From Burkholderia pyrrocinia (GTDB lineage: Bacteria > Pseudomonadota > Gammaproteobacteria > Burkholderiales > Burkholderiaceae), in assembly GCF_018417535.1 (NCBI RefSeq), contig NZ_CP070979.1, forward strand, positions 186,001-250,000: a stretch of DNA of 64,000 nt, read 5' to 3'. The translations under genes were made by a program, and so were the position numbers. Within the stretch, counting starts at the first letter, position 1. Every line of letters begins with the position of its first letter. Positions 1-64,000 of the stretch are shown here, piece by piece. The notes under the pieces were generated by a model. That model was not told the origin of the DNA. It worked only from the letters and a program-made list of their open reading frames with translations, and made no database searches.

Positions 1-612
1 CTCGTCGTGCTGGCGCGGGCCGTAGTTGTTCGAGCAGTGGGTCGTCGTGACCGGTAGCCCGTACGTGTGGAAGTACGCGCGCACGAGATGGTCGGAGCCG
101 GCTTTGCTGGCGGAGTACGGCGAATTCGGCGCGTACGGCGTGGTCTCCGAGAACGGTGGATCGTCCGGGGCGAGCGATCCGTACACCTCGTCGGTGCCGA
201 TGTGATGGAAGCGGCGCTGCGCGCGCACGTCGGCGCCCCGCCCCGTCATCCAGACCGTGCGCGCCGCGTCGAGGAGGGTCCAGGTGCCGACGACGTTCGC
301 GCGGACGAATTCGCCCGGGCCGGTGATCGAGCGGTCGACGTGGCTCTCGGCGGCAAAGTGGACGATCGTGTCGATCGCGTGGTCGTGCAGCAGGCTTTCG
401 ACGAGCGGACGGTCGCAGATGTCGCCGAGCACGAACCGGTGGCGGCCGGTGCCTTCCGAGCCCGCGAGATGGTCGAGGCTGCCGGCATACGTGAGCAGGT
501 CGAGATTGATGATCCGGACCTGCGGATCCGTCGCGAGCAGGTAATGGACAAAGTTGGCGCCGATAAACCCGGCACCGCCGGTGACGAGGACATGCTTCGG
601 TCGATGGCTCAT
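1..612 (-). CDS. rmlB: dTDP-glucose 4,6-dehydratase, 3' part beyond window edge
   Basis: RmlB converts dTDP-glucose to dTDP-4-keto-6-deoxyglucose in the cytoplasm, the second step of dTDP-L-rhamnose synthesis. The product begins MSHRPKHVLVTGGAGFIGAN, the N-terminal Rossmann nucleotide-binding motif of extended SDR sugar-nucleotide dehydratases. About 204 codons are visible and the rest lies left of base 1, so it is partial only because of the window. Its ATG overlaps the rmlD stop codon by ATGA, indicating translational coupling. It is last in the order rmlA-rmlC-rmlD-rmlB. The family call is secure; the paralogue used in another 6-deoxysugar pathway cannot be fully excluded. Confidence 0.93.
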   Translation of the reverse strand, partial: MSHRPKHVLVTGGAGFIGANFVHYLLATDPQVRIINLDLLTYAGSLDHLAGSEGTGRHRFVLGDICDRPLVESLLHDHAIDTIVHFAAESHVDRSITGPGEFVRANVVGTWTLLDAARTVWMTGRGADVRAQRRFHHIGTDEVYGSLAPDDPPFSETTPYAPNSPYSASKAGSDHLVRAYFHTYGLPVTTTHCSNNYGPRQHDE

Positions 613-1493
613 GAGGTTCGTTTCCAGGTATCGAGCACGTCGGCGAGCGCCGGGATCCAGCACGGCGCCTCGATGCCGAAATGCTCGCGAATGCGGCTGC
701 AGTCGAGTGCGGAATTCACCGGCCGTGGCGCCGGCAGCGGATAAGCGGCCGTGCGGATCGGGCGCACGAGCGGGATGCGATCGATGAGGCCGGCGCGCCG
801 TGCCTGGCCGAAGATCGTCTCGGCGAAACCGTGCCAGGTCGTGACGGGCGTGCCGCACAGGTGGTAGGTGCCCCAGCGCGTCTTGGCACCCGTGCGGTGG
901 CGATCCGCGATCGCAAGCAGCGCGTCGGCGACCGCGCCGGCGTGCGTCGGGCCTCCGTACTGGTCGGCGACGACCGCGAGTTCGTCGCGCTCGCGGCCGA
1001 CCCGCAGCATCGTGCGCACGAAATTGCCGCCGTGCGTGCCGAACACCCACGCGATCCGGAGGATCAGGTGCGCGTCCGGCAGCCGCTGGCGGACCGCTTC
1101 CTCGCCTGCCCATTTGGTGTGTCCGTAGACACCGAGCGGCGCGACGCCCGCCGCTTCGTCGTACGCGCCTTGCGCGCGGCCGTCGAACACGTAGTCGGTC
1201 GACAGGTGCAGCAACGGAATGCCGGCCGCGGCGCATGCGTCGGCGAGCGTCGCCGGGCCGGCGCAATTGGCGCGCCATGCGGCGTCGGGTTCGGTTTCCG
1301 CGCGATCGACGGCCGTCCACGCGGCCGCATTGATCACGAGCGTCGCGCGGTGCGTGGCGAGCGCATCGCGGACGGCCCGCGGATCGGCGATGTCGAGCTG
1401 CGCGCGGGATAGCCCGATCGCCGGGCGCGTACCCGCGCGCAGCAGGAGTTCACGACCGACCTGGCCGAGCGCGCCGGTCACGACGAGCGTCAT
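609..1493 (-). CDS. rmlD: dTDP-4-dehydrorhamnose reductase
   Basis: RmlD is the last enzyme of dTDP-L-rhamnose synthesis and reduces dTDP-4-keto-L-rhamnose with NAD(P)H. The 294-residue protein has the N-terminal Rossmann motif GALGQVGREL, the family signature STDYVFDG near residue 105 and the catalytic YGHTKWAGE (YxxxK) near residue 130. The start at 1493 overlaps the rmlC stop by ATGA. A longer open frame exists upstream, but it runs inside rmlC and lacks homology. Size and motifs are normal for the family. Confidence 0.95.
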   Translation of the reverse strand: MTLVVTGALGQVGRELLLRAGTRPAIGLSRAQLDIADPRAVRDALATHRATLVINAAAWTAVDRAETEPDAAWRANCAGPATLADACAAAGIPLLHLSTDYVFDGRAQGAYDEAAGVAPLGVYGHTKWAGEEAVRQRLPDAHLILRIAWVFGTHGGNFVRTMLRVGRERDELAVVADQYGGPTHAGAVADALLAIADRHRTGAKTRWGTYHLCGTPVTTWHGFAETIFGQARRAGLIDRIPLVRPIRTAAYPLPAPRPVNSALDCSRIREHFGIEAPCWIPALADVLDTWKRTS

Positions 1494-2062
1494 CGCCGGG
1501 CTCCGTGAAGGCCGGGCGACGCCTGCGCCCGGTCGCGCAGGCGCGGCTGTCGGCGATCCTTGTCGGACAGCTCGAACGGCACGTCGAGCGCGGGCCATTC
1601 GATGCCGATGTCGGGGTCGTTCCAGAGCACGCCCGCGTCCGACGACGGGTCGTAGTACGCGGTGCACTTGTACGCGAAGTCGGCCTCGTCGGACAGCACG
1701 CAGAAGCCGTGCGCGAAGCCCGGCGGAATCCACAGCTGGCGATGCGACACATCGTCGAGCACAGTGCCGAACCAGCGCCCGAGATGCGGCGAACCGGGCC
1801 GGATGTCGACCGCGACGTCGTACACGGCGCCGCGCGACACACGCACGAGCTTGCCCTGCGGATGCTGGAACTGGTAGTGCAGGCCGCGCAGTACGCCGCG
1901 CCGGGAGCGCGAGTGGTTGTCCTGCACGAAGCCCGCGTCGACGCCCGCGTCGCGCAGCCAGGACTCGCGATAGCTTTCGACGAAGAAGCCGCGCGCGTCG
2001 CCGAAGCTCGCCGGTTCGATCAGCAGCACACCCGGCAGCGTCGTCTCGATGACGGACGTCAT
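1490..2062 (-). CDS. rmlC: dTDP-4-dehydrorhamnose 3,5-epimerase
   Basis: RmlC epimerises dTDP-4-keto-6-deoxyglucose at C3 and C5. The 190-residue protein is a small cupin carrying the family hallmarks: FxDxRGFF near the N-terminus, the catalytic-His segment GVLRGLHYQ near residue 60, a [13 protein letters not shown] strand and [10 protein letters not shown] near residue 115. Start and stop both overlap neighbours by ATGA (rmlA upstream, rmlD downstream). The last 20 or so residues, rich in Arg and Gln, lie outside the conserved fold. Confidence 0.95.
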
Positions 2063-2955
2063 GCGGCGACCTCCTTGTTCAGGACGTCGAGCAGGTAACG
2101 GCCATAACCGCTTTTCGACAGGGCGTGCGCGAGCGCTTCGAGCCGTTGCGAGTCGATCCAGCCGAGCCGGTACGCGATCTCCTCGGGGCAGGCGATCTGC
2201 AGCCCCTGGCGTGCCTGCATTACCTGGATGAAATTCGCAGCATCGAGCAGCGACTCGTGCGTGCCGGTGTCGAGCCACGCGTAGCCGCGGCCGAGGATCT
2301 CGACGTTCAGCTTGCCGTTCTCCAGATATGCGCGGTTCAGGTCCGTGATCTCCAGCTCGCCGCGCGCGGACGGGCGCACCTCCTTCGCGAGCGAGACGAC
2401 GTCGTTGTCGTAGAAGTAGAGACCCGTCACCGCGTAGTGCGATTTCGGTTCGCGAGGCTTCTCTTCGAGATCGATCGCCCGCCCGTGCTCGTCGAACGAT
2501 ACGACGCCGTAGCGCTCCGGGTCGCGCACGTAATAGCCGAACACCGTTGCGCCCGTCGTGCGCGCGGCGACGCGCTGCAGCAGCGGCGACAGTGCCGGAC
2601 CGTGATAGATGTTGTCGCCGAGCACGAGCGTCGCCGCGTCGTGTCCGATGAACGACGCGCCGATCACGAACGCCTGCGCGAGTCCGTCCGGGCTCGGCTG
2701 CACCGCGTACGAGAAATTCATGCCCCACTGTTCGCCGTCGCCGAGCAGTTGCCGGAACGCATCGAGATCGCGCGGCGTCGAGATGATCAGGACGTCGCGG
2801 ATGCCGGCCAGCATGATCGTGCTAAGCGGGTAGTAGATCATCGGCTTGTCGTACACCGGCATCAGCTGCTTCGATACCGAATGCGTGAGCGGATGGAGCC
2901 GGGTGCCGGATCCGCCCGCCAGAATCAGTCCCTTACGGCCAGTCGCTGTGTGCAT
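2059..2955 (-). CDS. rmlA: Glucose-1-phosphate thymidylyltransferase
   Basis: RmlA makes dTDP-glucose from dTTP and glucose-1-phosphate and commits the pathway to dTDP-L-rhamnose. The 298-residue protein begins with the pyrophosphorylase signature [16 protein letters not shown] followed by [18 protein letters not shown], and carries the metal-site segment [10 protein letters not shown]. It is the first rml gene of the run (A-C-D-B), 41 bases after the MFS gene, so it may be read through from the transporter operon. In many Burkholderia O-antigen loci rmlB comes first, so the order here is different. Confidence 0.95.
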
Positions 2956-2996
2956 GATGTCCTCGCTGTGATGAAGAAGGGCGGGCCGCGTGCGCG

Positions 2997-4376
2997 TCAG
3001 CCCGGGTCGATGCGTCGGAACACGATCGCGAAGCCGGCCAGATAGACGGCCGCGATCACCGCGAAACCGGCGGCGGTCGCGCGGTCCGGGTCGGCGATCG
3101 CGTGCAGCACGACCGACGCGATCGCGACGCCGACCAGCGAGCCGATCTGCCGGCTCGCGTTCAGCGATGCGGCGGCGAGATTCGCGTCCGCGGGGCCGGC
3201 CGACTGCATGACGACGAGATTCATCGCGGGGATCGCCTGGCCCGCGCCGAAGTTCGCGATGCCGACCGCGATCGCGAGCGCCGTGTAGGGCAGCGCCTCG
3301 ATGCCGATCAGCGCGGCGCTGCCGAGCGTGGCGAGCGCGAGGCCCGCGAGCAGCGTGCCGCGCGGGCCGAGCCGTGCGCTCACGCGGGCGGACGCGAGAT
3401 TGCCGATGCCGAACATCGCCATCAGCGGAAACAGTTCGAAGCCGGTGCGCAGCGCGCTCGCGCCGCGCGTCTGCTGCAGGTAAAGGCTCAGCAGGAAGAT
3501 TTCCGCGAGGATGCCGAAATTGATCGCGAGCCCGAGCAGGCCACCCGCGACGAAGCGCGGGTTGCGCAGCAGCGCGGGCGACAGGATCCGGTGGCGGGCA
3601 CGGCGTTCGCGCCACACGAATGCGGCGCCGGCAGCGAGCGTCGCGGCTGCGCCGGCGACGATGGCGGGCGAGCGCCAGCCGGCGCCCGGCCCCTCGATCA
3701 GCGTATAGCTGAGCGCCGCGAGCGCGAGCACGCCGAGCAGATGGCCGAACGTGTTCAGCGGGCCGGGATGGCGCGGCGAATGCCCGACGTGGCGGCGCGT
3801 GAGCCATAGTCCGGCGAGACCGACGGGCAGGTTGACCCAGAAGATCCCGCGCCAGCCGATCGCGTCGACGAGCACGCCGCCGACGCACGGCCCGATCGCC
3901 ATCGCCGCCGATACCAGTGCGCCCCAGATGCCGATCATCCGCGTGCGCAGCGGCCCGGCCGGAAACGCCAGCGTGAGCAGGCTGAGCGAGCTCGGCATGA
4001 AGAGCGCGGCACCGACGCCCTGCAGCAGCCGCGCGGCGACGAGCATGCCGCTCGTCGGCGCGGCCGCGCACAGCACCGACGCGGCGACGAACAGCGCGAG
4101 CCCGACGACATAAATCGTACGCGGCCCGTAACGGTTCGCGAGCGCGCCGCCGAACAGCAGCAGCGCGGCGAAGCTGAGCGTATAGGCATCGACCACCCAG
4201 ACGAGTGCCGTCAGCGACATGTCGAGACTCGCCTGCATCGCCTTCAGCGCGACATTCACGATGGTCACGTCGAGCATCGCCATCACGAAGCCGCAGGCAA
4301 GCGCGATCATCACGCGCGCGGGTTGTTTGGCGGTCGCGCCGGTCGCGCCGGCAGCGGGGGCGGCGTTCGTGCTCAT
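2997..4376 (-). CDS. MFS exporter of the DHA2 (EmrB/QacA-like) type
   Basis: The 459-residue inner-membrane protein has the layout of a drug:proton antiporter. It contains the family N-terminal segment [19 protein letters not shown] (motif D1), [16 protein letters not shown] in the second helix, [16 protein letters not shown] (motif B) and a [21 protein letters not shown] loop; 12 to 14 hydrophobic helices can be traced. The substrate is unknown. Its ATG at 4376 overlaps the livF stop, so it is translated with the ABC transporter genes, an odd pairing of import and export. The start is fixed by that overlap, although the open frame continues upstream. Confidence 0.9.
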
Positions 4377-5092
4377 GCGGCGCGTCCGCCGAGATACAGG
4401 CGCCGCATCTCGTCGCTGTCGAGCAGTTCGGCCGAGGTGCCCGTCAGTGCAACGCGGCCCATCGTCAGCACCACGCCGCGATCGGCGATGCGCAGCGCCT
4501 CGAGCGCATTCTGTTCGACCATCAGCACTGCGATGTGTTCGGTGTCGCGCATCCTGACGATCGCGTCGAACACCTCGTCGACCATCTTCGGCGACAGGCC
4601 GGCCGACGGCTCGTCGAGCAGCAGCAGCACGGGGCGGGGCATCAGCGCGCGTGCGAGCGACACGATCTGCCGCTCGCCGCCCGACAGTGCGCCCGCGGGC
4701 GACCGGTAGCGGCGCCGCAGCACCGGGTATTGCTCGCACAGCTCCTCGATCCGTGCTTCGCGCGGGAACGCGGACATCGCGTGGCCGCCGAGCATCAGGT
4801 TCTCGCGAACCGTCAGCGCGCCGAACACGTTGTCGGTCTGCGGAACGAAGCCGATGTCGTGCTCGCGGATCTTGCGGTGTACCGGCACGCGCGAGATGTC
4901 ACGGCCGTGCATCGTGACCGCGCCGGCGCGCGGCAGCACGAAGCCGGCGATGGCCTTGAGGAGCGTCGACTTTCCGCAGCCGTTCGGGCCGAGGATCGTG
5001 ACGATGTCGACCGGCCCGACGGATAGCGATACCCCGTGGAGGATGTCGATGTCGGGTGTGTAGCCGGCGATCAGATCGCGGACGTCGATCAT
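4373..5092 (-). CDS. livF: Branched-chain amino acid-type ABC transporter ATPase LivF
   Basis: This is the 239-residue ATPase of a HAAT-family importer. It has Walker [10 protein letters not shown] near residue 35, a Q-loop in [10 protein letters not shown], the ABC signature [15 protein letters not shown] and Walker [14 protein letters not shown]. The LSGGERQ form and short length match LivF rather than LivG. It acts on the cytoplasmic face with LivG, LivH and LivM. Start and stop overlap livG and the MFS gene by ATGA. The substrate may be a D-amino acid or related amide, given the divergent catabolic genes, but this is inference. Confidence 0.93.
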
Positions 5093-5871
5093 GACACCCC
5101 CAGCGGACGGCGCGCATGCGCGCGGCCCAGGTAGGCATCGAGCACGCGCCGGTTGCTTTCGAGTTCGGCGGGACGGCAGTCGGCGATCGCGGCGCCGCGA
5201 TCGAGCACGATGCAGCGGTCGCACAGCTCGCGGATGAAGTGCATGTCGTGCTCGATCACGACGAGCGTGACGCCCTGTCCGCAAATGCGGCGCAGTTCGG
5301 CGACCAGCTCGCCGCGCAGATTGGGGTGAACGCCCGCGGTCGGTTCGTCGAGCAGCAGCAGCTTCGGCTCGGTCATCATCGCGCACGCGATGCCGAGCAG
5401 TTTCTTCTGGCCGCCCGAGATCGCCGCGGCGCTGAGCTGTGCGACGTGCGCGAGCTTCAGCTCCTCGAGCAGCGCGGCGGCGCGTGCGCGCGTTCCGGCT
5501 TCCAGCGTGCGCGTTGCACGACTGCGCAGCAACGCCGCGACAGGGCCGTGACGGGCCGACGACGCGGCCATCGCCAGCTCCAGCACCGACATGCGCGCGG
5601 GCATCGACGGCAACTGGAACGTCCGGCGGATGCCGAGCCGCGCGATCCGGTGCGGCGCAAGCGTGTCGATGCGGCGCCCGGCGAAGCGGATCGCGCCTGC
5701 CGCGACGGGAGCGAAGCCGGTGATCGCGTTGAGCGCCGTACTCTTGCCCGAACCGTTCGGACCGAGCAGCCCGACGATCTCGCCGTCGCCGACGGACAGC
5801 GTGAGGCCGGACAGCACCGTGTTGTCGCCGTAGCGTATCGTGACGCCTTCAAGGTCGAGCAGGGCGCTCAT
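5089..5871 (-). CDS. livG: Branched-chain amino acid-type ABC transporter ATPase LivG
   Basis: This 260-residue ATPase is the second nucleotide-binding subunit of the HAAT importer. Walker A is GPNGSGKST near residue 38, followed by the LivG-specific RLGIRRTFQLPSMP Q-loop region. The signature is ISGGQKKLLGIACAM and Walker B is LLLLDEPTAGVHP, with the switch histidine in VIEHDMHFI. The residues between Q-loop and signature are of LivG type. Start and stop overlap livM and livF, so it is tightly coupled in the operon. Confidence 0.93.
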   Translation of the reverse strand: MSALLDLEGVTIRYGDNTVLSGLTLSVGDGEIVGLLGPNGSGKSTALNAITGFAPVAAGAIRFAGRRIDTLAPHRIARLGIRRTFQLPSMPARMSVLELAMAASSARHGPVAALLRSRATRTLEAGTRARAAALLEELKLAHVAQLSAAAISGGQKKLLGIACAMMTEPKLLLLDEPTAGVHPNLRGELVAELRRICGQGVTLVVIEHDMHFIRELCDRCIVLDRGAAIADCRPAELESNRRVLDAYLGRAHARRPLGVS

Positions 5872-6755
5872 GGGTGAACCTCCAGTCGTTCCGGCACAAG
5901 GCCGCGCGGGCGCCACAGCACGCACGCGAGCAGCATCAGGCCGACGAGGCCGAGGCGCACCGCGCCCGCAAGGTCGCTGCCGACGCCGAGCCAGTCCTTC
6001 AGAAACGGTGCGACCGCGTAGATCGCCTGCACGATGAGCGCGCCGGCCAGCACGCCCGCGTGGCTGCCGAGCCCGCCGACCATGACGATGGTCCACAGCG
6101 CGAAGGTTTCGGATGCCACCATCGTGTCCGGGCCGACGTAGCTGATGTACCAGGTGAGGAGCGCGCCCGCGAACGCCGCGGGCAGCGCCCCCGCGACGCT
6201 CGCCCAGGTCTTCAGCGCGACCGGGTCGTAGCCGAAGCAGACGGCGAGCGCGGGCTCCTCGCGCATCACCTTCAGCGCGCGGCCGAAGCGGCCGGTGGTG
6301 AGCAGCCGGCATGCGGCGTATGCGACGGCGAGGCCGCCGGCCGCGACCGCGAGGAACGCGAGGTCGGCCCGCGGCGCACGCAGCCCGGGAAAGAGCGGCG
6401 CGATGCCGCCGATGCCTTGGGCGCCGCCCGTCAGCCAGCCTTCGTTCAACGCGAACGTGCGCAGGATCTCGGCGATCGCGAGCGTCGCGATGCCCCAGTA
6501 ATCGGCCGACAGATGGCGGCCGAGCCGCGCGATCGCGACGGCCAGCACGCTCGCCGCGCCGGCCGCGAGCGCGAGCGCGGCCGGCAGCGGCCAGCCGAGC
6601 TGCGACGCGATGCCGGCGGCGTAGGCGCCGAGCCCGGCGAACGCGACGAAGCCGAAATTGACAAGTCCTGCGTAGCCGGCCTGCAGGTTCAGGCCGAGCG
6701 CCATCGTCGCGTACAGGCACGCGACGGTCAGCAGATGGACGATGAAACTAGACAC
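5868..6755 (-). CDS. livM: Branched-chain amino acid-type ABC transporter permease LivM
   Basis: This 295-residue integral membrane permease has about eight to ten hydrophobic helices. It shows family hallmarks: LGLNLQAGYAGLVNFGFVAF near residue 20, then ADYWGIATLAIAEILR, and GRFGRALKVMREEPALAVCFGYD as the cytoplasmic coupling loop. It forms the translocation pore with LivH. The reading frame overlaps livH by eight bases and livG by four, as is typical for this operon type. Some LivM proteins have extra N-terminal helices; this one is the short form. Confidence 0.92.
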   Translation of the reverse strand: MSSFIVHLLTVACLYATMALGLNLQAGYAGLVNFGFVAFAGLGAYAAGIASQLGWPLPAALALAAGAASVLAVAIARLGRHLSADYWGIATLAIAEILRTFALNEGWLTGGAQGIGGIAPLFPGLRAPRADLAFLAVAAGGLAVAYAACRLLTTGRFGRALKVMREEPALAVCFGYDPVALKTWASVAGALPAAFAGALLTWYISYVGPDTMVASETFALWTIVMVGGLGSHAGVLAGALIVQAIYAVAPFLKDWLGVGSDLAGAVRLGLVGLMLLACVLWRPRGLVPERLEVHP

Positions 6756-7641
6756 GACGCACCTCCCTGTCGAAGATCCCGTATGGCCGGAACACGAGTG
6801 CGACGAGCAGGATCGCGAACGACACCGCGCCGACGTATTCGACCGGAAAGAACACGAGCGGCCGGCCGACCAGCCCGCCGACGTCGACGTCGAGCGCGGT
6901 CGTTTCGGCGAACGCGATCAGGAGCGCGCCGGCCGCCGCGCCGAGCGGATTGCCGAGGCCGCCGAGGATGGCGGCGGAAAACACCGGGATCAGCAGCCCG
7001 TAGCCGAGGTTGACGTGCACGCTTTCGGTCGCGCCGAGCATCGTGCCGCCGAGCGCCGCGAGCACGCCGCTTGCGAACGTGATCACGTTGGTCACGCGCT
7101 GCGCGTCGATGCCCGTCGCGAGCGCGAGCGCGCGATTCGACGCGAGCGCGCGCATCGCGCGGCCGAGGCGGGTGCGGTACAGCAGCAGTGCGAACACGGC
7201 GAGCGCGACGGCGCCGCACGCGATCGAACCCGCCTGCGCGGACGACATCGCGACGCCGCCGACCATCAGCGGCGGACGCACCGCCTGCGCATACTGCAGC
7301 GGCCGCGAGCCGGCGGCGCCGAGCATCAGCGCGACGGCGAGCAGCGACACGGCGAGCGAACCGATCATCGCGACCGCGCTGCCCGAGCGCAGCAGCCGCG
7401 TGAACACGAACAGGTTGAGCAGCGTCGCGGCAAGGCCGACCAGCATGCACGACACGGCGGTCGCGAGCGCGAACGGCAGGCCGGCGCGCTCGAACCCGAG
7501 GGTCGCGAACGCACCGATCATCGCGTACTGGACGTGCGCGATGTTCGGGAAGCGAATCAGAGAATACAGCGTCGACAGGCCGACCGACACGAGCAGCAGG
7601 TCGGACGTGCGCATCAGGACATCGATCAGGAATTGCAGCAT
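6748..7641 (-). CDS. livH: Branched-chain amino acid-type ABC transporter permease LivH
   Basis: The 297-residue permease begins MLQFLIDVLMRTSDLLLVSV and carries the LivH pattern: SLIRFPNIAHVQYAMIGAF near residue 30, the coupling-loop sequence RTRLGRAMRALASNRALALATGID, and the C-terminal GGLGNPLGAAAGALLIAFAE. It pairs with LivM in the inner membrane. The start at 7641 is chosen because it aligns with family N-termini and lies 17 bases after the binding-protein gene; the longer open frame upstream runs within that gene. Confidence 0.92.
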   Translation of the reverse strand: MLQFLIDVLMRTSDLLLVSVGLSTLYSLIRFPNIAHVQYAMIGAFATLGFERAGLPFALATAVSCMLVGLAATLLNLFVFTRLLRSGSAVAMIGSLAVSLLAVALMLGAAGSRPLQYAQAVRPPLMVGGVAMSSAQAGSIACGAVALAVFALLLYRTRLGRAMRALASNRALALATGIDAQRVTNVITFASGVLAALGGTMLGATESVHVNLGYGLLIPVFSAAILGGLGNPLGAAAGALLIAFAETTALDVDVGGLVGRPLVFFPVEYVGAVSFAILLVALVFRPYGIFDREVRRV

Positions 7642-7658
7642 CGCGTTGCTCCCGGTGG

Positions 7659-8753
7659 CTACCGCGCGACGACGGATTGCCGGTACGCGACCTTCTCGTA
7701 CGGCTGCACCGTACGCTGGCCGTCGGCGTCGAAGGCGATCGTGCCGGTCACGCCCGTATACGGCTGGCTGGCCGCGAGCGCCGCGCGCACCTTCGCCGGA
7801 TCGGCCGATTGGGCACGATTGATCGCGGCGGCGGACAGCATCGTCGCGTCGTACGCGTAGCTGCCGAACGCCGAGCGCGGCGCCTCGTGGTAGGCGGCGC
7901 GATAGTCGGCCGCGTACGCGGCGGCACTTCCGCCGAGCGCCGCGACCTCCAGGCCGATCTGCCCCTGCGCGATCCGGGCGGGCGTGTCGCTCGTGCACAT
8001 CGTCAGGTAGATCCCGTACCACGGCCGCTGGTTGAGGCGCATCTCGAACGCCTGCCGGTTCAGCGTCGCGGCTTCCTGTCCGTACGCGCTGTACACGTAG
8101 CCGTCGGGTTGCGCGCGCGATGCCTGTTCCAGCTCGCGCCGGTAGGTCGACTGGCCCTCGGTGTAGAGCACCGTCGAGACGATCGTGCCGCCGAGCGCCT
8201 CGAAGCGCTTCCTGAACTCGGCCGCGATGCCCTGGCCATAGCCGTTGTTCGGCGCGATCAGCGCGACGCGCCGCAGTTTGCGGTCGTACACATCCTGCGC
8301 GGCGAAGCGTGCGGACAGGTCGTCGAGCCCGATTGCGCTGAACGAGCCCGCGCCGATCTTGCGGACCTGCTGGCTCGATGAACCGATGTTGATGTGCACG
8401 TCGCCCTGACGCACGAGGAACTGCCCGACCGGAATCGTCACCGACGAAGAGAATTCGCCGAGCACGAGCGGCACGCGCTCGACCGTCGTCAGCTTGCGCG
8501 CGGCGTCGAGCGCCGTGTTCGCCGTGCCGCCCGAATCCTCGATTCGCACCTGCAGCTTCTGCCCGAGCACGCCGCCTTGCGCGTTGATCTTCGCGACCGC
8601 CAGCTCGATCCCGCGCCGCTGGTCCTCGCCGATCGACGCGCTTGCGCCTGTCAGCGGCAACACGGCGCCGACGCTGACGTCGGCGCGCGCAGGGAATGTC
8701 GCCCACGCGCCGAGCGCGACGCAGATCCCGAGACTCCAGCAACCCAGCTTCAT
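7659..8753 (-). CDS. Periplasmic binding protein of the branched-chain amino acid-type ABC transporter
   Basis: This 364-residue protein has a Sec signal peptide (hydrophobic stretch to about residue 24, then PARADVSVGAVLPLTG). The mature N-terminus matches LivK/AmiC-type type I periplasmic binding proteins, with GEDQRRGIELAVAKINAQGG and DSGGTANTALDAARKL. An AGGAG ribosome site lies a few bases before the ATG. It is the first gene of the liv operon and is divergent from the RidA-dadA-racemase set, which suggests that the ligand is a substrate for those enzymes. The ligand cannot be read from the sequence. Confidence 0.9.
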   Translation of the reverse strand: MKLGCWSLGICVALGAWATFPARADVSVGAVLPLTGASASIGEDQRRGIELAVAKINAQGGVLGQKLQVRIEDSGGTANTALDAARKLTTVERVPLVLGEFSSSVTIPVGQFLVRQGDVHINIGSSSQQVRKIGAGSFSAIGLDDLSARFAAQDVYDRKLRRVALIAPNNGYGQGIAAEFRKRFEALGGTIVSTVLYTEGQSTYRRELEQASRAQPDGYVYSAYGQEAATLNRQAFEMRLNQRPWYGIYLTMCTSDTPARIAQGQIGLEVAALGGSAAAYAADYRAAYHEAPRSAFGSYAYDATMLSAAAINRAQSADPAKVRAALAASQPYTGVTGTIAFDADGQRTVQPYEKVAYRQSVVAR

Positions 8754-9060
8754 TTTTGTTCTCCTGAATGCGTGTTGAATTGCGTTTGAAATACAGAAGT
8801 GTCGACAGAATCACAGAACAAAAATCGCTGGCAAACATTTTTTGAAGGGATGTTGCGACGTCCGTAAAATGCACCGATTTGTGCAAGGAAATGCCTTGTT
8901 TTAAAGCGTTAAATGCACAAACTCCGCGACGGTAAACACCAGCGTCGGGCATATGCGCCAGATTGGCGCGGCATCGAATATTTTTGAAAAAAGTGTATAC
9001 AGTTATGAATATGGATGCTTAGAATTCAACCCACTCGATACGGAAAACGGAGGCGGTGCG
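8754..9060. promoter_or_regulatory. Divergent promoter region with TGTATACA palindrome
   Basis: This 307-base A/T-richer gap separates the liv operon from the RidA/dadA operon and must hold both promoters. At 8994-9001 lies the perfect palindrome TGTATACA. It follows a TTGAAA (8984-8989) that could be a -35 box for the plus-strand operon. FCD-type GntR repressors commonly bind short palindromes of this kind, and such a regulator is encoded at 11534-12238. The sequence shows the palindrome; its use as an operator is inference. Confidence 0.4.
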
Positions 9061-9408
9061 ATGGAGATCAAGCGATATGGCGCAGGCGAACGGATGAGCC
9101 AGCTCGTGGTCGCTGGCGGCTTCGCGTTCATTGCCGGACAGGTTGCCGACGACACCGCACTCGACGTCGCCGGCCAGACCCGCGAGATCCTCGACAAGAT
9201 CGACCGGCTGCTCGACGGCGCGGGGCTCGACAAGCGCCGGATCGTGTCCGCGAACATCTGGCTTGCCGATCACCGGAGCTTTGCCGACATGAACCGGGTC
9301 TGGGACGCATGGGTGCCGCAGGGCGACGCGCCGGCGCGCGCATGCGTGGAGTCGGCGCTCGCGTTTCCCGAGTACACGGTTGAAATCGCGGCGATCGCCG
9401 CGTTCTAG
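9061..9408 (+). CDS. RidA/YjgF family enamine/imine deaminase
   Basis: The 115-residue protein is of RidA family length and carries the substrate-carboxylate-binding arginine in DAPARACVESALAF near residue 98. RidA proteins hydrolyse reactive enamine/imine intermediates released by amino-acid oxidases and PLP enzymes. Placement directly before a D-amino-acid dehydrogenase fits a role in converting its imine product to the keto acid. The start at 9061 is chosen over an upstream in-frame ATG because GGAGG precedes it by about 6 bases and family N-termini align there. Confidence 0.9.
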   Translation: MEIKRYGAGERMSQLVVAGGFAFIAGQVADDTALDVAGQTREILDKIDRLLDGAGLDKRRIVSANIWLADHRSFADMNRVWDAWVPQGDAPARACVESALAFPEYTVEIAAIAAF

Positions 9409-9420
9409 CGGAGGCGAGCG

Positions 9421-10665
9421 ATGAGGACGGTCGTGCTCGGAGGCGGCATCGTCGGTGTGACGACCGCATACTTTCTCGCGAAGGCGGGCGACGAGGTGGT
9501 AGTAGTCGACCGGCGCGACGGCGTCGCGCTCGAGACGAGCTTCGCGAACGCGGGGCTGATCGCGCCGGGGCATTCCTATACGTGGGCGTCGCCGCGCGCG
9601 CCGAAGATCCTGCTCAAGTCGCTGTTCTCGGACGGGCAGGCGCTGCGCCTCAAGTGGTCGCCGGACTGGCGGATGTGGGCGTGGTGCCGGCAGTTCCTGC
9701 AGAACTGCACGGCGGAGCGGTCGCGCCGGAACACGTCGATCAAGGTGCGGCTGTGCCGCTACGCGCAGCAGCAGCTTCAGTTCGCGACCCGCGACGAGGG
9801 GCTCGCGTACGACCGGATCAGCGGCGGGCTGCTGTACCTGTACCGGGATTCCGCGTCGTTCGAGCGCGGCATCGCGAACATGCGGATCCTGTCCGACAAC
9901 GGCTTGCCGCTCGAGACGCTTGATCCGCGCGCGGTGATCGAGCGCGAGCCCGCGCTCGCCGGCGCGGCGGGCGAGATCGCGGGCGCGATCTACTGCCCGT
10001 CCGACGAGAGCGGCGACGCGCATCTGTTTACCCGCGCGCTCGCCGAGCGCTGCCGCGCGCTCGGCGTCGAGTTCCGCTTCGGCGCGACGATCGACGGCGT
10101 GCGCGCGGACGCGGACGCGGTGGACTACGTGCAGACGTCGCAGGGCCGCGTGAGCGGCGACCGCTACGTGCTCGCGCTCGGCGCGTACTCGCCGTTCGTC
10201 GCGCGCCGGCTCGGCTACCGGTTGCCGATCTATCCGGTGAAAGGCTACTCGGTCACGCTGCCGATCGACACGCGCCACGAGCCGCCGACGCTCGGCGGCG
10301 TCGAGGAAAACCAACTCGTCGCGTGGGCACGGTTCGGCGAGCGGCTGCGCCTGACCGCGACGGCCGAATTCGGCGGCTACGACACGACCCACACGCCCGC
10401 GGACTTCGCGCACATGCTGGCGACCGCGAAGGCGCTGTTTCCGAACGGCGCCGACTATACGAAACCGTCGTACTGGGCCGGGTTGCGGCCGATGACGCCG
10501 GAAGGCACGCCGATCATCGGCGCGACCCGGCATCGCAACCTGTTTCTCAATACCGGGCACGGCCACATGGGCTGGACGATGTCGTGCGGTACCGCGAAGA
10601 TCGTCGCCGACCTGATCCACGGCCGGCACCCCGACATCGACATTACCGGGATGACACTCCAGTGA
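9421..10665 (+). CDS. D-amino-acid dehydrogenase-like FAD oxidoreductase
   Basis: This 414-residue flavoprotein of the DadA/DAO family oxidatively deaminates D-amino acids to 2-oxo acids, normally at the inner-membrane face with electrons passing to quinone. The FAD-binding motif is VLGGGIVGVTTAYFLAKAG at the N-terminus. ETSFANAGLIAPGH and, at the C-terminus, RPMTPEGTPIIGATRHRNLFLNTGHGHMGWT are typical DadA segments. It lies 12 bases after ridA and overlaps the racemase-like gene by four bases. The substrate is not certain; an imino acid or a cyclic amino acid is possible. Confidence 0.88.
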   Translation: MRTVVLGGGIVGVTTAYFLAKAGDEVVVVDRRDGVALETSFANAGLIAPGHSYTWASPRAPKILLKSLFSDGQALRLKWSPDWRMWAWCRQFLQNCTAERSRRNTSIKVRLCRYAQQQLQFATRDEGLAYDRISGGLLYLYRDSASFERGIANMRILSDNGLPLETLDPRAVIEREPALAGAAGEIAGAIYCPSDESGDAHLFTRALAERCRALGVEFRFGATIDGVRADADAVDYVQTSQGRVSGDRYVLALGAYSPFVARRLGYRLPIYPVKGYSVTLPIDTRHEPPTLGGVEENQLVAWARFGERLRLTATAEFGGYDTTHTPADFAHMLATAKALFPNGADYTKPSYWAGLRPMTPEGTPIIGATRHRNLFLNTGHGHMGWTMSCGTAKIVADLIHGRHPDIDITGMTLQ

Positions 10666-11453
10666 GCGAACTTCTTTCGACCCCCGTGCAGCACGGTGCC
10701 GGTTCGTACGCGCGCTTCGGCTTTTCGCTCGATGCGGGCATCGCGCGCCGCGCGGCGATCGGGCTCGTCGTGCTCGCGACCGACCATACGATCGAATACG
10801 AATGGCGGCGCGTGCTCGCGCTCGACGGCGTCGCGTTCTACGAGAGCCGGATCGCGAACTCCGCCGACATCACCGCGGAGACGCTCGCGCAGATGGACGG
10901 CGGGATCGCGGCGGCCGTCGAGCTGATCCGCCCCGGCGAGCGGCTCGACGTGGTTGCGTTCGGCTGCACGTCCGCGTCGATGGTGCTCGGCGAGGAGCGC
11001 GTGTTCGAGCGGATCCGCGAGGCGCGGCCGGGCGTCGCGTGCACGACGCCGATCACCGCGGCGCGGGTCGCGCTCGGCGCGCTGGGCGCGCGCGGCGTCG
11101 CGCTTCTCACGCCGTACCAGCGCTCGATCAACGAAGCGATGGCGGCCTACCTGCGCGCGCGCGGCGTCGACGTCGTGCGCGCGGGCTCGTTCGAGCACCG
11201 CGACGACAACGAGGTGGCGCGGATCGACCGCGCATCGATCGAGCGCGCGGTGCTCGCGCTGGCCGCCGATCCGGCGGTGGACGCGGTGTTCGTGTCGTGC
11301 ACGAGCCTTCGGCTCGTCGACGCGCTCACGGAGATCGAGGCGCGCGCCGGCAAGCCGGTGTTGTCGAGCAATCACGCGCTCGCGTGGCATGCGCTGCGGC
11401 TCGCCGGCGTCGACGATCCGGTGCCGGGCTTCGGGCGCCTGCTGATGCGATGA
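10662..11453 (+). CDS. Asp/Glu racemase superfamily protein, maleate isomerase/arylmalonate decarboxylase-like
   Basis: The 263-residue protein starts at a GTG that overlaps the dadA stop (GTGA). It has the two-cysteine active-site arrangement of the Asp/Glu racemase superfamily: Cys102 in AFGCTSASMV and Cys213 in VSCTSLRLVD. This pair of motifs is closest in style to maleate cis-trans isomerases and arylmalonate decarboxylases rather than glutamate racemase MurI. Linked to a D-amino-acid dehydrogenase and RidA, it may racemise or isomerise the substrate taken up by the divergent ABC importer. The reaction itself is not readable. Confidence 0.75.
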   Translation: MSELLSTPVQHGAGSYARFGFSLDAGIARRAAIGLVVLATDHTIEYEWRRVLALDGVAFYESRIANSADITAETLAQMDGGIAAAVELIRPGERLDVVAFGCTSASMVLGEERVFERIREARPGVACTTPITAARVALGALGARGVALLTPYQRSINEAMAAYLRARGVDVVRAGSFEHRDDNEVARIDRASIERAVLALAADPAVDAVFVSCTSLRLVDALTEIEARAGKPVLSSNHALAWHALRLAGVDDPVPGFGRLLMR

Positions 11454-11533
11454 CCGATAGCCGCACGAGAGGCGTCCGCAGGCCGGTCCATGGCCGATAA
11501 TGACGGTCGCCGACAGACGAAGGAGGAGGCGAG

Positions 11534-12238
11534 ATGGTAGCGAATTCCGTGCTTGGCGGCCGCGACGCGCTGGCGCCCAGGCGCGCGGGCCTCACGGTCA
11601 ACGAGATTTACGAGCAACTGAAGCAGATGGCCGTGCTGTATACGATCCGGCCGGGCGAGCGGGTCAACGAGCTTGAACTGGCGGAACGGTTCGACGTCAG
11701 CCGCACGCCGATCCGGGAGGCGCTGAACCGTCTCGTCGCAGAGAACCTGCTGGTCTTCGTGCCGAATCGCGGATTCTTCATCCGCCAACTGGAAGGGAAA
11801 GACGTGTTCGATCTCTTTGAGCTGAGGCGTTCGATCGAGTCGACCGCGGTGATGCTCGCGTGCGAGCGGGCGTCCGACAACGATATCAAGACACTGCGCC
11901 GCTTCTGGCGGCAGGTGATGAAGAGCGCGCCGCGGATGCCGTCGTCGGAGCTCGTCCTGAAGGACGAACTGTTTCACCTGGAGCTTGCCGCGCTGTCGGG
12001 CAATGCGGAGATCGGGCGCGTACTGCAGGGAATCAACGCGCGGATTCACTACGTGCGATGGGTCGACGTCGACCAGCGGCGCGACGCGGCCTTCACCGAG
12101 CATCTGGAGATCCTCGACGCGCTCGCCGCGCGGGACACCGAACGATGCGTCGCGTTGACCGACACGCACATCCGCTGGCGGATGGAGGAAATCACGCGCG
12201 TCGTGGCGGCGAGCGTCGTCAAGCTGTACGCGAAATAA
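11534..12238 (+). CDS. GntR family (FCD-type) transcriptional regulator
   Basis: The 234-residue regulator has a winged helix-turn-helix at about residues 20-85, with the GntR signature IRPGERVNELELAERFDVSR TPIREAL split over residues 38-65. A C-terminal FCD ligand-binding domain includes FELRRSIESTAVMLA and FHLELAALSGN, and the metal-ligand-like TEHLEILDALAARD. It closes the RidA-dadA-racemase operon and probably controls it and the divergent transporter. AGGAGG lies just before the ATG. Confidence 0.9.
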   Translation: MVANSVLGGRDALAPRRAGLTVNEIYEQLKQMAVLYTIRPGERVNELELAERFDVSRTPIREALNRLVAENLLVFVPNRGFFIRQLEGKDVFDLFELRRSIESTAVMLACERASDNDIKTLRRFWRQVMKSAPRMPSSELVLKDELFHLELAALSGNAEIGRVLQGINARIHYVRWVDVDQRRDAAFTEHLEILDALAARDTERCVALTDTHIRWRMEEITRVVAASVVKLYAK

Positions 12239-12360
12239 CGGGCGGTCCGCGGCGCACGCGCGCCCGGCGAGACCGCGCCGACGAGACGCAAGGCAAAGGA
12301 GGACGGGCCGCCCGCCTGCCGGTGCGGCACATCGCCACGCTTTCGTTACGAGGTGCCGTC

Positions 12361-13245
12361 ATGAAACATGGCACGCTGGTCACGCTGTACAAGCCGTCCG
12401 CGGCGCAGATCGAACATCTGCTGGGCCTGCCCGCGCACAGTCCGGCCGTCGTCGCGGTCGATAACTCGCCCGTCGTCGATCGCGAGCTGCACGCGCGGCT
12501 CGCCGCGCACGGCGTCGACGTGGTCGCGAACCACAACCGCGGCGGGATCGCAGGCGCGTTCAACGCCGGTATGGAGTTTCTCATTCGCCGCGGCTGCGAC
12601 GTGTTCTTCATCTTCGACCAGGATTCGACCGTGCCCGCCGATTACTTCGAGCGGATGCTCACGGGATGCGCGACGGTCGGGGATACGCGCTTCCTGGTCG
12701 GGCCGCGCATCTTCAACCGCAACTTCCGGCGCAACCTGCCGCTCTTCACCGTGCGCCGCTGGTCTGCGCGGATCACGCCGATCGGCGACGGCGCGCGCGG
12801 CTTGCTGCCGTGCTCGGTGATCATCTCGTCCGGCACCGCGATCTCGCTCGGCGCGTATCGCGCGCTCGGCCGGTTTCGCGAGGATTTCTTCATCGATCAT
12901 GTCGACGCCGAGTACTGCATGCGCGCGCAGGCGAACGGCGTGCCGGTGTGCGTGAATGCGGACGTGTCGCTGCCGCACGAACTCGGCAGTCCGTCGGCCC
13001 GGCAGCACTGGCCGCGCGTCGAGATCTTCGATCAGAGCGCGCTGCGCCATTACTACGCAGCCCGCAACTGCATCCTGGTCGCACGCGACTACTGGCGCCG
13101 CTATCCGGCCATGCTGCTGATCAACCTGATCACGCTGAAGCACGTCGCGTTCATCCTGCTGCATGCGCGCGACAAGCGAACCAAGCTGCACGCGATTCTG
13201 TGCGGCGTGACGGACGGGCTGCGCGGCCGGTACGGCCGGGTCTGA
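12361..13245 (+). CDS. Glycosyltransferase family 2, rhamnosyltransferase-like
   Basis: The 294-residue protein shows the GT2 fold: a VAVDNSP strand near residue 35, NHNRGGIAGAFNAGMEFLI near residue 60, and the metal/nucleotide-binding FIFDQDSTVP near residue 84. DQDS is the form seen in dTDP-rhamnosyltransferases of the RfbF/WbbL type. FFIDHVDAEYCMRAQANG provides the ED/DAEY acceptor segment. One C-terminal hydrophobic stretch may contact the membrane. It stands apart from any glycan cluster, between a GntR gene and rhamnose catabolism, yet 9.4 kb from rmlACDB. The acceptor is unknown. Confidence 0.85.
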   Translation: MKHGTLVTLYKPSAAQIEHLLGLPAHSPAVVAVDNSPVVDRELHARLAAHGVDVVANHNRGGIAGAFNAGMEFLIRRGCDVFFIFDQDSTVPADYFERMLTGCATVGDTRFLVGPRIFNRNFRRNLPLFTVRRWSARITPIGDGARGLLPCSVIISSGTAISLGAYRALGRFREDFFIDHVDAEYCMRAQANGVPVCVNADVSLPHELGSPSARQHWPRVEIFDQSALRHYYAARNCILVARDYWRRYPAMLLINLITLKHVAFILLHARDKRTKLHAILCGVTDGLRGRYGRV

Positions 13246-13315
13246 CCGACTCGCGACGACGTGCGGAATCGCGTTTCATCATTTTTGCACTCCTAAATGA
13301 AGTGAGGCCGACAAG

Positions 13316-14251
13316 ATGATTCATGACACGCAGGCAGCTCGCCGCTATACGGGCGCGTTTTCCGTCGCGCCGACCATTTTCACCGAATCGGGCGAACTGG
13401 ACCTGGAAGGACAGATGCGTTGCGTCGACTTCATCATCGACGCGGGCGCAGACGGGATGTGCATCCTCGCGAACTACTCGGAGCAGTTCTCGCTGTCCGA
13501 CGACGAGCGCGAGCGGCTCACCGGGATGATCCTCGAGCACGTCGCGGGCCGGGTGCCCGTGATCGTGACGACGACCCATTTCAATCCGGTGATCTGCGCG
13601 GCACGCAGCCGGGCCGCACAGGCAGCCGGCGCGGCGATGGTGATGATCATGCCGCCGTATCACGGCGCGACGATACGCTGCGGCGAGGCGGCGATCGGCG
13701 CGTTCTTCTCGGAGGTCTCCGATGCGATCGACATCCCGATCATGTACCAGGACGCGCCGATGAGCGGCACACAGGTATCGGCGGCGTTCCTCGCGCGGCT
13801 CGCGCGCACGATTCCGAACCTGCGCTATTTCAAGATCGAGGTGCCGCAGTCGGCGGCGAAGCTGCGCGAGCTGATCGCGCTCGGTGGCGACGCGATCGAG
13901 GGGCCGTGGGACGGCGAGGAAGCGATCACGCTGCTCGCCGATCTCGACGCGGGCGCAACGGGCAGCATCCTCGGCGGCGGCTACCCGGACGGGCTGCAGC
14001 CGATTCTGGCCGCCTATCGAGCGGGCCGGCGCGACGAGGCGATGGCCCGCTACGAGAAGTGGCTGCCGCTCATCAACTTCGAAAACCGGCAGGCCGGATT
14101 GCTCGCCTGCAAGGCGCTGATGAAGGAGGGCGGCGTGATCGCGTCGGACGCGCCACGGCGCCCGCTGATGCCGCTGCACCCGGAGACGCGCGCGGGCCTC
14201 GTCGAGATCGCGCGGCGGCTCGACGCGCTCGTGCTGCGCTGGGCGCGCTGA
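13316..14251 (+). CDS. DapA/NAL-superfamily aldolase, probably for 2-keto-3-deoxy-L-rhamnonate
   Basis: The 311-residue (beta/alpha)8 class I aldolase keeps the superfamily's Schiff-base lysine (Lys173 in RYFKIEVPQ) and catalytic tyrosine (Tyr144 in IPIMYQDAP). The usual GTTGE loop is replaced by ANYSEQ, so it is not a true dihydrodipicolinate synthase. It is first in an operon with L-rhamnonate dehydratase, an SDR, a mutarotase and an amidohydrolase, so the expected reaction is cleavage of 2-keto-3-deoxy-L-rhamnonate to pyruvate and L-lactaldehyde. That substrate is inferred from neighbours. Confidence 0.8.
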
Positions 14252-14292
14252 CACGCGCGTATTTTTCTTCTTTCCGATCGAGGAACGTCCCG

Positions 14293-15471
14293 ATGAGCAT
14301 GCCCACGATACGACACATCCGCGCACTGACGGTGCGCGGCGGCGGCGCCGACTACCACGACCAGGGCGCGGATCACTGGATCGACGATCACATCGCGACG
14401 CCGATGGCGCGTTACCCGGAATACCGGCAGAGCCGGCAGTCGTTCGGCATCAACGTGCTCGGCACACTCGTGATCGAGATCGAGGCGAGCGACGGCACGG
14501 TCGGTTTCGCGGTGACGACGGGCGGCGAGATCGGCGCGTTCGTCGTCGAGCGTCATCTGGCGCGCTTCATCGAAGGGCAGCGCGTGACCGACATCGAGAA
14601 GATGTGGGATCAGATGTTCTACGCAACGCTCTATTACGGGCGCAAGGGCGTGGTGCTGAACGCGATCTCCGGCGTCGATCTCGCGTTGTGGGACCTGCTC
14701 GGCAAGGTGCGCGGCGAGCCGGTACACCAGTTGCTCGGCGGCAAGGTGCGCGACGAACTGCAGTTCTATGCGACGGGGGCGCGGCCGGATCTCGCGAAGG
14801 AAATGGGGTTCATCGGCGGCAAGCTGCCGCTGCATCATGGCCCGGCGGAGGGCGACGACGGCTTGCGCCGCAACCTCGACGCGCTGGCGACGATGCGCGA
14901 TCGCGTCGGCGCGGATTTCTGGCTGATGCTCGACTGCTGGATGAGCCTCGACGTGCGCTATGCAACCCGGCTCGCGCACGAGGCGCGCGCTTACGGGCTC
15001 AAGTGGATCGAGGAGTGCCTGCCGCCCGACGACTACTGGGGCTACGCGCAGTTGCGCCGCGCGGCGCCGCCCGATCTGCTCGTGACGACGGGCGAGCACG
15101 AGGCGACCCGCTGGGGCTTCCGGATGCTGCTCGAGATGGGCTGCTGCGACATCATCCAGCCCGACGTCGGCTGGTGCGGCGGCCTGACCGAACTCGTCCG
15201 CATTTCGGCGCTCGCCGACGCGTACGGCGTGCTCGTCGTGCCGCACGGCTCGTCGGTCTACAGCTATCACTTCGTGACGACGCGGCACAACAGCCCGTTC
15301 GCGGAATTCCTGATGATGGCGCCGCAGGCGGATCGCGTCGTGCCGATGTTCGATCCGCTGCTGCTCGACGAACCGGTGCCGACGGGCGGACGGATGAAGG
15401 TGCCGGATACGCCCGGCTTCGGCGTGCGGCTCAATCCGGCCGTGCGCACCGAACGGCCCTACACGCACTGA
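14293..15471 (+). CDS. rhmD: L-rhamnonate dehydratase
   Basis: The 392-residue enolase-superfamily enzyme dehydrates L-rhamnonate to 2-keto-3-deoxy-L-rhamnonate. Its N-terminus contains [20 protein letters not shown] and [18 protein letters not shown], segments nearly identical in style to E. coli RhmD. The barrel carries WLMLDCWMS and [15 protein letters not shown] for metal binding, [10 protein letters not shown], and the catalytic-His loop [12 protein letters not shown]. This specific match, rather than fuconate dehydratase, sets the sugar for the whole operon. The start at 14293 follows a weak AGGA. Confidence 0.93.
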
Positions 15472-15480
15472 GCCGCCGCG

Positions 15481-16266
15481 ATGAAACTGCTCGAGAACAA
15501 GGTCGTCGTCGTCACCGGCGGCTCGCGCGGCATCGGCCGGGCGATCGCGCTCGCGTGTGCGCGGCATGGCGCCGACGTCGTCGTCAATTACTGGGCCAAC
15601 CCGTTGCTGCCGGCGCAGTCGGATCACGCGCTCGACGCGCTGATCGACGACATCAGCGCGACCGGCCGGCGCGCGCTCGCCGTGCCGGGCGACATCGCGC
15701 GGCCGGACACCGCAGACGAGCTGGTCGCGCGGGCCGTCGATGTGTTCGGCCGGATCGACGTGCTGGCGAGCAATGCGGGGATCTGTCCGTTCCATGCATT
15801 CCTCGATCTGCCCGCCGACCTGCTGCGACGCACGATGGAGGTCAACCTGCACGGCGCGTTTCACGTGACCCAGGCGGTCGCGCGCCGAATGGCCGCGCAG
15901 GGCGACGGCGGCGCGATCGTCGCGACGAGTTCGATCAGCGCGCTCGTCGGTGGCGGCATGCAGACGCACTACACGCCGACGAAGGCCGGCGTGCACGCGC
16001 TGATGCAGTCGTGCGCGGTCGCGCTCGGCCCGCACCGGATCCGCTGCAATTCCGTGCTGCCGGGCACGATCCGCACCGAGATCAACGAAGCGGATCTCGC
16101 GGCGCCCGGCAAGGCCGAGTACTTCGAGCAGCGAATTCCGCTCGGCCGCCTCGGCGAGCCTGACGACGTCGCGGACTGCGTGGTGTTCCTCGCGTCGGAC
16201 CTGGCGCGCTACGTCAACGGCGCGGCACTTCTCGTCGACGGCGGCCTCTACGTGAACCTGCAATGA
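15481..16266 (+). CDS. SDR family oxidoreductase, probable L-rhamnose 1-dehydrogenase
   Basis: The 261-residue classical SDR has the cofactor motif TGGSRGIGRA, the structural NAG in SNAGICPF, and the catalytic Ser (ATSSISA) and YTPTK. Within an operon that contains L-rhamnonate dehydratase and a rhamnose mutarotase, the expected reaction is oxidation of L-rhamnose to L-rhamnono-lactone with NAD(P)+, as for known SDR rhamnose dehydrogenases of the non-phosphorylating pathway. Sequence alone does not fix the substrate. It ends nine bases past the likely next start, with a second ATG overlapping its stop. Confidence 0.85.
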   Translation: MKLLENKVVVVTGGSRGIGRAIALACARHGADVVVNYWANPLLPAQSDHALDALIDDISATGRRALAVPGDIARPDTADELVARAVDVFGRIDVLASNAGICPFHAFLDLPADLLRRTMEVNLHGAFHVTQAVARRMAAQGDGGAIVATSSISALVGGGMQTHYTPTKAGVHALMQSCAVALGPHRIRCNSVLPGTIRTEINEADLAAPGKAEYFEQRIPLGRLGEPDDVADCVVFLASDLARYVNGAALLVDGGLYVNLQ

Positions 16267-16277
16267 CGGGGACGGAC

Positions 16278-16592
16278 ATGGAAACGATCGCTTTCCGGAT
16301 GCGGCTGCATCCCGGGCAGAAGGACGAGTACCGGCGGCGCCACGATGCGATATGGCCGGAGCTGGCCGACGCGCTGCGCGCGGCCGGCATGGCCGATTAC
16401 TGGATCTTTCTCGACGACGAAACGGATTGCCTGTTCGCCGTCTTGAAACGCCCGGCCGGGCACCGGATGGCCGAACTCGCGCGGGCCGACGTGATGCGCC
16501 GGTGGTGGGCGTACATGGCCGACCTGATGGCAACGGACGGGGACGGGCGGCCGCTCGAAAAACATCTGGAACCGATGTTCCATCTGGCGTGA
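16278..16592 (+). CDS. rhaM: L-rhamnose mutarotase
   Basis: RhaM interconverts alpha and beta anomers of L-rhamnose. The protein of about 104 residues has family features: FRMRLHPGQKDEYRRRHDAIWPEL at the N-terminus with the catalytic His, DYWIFLDDETDCLFAVL in the middle, and RRWWAYMADLM with the paired tryptophans. An alternative ATG at 16263 overlaps the SDR stop, adding MTGTD. The start at 16278 matches family N-termini and has GGGGAC in front of it. Both are possible. Confidence 0.88.
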   Translation: METIAFRMRLHPGQKDEYRRRHDAIWPELADALRAAGMADYWIFLDDETDCLFAVLKRPAGHRMAELARADVMRRWWAYMADLMATDGDGRPLEKHLEPMFHLA

Positions 16593-16607
16593 TCGCAGGG
16601 AGGCGCA

Positions 16608-17501
16608 ATGCAGGTCGTCGATCCACATGTGCATTTCTGGGATGCCGATGCGTTGAGCTACGGCTGGCTCGACCGCGCGCAACCGGCGTTTTCCGGGCCG
16701 GTGGCGGCGCTGCCGCGCGCATACGGTCCGGCCGACCTGCGCGCGGACGCTGGCGGGATCGACATCCTGAAAGTCGTGCACGTCGAAGCGATCCATGACG
16801 CGTGGACAACGCCGAGCGAGGTCGAATGGCTGCAGGCGCTAGCCGACACGCCGGCGAGCGACGGCATGCCCGAGGGCATTGTCGCGGGCGTCGACCTGTC
16901 GCGTGCCGACGCGCCTGCGAGGCTCGAGGCGGCCGCCGCCTGCGCGAACGTGCGCGGCATTCGCCAGGTACTGAATCGCCACGCGAACCCCTGGTACAAC
17001 TATGTCGATCGCGACTATCTCGACGATCCGGGCTGGCGCGACCATTTCGGGTGGCTCGCACGGCTCGGGCTGTCGTTCGACCTCCAGCTCTATCCGTCCC
17101 AGGTCGGGGCCGCGCTGGCGCTGGTCGACGCGCATCCGGACACGGTCTTCATCGTCAATCACGCGGGCATGTTCGTCGACCGCGACAGCGTGCACGGCTA
17201 CCGCGCGTGGCGCGCCGGGCTGCACGGGCTCGCCACGCGCGAGAACGTCGTGCTCAAGCTGAGCGGGCTTGCGATGTTCGATCACCGGTGGACGGTCGAG
17301 AGCTTTCGGCCATATGTGCTCGAGGGAATCGACGCGTTCGGCGCCGCGCGATGCATGTTCGCGTCGAATTTTCCGATCGACCGGCTGCATGCCGGGTATC
17401 CGGCGCTCTGGCGAGCGTATTCGGAAATCATCGCAGGGGCGAGCGATGTGGAGAGGCAGGCGCTGTTTGTTGGCAATGCAGAGCGGATTTATCGCATCTG
17501 A
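16608..17501 (+). CDS. Amidohydrolase family 2 (COG3618), probable L-rhamnono-lactonase
   Basis: The 297-residue metal-dependent hydrolase has the HxH motif in VDPHVHFWDAD near residue 6, a histidine in FIVNHAGMFVD near residue 180, and the catalytic aspartate region FASNFPID near residue 260. COG3618 members act on sugar lactones such as L-fucono- and L-rhamnono-lactone, so it should hydrolyse the lactone made by the SDR and complete the route to L-rhamnonate. GGGAGG stands eight bases before the ATG. It is last in the operon. Confidence 0.85.
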   Translation: MQVVDPHVHFWDADALSYGWLDRAQPAFSGPVAALPRAYGPADLRADAGGIDILKVVHVEAIHDAWTTPSEVEWLQALADTPASDGMPEGIVAGVDLSRADAPARLEAAAACANVRGIRQVLNRHANPWYNYVDRDYLDDPGWRDHFGWLARLGLSFDLQLYPSQVGAALALVDAHPDTVFIVNHAGMFVDRDSVHGYRAWRAGLHGLATRENVVLKLSGLAMFDHRWTVESFRPYVLEGIDAFGAARCMFASNFPIDRLHAGYPALWRAYSEIIAGASDVERQALFVGNAERIYRI

Positions 17502-17660
17502 TACGCCTGCACGCGGACGACTACGAAGTCGACGCGTATCGCCGCGATCGCGTCGTACTCGAGTCAGGTGTCGCGGCGTGGGTTTGCGTAGACGCCGGTT
17601 CGCTGCGCCCGGGCTGAATCCGGTGCGCGGGCGGGATCCACGATGCCGCGTTTGCGCCCG

Positions 17661-18368
17661 CTAGTCGTTGCGCAGGAACACGACGTAGCCGCGGAACCAC
17701 GGATTCGCCGCGAGGTAGGGCGGTGCATCCCACTCGCCGCCCTGGATCACGCCGATGCGAAACGGCAGTTGCAGCCGCGCGACGCGCGGCAGGTAGGCCG
17801 CGTAGTCTGGGATCGTGTTGCGTCCCTGGTAGGTCTGCACGACCACTTCGTCGACGATGCCCCTGAGCTGGTTGACCTGGTCGGTATCGATGCGGCTGCT
17901 CCAGTCGAGCAGCCCCGTGATGCTCAGCCGGCAATCGGCGGGCAGGGTTTCGCGCAGCGTGCGCAGGAATTCGAGGTAATCCTGCAGATGGCGCGTCCGC
18001 GCATCGAAGTCGATCTGGATGCCCGTGATCGCTCGGCCCGACGCGCGCCAGCGCTGGAGCTGCGCCAGCATGATCTGCGTGACGCGCGGCGTCCAGCGCA
18101 GCGTATGCGCACGATAGACGAGCCAGACGCGTGCGTCGGGCGCGGGCGGCAGCGCGACACCCTGCGCGATGACGCGTACCTGTGATTCGTCGCGCGGCGA
18201 CGCTTCGATCTGCCCTTGCAGCACGTAGACGGCGCGCGCGCCGCGTACGACCGCCTGCGGCTTCACGCCGGCCCACAGCCAGAACGCGTCGTACTGCGCG
18301 GCATCGACGGTGCCGGCCAGCGCGACGCGTCCGGCCAGCAGCAGCGCGATACACGCGATACGCCTCAT
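17661..18368 (-). CDS. DUF3142-type exported protein
   Basis: The 235-residue protein has a signal peptide (to about residue 23, ending in AGTVDAA) followed by the DUF3142 pattern: YDAFWLWAGVKPQA, WLVYRAHTLRW, ITGIQIDFDART and LSITGLLDWSS. The GIQIDFDA segment resembles the acidic strand end of glycoside-hydrolase-like barrels, as noted for such DUFs, but no activity is established here. It lies seven bases after the gene at 18376-20544 and is probably cotranscribed with it. Confidence 0.75.
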   Translation of the reverse strand: MRRIACIALLLAGRVALAGTVDAAQYDAFWLWAGVKPQAVVRGARAVYVLQGQIEASPRDESQVRVIAQGVALPPAPDARVWLVYRAHTLRWTPRVTQIMLAQLQRWRASGRAITGIQIDFDARTRHLQDYLEFLRTLRETLPADCRLSITGLLDWSSRIDTDQVNQLRGIVDEVVVQTYQGRNTIPDYAAYLPRVARLQLPFRIGVIQGGEWDAPPYLAANPWFRGYVVFLRND

Positions 18369-18375
18369 TCGGCGC

Positions 18376-20544
18376 TTACCAGTAGTAGCGGAGTTTCTGC
18401 GCCCACGGGCTGCCCGGATAGGTGGCCTTCAGCGTGTCGAACCAGCGCTTGCGCGTGTTCTTCGGCACGTCCTTGCCGCCGCATTCGTTATAGCCGCCCG
18501 GCGCATAGCACTTGATCGCGCGGTAGAACGCGTATGCGCGGTCGTTCGGGTTTGCTTGCGCATCGGCCATCACGGTCACGTAGCTCGACATCCGCTCGTA
18601 CGGCTTGCCCGCGAACTGCGATGGCGAGGCGCCGAGCGTCGGCGGTATGCGCGTTGCGCTTGCCGCCGACGCGTTGCGCATCCACGGCGGCGCCGGATCG
18701 CCTTCGAGCCCGAGCGCGGGCGGATGCAGGCGCACGAAATCGGCGAGGCAGTTCAGCCCTTTCGCATCGCCGGGATTCTGCTGGAGCGCCGCGGCGATGT
18801 CGCGCGCGGACAGGCATGCATAGCCTTCTTCGTTCTTCGCACCGGCCGCGGTGAACGGCTTCAACGGATCGGCAGGCGTGCCGGACACCAGCGCGGCGTC
18901 GGCGATGAAGTCCGCGTAGTGCGAGCGCGTGAGCTCCTTGTACAGCAGCGTGTACAGCGCGGTGTCGCGCAGCGCGCTGCCGGTCGCCTGGTTCTGCGCC
19001 TGCGCGCGCAGCAGGTCGGCATTGGCCGTGCGCTGCAGCAAGATCGCCCGGATCGCGGCGTTCTGCACGGGCGAATCGTCGGCGAACACGTCGTTGACGA
19101 GCCCGGCCTGTTCCAGGTTGATCGCGAGCGCGAGTTCCAGCGCCTCGCGCTGGAAGCGGAGCTTCGCGAGCGGGATCAGGTCGCGCCACAGCTGGCGGGC
19201 CTTGTCGGTCTGGCCGCTGTCCTCCAGCGCGAACGCGCGCAGCGCCTGCTGGCTCAGGCCGAAGTAGTCGAGCGGCACGGCGGGCGTCTGCGGCAGCAAT
19301 TCGAGGGCGGCATCCGGCTTGTGCCCGATCTGGACATACCAGGTCGCGAGCAGGTAGTCGTAGAGCGCGGGCGCGTTCGCGAAGCGCGGCTTCTGCGCCT
19401 GCAGGTCGTCCAGCGTCAGCGGCTTGCCGCGGCTCGAATTGCTGCTGTCCGACGTACGCATGCGCAGCAGGTCGACGGTTGCGAGCACGGTCGGCGACTG
19501 GATCTGGCGCGCGTCGAGTTCCGACCCGAACAGCAGCTTGCTGTCGAGTTCGTTCGCCAGTTGCATCAGCGGCACGTTCGACGCCTTCGGCGACCAGCGC
19601 GCGAGCGCGTTGCCGTACAGGTCGGCCTGCTGCGTGACGTTCCCGCCGAGCCACGCAACCCGCCGCAACAGCCCGGACGCGGACACCGCGTAGCGTCCCT
19701 GCGGATACACCTTCAGGTAGGTGCGGAACACCGTATTCGCGGCGTCGAGCGAGACCTTCGTCACGCGTGCGCGCGACGGGGTCGGGCTGTCGTTGTCGAA
19801 CACGTTGGCCTGCGCGGCGTTCAGCTGCGCGCGCCCGACCATGTAGAGCCCGGTCTCCTTCAGCCACGGGTTCGCGCTGTGCGATGCGTTCGCGAACGCC
19901 TTGGTCGCGGTGAGGAAGTCGGCGCGGTAGAACGCGTTCGTGCCGTCGAGGTAGGCCGCGAGCTGCTGGCCGAGCGGCGATTTGACCGGCGGCTTCGTCC
20001 ACGCGGCGTTCGCGCCGCCCGCGGCACAGGTATTCTGCGCGATGTCGGTGCGCGCTGCGCGCAGGCGTGCGGCTTCGTCGGCGGGGACGCCCGCGCCGTT
20101 CAGTGCGTCGTTGAACGCATCGGCGCCGGCGTTCATGCTGCGGCAGATGCTGCCTTCGCCGTCGGCATACCGATTCGACGGCGCATCGGCATCCGCCGCG
20201 CCGCCGGTCTTGTCGGGCTGCTTCTGGCCGATGTCGATCCACCCGGAAAAGTCGAGCGGGAACGGCACGATGATCTGGTTGATCCGGTCCTTCGCCGGGA
20301 TGGTCTTCGGGTCCGGAAACACCTGCGCGACCTTGGCGCTGTCGACCATCATCAGCATCGCGTTGATGCGCGTGTCGTTGGCGGGGCTCAGCATCGGCAC
20401 GTTGCTGCACGAGTACGTATTCTGCCGGAGCGTGGCCGGCGCGTAGCAAGTGTCGTCCGAGCTGGCATGAGCGCCGGGGATCCAGAGCAGGCTGGCCGCC
20501 AGCGCGGCGAACAGGTTTCGTTGCAGCAATGGGTTTCTTGGCAT
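18376..20544 (-). CDS. Exported TPR-like protein of unknown function
   Basis: I do not recognise a named family for this 722-residue protein. An N-terminal signal peptide (MPRNPLLQRNLFAALAASLL, cleaved after AHA) directs it to the periplasm or outer membrane. The body is helical with repeat-like segments such as AANTVFRTYLKVYPQGRYA and KARQLWRDLIPLAKLRFQREA. The end, WFDTLKATYPGSPWAQKLRYYW, looks like a YfiO/BamD-style TPR helix pair. Several cysteines near the N-terminus could form disulphides. It is paired with the DUF3142 gene in an operon, and the two may act together on the envelope. Confidence 0.7.
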   Translation of the reverse strand: MPRNPLLQRNLFAALAASLLWIPGAHASSDDTCYAPATLRQNTYSCSNVPMLSPANDTRINAMLMMVDSAKVAQVFPDPKTIPAKDRINQIIVPFPLDFSGWIDIGQKQPDKTGGAADADAPSNRYADGEGSICRSMNAGADAFNDALNGAGVPADEAARLRAARTDIAQNTCAAGGANAAWTKPPVKSPLGQQLAAYLDGTNAFYRADFLTATKAFANASHSANPWLKETGLYMVGRAQLNAAQANVFDNDSPTPSRARVTKVSLDAANTVFRTYLKVYPQGRYAVSASGLLRRVAWLGGNVTQQADLYGNALARWSPKASNVPLMQLANELDSKLLFGSELDARQIQSPTVLATVDLLRMRTSDSSNSSRGKPLTLDDLQAQKPRFANAPALYDYLLATWYVQIGHKPDAALELLPQTPAVPLDYFGLSQQALRAFALEDSGQTDKARQLWRDLIPLAKLRFQREALELALAINLEQAGLVNDVFADDSPVQNAAIRAILLQRTANADLLRAQAQNQATGSALRDTALYTLLYKELTRSHYADFIADAALVSGTPADPLKPFTAAGAKNEEGYACLSARDIAAALQQNPGDAKGLNCLADFVRLHPPALGLEGDPAPPWMRNASAASATRIPPTLGASPSQFAGKPYERMSSYVTVMADAQANPNDRAYAFYRAIKCYAPGGYNECGGKDVPKNTRKRWFDTLKATYPGSPWAQKLRYYW

Positions 20545-20996
20545 TTTTCTTGTGCTGGGGTGGGGCCGCGACGGCCGGGTCTCTCAGGGGGCGTCGTGCC
20601 CCGGCGCGTATCGTACCTCATGGGCGGGACGGATGGCGCCGCCGCACGCGTGCCGGCCAGTCGCGGCGATTGCCGGGCCGGCGAAATGGAAGTCCACTCA
20701 GTGTAGACGCAACGCCACCTTGAATCCGGATCGTCTGAATTAAGATTCAGCCGGCAGTGACGGACATCCGGCGATAGACGGTGCATCGTCGTCATCGCTG
20801 TCCGATGGGGCGGTCTGCCGAAAGCGGCGTTCGCGTCGACCCGCACGCCGGAATCGAGCATGACGGAGAGGCGAACCGGTGCCGCTTTTCATGCCTGTTA
20901 AATAGTATTGCTTATCAATAACAACGCCGATGCGAAGCGTCGTTCCGGCGAACGGCAGACGAGCATGCGCCGGCAAACGAAAACAAGAGGATTCCG
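20545..20996. promoter_or_regulatory. Divergent intergenic region with Fur-box-like site
   Basis: This 452-base gap lies between the exported TPR-like protein (minus) and the lipoprotein gene at 20997 (plus). The left part is GC-rich without recognisable features. At 20904-20922 an A/T-rich inverted repeat (TATTG-CTTAT-CAATA core) matches the classic 19-base Fur box at about 13 positions when read on the minus strand. It is 75 bases before the lipoprotein start. Iron control is therefore possible but unproven. Confidence 0.35.
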
Positions 20997-22502
20997 ATGA
21001 AACCCATTACATGGATGGTCATGGCAGCCGTTCTCGCGCTGACCGCGTGCGGCGGCGACGACGTCGCCACGAACGGCGGCGCGTCGTTGTCGACGCCGAA
21101 CAATCCCGGTTCGCCTTCCGGTCCGACCTCGCCCGGCGGCGGTTCGAATGGCGGCCCGACGGGGGGCGGGACCGCGCAGCCGCAGGCCGGCTGGTCGCCG
21201 GCCGCTGCGGTGGACGGCAAGGGGCCGGAGGGCGAGCCCAGCGTGACGATCGACGCGAGCGGCAACGCGCTTGCCACCTGGATGACCAATGGCCCGGCCG
21301 GCGCGAACGGCAACGAGATGTGGGGCGCGCGCTATGTCCCGGGTTCGGGCTGGGCAAGTGCGACGCGGCTCGACACGGGCGACGGTTCGCATTCGATGAA
21401 CGGGCTGAGCGGGGTTCAGCCGCAACTGGTCGGTAACGCGAGCGGACAGGCGGTCGCGTTCTGGACCGAATGGATGCCGGGCCCCAACACGTACGCGCTG
21501 TGGGCGCGCCCGTACAGCCCGAGTACCGGATGGGGCGCGGCGTTCGAACTGGCGCCGGATATGGCGGGCTCGTCCTATACGGCCGGGATCGACAGCCAGG
21601 GCAACGCGCTCGTCGCATGGACGCAGTCGATCAGCGTGCTCGATACGCGTATCGCGTGGACGCGCTATACGCAGGCCGGACAGTGGTCGCCGACGGCGCT
21701 GATTCAGATGCCGGTGCAGACTGGCCCGGGCGCCGTGACCGGCGATACCGACAACGTGCGGCCGATGATTTCGGTCCTGTCGTCCGGCCGGGCGGTGCTG
21801 GCGTGGAGGCAGACCAACCATACGAAGTCGGCGCTCTGGACCGCGACATACGACGCAGCCAACGGCTGGGCCGACGTCAATCAGGCCGTGTCGAACACGA
21901 GCCTGTTCACGACGATCATTTCGCCGGTGGCCGGCATGGACGCGAAGGGCAACATCACGCTGGTCTGGGGGCAAATCGACGTGACGGGCGGCAAGATCTT
22001 CACCGCCACGATGGCGCAACGCTATGTGCCCGGAACCGGGTGGCAGCCCGCGCAGCCCGTGGCGCCCGCGCTTGCGGAGCCGACGGGTTTCGTCGCGACG
22101 CCGATGCTGACCGTCAACGAAAACGGCGTGGCTGCCGCGATGTGGGCGGAAGGGGGCGCGGTCCTGCAGGCGAGCGTGTCCGATGCCGGCGGAAACTGGG
22201 GGCCGCTGCAGCGACTGACGGAACACCTGAACGGGGCGGCAGCGCAGTACCCGCCGCTGGTGATCGACGCGGCCGGCAACGTGACGGCCGCGTGGCAGGA
22301 CACGGGCATGCCGGGCGCGTCGGCAGTCGTTGCGGCCAGCTACCGGAACGGCGCGTGGAGTGCGTCGACGCTGGCGGCGCAGAGTGCGTCGTGGCCGGCG
22401 CTCGCCGTCAACGCGACGGGGGCGATGGCGCTCGTCTGGCAATCGTATGTCGCGAGTGTCGGCAGCCAGCTGCAGGCCAGTTTTTATACCCCGGGCTCGT
22501 AA
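20997..22502 (+). CDS. Lipoprotein with repeated beta-propeller-like modules
   Basis: The 501-residue protein has a lipobox LTACGG (Cys18) after a short hydrophobic signal, then a Gly/Ser/Pro/Thr-rich linker to about residue 60. The rest consists of roughly 55-65-residue repeats with the pattern PSVTIDASGNALATWM ... GWASATRL, seen again as TAGIDSQGNALVAWTQ, GMDAKGNITLVWGQ, LTVNENGVAAAMWAE, LVIDAAGNVTAAWQD and LAVNATGAMALVWQS. About seven such D-x-x-G-N-A-x-x-x-W blades suggest a BNR-like beta-propeller on the cell surface. Function is unknown. Confidence 0.75.
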   Translation: MKPITWMVMAAVLALTACGGDDVATNGGASLSTPNNPGSPSGPTSPGGGSNGGPTGGGTAQPQAGWSPAAAVDGKGPEGEPSVTIDASGNALATWMTNGPAGANGNEMWGARYVPGSGWASATRLDTGDGSHSMNGLSGVQPQLVGNASGQAVAFWTEWMPGPNTYALWARPYSPSTGWGAAFELAPDMAGSSYTAGIDSQGNALVAWTQSISVLDTRIAWTRYTQAGQWSPTALIQMPVQTGPGAVTGDTDNVRPMISVLSSGRAVLAWRQTNHTKSALWTATYDAANGWADVNQAVSNTSLFTTIISPVAGMDAKGNITLVWGQIDVTGGKIFTATMAQRYVPGTGWQPAQPVAPALAEPTGFVATPMLTVNENGVAAAMWAEGGAVLQASVSDAGGNWGPLQRLTEHLNGAAAQYPPLVIDAAGNVTAAWQDTGMPGASAVVAASYRNGAWSASTLAAQSASWPALAVNATGAMALVWQSYVASVGSQLQASFYTPGS

Positions 22503-22534
22503 CCGTTTCGCGTCGGGAAATCGAAGGAGAAGTC

Positions 22535-22861
22535 ATGAAGAAGACCTTGCATTGCACCGTCAGGACCACGCTGGGCATCGCGGTCGCCGGCCTCGTGTTG
22601 GCCGCGTGCGGCACGACGCAGATGAACATGATCGACGTCCAGACGTCGACCGCGAAGACGCTGGGGCTGGCGTCGTCGGACGAGATCGCCGTCGCCAACG
22701 TGCAGTACGGGAAGAAGGACGGGCTGGGCGGCCAGAAGGTGAGTTACGACGCGACGACCGGCAAGGGGCGGCGTTTCGGCTGTACGGTGTTCAGGATTCC
22801 GGGGCTCACGCCGATCGATCGGCCGACGTACAACAACTGGGAATGCCATCCGCAGCGCTGA
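22535..22861 (+). CDS. Small lipoprotein, unknown function
   Basis: The 108-residue protein has a lipoprotein signal with lipobox VLAACG (Cys at about 25). The mature part contains DVQTSTAKTLGLASSDEIAVANVQYG and a two-cysteine tail (RRFGCTVFRIPG and NNWECHPQ) that could form a disulphide. GAAGGAGA precedes the ATG. It follows the propeller-like lipoprotein by 32 bases, so the two are probably cotranscribed. No named family is recognised. Confidence 0.75.
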   Translation: MKKTLHCTVRTTLGIAVAGLVLAACGTTQMNMIDVQTSTAKTLGLASSDEIAVANVQYGKKDGLGGQKVSYDATTGKGRRFGCTVFRIPGLTPIDRPTYNNWECHPQR

Positions 22862-23000
22862 TGGCCGCGACGACGACGCCCGACGCCGGGCGTCCGCTTG
22901 GATGGACGGTATGCCGCGTCGGCCTTGCGCTGGCGCAATTTGGTCCGAATAATCGACGAACCGATTCATCCTTTCCCGTCGGCTCGATAAAAAAACTGTC

Positions 23001-24053
23001 ATGGATCAAGCGGCATTCGTCCCTGTTTTCAAGTTTCGCACGATCGACTACCCCGAACCGGACCGGTTCCACGTCTGGGTCAAGGACATGCTGTGCGACT
23101 ACCGGCTCGATGACGACGGCGGCCACGGCGCGTTCGACGCGGAAGCGAGCGGCGCGGCGCTCGGCCCGTTGATCCTGTCGGGGCGGCACTGGCGCTCGCG
23201 CGCGCCGATCTATACGGTCCACCGCACCACGCGGCGGATCCGGCTCGACGGACAGGATTCGATCCGCTTCACGCTGCTGCTCGGCGGACGAGTCGCGAGC
23301 CGCATCGGCGGGCCCGAACTGGTCAAGGGCGCCGGCGACCTGTTCGTCTACGACGTCGCACAGATCAACGATTGCAAGGTCGACGCCGGCGACGTGATCA
23401 GCCTGGTCGTACCGAGATACCTGCTGCCGAGTCACGCGGCGCAGTGGCACGGCCAGACGCTGACGAGCGGCGTGGGCCGCCTGCTCGGCGACCAGATGCT
23501 GTCGCTGTTCCGGAACTTGCCGAACCTGCGCCTCCACGAGGTGCCGAGCATCGTGCAGTCGATGTTGCTGCTGCTGGCCGCGGCGGTGTCGCCGACCGCG
23601 CAGGCGCTGCACGACGCGCGCGGCCCGATCGACACCGCGCTGGTCGAGCGGGTCCGGCGCTATATCGACACGCATCTGCTGGAGCCCGACCTCACGCCCG
23701 ACCGGATTTGCCGCGACATCGGCGTGTCGCGAGCGCGGCTTTATCAGTTGTTCAAGGAAGAGGGCGGCGTGATGCGGCAGATCACGCGCAGGCGGCTGCG
23801 TCACGCGTACCACGTGCTGGGCGATCCGCAGCGCAGGCATCAGCGCATCGCGGAAATTGCGTGGGCGCACGGCTTTCCCGACGAGAAATATTTCCACCGG
23901 CTGTTCAAGGCGGAGTTCGGCCATACGCCGAAGGAAACGCTCGAGTGTTCGGCCGCGCCGGTTCTGCTGCCTTGCGACGCGGCCGACGGTCGATGGGCCG
24001 ACGGCAGCCGGCTGGCGGGGTGGACGCTACCGTTCGGCGTGCTCACCAACTGA
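23001..24053 (+). CDS. AraC family transcriptional regulator
   Basis: The 350-residue regulator has an N-terminal AraC-binding-like domain of the FeaR/NitR type (to about residue 200) and two C-terminal helix-turn-helices. The first is RICRDIGVSRARLYQLFKEEGG and the second is RIAEIAWAHGFPDEKYFHRLFKAEFGHTPKE, the classical AraC signature. It stands alone, followed by the convergent gene at 24096, so its target is not evident from position. The upstream 139 bases include A/T-rich sequence likely to be its promoter. Confidence 0.9.
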   Translation: MDQAAFVPVFKFRTIDYPEPDRFHVWVKDMLCDYRLDDDGGHGAFDAEASGAALGPLILSGRHWRSRAPIYTVHRTTRRIRLDGQDSIRFTLLLGGRVASRIGGPELVKGAGDLFVYDVAQINDCKVDAGDVISLVVPRYLLPSHAAQWHGQTLTSGVGRLLGDQMLSLFRNLPNLRLHEVPSIVQSMLLLLAAAVSPTAQALHDARGPIDTALVERVRRYIDTHLLEPDLTPDRICRDIGVSRARLYQLFKEEGGVMRQITRRRLRHAYHVLGDPQRRHQRIAEIAWAHGFPDEKYFHRLFKAEFGHTPKETLECSAAPVLLPCDAADGRWADGSRLAGWTLPFGVLTN

Positions 24054-24095
24054 GCGGGCGATGCAGTGCCGTTGCGCGATGGCCCGGCTCGCGCA

Positions 24096-25508
24096 TCACG
24101 CGTATACGCTGCTTGCGACGCCATCGCCGGCGACATCGTCGATCGCGGCCCGCAAGTCGTCGATCGCGACCATCAGTTCGCGGACCTGCCGCAACGACGG
24201 GTATTGATTCAACACGGCATGCCATTGCGGCAGTGTCAGCAGCGCGTGCCAGATGACGCCGAGACCGCCCCGATCGGCATCCGGCTGCCGCGCGAGCACG
24301 CTGGCGTATTCGAGGCTCGCCTGCGCCGACAGCAGCTGCATCCGGCTCGCCGCGCCCAGCAGGCGCGGTGTCGCGTCCGCGGACGCATCGCAGCAATAGA
24401 GCACTTCCGTTTGCAGCGCTGCCGCGTCGGTCGTCAACGCGCGGAGCGACGCGCCGTGCACGCGCACCGTGCCCTGGTGCGTCTCGAACGCGTAGATCGT
24501 GTCGGGGTCGGCCTGCGCGAGCAGGTTCAGGCCGCGCAGCAGCCGCGGCAAATCGGTTGTCGCCGCATCGGCCGATGCCTTCGCTTCGACGAGGAAGCGA
24601 ACGTTCCATGCCGGCGCCGATTCATCGCTGCGCGTGCGTTCGAGCAGGATCGCATCCCATTCGGTTTTCGCGCGGTCGTGCCGGCCCGGTATCGATGACG
24701 GCACGCGCATCGATGTGACCACACGATATGTGCGCCGCTCGTCCACGGCTTCGAGCCTGCCGGCCAATGTGTCGAGCACTTGTGCTGCCAGCGCCTCGAC
24801 GGCCGCGCCGCGCTGCTGCGACGCGGCGCCCTGTGCAACCGCGATCGAGCTGCCTTCGAGCGGGCCCTGGCGCACCCACAGCGCGCGGTATCGACGCACA
24901 TGCTCATCCGACGCCAGCGCATCGAGACGCAGCAGGCGTTCGAGCGCCGCACCCTCCTTCAGCTTGACGATGTCCTGTTCGAAAACGGCGTCGGTCGCCA
25001 TGTCGGGTAGTGCGAGCAGATGCTGCAGCGTGGCATGGAGATCGGCCCACGACGCGGACGTTGCGGCCGCGTGCAGCCGCGCGAGCCCGTCGCGTTGCCA
25101 CGCCTGTGCGCTGCGCTCGAGCTTGGCCGGGTGCGCGATCGCGTTGACGGCCGAATGCAGCGCGCGCCGGTCCTGCTCGGCATGCGCGTGCAACGACGCA
25201 TATTCGCGCACGCTCGGCGCATCGTGCCGCAGCACCGCGGCCTGAAAGGCCGGGTCGCCGGATTGCGTATCCATCGCGTCGCGGATCATCCGTGCGAGCG
25301 CATCGACGAAGCGCTGCTGCAGTTCCGCGCCGGGAGCGCGTCCGTCGCTCCGCAACCGGCGCGCTTCCTCGATCGCGATTGCAAGGGTGGCGGCCGGGTT
25401 CGCGGCTTCGGCCGGTGACGATGCGCTGTCGAGCGGCGGCAGCCGGTAACGGCGAGCGACGGTACGCAGGACTTCGTCGAGCAGGGCGGGAAGCGGTGTC
25501 AGCGACAT
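24096..25508 (-). CDS. Uncharacterised protein with PD-(D/E)XK nuclease-like motif
   Basis: The 470-residue cytosolic protein is Ala/Leu-rich and mostly helical. I recognise no named family. Residues 232-312 show the order expected of a PD-(D/E)XK core: a helix with Glu238 (RGAAVEALAAQVLDTL), a strand (YRVVTSMRVP), Asp285 in EWDAILLE, and Glu308/Lys310 in RFLVEAKAS. The following segment, TDLPRLLRGLNLLAQADPDTIYAFET, could finish the fold. Similar Burkholderia proteins are, as far as I recall, sometimes labelled as DAHP synthase, which the sequence does not support. It lies between AraC and a hydratase with no clear partner. Confidence 0.6.
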   Translation of the reverse strand: MSLTPLPALLDEVLRTVARRYRLPPLDSASSPAEAANPAATLAIAIEEARRLRSDGRAPGAELQQRFVDALARMIRDAMDTQSGDPAFQAAVLRHDAPSVREYASLHAHAEQDRRALHSAVNAIAHPAKLERSAQAWQRDGLARLHAAATSASWADLHATLQHLLALPDMATDAVFEQDIVKLKEGAALERLLRLDALASDEHVRRYRALWVRQGPLEGSSIAVAQGAASQQRGAAVEALAAQVLDTLAGRLEAVDERRTYRVVTSMRVPSSIPGRHDRAKTEWDAILLERTRSDESAPAWNVRFLVEAKASADAATTDLPRLLRGLNLLAQADPDTIYAFETHQGTVRVHGASLRALTTDAAALQTEVLYCCDASADATPRLLGAASRMQLLSAQASLEYASVLARQPDADRGGLGVIWHALLTLPQWHAVLNQYPSLRQVRELMVAIDDLRAAIDDVAGDGVASSVYA

Positions 25509-25575
25509 GGCAGGTATCGGGGTGGAAGCGGTTCGCGTGACCGGGGTTCGGGCCTGCCCGCACGCCGTGTGCAGA

Positions 25576-26337
25576 TCACGCCGTCAACGTCACCGACAAA
25601 CTGCCGAGCTCGCCGAAGCGGACCGTCAGCGCATCGCCGAGCGGCACGTCGATCGCGCCCGCGTACGAGCCGGTCGTCACGATCTGGCCGGCACGCACCG
25701 CATCGCCGCGCGATGCGAGGAAATTGACGAGCCACACCAGCGGCTTCAGCGGATCGCCGTCCGGATGGCGGCCGTCGATCGTGCGGTTCAGCGCACCTTC
25801 GAACGACAGCGCCAGCGTCGCGAGCGGCACGCTCAGCCCGTCGTGCACGACGGGGCCGACGCACAGCCCCTGGTTGAATTGCCCGTCGGCCAGCAGCTCG
25901 AACTTCGACGCGCGCGCCGGCTCCGCATAGCGGCAGCCGAGCACCTCGAGCACGATGCGCACTTCGCGGATCGCGTTGCGCACGTCGTTCTCGTCGTACG
26001 GCTCGCCGCGCGCGGGCAGGTCGCGATCGAGCACGAACGCGATTTCCGGTTCGATCCGCACGATCGGCCCGCCGACGACGCGGTACGGCGCATCGGCTTC
26101 GCGGATCGTCGACGCGAAGATCGGCGCGAGGATCACGCGGTCGGGCGGCGGCAGCGCGCATTTCCATCCGCCGACGGGTTCGCCGAGCAGGTCGGCGACG
26201 CGCTGCTGGATCGCCAGCGCGGTGTCGACATCCTCGGGACGCAGCGCATCGGGCAGCAGCGGGCCGGGCGAGCCGGCATGGCGGGCGGCGACGAGATGCT
26301 GGGCGGCGCCGTCCACGCGTTCGGTAGTCGTTGTCAT
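25576..26337 (-). CDS. 2-keto-4-pentenoate hydratase/FAA-hydrolase family protein
   Basis: The 253-residue protein matches the MhpD/HpaH hydratase family, which adds water to 2-hydroxypentadienoates in meta-cleavage pathways. It contains GWKCALPPPDRVILAPIF, the metal-ligand strand RIEPEIAFVLDRDLP near residue 95 (ExE motif), FNQGLCVG and, near the end, QIVTTGSYAGAIDVPLGD. No meta-cleavage partners lie nearby, so the substrate is open. The start at 26337 (MTTTTERVDG) is chosen over an upstream extension of low-quality sequence. Confidence 0.82.
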   Translation of the reverse strand: MTTTTERVDGAAQHLVAARHAGSPGPLLPDALRPEDVDTALAIQQRVADLLGEPVGGWKCALPPPDRVILAPIFASTIREADAPYRVVGGPIVRIEPEIAFVLDRDLPARGEPYDENDVRNAIREVRIVLEVLGCRYAEPARASKFELLADGQFNQGLCVGPVVHDGLSVPLATLALSFEGALNRTIDGRHPDGDPLKPLVWLVNFLASRGDAVRAGQIVTTGSYAGAIDVPLGDALTVRFGELGSLSVTLTA

Positions 26338-26717
26338 GTCGGTTGAGCGAGTTGAAAGTGAACCGGCAAAAAGGGCCGGACGAAGGTCGAAGCCTTGATG
26401 ATAGCGCCTTCGGCGCGATGATCGCTCGATCCAGCCGCGTATTGGCGGCCCTCGGGATATCCGCCGGCGGCTCGACTCATTCCGGCGCGTGCGAGTCGGG
26501 CACGTTGTGCGACGCAATAGGGCAAGCGCTTTCCCGCGTGAATCGAACGACGGGAACCGAGCGGGGCTTTCCCGGGCGGCGGCGCCCGCGTCGCCGGGTC
26601 GCAGGTCGGATGCCGCGCGGCTTGATCGCCGTCAACGACCGAACCTGTCGTCGGCCGATGATGGCGACATGGCCGCGTGCGATACGGTGCGCGGCAGTTC
26701 ACCCCAGCGAGGTTCGC
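26338..26717. other. Non-coding stretch between hydratase and universal stress protein
   Basis: These 380 bases separate two divergent genes and must carry both promoters. Open frames that cross it are of poor composition and have no homology that I recognise. I see no convincing terminator, palindrome or regulatory box. A GAGG lies upstream of the usp ATG. Confidence 0.4.
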
Positions 26718-27194
26718 ATGTACGAGAAGATCATGGTGGCCGTCGACGGCAGCGCTTCGTCGAAACAGGCGCTTGCCGAGGCAGTGAAGATGGCACTGGC
26801 GGGCGACGCGCACGTCAGCGTCGTGTATGTGGTCGACAAGTCGGTGCTGTTCACTTACGCGGGACGCTTCGACCCGCATGCGCTCGTCGAGGAAATCCGC
26901 GACGACGGGCGCAAGGTGCTGCGCGAAGCCGAACAGATCGTCGCGCTCGCCGGTGCGAAGGGCGAGGCCGAACTGGTCGAGACCGAAAGCATCGGCGAGG
27001 ACATCGCGGAACGCCTGCAGCGTTACGTGAAGGAGCGCGGCATCGATCTCGCGGTGGTCGGTACGCACGGGCGGCGCGGCATTCGGCGCGTGCTGCTCGG
27101 CAGCGTCGCCGAGCGCTTCGTGCGCGGCTCGAAATGCCCGGTGCTGCTGATTCGCGGCGACGATGCCGACGTGTCGGCCGCCGCTGCGGCGTAA
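26718..27194 (+). CDS. Universal stress protein, UspA family
   Basis: The 158-residue cytosolic protein has the UspA start MYEKIMVAVDGSASSKQAL and the ATP-binding motif G-2x-G-9x-G-S in VVGTHGRRGIRRVLLGSVAE, followed by FVRGSKCPVLLIR. It therefore belongs to the ATP-binding UspFG/MJ0577-like group. Such proteins aid survival under stress and stationary phase. A small membrane protein gene follows 13 bases downstream. The start at 26718 matches family N-termini; the longer frame upstream is not coding. Confidence 0.92.
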   Translation: MYEKIMVAVDGSASSKQALAEAVKMALAGDAHVSVVYVVDKSVLFTYAGRFDPHALVEEIRDDGRKVLREAEQIVALAGAKGEAELVETESIGEDIAERLQRYVKERGIDLAVVGTHGRRGIRRVLLGSVAERFVRGSKCPVLLIRGDDADVSAAAAA

Positions 27195-27207
27195 CGCGGC
27201 GCGCGCG

Positions 27208-27399
27208 ATGATACGCCGCCAGTACCGGATCGTCGTCGCGGCGATTGCCGTGTTCGTATCGCTCGCGGGGATGATGGCGGTCGTGACCGGGCTGCTGTTC
27301 GACGAAGCGATGGCGTTGCGCGGCGGCGCCATCGCGTTGATTGTCGGCGTGGCCGGCTTCGTCGTGATGCTCAATCCGGGCGCGAAAGGCGAGGAGTGA
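27208..27399 (+). CDS. Small two-helix membrane protein
   Basis: The 63-residue protein has two hydrophobic segments, VVAAIAVFVSLAGMMAVVTG and the helix GGAIALIVGVAGFVVMLNPG, with basic residues at the N-terminus (MIRRQYR). It begins 13 bases after the usp stop and is probably cotranscribed. An in-frame ATG at 27163 lies inside usp and is less likely. No family is recognised; it may be a membrane partner or simply a small stress-linked protein. Confidence 0.6.
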   Translation: MIRRQYRIVVAAIAVFVSLAGMMAVVTGLLFDEAMALRGGAIALIVGVAGFVVMLNPGAKGEE

Positions 27400-27525
27400 C
27401 GCGGGCGTGCCTGGCCGGCTTCTTCCGGTCGACAGCGCCGGACAAATCCGGCAACCGTTTCACGAAAGACCGGCGATAGCGGCTGCCGCGCCGGCCTCGT
27501 TGCTTCGCGCCGCCGTACCGCGCCG

Positions 27526-28719
27526 TTACTCGGTTGACTCCTTTGCGGTAACCGGCGCCTTCGTGCCGTCCTGCCCGACCTGGATCTCCAGCCGCTTCAG
27601 CGTTTCCGCCAGCTCCGCGTTCTTCGGCTGAATCTTCCGCGCCTGCGCGAACGCATCGCGCGCGTCATCCTGGCGGCCCAGTTTCCAGAGCACTTCGCCC
27701 TTGTGCGTCAGGCCGGTCGCATAGGCTTCGCGCGCGTCGCTGTCGTCGCCGCCGTCCTTCGCGAAGATCGCGATCGACCGGTCGAACCACGTGAGCGCTT
27801 CGTCGTTGCGGTCGAGGCGATACAGCGCCCAGCCCTTGCTGTCGAGCGCATACGCGTCGTCCGGTGACTTCGCGAGATGCGCGTCGATCATCGCGAGCCC
27901 GCGATCGACTGCGATGCCCGCGTCGGCGAGCCGATAGCCGATGTCGTTCAGGCGGTCGTCGGGGATATCGCCGAGATCGAGCACGGCGGCGACGCGGCCC
28001 GCGTCGTGCCCGGCGATCGCGAGCGACAGCAGCTTGGTGACGATCTGTTGCCGCAATTCGGTGCCGATCCGGCTGCCGTTGGCCACCAGGCTGCCGAGGT
28101 ATTGCGTGTACAGGTCCGGTGTGCCGGGGGCGTTCGCGCTGTTCGCGATGGCCGCGCCCGGGCCCGCGCACCAGTCGGTGTCGGCGGATCCGGCCAGCAT
28201 CCCGGTGTAGAGATTGATGGTCCGCGGCGTGCGCGATTGCGCGTAGTAGGTATAGCCGTTCGCATCCGAATAGCCGCACGCCAGATATTCGTTTTCCACG
28301 TCCAGTACATACGGGAAGTGGCCGAGCGGCTCCTTGCCGGATGGATCGACCAGCCGGAACGATTCGCCCATGTCGCCTTCGCCGACGATCGCGTTGAACA
28401 CCCACTGCTTCTGCGGATGAGACTTCGGCAGCCGGATCCTGACGGTGTGCCCGGCAGCGTCGGTCGTGCCGAAGATCACGCTGTCGTGCTGGTCCGGCTT
28501 GGCGGGCAGGCCCGCGATGACCTGGCCGGGCAGGAACAGCCGGTACCGTGCATTCGGCAGCGGCTGGTGCGTGACGGGGTCGCGCAACACGAACTGGTGG
28601 ACATAAGCCCCTTTCCCCAACGACGCCGTCGGCGCGATGTAGGTGCGCGCGTGGGCGGCGGGCAGGGCGGTGCAGCTCAAGGCCGCGGCAACGAGCGCGG
28701 CGAGAAGGCGTGATGTCAT
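27526..28719 (-). CDS. Exported TPR protein, unknown role
   Basis: The 397-residue protein has a signal peptide (MTSRLLAALVAAALSCTALP, cut near AHA-RT). Residues 25-130 form a beta-rich domain with YVHQFVLRDPVTHQPLPNARYRL, a style seen in type VI secretion-associated and bacterial surface proteins. The C-terminal third holds TPR-like repeats: AYALDSKGWALYRLDRNDEALTWFDR and THKGEVLWKLGRQDDARDAFAQARKIQPKNAEL. The start at 28719 is chosen because the signal peptide begins there. No operon partner is visible. Confidence 0.72.
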   Translation of the reverse strand: MTSRLLAALVAAALSCTALPAAHARTYIAPTASLGKGAYVHQFVLRDPVTHQPLPNARYRLFLPGQVIAGLPAKPDQHDSVIFGTTDAAGHTVRIRLPKSHPQKQWVFNAIVGEGDMGESFRLVDPSGKEPLGHFPYVLDVENEYLACGYSDANGYTYYAQSRTPRTINLYTGMLAGSADTDWCAGPGAAIANSANAPGTPDLYTQYLGSLVANGSRIGTELRQQIVTKLLSLAIAGHDAGRVAAVLDLGDIPDDRLNDIGYRLADAGIAVDRGLAMIDAHLAKSPDDAYALDSKGWALYRLDRNDEALTWFDRSIAIFAKDGGDDSDAREAYATGLTHKGEVLWKLGRQDDARDAFAQARKIQPKNAELAETLKRLEIQVGQDGTKAPVTAKESTE

Positions 28720-29024
28720 GAATGTGCGGTTCTTGTATGTAAGGTTGTTGTTGACCGACGGCCGGACAGGCACTGAACAACCTGCGCAAGCTTCGATAAA
28801 CAACGGGCCGCGGCCCGCGAATCCCGATGCCGATTGCCGGATCGTCCAGCGCAATTCAATGCGGATTCCGCCCGCCGCGACGTGACGCGTGGAAGCGGCG
28901 GACGGGTGACACGCGAATGCAGCGAGCAGCATAACAGGCGCGTGCCGCGCACTCGTGCCGATCGACACGCCGGACGCCGCGCGCCGCATATCCGGCCGCG
29001 CGTGCTTCTGTCAAACTGGCGCCC
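28720..29024. other. Non-coding divergent stretch before the recombinase gene
   Basis: These 305 bases lie between the exported TPR protein (minus) and the tyrosine recombinase (plus). I see no tRNA, attachment-like duplication or terminator. The first 80 bases are A/T-richer (near 28735-28800) and likely hold the promoter of the TPR gene. Confidence 0.35.
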
Positions 29025-30746
29025 ATGAAACCGCGCCTCGCTTTACCGCCTTCCTCCGATTCCGCGCCTGCGCCCGCAGGCTTTCCCGACGCCGACGAAC
29101 TGGCCGCGCTGCGTGCGTGGTACGCGGGCATGACCGTGCGCCAGGCCGTCGAGCGCTACCTGCCCGATCGTCTCGGCGATGGGCGGTCGGCGCGCGGCGT
29201 GATCGGCGGCATTCGCCGTCGCCTCGTGCGCGTCGCGCGGCAGGCCGGCCGGCCCGATCTCGCTGAACGGCTCGGTCATCCCGACGGTGAGCGTGTGCGG
29301 GAGGCGAAGGCCGCAACCGAAGCGATCGGCCTGCTGCGCCATGCGCGCGTGCCGGTCCCGCAGATCAGCGACGACGTCGGCCTGTGGCTGCCCGCACGCG
29401 CGGTCGCTGCGCTGCGCGCGCGCGGGATCGCGACGCTGGCCGATCTGACCGTGCGGATTCCGCGCCGGCGCCAGTGGTGGAGCGCGATTCCGGGCCTCGG
29501 CGTGGCCGGCGCGCGGCGCATCGAGGCGTTCTTCGCCGCGCATCCGGACCTGACCGAACGGGCGCGCGCGCTGATCGCCGCGACGCCGCGCGGCAGCATC
29601 GTGCCGTGGGAGCAGTTGAAGCTGCCGCACGAGGTCGACGGCTCGGCCGGCACGTTCCGCGCGCCGCGCGCGACCAGCACGCTCGACGCGGACAACGATT
29701 ACGCGGCCGTGCACGCATGGCTGTCGCTGCACGAATCGGCCGCGACGCGGCGCGCGTACCGCAAGGAGGCCGAGCGGCTGATCCTGTGGGCGATCGTCGA
29801 GCGCGGCCGCGCGCTGTCGTCGCTGACGACCGAGGATGCGGTCGCGTATCGCGCGTTCGTGCGGCGCCCGACGCCGCACGAACGCTGGGTCGGGCCCGTA
29901 CGGCCACGCGGCGCGCCCGACTGGCGGCCGTTCTCGGGCGGGCTGTCCGCGCGCTCGGCGGCGTACACGCTGTCGGTGCTCGGCGCGCTGTTCCGCTGGC
30001 TGATCGAGCAGCGCTACCTGCTCGCGAATCCGTTCGCGGGCGTCAAGGTGCGCGACACGCGCGGCGTGAACGCACTCGACACGTCGCATGCGTTCACCGA
30101 AGGCGAGTGGCTGCTGGTCCGCACGATCGCCGACGGGCTCGAGTTCCGCAAGGAGGCGTCGTCCGGCTGGACGCCGGCCGCCGCGCAACGGCTGCGCTTC
30201 ATCCTCGATTTCGGCTATGCGACCGGGCTGCGCGCGAGCGAACTGGTCGGCGCGACGCTCGGCGACATCGAAACGGATGCGCACGGCGACGCGTGGCTGA
30301 AGGTGATCGGCAAGGGGCGCAAGGCCGCGCGCGTCGCACTGCCGCCGCTGGCGCGCACGGCGCTCGATCGCCACCTGGTCGCGCGCCGGTTGCCGGTTAC
30401 GCCGATGCGCTGGCGGCCCGATACACCGCTGATTCCGAGCCTCGCGGAAGACGACGGGGCCGCGATCACGAGCGTGCGGCTGTGGAAGGTGATGCAGCGC
30501 TTCTTCGCGCAGACGGCCGATGTCGTCGACGCCGATAACCCGGCGCTCGCGCAGAAGCTGCGGCAGGCGAGCCCGCACTGGATGCGTCACACGCATGCGA
30601 CGCACGCGCTGGCGCGCGGGGCGGAGTTGACGACGGTGCGCGACAACCTGCGGCATGCGTCGATCTCGACGACGTCGATTTATCTGCATGGCGACGATGT
30701 GAAGCGGGCGCGGCAGATGTCGAGTGCGTTTGCAGCCGACAAGTAG
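29025..30746 (+). CDS. Tyrosine recombinase with N-terminal DUF3701-like domain
   Basis: The 573-residue protein joins a 200-residue N-terminal domain with a helix-hairpin-helix-like stretch (WWSAIPGLGVAGARRIEAFF) to a SAM-like core-binding domain (DNDYAAVHAWLSLHESAATRRAYRKEAERL) and a catalytic domain. The catalytic set is visible: Arg in YATGLRASELVGA, HxxR in HWMRHTHATHAL, and Tyr in HASISTTSIYLH. It looks intact. No phage or transposon genes, tRNA or att repeats flank it, so it may be a domesticated recombinase rather than part of an element. Confidence 0.88.
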   Translation: MKPRLALPPSSDSAPAPAGFPDADELAALRAWYAGMTVRQAVERYLPDRLGDGRSARGVIGGIRRRLVRVARQAGRPDLAERLGHPDGERVREAKAATEAIGLLRHARVPVPQISDDVGLWLPARAVAALRARGIATLADLTVRIPRRRQWWSAIPGLGVAGARRIEAFFAAHPDLTERARALIAATPRGSIVPWEQLKLPHEVDGSAGTFRAPRATSTLDADNDYAAVHAWLSLHESAATRRAYRKEAERLILWAIVERGRALSSLTTEDAVAYRAFVRRPTPHERWVGPVRPRGAPDWRPFSGGLSARSAAYTLSVLGALFRWLIEQRYLLANPFAGVKVRDTRGVNALDTSHAFTEGEWLLVRTIADGLEFRKEASSGWTPAAAQRLRFILDFGYATGLRASELVGATLGDIETDAHGDAWLKVIGKGRKAARVALPPLARTALDRHLVARRLPVTPMRWRPDTPLIPSLAEDDGAAITSVRLWKVMQRFFAQTADVVDADNPALAQKLRQASPHWMRHTHATHALARGAELTTVRDNLRHASISTTSIYLHGDDVKRARQMSSAFAADK

Positions 30747-30987
30747 GCGGAATGCGTGGGGGCGTCGCGTTTGCGCCAGTTTTTTGTGAAGCGCTAATGG
30801 ACGATTCACCGGGCCGCAACGTAACTGTCAGGTGTGTCAGGAGATTGTTGGCCGGGAAGGCACGCCCGCCCGTGCGCGAATGCGCGATCGGTCGACGGAT
30901 GGATGACGCGCCGCAGCGTATCTGCGGACAAGACGGAACGGTCCGTCGCAAACGACGGTCATAAACTTTTTCACCGGGAGCAGCGAG

Positions 30988-31311
30988 ATGGCATCGAGCC
31001 AGGGTACGGTCGATTTCATCGTCGAGCAGATGGCGGCGGCCGGCACGGTATCGGCCCGCAAGATGTTCGGCGAATACGGCGTCTATTGCGACGGCAAGAT
31101 GGTCGCGCTGGTTTGCGACGACCGGCTGTTCGTCAAGCCGACCCCCGAAGGCCGCGCGTATCTCGGCACCTGCGACGAAGGCCCGCCGTATCCGGGCGCG
31201 AAGCCGCACCTCGTCATCGCCGGCGATCGCTGGGACGACCGCGAATGGCTGTCGGCGCTGATCCGGATCACCGCCGCGCAATTGCCGGTGCCGGTGAAGC
31301 GAAGCCGATAG
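30988..31311 (+). CDS. TfoX/Sxy N-terminal domain protein
   Basis: The 107-residue protein consists of the TfoX N-terminal domain alone: TVSARKMFGEYGVYCDGKMVALVCDDRLFVKPT and AYLGTCDEGPPYPGAKPHLVI. In gamma-proteobacteria full-length TfoX/Sxy works with CRP to switch on competence genes. Stand-alone N-domains are common in beta-proteobacteria and their role is unclear. CGGGAGC precedes the ATG. The neighbour is the recombinase upstream, but the 241-base gap suggests separate control. Confidence 0.85.
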   Translation: MASSQGTVDFIVEQMAAAGTVSARKMFGEYGVYCDGKMVALVCDDRLFVKPTPEGRAYLGTCDEGPPYPGAKPHLVIAGDRWDDREWLSALIRITAAQLPVPVKRSR

Positions 31312-31412
31312 CGGCGGTGCGCCACGCGTAACCACGCGTAACGCCGTGCAGCGCGCAGGCGTATTCTGTGACACATGCGTGCGACCAGCGCGCGCCCGGC
31401 GGGAGCACAAGA

Positions 31413-32333
31413 ATGGAGACATCCAAACATCCGCGCGGCACGTGGCTTGCCCGTCGCGCCTGGCACGCGCTCGTCGCGGTCCTTTGTGTCGGCTGGAGCG
31501 CGCTGTCGTTCGGCGCGGAAGGTCTAGGCGGCGCGGCGGCGCTGCTCGACCGATACCACAGCCTCGGCGCGCAACTGAAGGACAACGCGTTTCACCGGCC
31601 GCTGACCCTCGAATCGTCGGAGGCGTCGTCGTCGCTGAAGGGCGACATCTACGCGGTGGTCGACTATCCGTTCGCGGTCGTGAACGGCCAGCTCAACGAT
31701 TCCGCGCAAGGCCCGGCGAACTGGTGTGCGGTGCTGATCCTGCACCTGAACACGAAGTACTGTCGCGCATCGAGCGACGGCAACGGCCCGGTGCTCGACG
31801 TCAACGTCGGCCGCAAGATCCAGCAGAAGCTGTCGGATACCTATCGCTTGCAGTTCCGCTATCGCGTGGCGGCCGCGACACCCGACTATTTCCAGGTCGA
31901 CCTGACCGCGGACAGCGGCCCGATGGGCACGAAGGATTACCGGATTGCGCTGGAGGCCGTGCCGGTCGGCGCGTCGCGCACGTTCCTGCACCTCACGTAT
32001 TCGTACGGCTTTGGCACGGTCGGCCGGATGGCGATGAAGACCTACCTCGCGACGGTCGGCAGCGACAAGGTCGGGTTCACGGCCGTCGGCGACGCATCGG
32101 CCGCGCGGCCGCAATACATCGGCGGCGTGCGCGGGCTGCTGGAGCGCAATACGATGCGCTACTACCTCGCGATCGACACCTATCTCGCGACGCTCGACAA
32201 GCCGCTCGACCAGCGCCTCGCGCGCTGGTTCGACGCGACCGAGCAGTATCCGCAGCAACTGCACGAAGTGGAGAAGAGCGCGTATCTGCAGATGAAAGCG
32301 CAGGAGGTGCAGCGGCAGCAGGCGGCGCGGTAG
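31413..32333 (+). CDS. Exported protein of unknown function
   Basis: The 306-residue protein starts at 31413 with GGGAG before the ATG. It has a long signal peptide (WHALVAVLCVGWSALSFGAEG) and a periplasmic body. The central region alternates strands such as IYAVVDYPFAVVNGQL, YRLQFRYRVAAATPDYFQVDLTA and TFLHLTYSYGFGTVGRMAMK, and could adopt a START/SRPBCC-like cavity fold. That is only an impression. I recognise no family name. It converges on the ABC binding-protein gene 26 bases later. Confidence 0.7.
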   Translation: METSKHPRGTWLARRAWHALVAVLCVGWSALSFGAEGLGGAAALLDRYHSLGAQLKDNAFHRPLTLESSEASSSLKGDIYAVVDYPFAVVNGQLNDSAQGPANWCAVLILHLNTKYCRASSDGNGPVLDVNVGRKIQQKLSDTYRLQFRYRVAAATPDYFQVDLTADSGPMGTKDYRIALEAVPVGASRTFLHLTYSYGFGTVGRMAMKTYLATVGSDKVGFTAVGDASAARPQYIGGVRGLLERNTMRYYLAIDTYLATLDKPLDQRLARWFDATEQYPQQLHEVEKSAYLQMKAQEVQRQQAAR

Positions 32334-32358
32334 GCGGCGCCTGCTGCCGGGTTGCCGC

Positions 32359-33510
32359 TCAGTTCGACGCGCCGCCGACCGTGCGGATGCTGTGCCACTG
32401 CCCCTGTTCGACGCGGAACAGCGTGTAGGGCGGCTTGATCAGGTCGCCGCGCTCGTCGAACGAGATCTTCCCGGTCACGCCGGTGACCGACACGCCCGGC
32501 AGGCTCGCGACGATCTTGCCGCGATCGACCGAATCGGCCTTGCGGATCGCCGCGATCATCGCGAGCGCCGCGTCGTACGCGAACGGCGCATACAGCTCGA
32601 CGTCCTGGTTGAAGCGCGCCTTGTAGCGCTGCGCGAACGCGACGGCGGACGGCAGCTTGTCGAGTGCGGGGCCCGGTTCGAGATCCTGCGTGCCTTCGCC
32701 CGAGTTGCCGGCGATCTTCAGGAATGCGTTGCTTTTCAGCGCGCCGGCGCCGAACAGCTGCGCGCGGATGCCGAGCGAGCGCATCTGCTTGACGAGCATC
32801 GCACCCTGTTCGTCGAGCCCGCCGAAGAACAGCAGGTCGACGTTATTGCTCTTCATCGTCGTCAGGATGCCGCGGAAATCGACAGCCTTGTCGTTCGTGT
32901 ATTCGCGGTCGACGACGCTGCCGTGCGCGTCCTTCACGCCTTTCTCGAACGCGTCGGCAAGCCCCTGGCCGAACGCGGTGCGATCGTCGATGATGCCGAT
33001 CCGCTTCGCCTTCAACTGCTCGACCGCGAAGCGTCCGGCCACCACGCCGCCGACACCGTCGTGCCCCATCGTGCGGAACACGTTCTTGAAGCCCTGCATC
33101 GTCAGTTGCGGATTGGTCGAGCCGGGCGTGATCATTGCAACGTTCGCCTGCCGGTAGACGGCCGACGCGGGAATGCTGCAGCCCGAGTTGTAGTGGCCGA
33201 TCACGCCGACCACGCCGTCGTCGACGAGCTTCTGCGCGACCTGGATCGCAATGCGCGGATCGGCCTGGTCGTCCTGCACGTCGAGCGCGAAGCGCACCGG
33301 CTTGCCGCCGATGGTCGGATGCTTCGCGTTCTCCTCGTCGAGCGCGAGCTGCGCACCGTATTGCAGATCCTTGCCGACGCGCGCGACGGGCCCCGTCAGC
33401 GGGCCGGCGAAGCCGATCTTGATGGTTTCCGGGTCCGCGGCCTGCGCGGACGCCGTGACCGTGCCGATCGAGCAGACGGCCAGCCAAACCAGCCAGTTAC
33501 GACGATTCAT
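32359..33510 (-). CDS. Orphan periplasmic binding protein, branched-chain amino acid type
   Basis: The 383-residue protein has a signal peptide (to about residue 24, SAQAADPETIKIGFAGPLTG) and the LivJ/LivK pattern: DLQYGAQLALDEENAK, VRFALDVQDDQADPRIAIQVAQKLVDDGVVGVIGH and PFAYDAALAMIAAI. It overlaps the stop of the FAD oxidase by ATGA, so the pair is cotranslated, but no permease or ATPase gene accompanies it. It may feed a shared HAAT transporter or serve as a sensor partner. The ligand is unknown, probably an amino acid used by the oxidase. Confidence 0.88.
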   Translation of the reverse strand: MNRRNWLVWLAVCSIGTVTASAQAADPETIKIGFAGPLTGPVARVGKDLQYGAQLALDEENAKHPTIGGKPVRFALDVQDDQADPRIAIQVAQKLVDDGVVGVIGHYNSGCSIPASAVYRQANVAMITPGSTNPQLTMQGFKNVFRTMGHDGVGGVVAGRFAVEQLKAKRIGIIDDRTAFGQGLADAFEKGVKDAHGSVVDREYTNDKAVDFRGILTTMKSNNVDLLFFGGLDEQGAMLVKQMRSLGIRAQLFGAGALKSNAFLKIAGNSGEGTQDLEPGPALDKLPSAVAFAQRYKARFNQDVELYAPFAYDAALAMIAAIRKADSVDRGKIVASLPGVSVTGVTGKISFDERGDLIKPPYTLFRVEQGQWHSIRTVGGASN

Positions 33511-34778
33511 GATGCCTCTCCTTGCAGTGGTTGAAGTCGCGGCGCGCGTCGGAATCGCGCGGCCCGGTATGGCGTGAGGTCCAGCGGCGGTGCGCGCTGG
33601 GCGACGAGGTCGGCGACGATCCGCCCGGTGATGCCGGCGAGTGTCACGCCGAGATGCTGATGACCGAACGCGTGGATCACGCGCGCGCTGGCGCGCGCGC
33701 GGCCGATGACGGGCACGCCGTCCGGCAGCGTCGGCCGGAAGCCGAGCCAGCTGTGCGTCGGCGCGCCGAGCGACGGCACGGCTTCGCGTGCGGAACGCGT
33801 GAGCAGCGCGACGAGCGAGCGGTTCATCGGGGCGTCGAAGCCGCCGAGTTCGACGGTGCCGGCCGCGCGCAACCCTTCGTCGAGCGGCGTCATGTAGAAG
33901 CCGCGCTCGGCCCAGCCGACCGGCCGCGTGACGATCCGCTCATGCGCGGCGAACTGCACGTGATAGCCGCGCTCGGTATCGAGCGGCACCGCGTCGCCGC
34001 ACGCGGCGGCGAATTCACGCGAGCGGGCGCCCGCGGCAATGACGACGTGATCGAAGGCGCGCACCAGGCCGCCTGCATGCACGTTCACGCCGTCGCCGAC
34101 GGGCTCGATCCGCTCGACGCGCGCGTGTTCGAGCGTCGCGCCGCCGGTGGCCAGATGCGCGAACAGTTCGCCGAGAAACCCGTGCGGATCGGAGAAAAAC
34201 CAGCTTCCGACGAACAGCACGCCGCGCGCGAAGATCGGCGCGAGCGCGGGCTCGAGCCGGCGGATCGCGTTCGCGTCGAGTAGCTCGAACGGCACACCGA
34301 GCCGGTGCCGCAGCGCGAGCGACGGCTGCGCGGCGTCGAACGACGCCTGCCGCGCGTACAGGTACAGGCATTCGCGCGGCCGCACGAACGCCGCGAGCCG
34401 CGGCGGGGCGAGCAGCGGCGCATAGCCGTCGGCGGCGCGCGACAGCAGCGCGGCCAGCGCGCTCGCGCTGCGTGCGTGGCGCGCGGGCGTCGAGGCGAGC
34501 AGGAACCGCGCGAGCCACGGCGCGCCGTGCAGCAGGTACGGCCAGCGGATGCGCAGCGGGCTGTCGGCGGAAAACAGGAAGTGCGGGATGTTGCGGAACA
34601 CGGACGGGCCGTTCACCGGCACGCAGCCGTACGGCGCGAACGTCGCGGCGTTGCCGAACGACGCGCCGTGGCCGACGCCGGCCGGATCGAACAGCGTCAC
34701 GCGATGCCCGTCGCGTTGCAGCCATGCCGCGGCGCCGAGCCCGATGAAGCCTGCACCCACGATGGCGACGTTCGCCAT
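33507..34778 (-). CDS. FAD-dependent D-amino-acid oxidoreductase (DadA/DAO family)
   Basis: The 423-residue flavoprotein has the FAD-binding motif VAIVGAGFIGLGAAAWLQRDG and the family segments GHGASFGNAATFAPYG near residue 37, VIAAGARSREFA near 240, and the C-terminal FRPTLPDGVPVIGRARASARVIHAFGHQHLGVTLA. It should oxidise a D- or cyclic amino acid. The start at 34778 aligns with the FAD motif. It is the first gene of a two-gene operon with an orphan binding protein and is divergent from a MocR-type regulator that probably controls it. Confidence 0.87.
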   Translation of the reverse strand: MANVAIVGAGFIGLGAAAWLQRDGHRVTLFDPAGVGHGASFGNAATFAPYGCVPVNGPSVFRNIPHFLFSADSPLRIRWPYLLHGAPWLARFLLASTPARHARSASALAALLSRAADGYAPLLAPPRLAAFVRPRECLYLYARQASFDAAQPSLALRHRLGVPFELLDANAIRRLEPALAPIFARGVLFVGSWFFSDPHGFLGELFAHLATGGATLEHARVERIEPVGDGVNVHAGGLVRAFDHVVIAAGARSREFAAACGDAVPLDTERGYHVQFAAHERIVTRPVGWAERGFYMTPLDEGLRAAGTVELGGFDAPMNRSLVALLTRSAREAVPSLGAPTHSWLGFRPTLPDGVPVIGRARASARVIHAFGHQHLGVTLAGITGRIVADLVAQRAPPLDLTPYRAARFRRAPRLQPLQGEAS

Positions 34779-35009
34779 GACGCATTCCCTCCGGCACACA
34801 TGGTTCACACAAAGTTGCGATTAAGAATCACACAGTAATTTTTTGTGTGCAATCAAAATGCGATTGTGTGGCGCCAGTGTTTACCCGATTCCAACTGGCT
34901 GATTCGACAGACTTTTCCGATGAAGTTTGACGGAGAGGGGATGTCATATACAATCGCTGGGCAGGTCAAAATGACAGACAAACGCTTTTTGTGTGGTCAC
35001 GGGCGATAA
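34779..35009. promoter_or_regulatory. Divergent control region with repeated TTGTGTG elements
   Basis: This A/T-rich gap separates the FAD oxidase operon from its likely MocR regulator. The heptamer TTGTGTG occurs three times in direct orientation (34843-34849, 34864-34870, 34989-34995), an exact inverted copy CACACAA lies at 34806-34812 and a one-mismatch inverted copy at 34829-34835. MocR proteins are known to bind direct repeats in such divergent regions, so these are candidate operators. Binding is inference; the repeats are directly visible. Confidence 0.5.
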
Positions 35010-36422
35010 ATGGCATCAGACAAACTTTCCGGCGAGCGCGACGGCGGCGCGCCGGTGCAGGCGAAGCGGCCGACTTATGTCGAGGTATCGAGCTCGATCG
35101 AGGAGGAAATCCGCAACGGCACGTATCCGCCGGGCAGCCGCCTGCCGCCGCAGCGCCAGCTCGCGACCGAACTCGGCATCAACGTGTCGACCGTGTCCCG
35201 TGCCTATAAGGAACTGCAACTGCGCGGGCTCGTGATCGGCAGCAAGCGCCGCGGTTCGCTCGTCACCGGCGGCGCGATGCCGAGCATCGCGCCGGCCCGT
35301 GCGTCGCTCGCGGCGGGCAACGGCGTGATCGACCTGACCGTGAACCGCCCGGCGACCGGCGAATTTCTCGCGAGCCTCGCGCAGACGTTCGGCACGCTGC
35401 CGAACGACCCGCGTTTCGCCGCGTTGCAGGAATACCAGCCGCCGCAGGGGCCCGACTGGGCACGCGCGGCCGGCGCGCGGTGGCTTGCCGCGCCCGGCTT
35501 CGCGCCGTCGCGCGACCAGGTGGTCGTCACGAGCGGCGCGCAGCACGGGCTGTATGCGGTGCTGAACAGCCTGATCGGCACCGACGGCGTGATCGTGGCC
35601 GATCGCCTCACGTATTACGGGCTCAAGGCGCTCGCGCCGGTGTTCCAGTTCGAGATCGTCAGCGCGCCGGCCGACGACGACGGCCTGCTGCCCGACGAGA
35701 TCGAACGGATCTGCCAGCGCATGCCGGTCAAGGCGATCTTCGTCGTGCCGAACCTGCAGAACCCGACCGTGACGACGATGAGCCTCGCGCGCCGGATGGC
35801 GCTCGTCGACATCGCGCGGCGCCATCACGTGACGATCATCGAGGACGATGTATACGGCCCGCTCGTGCGTGACCGGCTGCCGGCGATCGCGGGGCTGTGC
35901 CCCGAGCTGACGTTCCATATCGGCGCGACGTCGAAGATCCTCGCGCCGGGGCTGCGCCTCGGCTACCTGAGCTGCCCGCGCGACAGCGTCGCGCTGTGCG
36001 CGGAAGCGGTGCGCACGACCGCGTGGATGCCCGCGCCGATCTCGATGCTGATCGCGACGGTATGGATCGAGGACGGCACCGCCGAGCGGATCATGGCCGC
36101 GCAACTCGCGGAGATTCGCGCGCGCGTCGATCTCGCGCGGGAACTGCTGCCGGCCGGGCAGTTGAAGTCCGACCCTGCGTGCATGTTCGTATGGCTGCGG
36201 CTGCCGCCGCCATGGCGTGCCGACGACTTCGCCGCGAACGCGAAGGCGCGCGGCGTGATCGTGATGCCGTCGTCGACGTTCGCGGTCGATCGCGCGGAAA
36301 TCGAGCACGGCGTGCGCATCAACCTCGCGTGCCCGGCCACGCGCGACGAGCTCGTCAACGGGCTGCGGATTCTGTCCGGCACGCTGAAGGACCGGCCGCG
36401 CGCGCTGTTCGGCTCGATCTGA
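35010..36422 (+). CDS. MocR family regulator (GntR-type HTH fused to aminotransferase domain)
   Basis: The 470-residue protein joins an N-terminal GntR winged helix (IEEEIRNGTYPPGSRLPPQRQLATELGINVSTVSRAYKEL, residues 29-70) to a fold-type I aminotransferase domain that senses PLP or a PLP adduct. The PLP-binding lysine sits in HIGATSKILAPGLRLGYL near residue 315, with VPNLQNPT and EDDVYGPL as further cofactor segments. It is divergent from the FAD oxidase operon, its probable target, across a gap with repeated heptamers. Confidence 0.92.
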   Translation: MASDKLSGERDGGAPVQAKRPTYVEVSSSIEEEIRNGTYPPGSRLPPQRQLATELGINVSTVSRAYKELQLRGLVIGSKRRGSLVTGGAMPSIAPARASLAAGNGVIDLTVNRPATGEFLASLAQTFGTLPNDPRFAALQEYQPPQGPDWARAAGARWLAAPGFAPSRDQVVVTSGAQHGLYAVLNSLIGTDGVIVADRLTYYGLKALAPVFQFEIVSAPADDDGLLPDEIERICQRMPVKAIFVVPNLQNPTVTTMSLARRMALVDIARRHHVTIIEDDVYGPLVRDRLPAIAGLCPELTFHIGATSKILAPGLRLGYLSCPRDSVALCAEAVRTTAWMPAPISMLIATVWIEDGTAERIMAAQLAEIRARVDLARELLPAGQLKSDPACMFVWLRLPPPWRADDFAANAKARGVIVMPSSTFAVDRAEIEHGVRINLACPATRDELVNGLRILSGTLKDRPRALFGSI

Positions 36423-36432
36423 CGGCGGAGGC

Positions 36433-38607
36433 TCAGTCGAGCAAGCCCGCGACGACGTCGACGATCCGCTGCAGCAGCGCTTCGTCGTAAGGCAGCCACG
36501 GCACCGCGCGCAGCGGCGACGGCGGCGGCTCGGTCGCGGTATCGACGGGTTCGCCGTCGCGCGTCACGCGCCCGGTCGCGCAATGCACCGACCACGCGCC
36601 GACGCGCACATGGCGTTCGTCGATCGTCATCCTTCCTTGCGCAATCGCGTCGGCGAACACGAGCGACAGCACGTGCTTGCGATGGCGCGCCATCACGCCC
36701 AGCGGCAAATCCGACAACCGGTTCAGGCGCTGCCGGCGTTCCGCGTCGAGGTCGCGCTGGCGAACCGGGTCGACCGCGAGCGCGGCGGCCGCTGCGCGCG
36801 TCGCGTCGTCGTCGAGCGCGAACGCGGACACGCTGACGAGCAGGTCGACCGCGCGCGCCACTTCCGAGAACACGACGCGATCGATCTCGCCGATCGGCAG
36901 CGGCACCCAGCGCCGTTCGTGCCGGCGTTCGAAGTGCAGCCGGCGCGACGTGCCGTGGCTTTCCGAGCCGGGATAGAGCCGCGCATCGACGAGGAAGGTT
37001 GCGCGCACGTCGCCGAATTCGCGGACGAGCCCGTCGTCGTACGCGCGGATCGACCAGCCTTCGCGGCGCGCGACGCCGAGCAGCGGCCGGCTCGACAGCA
37101 CGTGACCTTCGAACATCGCGGAATCGCTGGCCGCGGCATCGCCGTCGGCCGGCACGTAGTACTCGCGGAATGCCTGCCTGACCGGCTGCCGCAGCGCCCG
37201 GCCGACGATGGCTTGCTGCCACGCGAGCCGCTCGTCCGCATCGGCCAGCAGCGGGTGCCATAACCGGATGTCGCTGTCTTCGGCGATGTCGCACGCGTGC
37301 CCGGCCGCGTCGCGCAGCACAACCTTGCCCTTCGCGATGTCAGGCATGAACGACTGTATCGATCCATCGCTGCCGCGCGCTTGCCAGATCATGCGCACCG
37401 AGAACGCGGCGCCGGCCGGCGCATCGACGAGCCGCTCGCGCCATTCGGCATGGCCGAGCGTCATCGGCTGCCAGAAGCCCGCTTCCATGCACGCGGCGAG
37501 CATCGCGAGCTGCTTCTTGTCGGGCTTCGCGTCGAGCGTCATGCGCAGCGCGGTATGCGGCCGTTCGCCGAGCGCGCGTTCGGCCGGCTTCAGGTTGCGC
37601 GTGAGCTTCTTGTGCACGCCGGCATGACGCACGGCGGCCAGCGCGTCGCGCAGCGCGCGCACGCTCTCGGGTGTCGGGATCGTCTCGACCGCGTGACCGA
37701 GCGCGATCGCGAGCGACTGCGACGGCGCCGTCTTCGCGGCGGTCGGCGCGACGCACACGCCGGTCAGCAGCGGCCCGATCAGCGGGCGCAGCCACGCTTC
37801 GTCGCGATAGGCGGCCACGCGGGCCGCGCGTGCGACGACCTGCGCGTCGTCGGTCGTGAACGCGCGATCGGCCTCGTACGGAACGGTGCCGGCATGCAGC
37901 GCCGCGACCTGTCGCGCGGCCTCGGTCAGCGCGTCGCGCGCGAATTCGACGTATGCGGCGTCTTCCGCGAGCGTGACGGCCGGATCGCTGAAGTCGAGCC
38001 ACAGCCGCTTCGGCGCGAAATAGCCGTCGTTCGTCGCGGCCAGCGCGAGCAGCGCGGCCGGCCCGAGTTCGGGCAGCACGTCGAGTTCGCGCACGCGAAA
38101 CGGCGAATCCGCCAGCACTTGCGCATACGCGTCGCGTCGCGCCGAGAAGTCACGGCGGCCGGCGAACCAGTCGAGCGCATACGCGCCATACGCGGACGCG
38201 GCCCGCAGGCCGCCTTCCTCCGGTTCGCCCGCGATGCGCGCAAGCTCGGCCTGCAGCGCGGGCGACGGCAGCGTGTCGAGGCAGGGCAACTCCTCCAGCG
38301 CGCGCTGCCACGCGCCGGGCGGGATCTCGCGGAACAGTTCGAGCGCGGCACCGGCGTCGACGAGCGGCACGACACCGAGCGCATCGATCTGCCCGCGCAG
38401 CCAGCGCGCGAATTCGGCGCGCGGATCGTCGTACGCGAAGTCGCGCTGCATGATCTCGCGCTCGGCACGACGCAGCGCCGGCCAGACCGTGCCGAGCGTG
38501 TGCGGGTCGAGCGTCGACAGGTCGATCGGCGTGTTGGACGACGGCGCATGGCCGGCGGTGCCGGTCAGCCGCGCGACGAGCAGCGCGGCGAGGGCGCGGT
38601 CAGTCAT
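36433..38607 (-). CDS. DUF4132 domain protein
   Basis: The 724-residue cytosolic protein is helix-rich in its first 400 residues and ends with a DUF4132-like region: WQQAIVGRALRQPVRQAFREYYVP near residue 510 and RREGWSIRAYDDGLVREF near 560, then a beta-rich tail. DUF4132 occurs in E. coli MolR/YehI, where function is poorly defined. The gene overlaps the upstream HipB-like gene by eight bases, so the two form an operon. No enzyme motif is evident. The start at 38607 (MTDRALAALL) follows a GGAGG in the plus-strand complement of the overlap region. Confidence 0.78.
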   Translation of the reverse strand: MTDRALAALLVARLTGTAGHAPSSNTPIDLSTLDPHTLGTVWPALRRAEREIMQRDFAYDDPRAEFARWLRGQIDALGVVPLVDAGAALELFREIPPGAWQRALEELPCLDTLPSPALQAELARIAGEPEEGGLRAASAYGAYALDWFAGRRDFSARRDAYAQVLADSPFRVRELDVLPELGPAALLALAATNDGYFAPKRLWLDFSDPAVTLAEDAAYVEFARDALTEAARQVAALHAGTVPYEADRAFTTDDAQVVARAARVAAYRDEAWLRPLIGPLLTGVCVAPTAAKTAPSQSLAIALGHAVETIPTPESVRALRDALAAVRHAGVHKKLTRNLKPAERALGERPHTALRMTLDAKPDKKQLAMLAACMEAGFWQPMTLGHAEWRERLVDAPAGAAFSVRMIWQARGSDGSIQSFMPDIAKGKVVLRDAAGHACDIAEDSDIRLWHPLLADADERLAWQQAIVGRALRQPVRQAFREYYVPADGDAAASDSAMFEGHVLSSRPLLGVARREGWSIRAYDDGLVREFGDVRATFLVDARLYPGSESHGTSRRLHFERRHERRWVPLPIGEIDRVVFSEVARAVDLLVSVSAFALDDDATRAAAAALAVDPVRQRDLDAERRQRLNRLSDLPLGVMARHRKHVLSLVFADAIAQGRMTIDERHVRVGAWSVHCATGRVTRDGEPVDTATEPPPSPLRAVPWLPYDEALLQRIVDVVAGLLD

Positions 38608-38914
38608 GCGTGGCCTCCTTGCCGGCGGCGCGCGATGCGCGGACATCGGCGCGGTGGCTCGCGCGTGCCGATTCACGTTCGAGCAGTTCGCCGCTCGCAT
38701 CGGGGAAGTCGACGACGATCCGCACGCCGAGCCCCTGCAGGATCCGGAACACCTTGCCCCACTGGACGGTGTCCGCGCCGCGCTCGGCCTTGACCATGAA
38801 CGACTCGCTGACGCCGAGGCGGCCGGCCGCGTCGTTCTGGCGCCATTTCTGTACTTTCCGGGCCGCGCGGATCACGCCGCCGAGGTCGGATGCCTGTTCG
38901 ATCGTGTGCTGCAT
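38600..38914 (-). CDS. HipB-like XRE family regulator
   Basis: The 104-residue protein has one helix-turn-helix (VIRAARKVQKWRQNDAAGRLGVSESFMVKAERG, residues 14-45) followed by VFRILQGLGVRIVVDFPD, the HipB-like dimerisation strand. HipB normally precedes the kinase toxin HipA, but here the overlapping downstream gene encodes a DUF4132 protein and no HipA is present. A 12-base palindrome 25 bases upstream is a likely autoregulatory site. It may be an antitoxin-like regulator of its partner. Confidence 0.82.
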   Translation of the reverse strand: MQHTIEQASDLGGVIRAARKVQKWRQNDAAGRLGVSESFMVKAERGADTVQWGKVFRILQGLGVRIVVDFPDASGELLERESARASHRADVRASRAAGKEATHD

Positions 38915-38938
38915 GGTCTGACTCCGCCAATGAAAACC

Positions 38939-38960
38939 GTGCGATCGCACAGTATCGCAC
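38939..38960. promoter_or_regulatory. Palindromic operator candidate upstream of the XRE gene
   Basis: GTGCGATCGCAC at 38939-38950 is a perfect 12-base palindrome. A second half-like copy, TATCGCAC, follows at 38953-38960. The site is 25 bases before the XRE start, where a repressor would block transcription. HipB-type proteins bind such palindromes and autoregulate. The pattern is directly visible; recognition by this protein is inference. Confidence 0.5.
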
Positions 38961-39060
38961 CCCAATTGCGACAGTCGGACGAAAGGCCGTGCGGCCGGCG
39001 CTTCGGGCCGGCCCGGCGGCGCCGCGCAAGGCTTCCGGCCGCCCGGCCATTTCATAAGAC

Positions 39061-39101
39061 GTACAGTTATCCGGTCATACGCGATTCGTGCCGAACTGTA
39101 C
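39061..39101. promoter_or_regulatory. Inverted repeat, MocR operator candidate
   Basis: GTACAGTT at 39061-39068 and its exact complement AACTGTAC at 39094-39101 are separated by 25 bases; the arm centres are 33 bases apart, close to three helical turns. This arrangement could bind a dimeric GntR/MocR regulator looped on one DNA face. It lies upstream of the MocR gene at 39361. The repeat is seen; the binder is inferred. Confidence 0.42.
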
Positions 39102-39235
39102 TCTTGTTCGCACGATCGATGTGTGTACTCGTCGCCGACTGTTCTGCTTTTAAGATTCCATCATCAAGTGCACAGTGCCGCGGATCCAGTCGTACCGGAA
39201 CCCTGCCGGCGCATCTTCAAGAGAGAGCCAGTGCG

Positions 39236-39364
39236 ATGGAAAAGGCAAAACCGGAGGGAAAGATCAGGAATCACGACGGCCCGGTCGGCGGGCGGAACAC
39301 GCGCGTGTCGGACGCGCACGGCAAGGCGGCGCGCCGGCGCATGCCGGCGGGGGGCGCGCGATGA
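39236..39364 (+). CDS. Possible 42-residue small ORF coupled to MocR gene
   Basis: A 42-codon frame begins ATG at 39236 after GAGAGAG about eight bases upstream and ends with TGA at 39362-39364, overlapping the ATG of the MocR gene (ATGA). The predicted peptide is strongly basic and hydrophilic (MEKAKPEGKIRNHDGPVGG at its start, RRRMPAGGAR at its end), with no hydrophobic segment. It may be a small protein or a leader that couples translation. I recognise no family, and chance cannot be excluded. Confidence 0.4.
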   Translation: MEKAKPEGKIRNHDGPVGGRNTRVSDAHGKAARRRMPAGGAR

Positions 39365-40785
39365 AACTCTATGAAAAACTCGCGGACGATATCGAGCGCC
39401 TGATCCGCCAGGGCGTGTACCGGCACGGCGACCGGATTCCGTCGGTGCGGCAGGCGAGCCAGCAGCACCGGATCAGCATCACGACCGTGCTGCATGCGTA
39501 CCTGCTGCTCGAAAGCCGCGGGCTGCTGGAAAGCCGGCCGCAGTCGGGCTATTTCGTGAACCTGCGCCGCGACGACAGTCATGCGCCGGTGCGCGAGTTG
39601 CGGCCGTCGAAGCCGATCGCGATCTCGTCGTCGGTCGATGTGAGCCGGCTCGTGCTGTCGACGTTGCGCTCGATCGGCACCGACGACGCGGTGCCGCTCG
39701 GCTCGCCGTACCCGGACCCGAGCCTGTTTCCGTTCGAGAAGCTGAACCGCTACGCGTATGCGGCCGGCCGCGACAAGTCGCTGTCGGGCGTGACGGATGG
39801 GCTGCCGCCCGGCCATCCGCGGCTGATCCGGCAGATTGCGCGCCGCTACCTGGAAAACGGGATGTCGGTGGACCCGAACGAGATCATCGTGACGGTCGGC
39901 GCGACGGAGGCGATCAACCTGTGCCTGCAGGCGGTCGCGAAGCCGGGCGACACGATCGCGGTGGAATCGCCGACGTTCTACGCGATGCTGCACGCGATCG
40001 AGCGGATGGGGATGAAGGCGATCGAGGTCGCGACGCATCCGGAATACGGGATCGACATCGCCGCACTGGCGGCGATTGCGAAGTCGCAGCCGATCGCCGC
40101 GTGCATGGTGATGCCGAACTTCCAGAACCCGCTCGGCTTTCAGATGCCCGACGAGCGCAAGCGGGAACTGGTTGAGTTTGCAACGAAAGCGGACATGCCG
40201 ATTATCGAGAACGGCGTGTATAACGAACTGTATTTCGGCGATACGCATCCGAGCTCGCTGAAGTCCTATGACCGCAGCGGCATCGTGCTGCATTGCTCGT
40301 CGTTCTCGAAGAGCCTGACGGCCGCGTACCGGATCGGCTGGGCGTTGCCGGGCCGCTATCGCGATCAGGTCGAGAAGCTGAAATTCCTGAACACGCTTGC
40401 GACGCCGTCGTTGCCGCAGCTCGCGATCGCGGAGTTTCTGGAACGCGACGGCTACGAGCATCACCTGCGGCGCTTGCGCAAGGCGTATGCGCAGCAGGCG
40501 AACCTGATGCGCGCGATGGTGTCGCGGTTCTTTCCGGAGGGTACGCGCATTTCGAGCCCGGCGGGCGGGTACGTGCTGTGGGTCGAACTGCCCGCGCAGG
40601 TCGATGCGATGCGGCTGTATCAGCTTGCGCTGGAGCAGGGGATCACGATCGGGCCCGGCTACATGTTTTCGATCACGGACAGCTACCGGAACTTCATCCG
40701 GCTGAACTACAGCAGCCCGTGGTCGCCGGAGATCGAGCAGGCGGTGATCGCGGTCGGGAAGCTGGCCGCGGCGTGCATGCGGTGA
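39361..40785 (+). CDS. MocR family regulator with aminotransferase domain (second)
   Basis: The 474-residue protein has an N-terminal GntR helix-turn-helix (DDIERLIRQGVYRHGDRIPSVRQASQQHRISITTVLHAYLLLESRGLLE, residues 9-57) and a fold-type I aminotransferase domain with the PLP lysine in HCSSFSKSLTAAYRIGWALPG near residue 320. MPNFQNPLGFQMPDE and ENGVYNELYFGD are cofactor-contact segments. The start at 39361 is chosen because the helix-turn-helix begins directly after it. It is divergent from XRE/DUF4132; its target is not obvious. Confidence 0.9.
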   Translation: MKLYEKLADDIERLIRQGVYRHGDRIPSVRQASQQHRISITTVLHAYLLLESRGLLESRPQSGYFVNLRRDDSHAPVRELRPSKPIAISSSVDVSRLVLSTLRSIGTDDAVPLGSPYPDPSLFPFEKLNRYAYAAGRDKSLSGVTDGLPPGHPRLIRQIARRYLENGMSVDPNEIIVTVGATEAINLCLQAVAKPGDTIAVESPTFYAMLHAIERMGMKAIEVATHPEYGIDIAALAAIAKSQPIAACMVMPNFQNPLGFQMPDERKRELVEFATKADMPIIENGVYNELYFGDTHPSSLKSYDRSGIVLHCSSFSKSLTAAYRIGWALPGRYRDQVEKLKFLNTLATPSLPQLAIAEFLERDGYEHHLRRLRKAYAQQANLMRAMVSRFFPEGTRISSPAGGYVLWVELPAQVDAMRLYQLALEQGITIGPGYMFSITDSYRNFIRLNYSSPWSPEIEQAVIAVGKLAAACMR

Positions 40786-40819
40786 AGGGGCGTGTGTTGT
40801 CTCTTGTGCTTCGACGACG

Positions 40820-40844
40820 AAGCCGGCCTGGTGCCGGCTTTTTC
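40820..40844 (+). terminator. Rho-independent terminator after the MocR gene
   Basis: AGCCGGC at 40821-40827 pairs with GCCGGCT at 40833-40839 around a five-base loop and is followed by a run of T at 40839-40843. It lies 35 bases past the MocR stop, in the right orientation, and marks the end of that unit before the A/T-richer block begins. Confidence 0.8.
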
Positions 40845-41004
40845 TTGGGTCTTCGTGGATTCCCGTGGATGTCGCTTGCCGACCCGAAGCGGACAGACAG
40901 GTTTCTCCAAAGCGGTCGTTCAAAATCGGGCATCATTCACATTCAATTTCTTCAAAACCAGCAGAAGCCGCGATCCTCAACCGAGCCAGACTAGATAACG
41001 ATCA

Positions 41005-42408
41005 ATGAACCTCGTCGCAAAGATTTTCGGGACCCGCTCACGTCTGACAGTGCCTGCGCAGACGGTCTATCTATCGCCCGGTGAATCGATGTCCCTTGGT
41101 GCCGCGCTTGAGCTCATCGCCTCCAGCACCGACCACGATTTCGTTACGCGGTGTATGTCACACTATTCTGGCTATGTCAGGGAGACGGCTATTGGTCGGG
41201 CGGTCGAGCTTGGCGGCAGTTCGTCACTGGAGTCGATAACCGAACGCGTGAACGATTGGGTACCCGAAGTGCGGCGGGCCGCGACGAACGCGCTGCTTAC
41301 GCTTCTCGCAACCGTTCCCGCGGAGCACTTCGTGACGCTTATTCCACGACTGCGCGGTCTCATGTTGGCCACGCGCACGGACCACAGGTCTTGGTTGTTC
41401 GAGTTTGAGCGGCGTCTGGTGGAAGCTGGTGGAACTGAAGCGATAGTCGCGGCATTGACTGGCACAGACTTTCGGCTAAGGCGCGCCGCATTCCTCGTGG
41501 CGGTCGAGCATCAACTTCTATCGCTTACAGAAACGATAGAGCTTGGTCTGAACTCGGGCGACATAGTGCTTGCGCGATCCGCGGTTACCCTGCTTGACGG
41601 CGTACCGGTCTCAGATAGAGCCAAATACATCGCTTCTGCCACCGCATCTCCGTTCGCGCCCGTACGCCTTGCGGCGTTCAAGCTTATTTCAAGCGACAAG
41701 AGCAGTTCCGATTACGAACCCCTTCTGTGGCGTGCGACACTGGACTTACAGAGCAGCCTGCGGTCGGCGGCGGTTCGATTGCTCATCGAGCGCGGTCGGG
41801 ATGTGATTGGGCACTGCAGCGCACAACTAGACGCGGGTGAATTGACAGCCAGACAGGTCCGTGCAGGTTTATCCCTTCTCGCGGAACTGCATGCACCGGA
41901 TATTGTCTCCACACTTGCGAGGTATGCCAGCGACGCACGGGCAGAAATTCGAGCCCACACCGTCACCCTACAGGCCAAGCTCTTTCCGTCGCTCAAGGAC
42001 GAGATTGCGTCGCGTGCGCTTCTCGATCCATCTAGGCAGGTCCGGAAAGTCGGGGTCCGCCTGTGCACTTGCGGAGCGTTTGTCCCGCTAGGTCTAATCA
42101 AAGCGATGCTACTTCAACATGGAGACCGTCGCGCAGCATTAGCAGTTTGCGCAAGAGACAAGTGGGATAGCCTCGTATGCATAGCGCTCATCTCAGAATT
42201 CGATGCACCGACCGAAAATGATCCCCTGGACATAAAGGCGGCGTTGAGACGTTGGATCGAAGACCCGACTTCGTCGTGGACGAAGCCGAGTGGAGCGCAC
42301 CGCCTGCTTTTGTCAAATCCTGAAGCCGGATCACGTCTCTTCGATCTAGCCGACGACCGGCAGCCGCAATTGTGTGCACGGCTGCGGGAAGGAGGTATAG
42401 AACTTTAG
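41005..42408 (+). CDS. HEAT-like repeat protein, unknown function
   Basis: The 467-residue cytosolic protein is built of helical pairs typical of HEAT/armadillo-like solenoids: RVNDWVPEVRRAATNALLTLL, GTDFRLRRAAFLVAVEHQLL and YASDARAEIRAHTVTLQAKL are examples. No enzyme motif is visible. Its codon use (CTA, ATA, AGA, TCT) is clearly less GC-biased than in its neighbours, which points to horizontal acquisition. It stands alone before the LysR/SDR block. Large HEAT-like singletons are common in accessory regions, some in defence loci, but no such partner is present here. Confidence 0.65.
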   Translation: MNLVAKIFGTRSRLTVPAQTVYLSPGESMSLGAALELIASSTDHDFVTRCMSHYSGYVRETAIGRAVELGGSSSLESITERVNDWVPEVRRAATNALLTLLATVPAEHFVTLIPRLRGLMLATRTDHRSWLFEFERRLVEAGGTEAIVAALTGTDFRLRRAAFLVAVEHQLLSLTETIELGLNSGDIVLARSAVTLLDGVPVSDRAKYIASATASPFAPVRLAAFKLISSDKSSSDYEPLLWRATLDLQSSLRSAAVRLLIERGRDVIGHCSAQLDAGELTARQVRAGLSLLAELHAPDIVSTLARYASDARAEIRAHTVTLQAKLFPSLKDEIASRALLDPSRQVRKVGVRLCTCGAFVPLGLIKAMLLQHGDRRAALAVCARDKWDSLVCIALISEFDAPTENDPLDIKAALRRWIEDPTSSWTKPSGAHRLLLSNPEAGSRLFDLADDRQPQLCARLREGGIEL

Positions 42409-42612
42409 GTCTGTTCGAGCGCCCCCTGCTGGGTAGGGCCAGATTGTCAACGATTCCGAGACGAAGTCGAATGACCGTCCCTGGCCGACCGCCGCCCGAT
42501 GCAGTCGGCCGAAGCCGACGGCGGATTCAACCGGTTGATTCTCAAGGATCCGGCTGGATCGATTCCGAGCATTGCTGCCATCGAAGATTCCAGAAAGCGG
42601 ACCTCCGGCCAT
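42409..42612. other. Short non-coding spacer between converging genes
   Basis: These 204 bases separate the stop of the HEAT-like gene from the stop of the convergent LysR gene. Several small frames cross it but none has family similarity, and I find no clear insertion-sequence end or terminator hairpin. Confidence 0.3.
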
Positions 42613-43626
42613 CTACTTTGCGGACGTCCGCCGAGGAGCGACAGGCCGTACAGGTTGCTCCTCAGGCTTGGCGGGCTTTCTGGCTTTTTCAGTTTTGTGT
42701 AAGACCGAGCTCTGGATAGCATCCTTCGGGCAGCTCTGGCGATCGCCTAGACGCTCAACGAGTCGTGCCTCGCATTCGGAAATGGAGTACCCGCGCCGCA
42801 GCGAGATCATGAAGGTGAGAGGACGCATGTGCCATGCGCGCCGCTGGAGTTCGACAAGTATTCCCTTCGCGAGGTCTTCATCGACCATATGGCGCGGCAT
42901 GTGGCCCCAGCACAAGCCTCCCCTGAGCAGATCGTGCTTCGCGCCGAGGTCATTCACCCACCACTGGCGTTCACTGGCGACCCCCTGTTGTGTCTTTTCC
43001 GCATCGGGCTGATTGTCCGTTACAACAAGCTGGATGTGCCGGCCAAATTCCTCCCGCGGAATTGGCCCCGCGATTGCGGCCAGCGGATGCGATGGCGCAC
43101 AGACGGTCACCATTTGCGTGTCACATAGATGCTGCCTTTCTATGGTGCCGGGGCTCAGCTCCGGTACGTCCGTGATCGTCACCGCCAATGCGCACGTGCC
43201 TTCGAGAACCAAACGCTCGCCGCCCTGCATGGTTGTCATGCGCAGATTGATTGCAACCGTCGGAAAGTCCGCCTGCAAGGTGCGCAGGCATTCGATCAGG
43301 TGCGCACGTGGGAAATAGGTATCCACGGCAACCGAGACCTGTGGGACTCCGGCTTCGGCAATCGCAACCGCACGCATCTTCATTTCCTCGGTGCGTGAGA
43401 TTACCCCACGCGCGTCAGGCAGGAGGCTGCGGCCTGCAGCCGTCAGCGTCGCTTTGCGAGTGTTGCGCTCGAACAGCACCACATCAAAGGCGCTCTCGAG
43501 TGCGCTGATCGCATGACTGATCGCGGACTGTGCACGCCTGAGCTGCCGTGCCGCTCCGGAAAAGCTTCCCTGGTCACACACGGCGACGAATGCCCGAAGT
43601 TGATTGATGGTGACGTTGTCCAACAT
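42613..43626 (-). CDS. LysR family transcriptional regulator
   Basis: The 337-residue regulator has the LysR winged helix at residues 5-65 (INQLRAFVAVCDQGSFSGAARQLRRAQSAISHAISALE) and a periplasmic-binding-protein-like effector domain. Its tail after about residue 300 is an unusual basic, proline-rich extension (KTEKARKPAKPEEQPVRP), perhaps from an altered stop. It is divergent from two SDR genes and an F420-type reductase, which it likely controls. A LysR-box-like inverted repeat lies directly before its start. Base composition is closer to the HEAT gene than to the host. Confidence 0.87.
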   Translation of the reverse strand: MLDNVTINQLRAFVAVCDQGSFSGAARQLRRAQSAISHAISALESAFDVVLFERNTRKATLTAAGRSLLPDARGVISRTEEMKMRAVAIAEAGVPQVSVAVDTYFPRAHLIECLRTLQADFPTVAINLRMTTMQGGERLVLEGTCALAVTITDVPELSPGTIERQHLCDTQMVTVCAPSHPLAAIAGPIPREEFGRHIQLVVTDNQPDAEKTQQGVASERQWWVNDLGAKHDLLRGGLCWGHMPRHMVDEDLAKGILVELQRRAWHMRPLTFMISLRRGYSISECEARLVERLGDRQSCPKDAIQSSVLHKTEKARKPAKPEEQPVRPVAPRRTSAK

Positions 43627-43630
43627 ATTT

Positions 43631-43645
43631 ATCTAGAAAGTAGAT
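43631..43645. promoter_or_regulatory. LysR-box-like inverted repeat
   Basis: ATCTA and TAGAT flank a five-base centre at 43631-43645, giving the T-N11-A form expected of LysR binding sites. It is only a few bases upstream of the LysR ATG (complement of 43624-43626) and about 85 bases before the first SDR start, suitable for autorepression and for activation of the divergent genes. Binding is inferred. Confidence 0.5.
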
Positions 43646-43731
43646 GGTATTTATAGATATTCAGTCAATTGGCTTTATGAATCAAGGGCCCCAGAATCGG
43701 TTTGTCGCTTTTGTTTCGAAGGATGCAGGAC

Positions 43732-44466
43732 ATGAACAGACTGAATGGAAAGACCGCGGTGATCACCGGTGGCGCTACCGGCATCGGCCGCGCCGCGGCA
43801 AAGCGTTTCATAGAGGAGGGCGCCTTCGTCTTCATCTTCGGCCGCCGGCAGGAAGCACTCGACGCCGCCGTGGCCGACCTCGGGCCCAATGCCCGCGCAG
43901 TGAATGGCTCGGTCTCCGACCTGGCCGACCTCGACCGGCTCTACGCGGCGGTGAAGGCCGAGCGCGGAACCGTTGACGTCGTCTTCGCCAATGCCGGGGC
44001 GGGAAGCCAGCTGCCACTCGGCCGGATTACCGCCGGGCACATCGACGAAATCTTCGACACCAACGTGAAGGGTTCGATCTTCACGGTCCAGAAGGCGCTA
44101 CCTCTGATGGGCCAGGGCGGTTCGATCATCCTGACCGGATCGAGCGCCGGCACCACGGGCGCCCCGGCATTCAGCGCCTACAGCGCGAGCAAGGCGGCCG
44201 TGCGCAACCTCGCACGGACCTGGGCAGAGGACCTGAAGGGCACCGGTATCCGGGTGAACGTGCTGTCCCCTGGGCCGACTGCGACCGAACTCGCGAAGGA
44301 AGCGCTAGGCGAGGAAGGCATGAAGGTCTTCGCTTCGCTCAATCCGCTCCAGCGTATGGCCGATCCGGCGGAGATCGGGGCGGTGGCCGCCTTTCTTGCG
44401 TCGTCGGACAGCAGCTTCATGACCGCCAGCGAGATCGCCGTTGACGGTGGCCTCGCACAACTCTGA
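43732..44466 (+). CDS. SDR family oxidoreductase
   Basis: The 244-residue classical SDR has the cofactor motif ITGGATGIGRA near residue 14, FANAGAG as the structural NAG, the catalytic serine region LTGSSAGT and YSASK. GAAGG lies about nine bases before the ATG at 43732; in-frame ATGs at 43702 and 43723 are less well placed. It is the first of three redox genes divergent from LysR. The substrate is unknown; resemblance is to 3-oxoacyl-ACP-reductase-like, general alcohol/ketone SDRs. SDRs are too diverse for a better call. Confidence 0.85.
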   Translation: MNRLNGKTAVITGGATGIGRAAAKRFIEEGAFVFIFGRRQEALDAAVADLGPNARAVNGSVSDLADLDRLYAAVKAERGTVDVVFANAGAGSQLPLGRITAGHIDEIFDTNVKGSIFTVQKALPLMGQGGSIILTGSSAGTTGAPAFSAYSASKAAVRNLARTWAEDLKGTGIRVNVLSPGPTATELAKEALGEEGMKVFASLNPLQRMADPAEIGAVAAFLASSDSSFMTASEIAVDGGLAQL

Positions 44467-44478
44467 GGAAAAAGACAA

Positions 44479-45246
44479 ATGACACAATCTCTAAAGGGCA
44501 AAACAGCTCTCGTTACCGGGGCATCGCGGGGCATTGGCCGCGCCATCGCCGAACGTCTTGCAAAGGACGGTGCGATGGTCGCGCTAACCTACAATGCCAG
44601 CAAATCCGGCGCAGACGAGGCGGTCGCGGCCATCGAGAAAGCGGGCGGCACCGCGTTCGCGATCCATGCGGATCTCGTCGACCCGGCGACCGTCCCGGCC
44701 TTGTTCGAGAGACTCGACGACGAGTTCACCAGGCGGAACGGAAGCAAGGCCCTCGACATTCTGGTCAACAACGCTGGCAATTCCGGCTGGGTTGGCTTCA
44801 AGGACGCGACGCCGGAGAGTTGGGACACCCTGATGGCGGTCTATGCCCGCGCGCCCTTCTTCATCATTCAGGCCGCTCTCGATCGTCTCGCCGATGGTGG
44901 ACGCATCATCAACATTTCTTCCGCTGCCGCAACGAAGCCCGTGACGGCTGCGCCCGTCTACTCGATGGCGAAAGCGGCCATCAACACCCTGACCCATACG
45001 CTCGCAATCGAGCTGGGGCCGCGTGGCATCACCGCGAACGCCGTCGCGCCGGGCTACACGCGAACGGATGCGAACGCAGCCTTGCGGGAGAACCCCGAAC
45101 TCGTCAAGGCGCTCGAGGCCCAAATCGCGCTGGGACGCTGTGGCGAGCCTTCGGAAATCGCCGCCGTCGTGGCGTTCCTGGCCTCCGATGATGGCCATTG
45201 GGTGACCGGCCAAACGATTGAAGCGAGCGGCGGTTACAAGCTCTGA
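44479..45246 (+). CDS. SDR family oxidoreductase
   Basis: The 255-residue SDR has VTGASRGIGRA at the N-terminus, VNNAGNSG, the serine in NISSAAAT and the catalytic YSMAK. The C-terminus VTGQTIEASGGYKL is FabG-like. It begins 12 bases after the first SDR and is 20 to 30 percent-like in appearance to it by motif spacing only; the two are not recent duplicates. They probably act in the same small redox pathway with the F420-type reductase. The substrate is unknown. Confidence 0.85.
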   Translation: MTQSLKGKTALVTGASRGIGRAIAERLAKDGAMVALTYNASKSGADEAVAAIEKAGGTAFAIHADLVDPATVPALFERLDDEFTRRNGSKALDILVNNAGNSGWVGFKDATPESWDTLMAVYARAPFFIIQAALDRLADGGRIINISSAAATKPVTAAPVYSMAKAAINTLTHTLAIELGPRGITANAVAPGYTRTDANAALRENPELVKALEAQIALGRCGEPSEIAAVVAFLASDDGHWVTGQTIEASGGYKL

Positions 45247-45273
45247 CCGCGCCGGGAACCGAAGGAGAAACAT

Positions 45274-45870
45274 GTGAGTTACGCAATCATTGGCTTCGGC
45301 AAGATTGGCCACGCACTTGCCAAGGCGTTCGCCCGCAACGGTATCGAAGTGGCCGTTGCAACCACGCGCGACCCGAAAAGCTTTGCAGCCGAGGCGGCCG
45401 CGATCGGACCCACGATTATTCCCAAAACCCTGACTGAAGCCGTCAAGGCGGACATCATCTTTCTGGCAGTTCGTTTCGAGTCGCACCCGGAGGTCGCAAA
45501 AGCACTGCCCGACTGGACGGGGAAGACCATCGTCGACGCGATGAACACGCAGGCCCCGCTTGAGGAACTGAGCGGTCTCCCGTCCTCTGCCTTCGTCGCG
45601 AAGGTGTTCACCGGAGCGAGGCTGGTGAAAGGCTTCAACCATCTGGTCGCGGCCGTCCTTGATCGGGATCCGGCCGTCCTCGGCGGCAGGAGAGTCGTGT
45701 TCCTCGCGAGCGACGATGACGGCGCCGCAGCGAAGATTGGCGAGCTTGCGGAAAATCTCGGTTTCGCGCCAATCGAACTTGGCGGGCTTTCGGAAGGTGG
45801 ACTGCTTGTGCATGCGCGCGGGAAAAGCTGGGGTCAGCTGATCTTCAAGGACTTGATCAAGTTCGACTGA
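45274..45870 (+). CDS. NADPH-dependent F420 reductase-like oxidoreductase
   Basis: The 198-residue protein has a Rossmann motif AIIGFGKIGHALAKAF at the N-terminus and the fold of the NADP oxidoreductase/F420 family: NTQAPLEELSG and VKGFNHLVAAVLDRDP. It starts with GTG at 45274, with GGAGAAA before it; the ATG two bases upstream runs directly into a stop. In organisms without F420 these enzymes are thought to act on other NADP-linked substrates. It ends the three-gene set. Confidence 0.82.
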   Translation: MSYAIIGFGKIGHALAKAFARNGIEVAVATTRDPKSFAAEAAAIGPTIIPKTLTEAVKADIIFLAVRFESHPEVAKALPDWTGKTIVDAMNTQAPLEELSGLPSSAFVAKVFTGARLVKGFNHLVAAVLDRDPAVLGGRRVVFLASDDDGAAAKIGELAENLGFAPIELGGLSEGGLLVHARGKSWGQLIFKDLIKFD

Positions 45871-45889
45871 TGACAACGGCTTCCGGCCA

Positions 45890-46080
45890 TTTCGCTGAGT
45901 CGAATGGCCGATTACCGGTGCGGACTCAACCCGTCGATGCAACGGCCCCGTGATCACGGCCACCAGGAGCATGAACACCGTGATCCCGGTGAACACGCCG
46001 GGCACGCCGAAATCCTTCAGCAGCGCGGCGACGCCGACCGCCCGGCGGCAATTCTCGAAACCCGCGGGCGTGTGCTGCAC
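45890..46080 (-). pseudogene. Remnant of an MFS transporter C-terminus
   Basis: On the minus strand a GC-rich stretch reads LKDFGVPGVFTGITVFMLLV followed by AVITGP, which resembles the last transmembrane helix of MFS sugar/aromatic-acid symporters. The preceding codons (from about 46080) no longer match and no start or other helices are present. It lies at the right edge of the A/T-richer block, so that block may have replaced the rest of the gene. The call rests on pattern memory, not an alignment. Confidence 0.4.
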
Positions 46081-46121
46081 GGGTCCGTCGACGTCATGAC
46101 GGATTGCGGTCCATCGTCATG

Positions 46122-46379
46122 TCACCCGCCCGTCACCGGTGGGAAAAACGCGACCTCGCTGTCCTCACGCACGACGAATCCGCCCGTCACCATCTCGAGA
46201 TTGACGGCCGCCCGCACCGGTCGGTCCATCCGCAGCGCTTCGGCGCTGCGTGCGTCGCGCGCGGCCAGCGTGCTGCGCAGCGCATCGACGGTAAGTTCGC
46301 GCGCATCGATCTCGACGATTTCCTCGTCGGTTTCGAGTTGCTCGCGAATGCTTGCAAAGTATTTGATTGTCAGTTTCAT
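46122..46379 (-). CDS. moaD: Molybdopterin synthase small subunit MoaD
   Basis: The 85-residue ubiquitin-fold protein begins MKLTIKYFASIREQLETDEE and ends with the required diglycine (FFPPVTGG), whose thiocarboxylate donates sulphur to the molybdopterin precursor. It works with MoaE, encoded 50 bases upstream on the same strand. It is the last gene of the moaA-moaE-moaD order. Confidence 0.93.
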   Translation of the reverse strand: MKLTIKYFASIREQLETDEEIVEIDARELTVDALRSTLAARDARSAEALRMDRPVRAAVNLEMVTGGFVVREDSEVAFFPPVTGG

Positions 46380-46429
46380 CGCGATGTCTCGAACGGAATC
46401 TGCGGAATCGGAAAACGCGCAGCGCGCGG

Positions 46430-47002
46430 TCAGCCCCAGCGCCGCATTGCCTGGTCGTCGTGCGCCTTCGCCTCGACCCAGCCGGATTCGCCGTCGTGGC
46501 GGATCTCCTTCTTCCAGAACGGCGCGTGGGTCTTCAGGAAATCCATCAGGAATTCGCACGCATCGAACGCGGACCCGCGATGCGCGGCGGCCACCACGAC
46601 CAGCACGACCGCCTGGCCGAGCGGGATGCGCCCGACGCGGTGCACGATCTTGACCGCTTCGAGCCGCCAGCGCGCGCAGGCTTCCTCGACGATGCTCCAC
46701 AGGGCCTGTTCGGTCATCGTCGGATAGTGCTCGACCTCGAGCGCGACGACGTCGTCGACGTCGCCTTCCTTGCGCACGACGCCGAGGAAATTCACGACCG
46801 CACCGACATTCGGATTGCGAACGATCGGCGCAAGCTCGGCACCCGCGTCGATCGGCGCGTACTGCACGCGCACTTCGAAGCCGGCGGCAATCGCCGGCGG
46901 CGGCTCGGTGTGCGGGTCGGTGGCGTCGGCGGAATGGGAATGACTGCCGGCGCGCAACGGATCGTCCGGCAGCCCGGCGCGGGATTCGGTGAAGGTCGTC
47001 AT
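46430..47002 (-). CDS. moaE: Molybdopterin synthase catalytic subunit MoaE
   Basis: The 190-residue protein carries the MoaE core: GAVVNFLGVVRKEG near residue 68, VEHYPTMTEQAL near 90, and the active lysine segment LKTHAPFWKKEIR near 163. About 40 residues at the N-terminus (Ser/His/Asp-rich, ending TEPPPAIAAG) exceed the usual length, so the true start may be internal, but no better ATG is evident and AGGAG precedes the one at 47002. It converts cyclic pyranopterin monophosphate to molybdopterin with MoaD. Confidence 0.92.
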   Translation of the reverse strand: MTTFTESRAGLPDDPLRAGSHSHSADATDPHTEPPPAIAAGFEVRVQYAPIDAGAELAPIVRNPNVGAVVNFLGVVRKEGDVDDVVALEVEHYPTMTEQALWSIVEEACARWRLEAVKIVHRVGRIPLGQAVVLVVVAAAHRGSAFDACEFLMDFLKTHAPFWKKEIRHDGESGWVEAKAHDDQAMRRWG

Positions 47003-47048
47003 GACGGTTCTCCTGTAGGCGGTGCGTCCTGTGTCGCGCGGCGGCCCG

Positions 47049-48173
47049 TCAGCCGCCGACGAGCGACATGCGCACGGTCGGATAGGTCTTGCCCGGCGCG
47101 CGGGCCGGCCGGGCGGCCCGGCGCTCGGAATAGCGGTCGTCGCGCCGCGTCCAGCGATCGCGCACGGCGGCGGCAAGCGCGTCGACCGGCGCCGCGTCGT
47201 CGAGCCACGGCCGCAGGTCGGTGCCTTGTGTTGCGAACAGGCACGTATAGAGTTTGCCGTCGGCCGACACGCGTGCGCGCGAGCAGGTGCCGCAGAACGG
47301 ATGCGACACGCTCGCGATGAAGCCGACCTCGCCCGCGCCGTCGATGTGCGCGCAACGGATCGCGGTCGCGTCGTGCCCCGGTTCGCCGACGAGCACGAGC
47401 GGATAGTGCTCGTCGATCAGCTCGCGCATCCGCGCGGCCGGCACGACCTTGTCGCCGGACCAGAAGCTCGCGCCGCCGACGTCCATGTATTCGATGAAGC
47501 GCACGGCCACGCCGCTATGCCGGAAGTGACGCACGAGCGGCAGGATCTGGTCGTCGTTCGCGCCGCGTTCGATCACCGCGTTGACCTTGACCGGCGCGAG
47601 CCCGGCCGCATGCGCGGCTTCGATGCCGGCCAGCACGCGCGACACGGGCACGTCGGCGTCGCTCATGCGGCGGAACACCGCGTCGTCGAGCGCATCGAGG
47701 CTGACGGTCACGCGCGACAGCCCCGCGTCGTGCAGCGAGCGTGCTTTCGCGGCGAGCAGCGAGCCGTTGGTCGTCAGCGCGATTTCGACGGGCTTGCCGT
47801 CGACGGTCGTCAGTGCGGCGAGCCGTTCGATCAGCGCTTCGAGATTGCGGCGCAACAGCGGCTCGCCGCCGGTGATGCGGATCTTTTCGACCCCGAGCGA
47901 CGTGAACGCGCGTGCGATCTTTTCCAGCTGCGCGAACGACAGCCGCTCGGACGACGGCATGAATGCATAGCCGGCGCCGAAGCTTTCGCGCGGCATGCAG
48001 TAGCCGCAGCGGAAATTGCACTGGTCGATGACGGACAGGCGCAGGTCGCGCAGCGGGCGGCCGAGCGTGTCGGTCGTGCGGGGGAAGGCGCCGGGCGATG
48101 CGCCGCCGGAGGAAGCGGCGGCGGCCGGCGTGGCGGAAACGATGGCATTCACGATCGGTTCGTCGGCCTGCAT
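47049..48173 (-). CDS. moaA: GTP 3',8-cyclase MoaA
   Basis: This radical-SAM enzyme makes 3',8-cyclo-GTP, the first intermediate of molybdenum cofactor. The N-terminal cluster ligand motif is CNFRCGYCM, RITGGEPLLRRNLEAL follows, and the C-terminal second cluster is in CGTCSRARVSADGKLYTC. It ends in the conserved GG. The start at 48173 (MQADEPIVNA) gives 374 residues, including an extra 45-residue N-terminal region of low complexity; no good ribosome site marks it, so a GTG further in remains possible. MoaC is not in the window. Confidence 0.93.
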   Translation of the reverse strand: MQADEPIVNAIVSATPAAAASSGGASPGAFPRTTDTLGRPLRDLRLSVIDQCNFRCGYCMPRESFGAGYAFMPSSERLSFAQLEKIARAFTSLGVEKIRITGGEPLLRRNLEALIERLAALTTVDGKPVEIALTTNGSLLAAKARSLHDAGLSRVTVSLDALDDAVFRRMSDADVPVSRVLAGIEAAHAAGLAPVKVNAVIERGANDDQILPLVRHFRHSGVAVRFIEYMDVGGASFWSGDKVVPAARMRELIDEHYPLVLVGEPGHDATAIRCAHIDGAGEVGFIASVSHPFCGTCSRARVSADGKLYTCLFATQGTDLRPWLDDAAPVDALAAAVRDRWTRRDDRYSERRAARPARAPGKTYPTVRMSLVGG

Positions 48174-48372
48174 GAAGTAAGCGGAGGGGCGTCGCCGATC
48201 GGCCGCGTGCGTGCCGACGTGTCGGCGCACAGGTCGTGGCGAGCCTCATCGTGAGCATAGTCCGCCGGACTTTTCCGGCAGGGACACAATCGCGCCCGAA
48301 TTGCAGGAATACAGTTCGCCGCGCGGCATGCGCGGCGAATGTGCTGCGTCGGGCGGCTATCCGGCGTCGCGA

Positions 48373-49587
48373 TCATGCGAGCCAGTGCGCGAATTCGTAA
48401 TACGGGACCGCGTCGCCGCGCGCGATGTGCCGCCCGGCCGGCAGCCTTGCGAGCCCGCTTGCCTGCACGAGCGACTGCAGCGTGCCGGCGCCTTGCTGCC
48501 GCAGCGTGTCGAGCACGGCCGTGCCGTCGGCGCCGATGGTGCGGCGCACGCGCACGAAGCGCTCGCGCTGCGCATCCGGCTCGAAGTCCATGTCGATCGG
48601 CAGCGACGGCACGATCGGCACGCACGCGTCGCGCCCCTGCAGGCAGCGGATCAGCGGCGCGACGAACAGCGCGAATGCCGTCATCGCGGCGCCCGGATTG
48701 CCGGGCAACAGCACCACGGGTCGCGCGTCGAGCCGCGCGAGCGCGACCGGCTTGCCGGGTTTCATGCGCACGCCGGCGACGACGAACGACGCGCCGAGCG
48801 CGGCCAGCGCAGGGCGCAGCAGATCCTTGTCGCCGACCGACGCGCCGCCGACGCAGATCACCAGGTCGCAACACGCGTGCAGCTCGCGCAGCGCGCGATC
48901 GACGGCGGGCGCCGTATCGGCCGCATGCAGGCTCATCCGCACGCTGGCACCGGTTCCCGATACCAGCGCGGCGAGCATCGGCGCATTGCTGTTGAAGATC
49001 TGCTGCGGCGCGCGCGGCTGGCCGCACGCGACGAGTTCGTCGCCGGTCGTCAGGATGCCGACGCGCAGTGCCGGGCGCACGTCGATGCGCGCGAGACCCT
49101 GCGCGGCGGCCACGCCGACGTGCATCGCACCCATTCGCACGCCGGCCGGCACGAGCAGGTCGCCGGCACGCACTTCCTCGCCCCGGCGGCGGATGTGCGA
49201 GCCGCTGCGCTGCGGCGCGTCGAACGCGACCCAGCCGCCTTGCTCGTGCGCGTGCTCCTGCATCACGACGGTGTCGGCGCCGGCCGGAATCAGGCTGCCA
49301 GTGAAGATGCGTGCGGCCGTGCGCGCGGCCAGCGGCACCGGCGTGTCGCCCGCATAGCAGCGCTGCGCGACGCGCAGCGGCTCGCCATGCGCGAGGTCCG
49401 CATGACGTACGGCGTAGCCGTCCATCGCGCTCTGGTCGGCCGGCGGCTGGTCGAGCACGGCGGCGAGCGGCGCGGCCAGCACGTGACCGGCCGCGTCTGT
49501 CACCGGAATGGAGGCGGCCGCAGCAAGCGGCGCGAATGCGCCGGCGAATTGCTGCTGCGCGGTATCGAAATCGATCAGTTGTTTCAT
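48373..49587 (-). CDS. moeA: Molybdopterin molybdenumtransferase MoeA
   Basis: The 404-residue enzyme inserts molybdate into molybdopterin-AMP. It shows domain order typical of MoeA: DQPPADQSAMDGYAV near residue 47, RIFTGSLIPAGADTVVMQE near 95, RVGILTTGDELV near 178, and the MPT-binding domain with VGGASVGDKDLL and MKPGKPVALARL plus VLLPGNPGAAMTAF. It overlaps the fdhD stop by ATGA, so the two are translated together. It is 200 bases upstream of moaA. Confidence 0.94.
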   Translation of the reverse strand: MKQLIDFDTAQQQFAGAFAPLAAAASIPVTDAAGHVLAAPLAAVLDQPPADQSAMDGYAVRHADLAHGEPLRVAQRCYAGDTPVPLAARTAARIFTGSLIPAGADTVVMQEHAHEQGGWVAFDAPQRSGSHIRRRGEEVRAGDLLVPAGVRMGAMHVGVAAAQGLARIDVRPALRVGILTTGDELVACGQPRAPQQIFNSNAPMLAALVSGTGASVRMSLHAADTAPAVDRALRELHACCDLVICVGGASVGDKDLLRPALAALGASFVVAGVRMKPGKPVALARLDARPVVLLPGNPGAAMTAFALFVAPLIRCLQGRDACVPIVPSLPIDMDFEPDAQRERFVRVRRTIGADGTAVLDTLRQQGAGTLQSLVQASGLARLPAGRHIARGDAVPYYEFAHWLA

Positions 49588-50456
49588 GACGGGCGGGCCG
49601 GATGCGCTTGCGCAAGCGCCGGTTGGTCGGGGTGGGCGGTGTCGGGCGACACGTATTCGACGAAGCCGTCGTTGCGGCAGAAGCCGACGAGCCGTACGCC
49701 GGCTTCGCGGGCGACGTCGATCGCAAGCGACGTCGGCGCCGAGATCGTCGCGATCATCGGGATGCCGACCCGCGCGGCCTTGCGCACCAGCTCGTAGCTC
49801 GCGCGGCTCGACAGGAACACGAAACCCGCGCGCAGGTCGGCGGGGCGCCGCGCGAGCCGGCCGATCAGCTTGTCGAGCGCGTTGTGGCGGCCGACGTCCT
49901 CGAACACGTCGAGCACGGCGCCGTCGCGGTCGCACCATGCGGCCGCGTGGATGCCGCCCGTCTCGCGCATCAGCGTCTGGTGGGCCGGCAACGCGCGCGC
50001 GGCGCGTGCAATCGCGTCGGCGCCGATGCCGGCGGCCGCACCGGCGGCATCGATGCGCGGCGGGTGCAGGTCGAGCTGCGCGATGCTTTCGATCCCGCAT
50101 ACGCCGCAACCCGTGCGGCCGGCCAGCGCGCGGCGGTGCGCCTTCAGCGCCATGAACGCCTGCTGCGACACGGTGAGCCGCACTTCGGCGCTGCCGGGCC
50201 GGGTTTCGCTCTCGATGTCGAATACGTCGGACGCGCGCTCGACGATGCCTTCGCTCAGCGCGAAGCCGAGCCCGAATGCGTCGAGGTCGATCGGTGTCGC
50301 CATCATGACCGTATGCGAGATGCCGTTGAACACGAGTGCCACCGGCGTTTCGTCGACGACGCGATCGATTGTGTCGCGCGCTTCGCCGGCACGATGACGC
50401 GTCACATGACACGCGGTGCTGCCGGTTGGATCGTCGCGGCGGGTGCAGGACTCCAT
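49584..50456 (-). CDS. fdhD: Formate dehydrogenase accessory sulfurtransferase FdhD
   Basis: FdhD moves sulphur from IscS to the molybdenum cofactor of formate dehydrogenase. The 290-residue protein has the catalytic cysteine loop GCGVCGIES near residue 120, LSEGIVERASDV near 75 and the VFEDVGRHNALDKLIG segment near 165. The formate dehydrogenase genes are not in this window. It leads an operon with moeA. The N-terminal 25 residues are variable; an internal start is possible. Confidence 0.93.
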   Translation of the reverse strand: MESCTRRDDPTGSTACHVTRHRAGEARDTIDRVVDETPVALVFNGISHTVMMATPIDLDAFGLGFALSEGIVERASDVFDIESETRPGSAEVRLTVSQQAFMALKAHRRALAGRTGCGVCGIESIAQLDLHPPRIDAAGAAAGIGADAIARAARALPAHQTLMRETGGIHAAAWCDRDGAVLDVFEDVGRHNALDKLIGRLARRPADLRAGFVFLSSRASYELVRKAARVGIPMIATISAPTSLAIDVAREAGVRLVGFCRNDGFVEYVSPDTAHPDQPALAQAHPARPS

Positions 50457-50860
50457 GGGTTTTTCTCCAGGCGGATCGGCCGGCGCGTACGCCGAACGAC
50501 GGGAATCGATGCTGCCGGGCGGGCGCCGAGGGGCGCGCCGTCGCCGCGGGCAGGCGTTGCATCACATGTTAACGGCGGTGAACAGCGCCCCGGAGGCACA
50601 GCGCCGCAACGCGGAAAGCAGTACAGCTCGCGGCGCCCGGCGCCGGTTGTGTCTTTTCCGTATACACATCTTTGCCAGGACGGAAAGCACAGTTTCAGGA
50701 CGCGTTCGCGCGATTGCGAGTATCGTGGCAAACGCGATATCGTCATTCACGCTTCGATGCCATGCGAGTGACCGTTGGTGTTCGCATGTGTTGTCGCCAA
50801 GCCGTCGCGCGATTTCCTGCTTCGGGCGGACGTTCTCACAACCACGAGCAAATTACGGTC
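50457..50860. other. Divergent non-coding region between fdhD and cydA
   Basis: These 404 bases must hold promoters for the molybdenum-cofactor operon (minus) and the bd oxidase (plus). I looked for an FNR/Anr-type TTGAT-N4-ATCAA site and found none that is convincing. The right half (50640-50850) is A/T-richer. The cydA start itself has only a weak ribosome site (ACGG). Confidence 0.35.
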
Positions 50861-52261
50861 ATGGAAATCTTCGATGCGTTCCATCTCGCACGATTGCAAT
50901 TCGCATTCACGGTGTCGTTCCACATCGTGTTTCCCGCGATCAGCATCGGCATGGCGAGCTTCCTGGCGGTGCTGGAATGGCGTTATCTCGTCACCGGCGA
51001 TGCCGCCTACAAATCCATGTTCCAGTTCTGGTCGAAGATCTTCGCGATCGGCTTCGGGATGGGCGTGGTCTCCGGCGTCGTGATGGCGTACGAGTTCGGC
51101 ACGAACTGGGCCGGCTTCTCGCGCGTCGCCGGCAACATCACGGGCCCGCTGCTCACGTATGAGGTGCTGACGGCGTTCTTCCTCGAAGCCGGCTTCCTCG
51201 GCGTGATGCTGTTCGGCTGGCAGCGCGTGAGCCCGCGCGCGCACTTCTTCGCAACGCTGATGGTCGCGGTCGGCACGCTGATCTCGACGTTCTGGATCCT
51301 CGCGTCGAACAGCTTCATGCAGACGCCGCAGGGCTACAGGATCGAGAACGGCCTCGTCGTGCCGGTCGACTGGTTCAAGATCATCTTCAATCCGTCGTTC
51401 CCGTACCGTCTCGTGCACATGACGATCGCGGCGTTCATCGTCGCGGGCTTCATCGTGGCCGCGTGCGGCGCGTGGCACCTGCTGAAGGGGCGCCGCGACG
51501 AGCCGGTGAAGCGCAGCTTCTCGATGGCGCTGTGGATGCTGCTGTTGCTCGCACCGATCCAGATCGTCGTCGGCGACGCGCACGGGCTGAATACGCGCGA
51601 ATACCAGCCGGCGAAGATCGCGGCGATCGAGGGGCTGTGGGAAACCGAGAAGGGCGGCACCTCGCTGAACCTCGTCGGGCTGCCCGACATGCAGGCCGAA
51701 ACCACGCGCTATGCGATCCAGGTGCCGCATCTCGGCAGCCTGATCCTCACGCACAGCTGGGACGGCGAGATCCGCGGGCTGAAGGAATTCCCGCCGCAGG
51801 ACCGCCCGTATTCGCCGATCGTGTTCTGGACGTTCCGGATCATGGCGGGCCTCGGGATGCTGATGCTGCTGACCGCGCTGCTCGGGCTGCTGCTGAGAAA
51901 GGGCGGGCGACTGTATGAAACGCGCTGGTTCCAGTGGTTCGTAGTGGGCATGGGGCCGTCGGGCATCGTCGCGCTGCTGGCCGGCTGGATCACGACCGAG
52001 GTCGGGCGGCAGCCGTGGACCGTGTACGGCGTGCTGCGCACCGTCGATTCGGTTGCGCCGCTCAGCGCGCAGCAGGTCGGCGTGTCGCTGCTGATCTTCG
52101 TGGTCGTGTACTTCCTGGTATTCGGATCGGGTATCTACTACATGATGAAACTGATGAAGCGCGGGCCGGCTGCCCAGGCCGGGTACATCGAGCTGCACCG
52201 GCATCCGGGGCTGCGCAAGAGCGCGCTGTCCACGCCGCTGAACGTCACCGAAGCGGAGTAA
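50861..52261 (+). CDS. cydA: Cytochrome bd-type ubiquinol oxidase subunit I, cyanide-insensitive type
   Basis: The 466-residue membrane protein carries hemes b558, b595 and d and oxidises ubiquinol. VSFHIVFPAISIG holds the N-terminal heme histidine (near 21), TTEVGRQPWTVYG is the conserved GRQPW quinol-site motif near residue 385, and nine helices can be traced. The Q-loop is short and contains VPHLGSLILTHSWDGEIRG, the pattern of CioA rather than the longer E. coli CydA. The start at 50861 (MEIFDAFHLARLQF) matches the family. cydB follows two bases after. Confidence 0.95.
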   Translation: MEIFDAFHLARLQFAFTVSFHIVFPAISIGMASFLAVLEWRYLVTGDAAYKSMFQFWSKIFAIGFGMGVVSGVVMAYEFGTNWAGFSRVAGNITGPLLTYEVLTAFFLEAGFLGVMLFGWQRVSPRAHFFATLMVAVGTLISTFWILASNSFMQTPQGYRIENGLVVPVDWFKIIFNPSFPYRLVHMTIAAFIVAGFIVAACGAWHLLKGRRDEPVKRSFSMALWMLLLLAPIQIVVGDAHGLNTREYQPAKIAAIEGLWETEKGGTSLNLVGLPDMQAETTRYAIQVPHLGSLILTHSWDGEIRGLKEFPPQDRPYSPIVFWTFRIMAGLGMLMLLTALLGLLLRKGGRLYETRWFQWFVVGMGPSGIVALLAGWITTEVGRQPWTVYGVLRTVDSVAPLSAQQVGVSLLIFVVVYFLVFGSGIYYMMKLMKRGPAAQAGYIELHRHPGLRKSALSTPLNVTEAE

Positions 52262-52263
52262 CC

Positions 52264-53271
52264 ATGCAAATCGATCTTCCTGTCGTCTGGGCCGCGATCA
52301 TCGGCCTCGGCGTGTTCATCTACGTGATGCTGGACGGCTTCGATCTCGGCATCGGCCTGCTGTTTCCGTTCTTCGACGCGAAGGCCGAGCGGCAAGTGAT
52401 GCTCGACACCGTCGCGCCGGTGTGGGACGGCAACGAGACGTTCCTCGTGCTCGGCGGTGCGGGTCTCTATGGCGCGTTCCCGGTCGTGTATTCGACGCTG
52501 CTGCCCGCGAATTACCTGCCGCTGGTGCTGATGCTGGTCGGGCTGATCTTCCGCGGCGCGGCATTCGAACTGTGCGCGAAGGCGACCCGTACGCAACACC
52601 TGTGGGATCTCGCGTTCATCGGCGGCTCCGCGCTCGCGGCGTTCTGCCAGGGGATCGTGCTCGGTTCGCTGCTGCAGGGCATCCGGATCGAGAACAACCA
52701 GTTCGCGGGCGGGCCGTTCGACTGGCTGTCGCCGTTCAGCCTGCTCTGCGGGATCGGCGTGCTCGTCACGTATGCGACGCTCGGCTGCGGCTGGTTGATC
52801 CTGAAGGTCGACGGCGAGCTGCAGCGCAAGATGCGGCTGTTGATGAAACCGCTCACGGGAGTGCTGCTCGGCGTGATGGCCGTCGTCAGCCTGTGGACCG
52901 TGATCGGGCTGCCGGCCGTCGCGCACCGCTGGTTCGGCAGCGGCAACCTCGGCTGGTTCCTGCCGGTGCCGATCCTCGTCGTCGCGTGCGTGTGGGGCAT
53001 CTTTCACACGGTGAAGCGCGAGCACGAGGCCACGCCGTTCCTGCTGACGCTCGCGCTCGTGTTCCTCGGCTACACCGGGCTCGTGATCAGCATCTGGCCG
53101 AACATCGTGCCGCCGTCGCTGACGATCTGGGACGCGTCGTCGAGCCATTCGAGCCAGTTGTTCGCGCTCGTCGGCACGGTGATCGTGCTGCCGATCATCC
53201 TCGTGTACAACGCGATGCAGTACCGCGTGTTCCGCGGCAAGGTGCGCGAGGGCGACGTCGGCTATCACTGA
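52264..53271 (+). CDS. cydB: Cytochrome bd-type ubiquinol oxidase subunit II
   Basis: The 335-residue subunit has the family start with YVMLDGFDLGIG near residue 20 and the conserved WDGNETFLVLGGAGLYGAFP near residue 56, with eight hydrophobic helices. It forms the oxidase with CydA and supports the heme core in the inner membrane. It begins two bases after the cydA stop and is surely cotranscribed. No cydX-like small ORF is evident after it. Confidence 0.95.
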   Translation: MQIDLPVVWAAIIGLGVFIYVMLDGFDLGIGLLFPFFDAKAERQVMLDTVAPVWDGNETFLVLGGAGLYGAFPVVYSTLLPANYLPLVLMLVGLIFRGAAFELCAKATRTQHLWDLAFIGGSALAAFCQGIVLGSLLQGIRIENNQFAGGPFDWLSPFSLLCGIGVLVTYATLGCGWLILKVDGELQRKMRLLMKPLTGVLLGVMAVVSLWTVIGLPAVAHRWFGSGNLGWFLPVPILVVACVWGIFHTVKREHEATPFLLTLALVFLGYTGLVISIWPNIVPPSLTIWDASSSHSSQLFALVGTVIVLPIILVYNAMQYRVFRGKVREGDVGYH

Positions 53272-53436
53272 GCGGCGCGCGATGTGACGGGCGCGGCGCG
53301 CGCGGGCGTATCATCTCGCGCAGCGCGGCCCCGGCACGGCGGCACCCATCCGAAAGCGGCCCGCCACGCGCGGGCCGTTGCGCATCGGGCGCGGGCGGGC
53401 CGTGCTGCGTATTCCCTTGGCAGTCGAGAAAACATC

Positions 53437-54357
53437 ATGATCGTCAGACCACGACAAAATTGGCTCAGGATGCTGTTCGTGTGGAACGGCTCCGTGCTGC
53501 AATCGATCATTCCGCAACTCGTGTTCATGGCGATCGTCAGCACGCTGGCGGTCTTCACGAACGGGCGCATCTTCGGCGAGAAGATTCCGCTCAACACCGC
53601 ACCGTTCACGCTGTTCGGGCTCGCGCTCGCGATCTTCCTCGCGTTTCGCAACAACGCGAGCTTCGAGCGTTTCAAGGAGGCGCGGCATCTGTGGGGCAAC
53701 CTGCTGATCGCGGCGCGCACCGTGACGTCGCAACTGAATCGCTACCTGCCAGACAGCGTCGGCGATGCCGAGCGCAACCGGCTCGCCGATTTGCTGATCG
53801 CGTTCACCTATGCGCTGAAGCATCAGCTTCGCCATACCGATCCGACCGAAGACCTGCAGCGGATCCTCGGCGCGGAGCGTGCCGGCGAGTTCGCGCGCAA
53901 ATGCTTCAAGCCCGTCGCGATCCTCGACGAGCTGCGCGGCGGCATCGTCCGCGCGCTGGGCCGCACGCCCGGCAGCGACGCGACGTGCTGGATGTTCGAC
54001 GCGCAGCTCGACGAACTGGGCAAGTCGGTGGGCGGCTGCGAACGCATCCTGTCGACGCCGATCCCGTTCTCGTACAGCGTGCTGTTGCACCGTACCGTGT
54101 ATGCGTACTGCGTGCTGCTGCCGTTCGGTCTCGTCGATTCGACGGAGTTCTTCACGCCGCTGATCTGCGTATTCATTTCGTACACGCTGATCGCGCTCGA
54201 AGCGATCGCGAACGAAGTCGCCGAACCGTTCGGCCTCGCACCGAATGCGCTGGCGCTCGATGCGATGGCGCGCACGATCGAGCGGTCGGTGCTCGAGCTG
54301 GGCGATCGCGAGATGCCGGAGGAATTCGTGCCGGCGTCGACGTACCAGATCACGTAG
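53437..54357 (+). CDS. Bestrophin family anion channel protein
   Basis: The 306-residue inner-membrane protein matches the bacterial bestrophin (YneE) family: a short cytosolic start (MIVRPRQNWLRMLFVWNGSV), the first helices with PQLVFMAIVSTLAVF, AIFLAFRNNASFERFKEARHLWGNL near residue 70, and the C-terminal IANEVAEPFGLAPNALALDAMARTIE. Such proteins form pentameric anion or cation channels. The start at 53437 is favoured by alignment; the longer frame upstream is low-quality. Confidence 0.88.
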   Translation: MIVRPRQNWLRMLFVWNGSVLQSIIPQLVFMAIVSTLAVFTNGRIFGEKIPLNTAPFTLFGLALAIFLAFRNNASFERFKEARHLWGNLLIAARTVTSQLNRYLPDSVGDAERNRLADLLIAFTYALKHQLRHTDPTEDLQRILGAERAGEFARKCFKPVAILDELRGGIVRALGRTPGSDATCWMFDAQLDELGKSVGGCERILSTPIPFSYSVLLHRTVYAYCVLLPFGLVDSTEFFTPLICVFISYTLIALEAIANEVAEPFGLAPNALALDAMARTIERSVLELGDREMPEEFVPASTYQIT

Positions 54358-54367
54358 CGGGCGGGCG

Positions 54368-54415
54368 TAACGGGCAGGAAAACGGGCAGGCAAACGGGCA
54401 AGCAAACGGGCCGCG
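54368..54415. repeat. Four tandem 12-base units
   Basis: Four adjacent 12-base units sharing the core AACGGGCA (54368-54379, 54380-54391, 54392-54403, 54404-54415) start 10 bases after the bestrophin stop; the last is degenerate. It is a short imperfect microsatellite-like array in the 102-base gap before the SMI1/KNR4 gene. No function is apparent. Confidence 0.7.
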
Positions 54416-54459
54416 TCGGGCGCTAGAATGGCGCTTTCCTGTTCTCCGGACCTGACGCG

Positions 54460-55053
54460 ATGACCCTTGTCGACACCTATCTCGCGGGCCTGCGCGCCGC
54501 GCTGCCCGACGCCGACAACGTGGCGCTCGCCGCCGCCACGGGCGCGACGCCCGCACAGCTCGACGCGCTGTGCGCGGCCTATCCGCAGTGCCCGGCCAGC
54601 CTGCTCGAACTGCTCGGCAAGCTCGACGGCACCTATTGGCGCGACTACGGCGGCACGACGATCAACGTGCTCGTGCTGGGGTCGGATGTCTACGAATATC
54701 CGTACTACCTGCTGTCGGCCGCGCAAATACTCGAGGAAGGCGAGAAGTACCGCGACAGCATCGCGGACATCTACGGCGACGACGCGAACGACGACGGCGA
54801 ACTCGTCGATCCGCGCATCGACATCGCGCTGCCGATGAACCGGCGCCTGTGTTTCTCGCATTGCATGAACAACGGCGGCACGTCGCAGCTCTACATCGAC
54901 TTCGATCCGGCGCCCGACGGCAAGGCCGGGCAGGTCGTGCGCTTCCTGCACGATCCCGACAGCTACGCGGTGATCGCCGACGACTTCGACGGCTACCTGC
55001 GCAAGCTGATCGACGGCGGTTACGCGTTTGTCATCGATTTCGACGAAGAATAG
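54460..55053 (+). CDS. SMI1/KNR4 (SUKH) family protein
   Basis: The 197-residue acidic cytosolic protein has the SUKH fold pattern: ALCAAYPQCPASLLELLGKLDGTYW near the N-terminus, VYEYPYYLLSAAQILEEGEKY in the centre, and QVVRFLHDPDSYAVIADDFDGYLRKLIDGGY at the end. SUKH proteins often serve as immunity proteins for polymorphic toxins, but no toxin gene is adjacent. It may be an orphan immunity protein or have a housekeeping role. Confidence 0.82.
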   Translation: MTLVDTYLAGLRAALPDADNVALAAATGATPAQLDALCAAYPQCPASLLELLGKLDGTYWRDYGGTTINVLVLGSDVYEYPYYLLSAAQILEEGEKYRDSIADIYGDDANDDGELVDPRIDIALPMNRRLCFSHCMNNGGTSQLYIDFDPAPDGKAGQVVRFLHDPDSYAVIADDFDGYLRKLIDGGYAFVIDFDEE

Positions 55054-55134
55054 CGAAGGGCGTTGCCTGTTATCGACGACGCGGCGTGACCGGCTCAATG
55101 GCGGCCGCCGGTTGCCGCTTCAGGAGGGATTGAA

Positions 55135-55521
55135 ATGCGAATCTACGTGACGAGTATTTTTGTCGACGACCAGGACAAGGCGTTGACGTTCTATACCGAC
55201 AAGCTCGGGTTCCAGCTGAAGAACAACATTCCGGTGGGCGAGTTTCGCTGGCTGACCGTGGTGTCGAAGGACCAGCCGGACGGCACGGAGCTGCTGCTCG
55301 AACCGAGCAGCCATCGTGCGGTGGGGCCGTACAAGCAGGCGCTGTACGAGGACGGCATCCCGGCGGCATCGTTCCAGGTCGACGATCTCGACGGCGAGTT
55401 CGCACGACTCACGGCGCAGGGCGTGCGGTTCACGCTGGAGCCGATGGACGCGGGGCCCGTTCGCGTCGCGGTCGTCGACGATACGTGCGGGAACCTGATT
55501 CAGCTGATGCAGATGAAGTAA
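55135..55521 (+). CDS. VOC (glyoxalase/bleomycin resistance-like) family protein
   Basis: The 128-residue protein has the single-module VOC fold of two beta-alpha-beta-beta-beta units: VTSIFVDDQDKALTFYTDKLGF at the start, LLLEPSSHRAVGPYKQALYEDGIPAASFQVDDLDGEF in the middle, and VAVVDDTCGNLIQLMQ at the end. The Glu at the end of the first strand (ELLLEP) and the C-terminal metal-site region are present. Substrate unknown. GGAGG is six bases before the ATG. Confidence 0.88.
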   Translation: MRIYVTSIFVDDQDKALTFYTDKLGFQLKNNIPVGEFRWLTVVSKDQPDGTELLLEPSSHRAVGPYKQALYEDGIPAASFQVDDLDGEFARLTAQGVRFTLEPMDAGPVRVAVVDDTCGNLIQLMQMK

Positions 55522-55538
55522 CGCGTCGGGCGGGTCGT

Positions 55539-55979
55539 TCAGCGTGCCGCAACCGGCGGTGCATCGTGCATCCAGCTGCGCTCCTGCATGCGGCTCTGGA
55601 TGCGCCACCCGCATTCGGTCCGCACCAGCAGGTCGAGATACCACAGCCCGACGAAGCACACGCGATCGTCGCCGGTTTCATCGGCCGAGACCATCATCAC
55701 CTGGCCGGCCGTTCGCGCGGTCGCGGCGTCGCCGTCGACGATCAGCAGCGACGTCGAGATCGTGTGCTGCGTGCCGCGCATCGCCGATGTCGCGTGCTTC
55801 AGATAGGCCGCGATTTCCGCGCGGCTGCCGACCGGGCCGCCGAACGCCGCGTAATCGAGCATCGCGTTGCTCGCGAAGAGCCGCTCGAATTCGCGCCAGT
55901 CCTGGCGGTCGACGGCGTGGCAGTAGCGCGTCAGCAGGTCCTGGATTTCCAGCCGGTCGATCGTTTCCTGCGGCGTCAT
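55539..55979 (-). CDS. SnoaL/NTF2-like family protein
   Basis: The 146-residue protein has the small alpha+beta-barrel pattern of SnoaL-like hydratase/dioxygenase-beta proteins: ETIDRLEIQDLLTRYCHAVDRQDWREFERLFASNAMLDY at the N-terminus and TISTSLLIVDGDAATARTAGQVMM, then GLWYLDLLVRTECGWRIQSR. The YCHAVDRQDW motif is a family mark. The function is unknown; it may act on a small aromatic or polyketide-like compound. It stands alone between two VOC genes. Confidence 0.83.
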   Translation of the reverse strand: MTPQETIDRLEIQDLLTRYCHAVDRQDWREFERLFASNAMLDYAAFGGPVGSRAEIAAYLKHATSAMRGTQHTISTSLLIVDGDAATARTAGQVMMVSADETGDDRVCFVGLWYLDLLVRTECGWRIQSRMQERSWMHDAPPVAAR

Positions 55980-56162
55980 GGTGTCGTGAGCTGTGTGGAT
56001 GACGGGGAAACGATAGCGGGCGAGCGCGGGCGCGGCATCGGCGGAGTGGACTAAGGCGGTAAGAGATTCACGACTGGTCGATCGATCGCCGGTAAGGAGG
56101 GGCGGTCGGTTTGAGTGGGCCACGCTTGTGTAGACTCGTGCCCGTTCAACGGAGCAAACACC

Positions 56163-56576
56163 ATGCAACTTCTCGATCACGTGTCCATCGGCGTTCCTGA
56201 TATCGAGCAGGCACGCCCCTTCTACGATGCCGTCATGGCCGCGCTCGGTGCATGCAAGGTCTATGACCGGCCCACCGCACTCGGCTATGGCGAACGTTGC
56301 AATGCCAACGACATCGCATCGACCTGTTTGGCGGTTTATCTGGATCCCGCCGAAGTCGGGACGAGCAAGCGACACTGGTGCTTCAAGGCCGCTTCCCGCG
56401 AGCACGTGCACGCATTTTTCGAGGCCGGCCTGTCTGCGGGCGGCCAGTCCGACGGCGACCCGGGATTGAGGCCGCACTACCATGACTACTACTACGCGGC
56501 CTTTCTCGTCGACCCCGCTGGAAACCGGATCGAGGCCGTGTGTCACGCCGCTCCGTCGGAGCGCGAGCGGTCATGA
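56163..56576 (+). CDS. VOC family protein
   Basis: The 137-residue protein has the VOC start LLDHVSIGVPDIEQARPFYDAVM, with the first metal-ligand histidine in DHVSIG, and the end AAFLVDPAGNRIEAVCH with the glutamate ligand. The middle segment SKRHWCFKAASREHVHAFFEAGL carries a further histidine. The full HXXXE-like set suggests a metal-binding glyoxalase-type enzyme. Substrate unknown. Confidence 0.87.
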   Translation: MQLLDHVSIGVPDIEQARPFYDAVMAALGACKVYDRPTALGYGERCNANDIASTCLAVYLDPAEVGTSKRHWCFKAASREHVHAFFEAGLSAGGQSDGDPGLRPHYHDYYYAAFLVDPAGNRIEAVCHAAPSERERS

Positions 56577-56691
56577 CGGCACCGATCGGTGACTGACCGC
56601 TTGCGGGATGGCCTTGTGCCGTGCGGCGCCTGACAAGCCGCTCTGCATTTGCCGTGCATCGTCACCGGGCTGCGTTTGCCGCCTGCGCCGC

Positions 56692-57787
<1,096 letters not shown>

Positions 57788-57921
57788 CACGTTTGGGACA
57801 TGCAAAAGGAAACGGGCCGCCTGGGTCAGGCGCGCCACCAGCAATGCAGGTTCGGCGAGGCAGGTCGGGTTTCCATTGCGTGAGTATAGCGTATGGCGCG
57901 GCGTCGGGCTGGCCGCGCGCG

Positions 57922-58077
57922 TCAGCGCACCACCGACTCCATCGCGAGGTAGGCGGTTTCGGCGGACGGCCACAGCAGGTACAGCAGGCCGGCCATCAGC
58001 AGCAGCGCGCCCGCGCGCACCAGCGGCGTGCGGTCTTTGTCGCGCGAGGGCGGGATGGGCTGATTGGGTTTTTTCAT
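57922..58077 (-). CDS. Small single-helix membrane protein
   Basis: The 51-residue protein begins MKKPNQPIPPSRDKDRTPLV and has one hydrophobic helix (RAGALLLMAGLLYLLWP) and a short C-terminal tail. The basic N-terminus would stay in the cytoplasm. No family is recognised. It lies upstream of the trpS leader on the same strand, but 134 bases away from the leader hairpins. Confidence 0.5.
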   Translation of the reverse strand: MKKPNQPIPPSRDKDRTPLVRAGALLLMAGLLYLLWPSAETAYLAMESVVR

Positions 58078-58286
58078 GCTTGCAGGCGCGCGATGCGCCA
58101 CTCCAACGGTTACTGCAACGGGTCGAGCGGGGCGACGCCGGGGTGTTGCGGGGTTCAACGGGGGCTGGGGCGCGGTTGGCGCACCGTGTCGCCTGGGCGC
58201 GACGGCAGGGTTGGCCGGTCGCGGGACATAAAAAGGGGACGGTTGAACGTCCTGTGGCTGCCGTCTATACCGAGGCGACGGGCATC

Positions 58287-58478
58287 CTACCAGTTCGGCA
58301 GTCCGGACACCGTCAAGAATTGTCGGGATGGGCGGCCGTGGGCGCGCTGCCCATCCGCTCGCGCGAGCGACATGCGCATCCCTTCCTCGGGCCGCAGATG
58401 GTCGAAGAACCGCTTGACCGGGCGATCGGTCGACGTATCGATGAACGCTTCCACACGCAGCGTGAACGTCGGTGACAT
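58287..58478 (-). CDS. Possible small cytosolic protein
   Basis: A 63-codon frame on the minus strand (MSPTFTLRVEAFIDTSTDRP at the start) keeps the high third-position GC of genuine Burkholderia genes and contains a compact Arg/Asp-rich core (RFFDHLRPEEGMRMSLARAD). No ribosome site is clear and no family is recognised. Larger open frames that overlap it on both strands are less gene-like. I list it as tentative. Confidence 0.35.
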   Translation of the reverse strand: MSPTFTLRVEAFIDTSTDRPVKRFFDHLRPEEGMRMSLARADGQRAHGRPSRQFLTVSGLPNW

Positions 58479-58609
58479 CGGATACCCGACACACGCAGCC
58501 GGCGCGCGGCGACGACCGACTTCACAGACCCGTCGCACGGTTCGTCCCTGCAGCGGTCCTGCCGAAATTTCCGGCAAGGCCGTCGCGCATCCATTTCTCG
58601 GAGAACACC

Positions 58610-58714
58610 ATGCGATATCCATTGCAGCACGCCGACCAAGGCGCCTCGGCGCTGCGTCCATCCGCACCCGAACCGCACATACCGGCGCCGCGGGCAGACA
58701 TCGAGGAGGTGTGA
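58610..58714 (+). CDS. Possible 34-residue small ORF at the head of the reb locus
   Basis: This frame begins ATG at 58610 with GGAGAAC six or seven bases before it and ends with TGA at 58712-58714, four bases before the next ATG at 58718. The predicted peptide is proline- and alanine-rich with an acidic end (ADIEEV) and no hydrophobic helix. Tight spacing suggests translation coupling to the larger gene. No homology is recognised. Confidence 0.4.
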   Translation: MRYPLQHADQGASALRPSAPEPHIPAPRADIEEV

Positions 58715-58717
58715 GCC

Positions 58718-59368
58718 ATGAGCAACGAAGCACTCGACCCGCTGCTGCGGCAGTTCGCAGAGAAGCGATTGGGACGGCCCCTCGAGCCGGGCGAAGAACA
58801 GGCGCTGCTGGAGCGGCTGCCGGGCAGGCACGGGAACCCGCCGGCGCCGGGCGCCGGCACGGCCACGCAGGCGAGCGCCGCGAACCCGCCATTGCCGCGG
58901 TTGAAAACCCGGCAGGAGGCGCGCGAGCAGGTCAAGCATTTTTTGCAGCTCAACCAGCAGAAGGCGTACGAGAAGATGCGCGGCATCCTGCAGACGATCG
59001 ACACGCAGAACGAGACGACCCTCGGCATGTTGGCGTCGGAACAGCAGAAAGTGTCCGGCGTGCTCGACGCGCACGAGCCGCCGGGCGACGCGCAGGCATC
59101 CGGCGTGGCCGACATCCAGGACAGCACCCGCCAGGCGCTGGCGCTGATCGGCGAACAGCTGACGGGCCTCATCCGGCAGGAAATCGAAGCATGCTTCCGG
59201 CAATACGTCGATTCGCTCGCCGATCGGCTCGCCGTACGGCTCGACGCGATGGACGACCGGCTGCAAAGCGTCGGCGCCGGTCCGACCGAACGGTCCGAAC
59301 CGACCGCGCCGGGTGCTGCCGCCACCGCCGCCGTTCACGATACCGCCGGCCCAGCGTCCATGGAGTAG
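58718..59368 (+). CDS. Reb-locus helical protein, unrecognised family
   Basis: The 216-residue soluble protein has AGGAGG eight bases before its ATG. Residues 1-35 look like a short helical repeat (LLRQFAEKRLGRPLEPGEEQALLERL), 36-60 are a Gly/Pro/Ala linker, and 60-180 are amphipathic helices with coiled-coil-like heptads (REQVKHFLQLNQQKAYEKMRGILQTIDTQN, and RQEIEACFRQYVDSLADRL). The end is a disordered Ala/Thr/Pro tail. I know no name for it. It sits 94 bases before the first RebB gene and may help assemble or regulate the R body. Confidence 0.6.
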   Translation: MSNEALDPLLRQFAEKRLGRPLEPGEEQALLERLPGRHGNPPAPGAGTATQASAANPPLPRLKTRQEAREQVKHFLQLNQQKAYEKMRGILQTIDTQNETTLGMLASEQQKVSGVLDAHEPPGDAQASGVADIQDSTRQALALIGEQLTGLIRQEIEACFRQYVDSLADRLAVRLDAMDDRLQSVGAGPTERSEPTAPGAAATAAVHDTAGPASME

Positions 59369-59462
59369 CACGCGGGGCATGCGGCTGAAGTCAAGCAGCT
59401 GAACGCGAAACCGGCGAGCCCCGATGTGCGATCTCTCAACTACGTGAATCAAGGAGCAAAAA

Positions 59463-59795
59463 ATGGGTGATAAGTGCCAAGTGTGCCAGGTCAATCCTGC
59501 GATTACCGATGCCGTCACGCAGGTCAACGTCAAGGTGGTCGCCGAGGCGCCGGCAATGGCGATGGGCTCGCTGTACCAGGCCCAGAGCCATTCGCTCAGC
59601 ATCCTGTTCGAGAACGCGGTGCAGCAGCAGTCGCAGGCCGCGATCCAGTCGCAGACGTCGACGAACGTGGGGACGATGCAGCTCTACACGATCGGGCCGG
59701 AAAGCGCGGGTGCGGCCGCCACGGAAATCGGCTCGAACGGGATCATCTCCCTGCTGGCCGACGTGATCGCGATCGGCAAGGCGGTGACCCACTAA
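59463..59795 (+). CDS. RebB family R-body protein, copy 1
   Basis: The 110-residue protein has the RebB signature ITDAVTQVNVKVVAEAPAMA with GSLYQAQSHSLSILFENAVQQQ, followed by a conserved TSTNVGTMQLYT strand and a hydrophobic helical end. RebB proteins polymerise into R bodies, coiled ribbons that unroll on pH change in Caedibacter. An N-terminal CxxC motif (KCQVCQVN) precedes the domain and could cross-link subunits. AAGGAG lies six bases before the ATG. It is closely similar to copy 2. Confidence 0.92.
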   Translation: MGDKCQVCQVNPAITDAVTQVNVKVVAEAPAMAMGSLYQAQSHSLSILFENAVQQQSQAAIQSQTSTNVGTMQLYTIGPESAGAAATEIGSNGIISLLADVIAIGKAVTH

Positions 59796-59980
59796 GGGGT
59801 CAACGCCGTGGTCGAGCGGCGGCGCAAGCGGCACGAGCCGCCCATGCCGCCGCCGTGCCGCGAATCCGCAGCACGGCCGCCGGCGCCTGAACAGCGGTGC
59901 CGCGCGGTGTTCCGGAGCAACCGACAGAACGGGCAGAGCCGATTCGATGCGGCGCCCGTTCGCAAACCAGGAGAAATACG

Positions 59981-60367
59981 ATGGCAAATGACGCAAACGC
60001 GAACGCCGACGACCTGAGGATCCCGAACGACCCGAAGGACCCCTGCAACTGCAAGACGTGCGCGGTCAATGCCGCGATCACCGACGCGGTCACGCAGACC
60101 AACGTCAAGGTGGTGGGCGAAGCGCCCGCAATGGCGACGGGATCGCTGTACCAGGCCCAGAGCCATTCGCTCAGCGTGCTGTTCGAGAACGCCGTGCAGC
60201 AGCAGTCGCAGGCCGCGGTCCAGCTGCCGACCTCGACGAACGTGGGCACGATGCAGCTCTACACGCTCGGGCCGGCGAGCGCCGGCGCCGCCGCGACGGA
60301 AATCGGCTCGAACGGTGTGCTTTCCGTGCTGGCTGACGTGCTCGCGCTCGGCAAGGCGCTCGTCTGA
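59981..60367 (+). CDS. RebB family R-body protein, copy 2
   Basis: The 128-residue protein is a longer form of copy 1, with an added polar N-terminus (MANDANANADDLRIPNDPKD) leading to a CxCxxC motif (CNCKTC) directly before the RebB domain AAITDAVTQTNVKVVGEAPAM. From there to the end, about four fifths of positions equal copy 1, so the two are recent duplicates. GCAAACCAGGAG at 59962-59973 provides the ribosome site. It lies 186 bases after copy 1, with the gap lacking recognisable genes. Confidence 0.92.
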   Translation: MANDANANADDLRIPNDPKDPCNCKTCAVNAAITDAVTQTNVKVVGEAPAMATGSLYQAQSHSLSVLFENAVQQQSQAAVQLPTSTNVGTMQLYTLGPASAGAAATEIGSNGVLSVLADVLALGKALV

Positions 60368-60556
60368 CGCGTAACCCGGCGTCGACGCCGGGCGGTGGCC
60401 TCGATCCAGGTGGCTTCCGCCCGGCGCCCGACGTCGTGTCGACGCCCGCGACGGCGAGCGAGCGCGCCGCATCGACGGCGCCGCGTGTCGCCGACCGATC
60501 CACTCATGCTTTCGCCGTGACTGCGCCGCAGCGGCGAGCAAACCAGGAGTAACGAC

Positions 60557-60880
60557 ATGACGGAACAGGTTTCCGCCGCGATTACCGATGCAGTCACGCA
60601 AGCCAACGTCAAGGTGGTGGGCGAAGCGCCCGCCGTGGCCTTGGGCACGCTCATGCAGTCGAACAGCCATGCGTCCGCGATCCTGCTTCACAACGCGGTG
60701 CAAATGCAGGCGAACCAGGCGGCGTCCAACCTCGCCGCCACGACCGTCGGCATCATGCAGCTCTATGCCGGCTCGCCGGTGGCGGCGGCCGCCGCGGCGC
60801 GGTCGGCAAACGACAACTTTGCGTCGCAACTGGCCGCCATCGCGCAGTTGATGAACGCCATCAGCCACTGGCGCGGCTGA
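60557..60880 (+). CDS. RebB family R-body protein, copy 3
   Basis: The 107-residue protein starts MTEQVSAAITDAVTQANVKV and continues VVGEAPAVALGTLMQ, the RebB core, then LLHNAVQMQANQAASNLAATTVGIMQLYAG, closer to canonical single-copy RebB proteins than copies 1 and 2. It has no N-terminal cysteine motif. Its ribosome site repeats the same 12 bases, GCAAACCAGGAG, at 60538-60549, so the 5' element was duplicated with the gene. It converges on the Crp-like gene 79 bases away. Confidence 0.92.
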   Translation: MTEQVSAAITDAVTQANVKVVGEAPAVALGTLMQSNSHASAILLHNAVQMQANQAASNLAATTVGIMQLYAGSPVAAAAAARSANDNFASQLAAIAQLMNAISHWRG

Positions 60881-60959
60881 CCTTCACCGCGCGCCGCGCA
60901 ACCCGGCGCGCGCAACCTTCCCACGCCGCGGCGGCACGGCGCACGTGCTTGCCGGGGCG

Positions 60960-61634
60960 TCAATTGGCGTCGGCGATGTACCGGAGCTGCTCCGGTTTTT
61001 CGATCGTCACGGCGTGCTCGTGAAGCCGGATCAGGCCGTCGCGCTGCATCCTCTGCAGGCTGCTGTTCAGTCGCGGCCGGCTGACGTTGAGCATCGCGGC
61101 GAGGATGCTCTGGTTCTCCGGCAACTGCACCTCGAGATCGTTCCCTTGCATGCGGTTCAGCAGATGGCGCGCGAGCCTTGCCTCGAGCCGGTACAGGCAC
61201 GCCGACTCGACGAAGTCACTCAGCTGGTGGATGTGACGGCACAGCTGCTCGTGGACGCGCTCCATGAAATCCGCGTTGGCCAGCAGCGGCGCGAAATACT
61301 GGCGATGCAGCAGCGAAATGCGGCAGTCGGGGCTCAACTGGGCGGTGAAGCTGCGCCGGTGCGCGCGAATCAGCGTGCTTTCGTCGATGAGTTCGCCCGG
61401 CATCGAGTGGCCGAGAATGATTTCGCGTCCGCCGGGTTCGTGCAGCGTCATGTAGACGCGGCCGCGGTGCACGAAGGCGACGAAATCTCCCGGATCGCCC
61501 TTGAAGAACAACAGGCGATTGCCGTGTTCGGGCCAGGGCGTGACATGCCGCTCGATATGAGCCAGCAGGCTTTCCGGGAGATCGGTGAGTATCGGTATGT
61601 TGCGCAGCGTTTGAACGTTAGCAAGGGCAGGCAT
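60960..61634 (-). CDS. Crp/Fnr family transcriptional regulator
   Basis: The 224-residue regulator has an N-terminal cyclic-nucleotide-binding fold (FFKGDPGDFVAFVHRGRVYM, then PGELIDESTLIRAHRRSFTAQ near residue 75) and a C-terminal helix-turn-helix (ENQSILAAMLNVSRPRLNSSLQRMQRDGLIRL, near 175). No N-terminal cysteines for an FNR iron-sulphur cluster are seen, so it is Crp- rather than Fnr-like. It is divergent from a sigma factor and embedded between RebB genes, so it likely controls R-body expression. Confidence 0.88.
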   Translation of the reverse strand: MPALANVQTLRNIPILTDLPESLLAHIERHVTPWPEHGNRLLFFKGDPGDFVAFVHRGRVYMTLHEPGGREIILGHSMPGELIDESTLIRAHRRSFTAQLSPDCRISLLHRQYFAPLLANADFMERVHEQLCRHIHQLSDFVESACLYRLEARLARHLLNRMQGNDLEVQLPENQSILAAMLNVSRPRLNSSLQRMQRDGLIRLHEHAVTIEKPEQLRYIADAN

Positions 61635-62041
61635 GTTTTCCGTGCGAGGTTGTTTGACGATGCGACCACCTAGCGAAAAACGCTGCCTTTGGCACTGCGT
61701 GAAAAATGAACAATGAAGATAGCCAGATAATCGGCAAGCAGTCCGGATATGGCGGCACTTCGGCGGCAAGGACGCTTGGTCGATCGACGCGGATAGCAGC
61801 GTGCCGGCGCGCGAACGCATCGCGGCGGCAGTCGTTCTTTTCCATCGCAATGCCGTTATTCACGCCCGGCGGCGCGCCTGAAACGACGAATAGGGCTATT
61901 CCGGGGGATTAAAATTTCCGTTCATAATAATCAAGAAAATTTACCGAAACCGATTATCTTGATAACGGTGTTACGCGGGTAACAGCGCCGTTCGCGGCAT
62001 CGAATCGATTCTGTGTTTTCCATAAAAAAGGAAGGCACGGG
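61635..62041. promoter_or_regulatory. A/T-rich divergent control region in the reb locus
   Basis: This 407-base gap between the Crp-like gene (minus) and the sigma factor (plus) is markedly A/T-rich near 61905-61965. It carries ATCAAGA (61930-61936) facing TCTTGAT (61957-61963), and a perfect 5-4-5 palindrome GTTAC-GCGG-GTAAC at 61970-61983. These are candidate sites for the Crp-like regulator. A 68-codon frame across it (61706-61912) has atypical composition and is probably not coding. Confidence 0.5.
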
Positions 62042-62599
62042 ATGACAACCTCGAACCAGCACGCTGCCCCGACGCCTGAGTCACCGGCGCAGCAGCTCGA
62101 TCGCACGTGGCGGGAAATGCAGGGGAAGTTACGGCGCCGCGCGCGCCTGTTGTGCAAGGGCGATCTTTACCGTGCCGACGAACTGCTCTCCGATACCGCA
62201 CTCAAGGTCCACATTTACCTGCAGCGCTCGCCCGAGCGCGTGCAGAACCTGGCCGGCTTTCTCTTTCTGGCGCTGAACCACGCGTTCCTCGATGGCGCGC
62301 GCCGCCGTCTCCGCGAAAGCGGCAAGCTCGAATTCGACCCGGACTGGGACGACGATCACACCGTCGAGCTGGCTGGCCACGCGCCGTCGGTGGAGCAGCA
62401 ACTGCTGCTCCGGCAGTTGCTGCTGCGTCTCGAGCAGGCGCTGTCCACGCTCCCGCCGCAGCAGCAGATGCTGTTCACGCTGAAGTTCGAGGAGGACCGG
62501 CCCTATCTGCACATCGCGGCGACGCTCGGGATCAACGAGCCGCTTGCCAGAAAGCGCGTCGAGCTGCTGCGCAAGAAGTTGCGCGAGGAACTCGCCTGA
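62042..62599 (+). CDS. ECF-like RNA polymerase sigma factor
   Basis: The 185-residue protein has a region 2 (YRADELLSDTALKVHIYLQR then VQNLAGFLFLALNHAFLDGARRR) and a region 4 helix-turn-helix (LSTLPPQQQMLFTLKFEEDRPYLHIAATLGINEPLARKRVELLRKKL). It is short, as expected for ECF-type sigma factors, and no anti-sigma gene is adjacent. Its placement just before RebB copy 4 and its divergence from the Crp-like gene suggest it drives reb promoters. It begins at 62042 after AAGGAAGG. Confidence 0.85.
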   Translation: MTTSNQHAAPTPESPAQQLDRTWREMQGKLRRRARLLCKGDLYRADELLSDTALKVHIYLQRSPERVQNLAGFLFLALNHAFLDGARRRLRESGKLEFDPDWDDDHTVELAGHAPSVEQQLLLRQLLLRLEQALSTLPPQQQMLFTLKFEEDRPYLHIAATLGINEPLARKRVELLRKKLREELA

Positions 62600-62712
62600 G
62601 CGCGTTCACGAACGCGGGCACGCAGCGTTCCTAACGGCATGCGCGGCGTCGATGGCCTGCCGGCCCGCCGTTCCTTCAATCGCATGCCGGAGCCGAGATC
62701 CGAGGAGGCCTC

Positions 62713-63006
62713 GTGGCAGACAAAGTCAATGAGCAGGTTACCGACGCGCTGACGCAGACCAATGTCAACGTCGTCGCGGGATCCCCGGCCCAGGCGCTGG
62801 GCACGCTTTACCAGATGTTCAGCCAGGCCGTCGGCATCTCGGCGCAGAACATGACGCAGCAGCAGGCGGCGCTGAACCAGATTTCGAACGCCGTCGTGTC
62901 GAAGGCGGTGGCCATGATCCTGTCCGTCGAAGCGTCGCCGAAGGGGGCATCGGGCGGCGCGGCGCATGCCCCGACGGCCGGGCCGCAGACGGGTTCCACG
63001 CATTAG
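62713..63006 (+). CDS. RebB family R-body protein, copy 4
   Basis: The 97-residue protein starts with GTG at 62713 after GAGGAGG. It carries the RebB domain (VNEQVTDALTQTNVNVVAGS then PAQALGTLYQMFSQAVGISAQNM), more diverged than copies 1-3, then a Gly/Ala tail. No cysteines are present. It follows the sigma factor by 113 bases and precedes a helical accessory gene by 29 bases. It may serve as a minor component or chaperone of the ribbon. Confidence 0.88.
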   Translation: MADKVNEQVTDALTQTNVNVVAGSPAQALGTLYQMFSQAVGISAQNMTQQQAALNQISNAVVSKAVAMILSVEASPKGASGGAAHAPTAGPQTGSTH

Positions 63007-63035
63007 GACGAGCTGACTCTCGGGATACCTGAACC

Positions 63036-63656
63036 ATGAACATGAAAGGCCTTTTGGGCGGACGCGGCGACGGCGCGCCGCAGACGCCGCGCGATGCCGC
63101 AGACGCCGCAGACGCCGCAGCCGAAGCAACGACACCGGCCGCTGTCGCGCCGCACACCGCGGCGCCGAAGGCCGGCGCGCGCGCGTGGCCGGTCAACCGG
63201 CTGCGCAGGCTCACCGATGCGCTGAAGGCACCGGACCAGATCGCGGGTGCGGCCGGGCCCGGCGGCTCGGCGCTGCAGACCGTGCAGGCGATCAACGCGG
63301 AAGCCGCGTCCTATGCGACGACGCAGATCGCCGTCGGCCCGAACATGATGATCACGCAGGCGGGCGGCCTGGTCGCGCAGGCGGCGGCCAACTACTTCGA
63401 GGCGTCGACGTCGCTGGCGATCGCGGGCAAGAGCGTGCTGATGAAGGATCTGGCGCAGAAGACCATCGACGAGAACGTGCCCGGGATGGCGATGGATGCG
63501 ATGGGCCTGCTGTTGACGGACCTGTTCGTCGCGACCGCGGCGATCGTCGCGGGTGCCGCGGAGGCGATCGAAGGGGAGGCCGCGAGCATCGCGCTCGACA
63601 AGATCGACGAGAGCTTGCAGAAGTATCAGGCGCTGCTGGACAAGAAGGGCGCGTAG
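63036..63656 (+). CDS. Reb-locus accessory protein, unrecognised family
   Basis: The 206-residue protein has an Ala/Thr/Pro-rich N-terminal 50 residues with a DAADAADAA repeat, a basic patch (WPVNRLRRLTDALK) and a C-terminal half with a repeat-like helical part resembling RebB in style (ALQTVQAINAEAASYATTQIAV, then AQAAANYFEASTSLAI) and hydrophobic stretches (MAMDAMGLLLTDLFVATAAIVAGAAEAI). I recognise no named family. It follows RebB copy 4 by 29 bases and is almost surely cotranscribed. Confidence 0.65.
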   Translation: MNMKGLLGGRGDGAPQTPRDAADAADAAAEATTPAAVAPHTAAPKAGARAWPVNRLRRLTDALKAPDQIAGAAGPGGSALQTVQAINAEAASYATTQIAVGPNMMITQAGGLVAQAAANYFEASTSLAIAGKSVLMKDLAQKTIDENVPGMAMDAMGLLLTDLFVATAAIVAGAAEAIEGEAASIALDKIDESLQKYQALLDKKGA

Positions 63657-64000
63657 CGCGCGCCGGTGGCGCCGCGGCGCATCGCCGCTTCAGGTCCGGT
63701 GGCGGCGGACGTCCTTGAGGCAGCAAGACGAAGGCGTGCCGGCGGCGCACGACGATGCAGCCGCCGGCAGGGCGGACGACGTCGATGACGGCTCGGAGCG
63801 AAACGACCTGCATTGAATCGATGCACGCGCAATCGTTCGTACGGCGGCGGTGAGTGCGTCGACGACGAACGTCGCGGGCAATCATGCCCGTGAACGCAGG
63901 TCGTTTGACTTCCGCACGCGCAGCGACCAAGAATCAATCGACACGACCCGCCGGGCTATCAGGCCCGATGCGGGATGTGAGCGGCGGGACCGACGCACGT
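63657..64000. other. Non-coding end of window
   Basis: No gene-like frame with support is seen in the last 344 bases. Composition is host-like until about 63890. A small inverted repeat (CGGGCA...TGCCCG near 63877-63891) could be a weak terminator for the reb operon but lacks a T run. Confidence 0.3.

What the first reader, a model, noticed from the sequence alone, without database searches (positions are those of the whole stretch)
58610..63656. Complete-looking reb (R-body) locus with four RebB genes and its own regulators
Four RebB-domain proteins (59463, 59981, 60557, 62713), a Crp-like regulator, an ECF-like sigma factor and two unrecognised accessory proteins lie together. RebB proteins build R bodies, known as toxin-delivery ribbons in Caedibacter and present in many free-living Proteobacteria with unknown roles. 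A Burkholderia locus with this many paralogues and a dedicated sigma/Crp pair is a strong candidate for an under-described, contact- or stress-induced structure.
Basis: partly seen in the sequence, partly recalled or inferred. Interest (0 to 1): 0.85.

Follow-up and report, generated by a model that had tools for sequence, protein, structure and literature searches.

The report
Self-amplifying R-body locus in Burkholderia
This is a real gene cluster for R-bodies (coiled protein ribbons that spring open), of a layout known since 2013; what looks new is a DNA-encoded on-switch in which two regulators appear to switch each other on, and a neighbouring gene position that holds different enzyme-like genes in different bacteria and may carry the missing R-body cargo.

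Summary
Confirmed: all four proteins pass Pfam RebB (72-85 bits, cut-off 24). The locus is a "Group 2" reb cluster (Raymann 2013), also known from P. aeruginosa PA14: three structural-type Rebs, a RebD-type Reb, a RapA-position protein, another accessory protein, a Crp-like regulator and an ECF sigma factor. The cluster type is not new.

New to me: (1) Wiring. A Crp-geometry palindrome upstream of the sigma gene occurs once in the 8.5-Mb genome. Of 65 sigma-reb loci it is in 47 of 49 with crp and 0 of 16 without. A box TTCACR-N15/16-CGTY precedes the RebD-type gene (53/56), structural genes (60/63) and crp (44/49), but sigma in 1/65. This predicts mutual activation, a plausible basis for the stochastic expression reported in PA14. 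(2) The position after the RapA-like gene holds unrelated genes, several enzyme-like, in different genera; here, just past the window, a protein with a weak CheD/CNF-like fold match. (3) RebB1/RebB2 carry N-terminal cysteine pairs (39 of 72 Rebs of B. cepacia-type loci, 0 of 213 others), against a 2026 generalisation. Binding, bistability and cargo delivery are inference.

The parts
58521..58546 (+). Predicted sigma promoter P1, TTCACA-N16-CGTC, upstream of small ORF, orf216 and rebB1
   Evidence: coordinates; pattern in 18 of 18 Burkholderia loci
58610..58714 (+). 34-codon ORF with ribosome-binding-like GGAGAAC, stop 4 bases before the orf216 ATG
   Evidence: MRYPLQ-type 34-36 aa protein with the same stop position in 15 of 18 Burkholderia loci
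58718..59368 (+). orf216: conserved accessory protein (216 aa); one of Raymann's two Group 2 proteins by size and context
   Evidence: no Pfam match over cut-off, no NCBIfam match; profile hits in 49 loci, one ORF each, some loci being two copies of one contig
59334..59358 (+). Predicted sigma promoter P2 inside the 3' end of orf216, TTCACG-N15-CGTC, upstream of rebB1
   Evidence: 18 of 18 Burkholderia loci
59463..59795 (+). rebB1, structural-type Reb (110 aa)
   Evidence: PF11747 85.2 bits
59475..59486 (+). Codons of the N-terminal C-x-V-C pair of RebB1
   Evidence: cysteine pair in 18 of 18 Burkholderia loci
59981..60367 (+). rebB2, structural-type Reb (128 aa)
   Evidence: PF11747 79.4 bits
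60044..60061 (+). Codons of the N-terminal CxCxxC of RebB2
   Evidence: at least two N-terminal cysteines in 18 of 18 loci listed
60557..60880 (+). rebB3, structural-type Reb (107 aa)
   Evidence: PF11747 75.4 bits
60960..61634 (-). Crp/FNR-family regulator (224 aa from the probable start; ORF open to 61850); RcgA-like by position
   Evidence: PF00027 45.5 and PF13545 46 bits
61679..61703 (-). Predicted sigma promoter P3 of the crp gene, TTCACG-N15-CGTT
   Evidence: coordinates; 17 of 18 Burkholderia loci; 44 of 49 crp-bearing loci of all groups
61969..61984 (+). Palindrome TGTTACGCGGGTAACA (TGTTA-N6-TAACA), predicted binding site of the Crp-like regulator, 73 bp upstream of the sigma ATG
62042..62599 (+). 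ECF-type sigma factor (185 aa); FecI2-like by position
   Evidence: TIGR02937 55.5 bits, cut-off 42.9
62605..62629 (+). Predicted sigma promoter P4, TTCACG-N15-CGTT, upstream of the RebD-type gene
   Evidence: 18 of 18 Burkholderia loci
62713..63006 (+). rebB4 = RebD-type short Reb (97 aa, GTG start)
   Evidence: PF11747 72.4 bits; groups with the short Rebs of other genera, 11 rows, 100/100
63036..63656 (+). orf206: RapA-position protein (206 aa)
   Evidence: relatives next to the short Reb gene in other genera; Reb homology not significant by hhalign

Best explanation
The locus makes R-bodies from RebB1-3, with RebD-type RebB4 and the RapA-position protein orf206 as assembly or associated proteins, under a two-gene mutual-activation switch. 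Step 1: the Crp-like protein binds TGTTA-N6-TAACA and turns on the sigma gene. Step 2: the sigma factor, with no anti-sigma gene seen in the locus, reads TTCAC(A/G)-N15/16-CGT(C/T) and transcribes crp, rebB4-orf206 (perhaps through to orf148) and orf216-rebB1-2-3. Mutual activation should give rare ON cells that load an R-body. Co-produced proteins encoded in a variable position after orf206 (here the candidate amidohydrolase orf148) are the likeliest cargo or helpers. Shown by computation: gene content, elements, their conservation and their co-occurrence with the regulators. Inferred: binding, activation, bistability, R-body assembly, cargo role.
For: Gene families. Palindrome once in the genome (the tool's reversed control also gave 1 per strand, so one site is about what chance allows: the weight lies on its conservation, not its rarity). 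Among 65 sigma-reb loci, palindrome with at most 2 mismatches in 47 of 49 crp-bearing and 0 of 16 crp-less loci; the next best of the 120 arrangements of the half-site reaches 14 loci. The contrast holds inside Pseudomonas: 13 with both, 8 with neither. Sigma motif (TTCACA, CGTY): 108 hits at spacer 15 and 24 at spacer 16 in 70 loci, 0-4 at each other spacer from 10 to 20; 89 permuted -35 hexamers average 1.9, maximum 23. Placement of the relaxed box: RebD-type 53/56, structural 60/63, crp 44/49, sigma 1/65, outside pieces 10/792. PA14 (Wang 2021): deletion of rcgA or fecI2 abrogates PrebP1 activity, 0.26% of cells express it in liquid culture, and striations may indicate heritability; RapA is in SDS-insoluble fractions and overlaps RebP1.
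Against: All wiring is from sequence; no binding or expression data for Burkholderia. The Fisher p of 2.4e-13 ignores shared ancestry. 16 of 65 loci lack crp and the palindrome, so the loop is not universal; two crp-bearing loci (L188, L191) have only a 3-mismatch site. I equate Crp-like and sigma with RcgA and FecI2, and orf206 with RapA, by position and description, not by comparing PA14 sequences. orf148 has no sigma motif at its own start, lies 161-507 bp beyond orf206 in the 14 loci measured, and its fold match is on a low-confidence model. A rebB1 deletion in P. protegens CHA0 did not change insecticidal activity (passage) and PA14 rebP1P2 deletion had no cost in biofilms. Mutual activation allows but does not prove bistability. 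Assembly was not tested.
Confidence: 0.66

Rival explanations
1. An ordinary Group 2 reb locus in a linear cascade: an outside signal sensed by the Crp-like protein turns on sigma, which turns on reb; the motif upstream of crp is only minor autoregulation and there is no bistability.
For: Crp-family proteins often sense ligands (recalled); [quoted passage not shown] protegens CHA0 reb genes were up on wheat roots (passage), so environment matters in relatives.
Against: crp carries the sigma box in 44 of 49 loci, sigma in 1 of 65, which makes a loop rather than a line; PA14 expression is stochastic.
Confidence: 0.22
2. The variable genes after orf206 have nothing to do with R-bodies; the boundary of a mobile cluster simply collects passengers.
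For: The cluster sits at a variable spot: in 8 of 13 stretches fetched from genomes without the sigma gene, TrpRS and the downstream oxygenase gene lie about 0.9-5 kb apart with no reb or orf148. orf148 has no own sigma motif and is missing in 4 of 23 genomes with the close sigma gene.
Against: In the rows printed for Dyella, Pseudomonas, the lipase-like and the patatin genes, the gene lies 1-102 bp after the RapA-like gene on the same strand; non-core genes with their own sigma motif include a lipase-like one in L059 and an endonuclease-type one in L070 and L190; 19 of 21 genomes with orf148 also have this sigma gene.
Confidence: 0.4
3. A relic: genes are intact but R-bodies are no longer made in this lineage.
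For: Patchy distribution (25 of 65 Burkholderia genomes with the sigma gene at E<=1e-20); one decayed relative L044 without sigma; a 27-aa orf216 remnant in L230.
Against: All eight ORFs are open here; promoters kept in 17-18 of 18 Burkholderia loci while the bases between the two boxes vary; cysteine pairs conserved.
Confidence: 0.06

Closest known systems
Pseudomonas aeruginosa PA14 reb cluster (rcgA, fecI2, rebD, rapA, rebP1, rebP2; Wang 2021, PMC8322103)
   Same: Same inventory by description: transcription factor, sigma, RebD-type Reb, RapA, structural Rebs. Both regulators are needed for PrebP1 activity in PA14.
   Different: Here the blocks are permuted (orf216-rebB1-2-3, crp reversed, sigma-rebB4-orf206), with three structural-type Rebs, two of them bearing N-terminal cysteine pairs, and orf148; PA14 has the non-conserved PA14_27650/27660/27675. 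The words feedback, bistab-, motif, autoregul- and Crp do not occur in the main text of the PA14 paper.
Raymann 2013 'Group 2' reb synteny (HP2.1-HP2.4; PMC3583457)
   Same: Two ~205-220 aa domainless proteins, sigma factor and cyclic-nucleotide-type regulator beside reb genes.
   Different: In the section read, no promoters, wiring or variable gene position are described; it leaves the toxin open and allows non-homologous toxins.
Dorr 2026 reb survey, groups 2, 3 and S4 (PMC13430693)
   Same: rebB1-3 fit their group 2, rebB4 their group 3 (RebD), orf206 their S4 (RapA), by description only.
   Different: They state that where a Reb has a cysteine no second one is present and rule out disulfides; RebB1/RebB2 here break that. 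They set aside non-Reb neighbours.
Caedibacter taeniospiralis rebABCD
   Same: RebB-domain proteins; RebD-type short Reb.
   Different: One plasmid operon with rebC, as recounted in a passage; no Caedibacter sequence was compared here.
CheD / NTAN1 / CNF / YlmD cysteine-hydrolase fold group (for orf148)

Membership tests
RebB / R-body proteins (PF11747) | Match over the curated cut-off | tested here: met
   4 of 4 proteins, 72.4-85.2 bits against 24
RebB / R-body proteins (PF11747) | Assembly into coiled, extendable ribbons | not testable with these tools
   needs expression and electron microscopy; no PDB chain matched by sequence at E<=1
Raymann Group 2 reb synteny | Reb genes with two ~205-220 aa domainless proteins, sigma factor and cNMP-type regulator | tested here: met
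   orf216, orf206, sigma and Crp-like among the Rebs; description
RebD subfamily | Groups with short RebD-type proteins, apart from structural Rebs | tested here: met
   11-row clade 100/100; few columns, and no named RebD in the tree, so the RebD label rests on size and position
RapA (PA14_27680) | Sequence homology to PA14 RapA | not tested
   equated by position after the short Reb gene and by descriptions
ECF sigma factor | sigma70-ECF model over cut-off | tested here: met
   TIGR02937 55.5 bits, cut-off 42.9
FecI-type sigma with anti-sigma partner | Adjacent anti-sigma (FecR-like) gene | tested here: not met
   none of the eight main ORFs of the locus matches one; distal partners not searched
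Crp/FNR regulators | cNMP-binding domain plus Crp-type HTH | tested here: met
   PF00027 and PF13545 over cut-off; ligand unknown
CheD/CNF-like amidohydrolases (orf148) | Shared fold | tested here: inconclusive
   weak but consistent fold matches on a low-confidence model
CheD/CNF-like amidohydrolases (orf148) | Catalytic Cys and His in the fold's positions | tested here: inconclusive
   invariant Cys35 and His53; superposition on the catalytic residues of known members not examined; the motif parallel is recalled

The most novel reading that the evidence does not exclude
Group 2 R-body loci are modular launchers: a Crp-sigma mutual-activation switch arms rare cells that build a ribbon and load interchangeable proteins encoded after rapA or behind a sigma promoter (CheD/CNF-like protein in the B. 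cepacia group, papain-like protein in Pseudomonas, CdtB-like nuclease in Paraburkholderia, patatin, lipase-like proteins, lysozyme). These would be the long-missing, non-homologous R-body toxins; in the B. cepacia group the ribbon would in addition be held or released by cysteine chemistry.
Probability: 0.33. Interest if true: 0.88.

Novelty: new variant of a known kind. Interest (0 to 1): 0.62.

Why it matters
Two open questions become testable: why only a few cells make R-bodies (a two-gene mutual activation with named DNA sites in several genera), and what R-bodies deliver (a defined gene position and a sigma signature from which to list candidates). The cysteine pairs contradict a 2026 statement that disulfides play no part in R-body stability and give a simple biochemical test.

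Tried and rejected
Phage origin: no match of RebB1 in 50,697 phage records, although one PHROG of unknown function matched it (E 2e-14). Mobility: 15 plasmid records matched, all typed non-mobilizable.

orf206 as a diverged Reb: looks alike by eye at the NSQI..AV..TN stretch, but hhalign gave probability 0.5, E 0.11; not claimed.

Genome-wide sigma regulon: the loose pattern gave 40 sites in the own genome against 11 in the reversed control and the strict one 9 sites in 12 genomes against 11 control sites; too noisy to name unlinked target genes.

Papain-like reading of the Pseudomonas 212-217 aa protein: invariant His48 and Cys149 in 9 aligned sequences, but model pLDDT 55.8 and only weak fold hits (CtaG ranks 1-4, LytE rank 5, best E 0.74); Pfam C92 only at E 0.29, below cut-off (L052 copy). 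Kept as a suggestion. The Dyella 715-aa, the L077 164-aa and the lipase-like L059 proteins have no Pfam or NCBIfam match; 'lipase-like', 'papain-like' and the carbon-nitrogen hydrolase look of L187 and L191 rest on motifs that I recalled.

CdtB-like reading of the L070 protein: PDB matches at E 4.3e-6 to 8e-4, Pfam Exo_endo_phos over cut-off, but the NCBIfam CdtB model scores 27 bits against a cut-off of 189: a relative of the fold family, not shown to be a CdtB. The L190 copy was not searched.

A phylum-wide search for the sigma gene found it in 1 of 398 genomes, the own one, so loci were gathered by family (35 of 398) and genus (14 of 348).

Dropped rows: 15 named loci replaced by longer copies of the same contigs. 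L035-L048 were left out of the 65-locus counts; nine are copies of named loci, but L037, L040, L041 and L046 are further intact loci (all four with crp and the palindrome at 0-1 mismatches) and L044 is the decayed one. 5 of 70 sigma loci were left out of the 65 because sigma scored under 200 bits or no reb was labelled. 2 of the 65 had no called orf206. In one search, before ORFs running off contig ends were included, L094 counted as site without crp; its crp is cut by the contig end. In one search several singleton rows (L193, L194, L203, L215 and others) are doubtful ORF calls and are not counted as enzymes; L215 carries the Pseudomonas-type gene in another frame, and in L197 the longer oxygenase ORF was picked although orf148 is there.


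Full report
WHAT IS THERE. The window end holds a complete-looking reb cluster. All four small proteins pass the Pfam RebB cut-off by a wide margin, and they are the only RebB matches in the three-contig, 8.5-Mb genome. Between and around them lie a Crp/FNR-family gene on the minus strand, an ECF-type sigma gene, and two proteins of 216 and 206 aa without a family match over cut-off. The 206-aa gene follows RebB4 directly. A 34-codon ORF starts at 58610 and ends 4 bases before orf216; its MRYPLQ-type product is recognisable in 15 of 18 Burkholderia loci.

HOW COMMON. 20 of 61 genomes searched (own included) have RebB; the close sigma gene is in 23 of 65 Burkholderia genomes, plus two distant ones. 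A scan of 84,980 species genomes with RebB1 found 97 relatives and kept 80 loci, from Burkholderia, Paraburkholderia, Dyella, Pseudomonas, Chromobacterium, Pseudovibrio and others. Profile labelling shows the recurrent set (crp) - sigma - short Reb - orf206 - (orf216) - structural Rebs in many of them; in Burkholderia the blocks are permuted. In 8 of 13 stretches fetched from genomes without the sigma gene, the flanking TrpRS and oxygenase genes are only about 0.9-5 kb apart, without reb or orf148 (about 6.8 kb here); four others showed TrpRS alone, one (L229) orf148 alone; L230 keeps a 27-aa orf216 remnant. This looks like a cassette gained or lost at one place.

KNOWN OR NOT. Raymann et al. 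2013 (PMC3583457; outline, one section and passages read) defined this set as Group 2 synteny. Wang et al. 2021 (PMC8322103; outline, four sections and passages read) showed in PA14 that a transcription factor (RcgA) and a sigma factor (FecI2) are both needed for rebP1 expression, that 0.26% of cells express it, and that RapA is in R-body fractions. Dorr et al. 2026 (PMC13430693; outline, three sections - one in part - and passages) report a large clade of Burkholderia Group 2 clusters. So the cluster type is known. Two further papers were seen in passages only (PMC3377617; PMC7784888).

THE SWITCH. Alignment of 18 Burkholderia loci showed a conserved TGTTAC-N4-GTAACA between crp and sigma. 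TGTTA-N6-TAACA has the geometry of Crp-family sites (recalled). It occurs once in the genome, as the reversed control does per strand. In 65 sigma-reb loci of seven groups it is found upstream of sigma in 47 of 49 that carry crp and in 0 of 16 that do not; the two exceptions have three mismatches. The place of the crp gene varies: in several Paraburkholderia loci it is at the other end of the cluster, yet the site stays at sigma. Within Pseudomonas 13 loci have both and 8 have neither. The Fisher value (2.4e-13) overstates independence.

Reading the sigma-to-short-Reb gaps of different genera side by side gave TTCACA-N15-CGT(T/C). In 70 sigma loci (1.03 Mb) it occurs 108 times at spacer 15 and 24 times at spacer 16, against 0-4 at each other spacer from 10 to 20; permuted -35 boxes average 1.9, maximum 23. 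Of the 108, 70 precede a Reb gene, 19 crp, 1 sigma and 18 something else; 7 of the 18 lie inside reb or crp ORFs, where the start was probably called too early. Counted by gene with the relaxed box (TTCACR, spacer 15 or 16): RebD-type 53/56, structural 60/63, crp 44/49, sigma 1/65, outside pieces 10/792. In this window the sites are 58521, 59334, 61703 (minus) and 62605, kept in 17 or 18 of 18 Burkholderia loci; rebB2 and rebB3 have none (0 of 18). Hence the inferred circuit: Crp-like protein -> sigma -> crp and the reb operons. Two genes that each need the other are a standard basis for two-state expression; that this explains the PA14 observation is inference.

A VARIABLE POSITION. In 63 of 65 loci an orf206 was called. 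The next gene as picked by script is orf216 in 16, orf148 in 12 Burkholderia loci, a 212-217 aa papain-like protein in 10 Pseudomonas loci, a 715-aa protein in 4 Dyella loci, a small unknown protein in 3 alphaproteobacterial loci, a GHSRG-type lipase-like protein in 2 Burkholderia loci, the flanking oxygenase in 2, another unknown in 2, and 12 singletons, one of them a patatin (L188; 70.4 bits), others doubtful. In L079 a phage-type lysozyme (186.7 bits) sits there, although picked orf216. Elsewhere in the clusters, with their own sigma motif: an endonuclease/exonuclease/phosphatase protein in L070 and L190 - for the L070 copy the closest PDB sequences are CdtB (E 4.3e-6, residues 3-221), while the NCBIfam CdtB model stays far below its cut-off - unknown proteins in L186/L189, and in L192 a small protein followed by a PHA depolymerase (381.5 bits, cut-off 280). 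I read this as a cargo or helper position; passenger genes at a cluster edge remain a serious rival.

CYSTEINES. 39 of 72 Rebs from B. cepacia-type loci have two or more cysteines before the Reb domain, 0 of 213 others, with starts called by script. RebB1 has CxVC in 18 of 18 and RebB2 a CxxC or CxCxxC in 18 of 18 listed. Dorr et al. state that where a Reb has a cysteine no second one is present, and exclude disulfides. Function untested.

NOT IN PRINT? The searches that ran and the passages read showed no promoter motif, feedback loop or variable cargo position for R-body clusters; most listed papers were seen as titles and abstract starts only. The library holds open-licence papers, so this is weak evidence of absence.

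VERDICT. Observation right; interpretation partly right; a known cluster type with a newly inferred switch, a variable gene position and cysteine-bearing Rebs.

Noticed in passing
L049, L050, L051 (G006, G034, G025): A second kind of reb locus in three Burkholderia genomes: six or seven Reb-type ORFs in a row, without this sigma, crp, orf206 or orf216 labelled; possibly the published Group 1 layout. G025 has both kinds.
   Followed up: partly
L044 (G025): Decayed Group 2 locus: orf216, RebB1, orf206-type and orf148 ORFs kept, a weak Reb remnant, sigma missing, crp only as a fragment.
   Followed up: partly
L230 about 10588-10668: 27-aa orf216 remnant (78% identity) in a genome without the sigma gene, between TrpRS and the oxygenase gene: perhaps a loss scar.
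   Followed up: no
L187 9016 (minus) and 7841-9127: A relative of the sigma gene without any reb labelled nearby, with the same promoter motif in front of a 428-aa ORF that looks like a carbon-nitrogen hydrolase by eye (no Pfam or NCBIfam match).
   Followed up: partly
L188, L191, L192, L079: Extended reb clusters with a PHA depolymerase (over cut-off in L192 and L079, by eye in L188 and L191), a phasin-like protein (weak, below cut-off) and in L188 and L079 a phage-type lysozyme; a link of R-bodies with PHA granules or lysis is unexplained.
   Followed up: partly
own genome C1:117644, C1:485660, C1:1386031, C2:808500: A dispersed 28-bp sequence with inverted-repeat symmetry (TTCACAAACCAGTTTCACTGGTCGTCCT, three identical copies and one variant) matched the loose sigma pattern; probably a repeat element, not promoters.
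   Followed up: no
window 56692-57765 (minus): Tryptophanyl-tRNA synthetase-like gene on the 1.3-Mb third contig, next to the reb insertion place (named by eye); found in 50 of 65 Burkholderia genomes at E<=1e-150.
   Followed up: no
L052 5328-5969, L203 7312-7953: The Pseudomonas-type papain-like gene also occurs in two small-genome Burkholderia (G033, G030); in L052 it lies between sigma and the short Reb gene, a different place in the cluster.
   Followed up: partly
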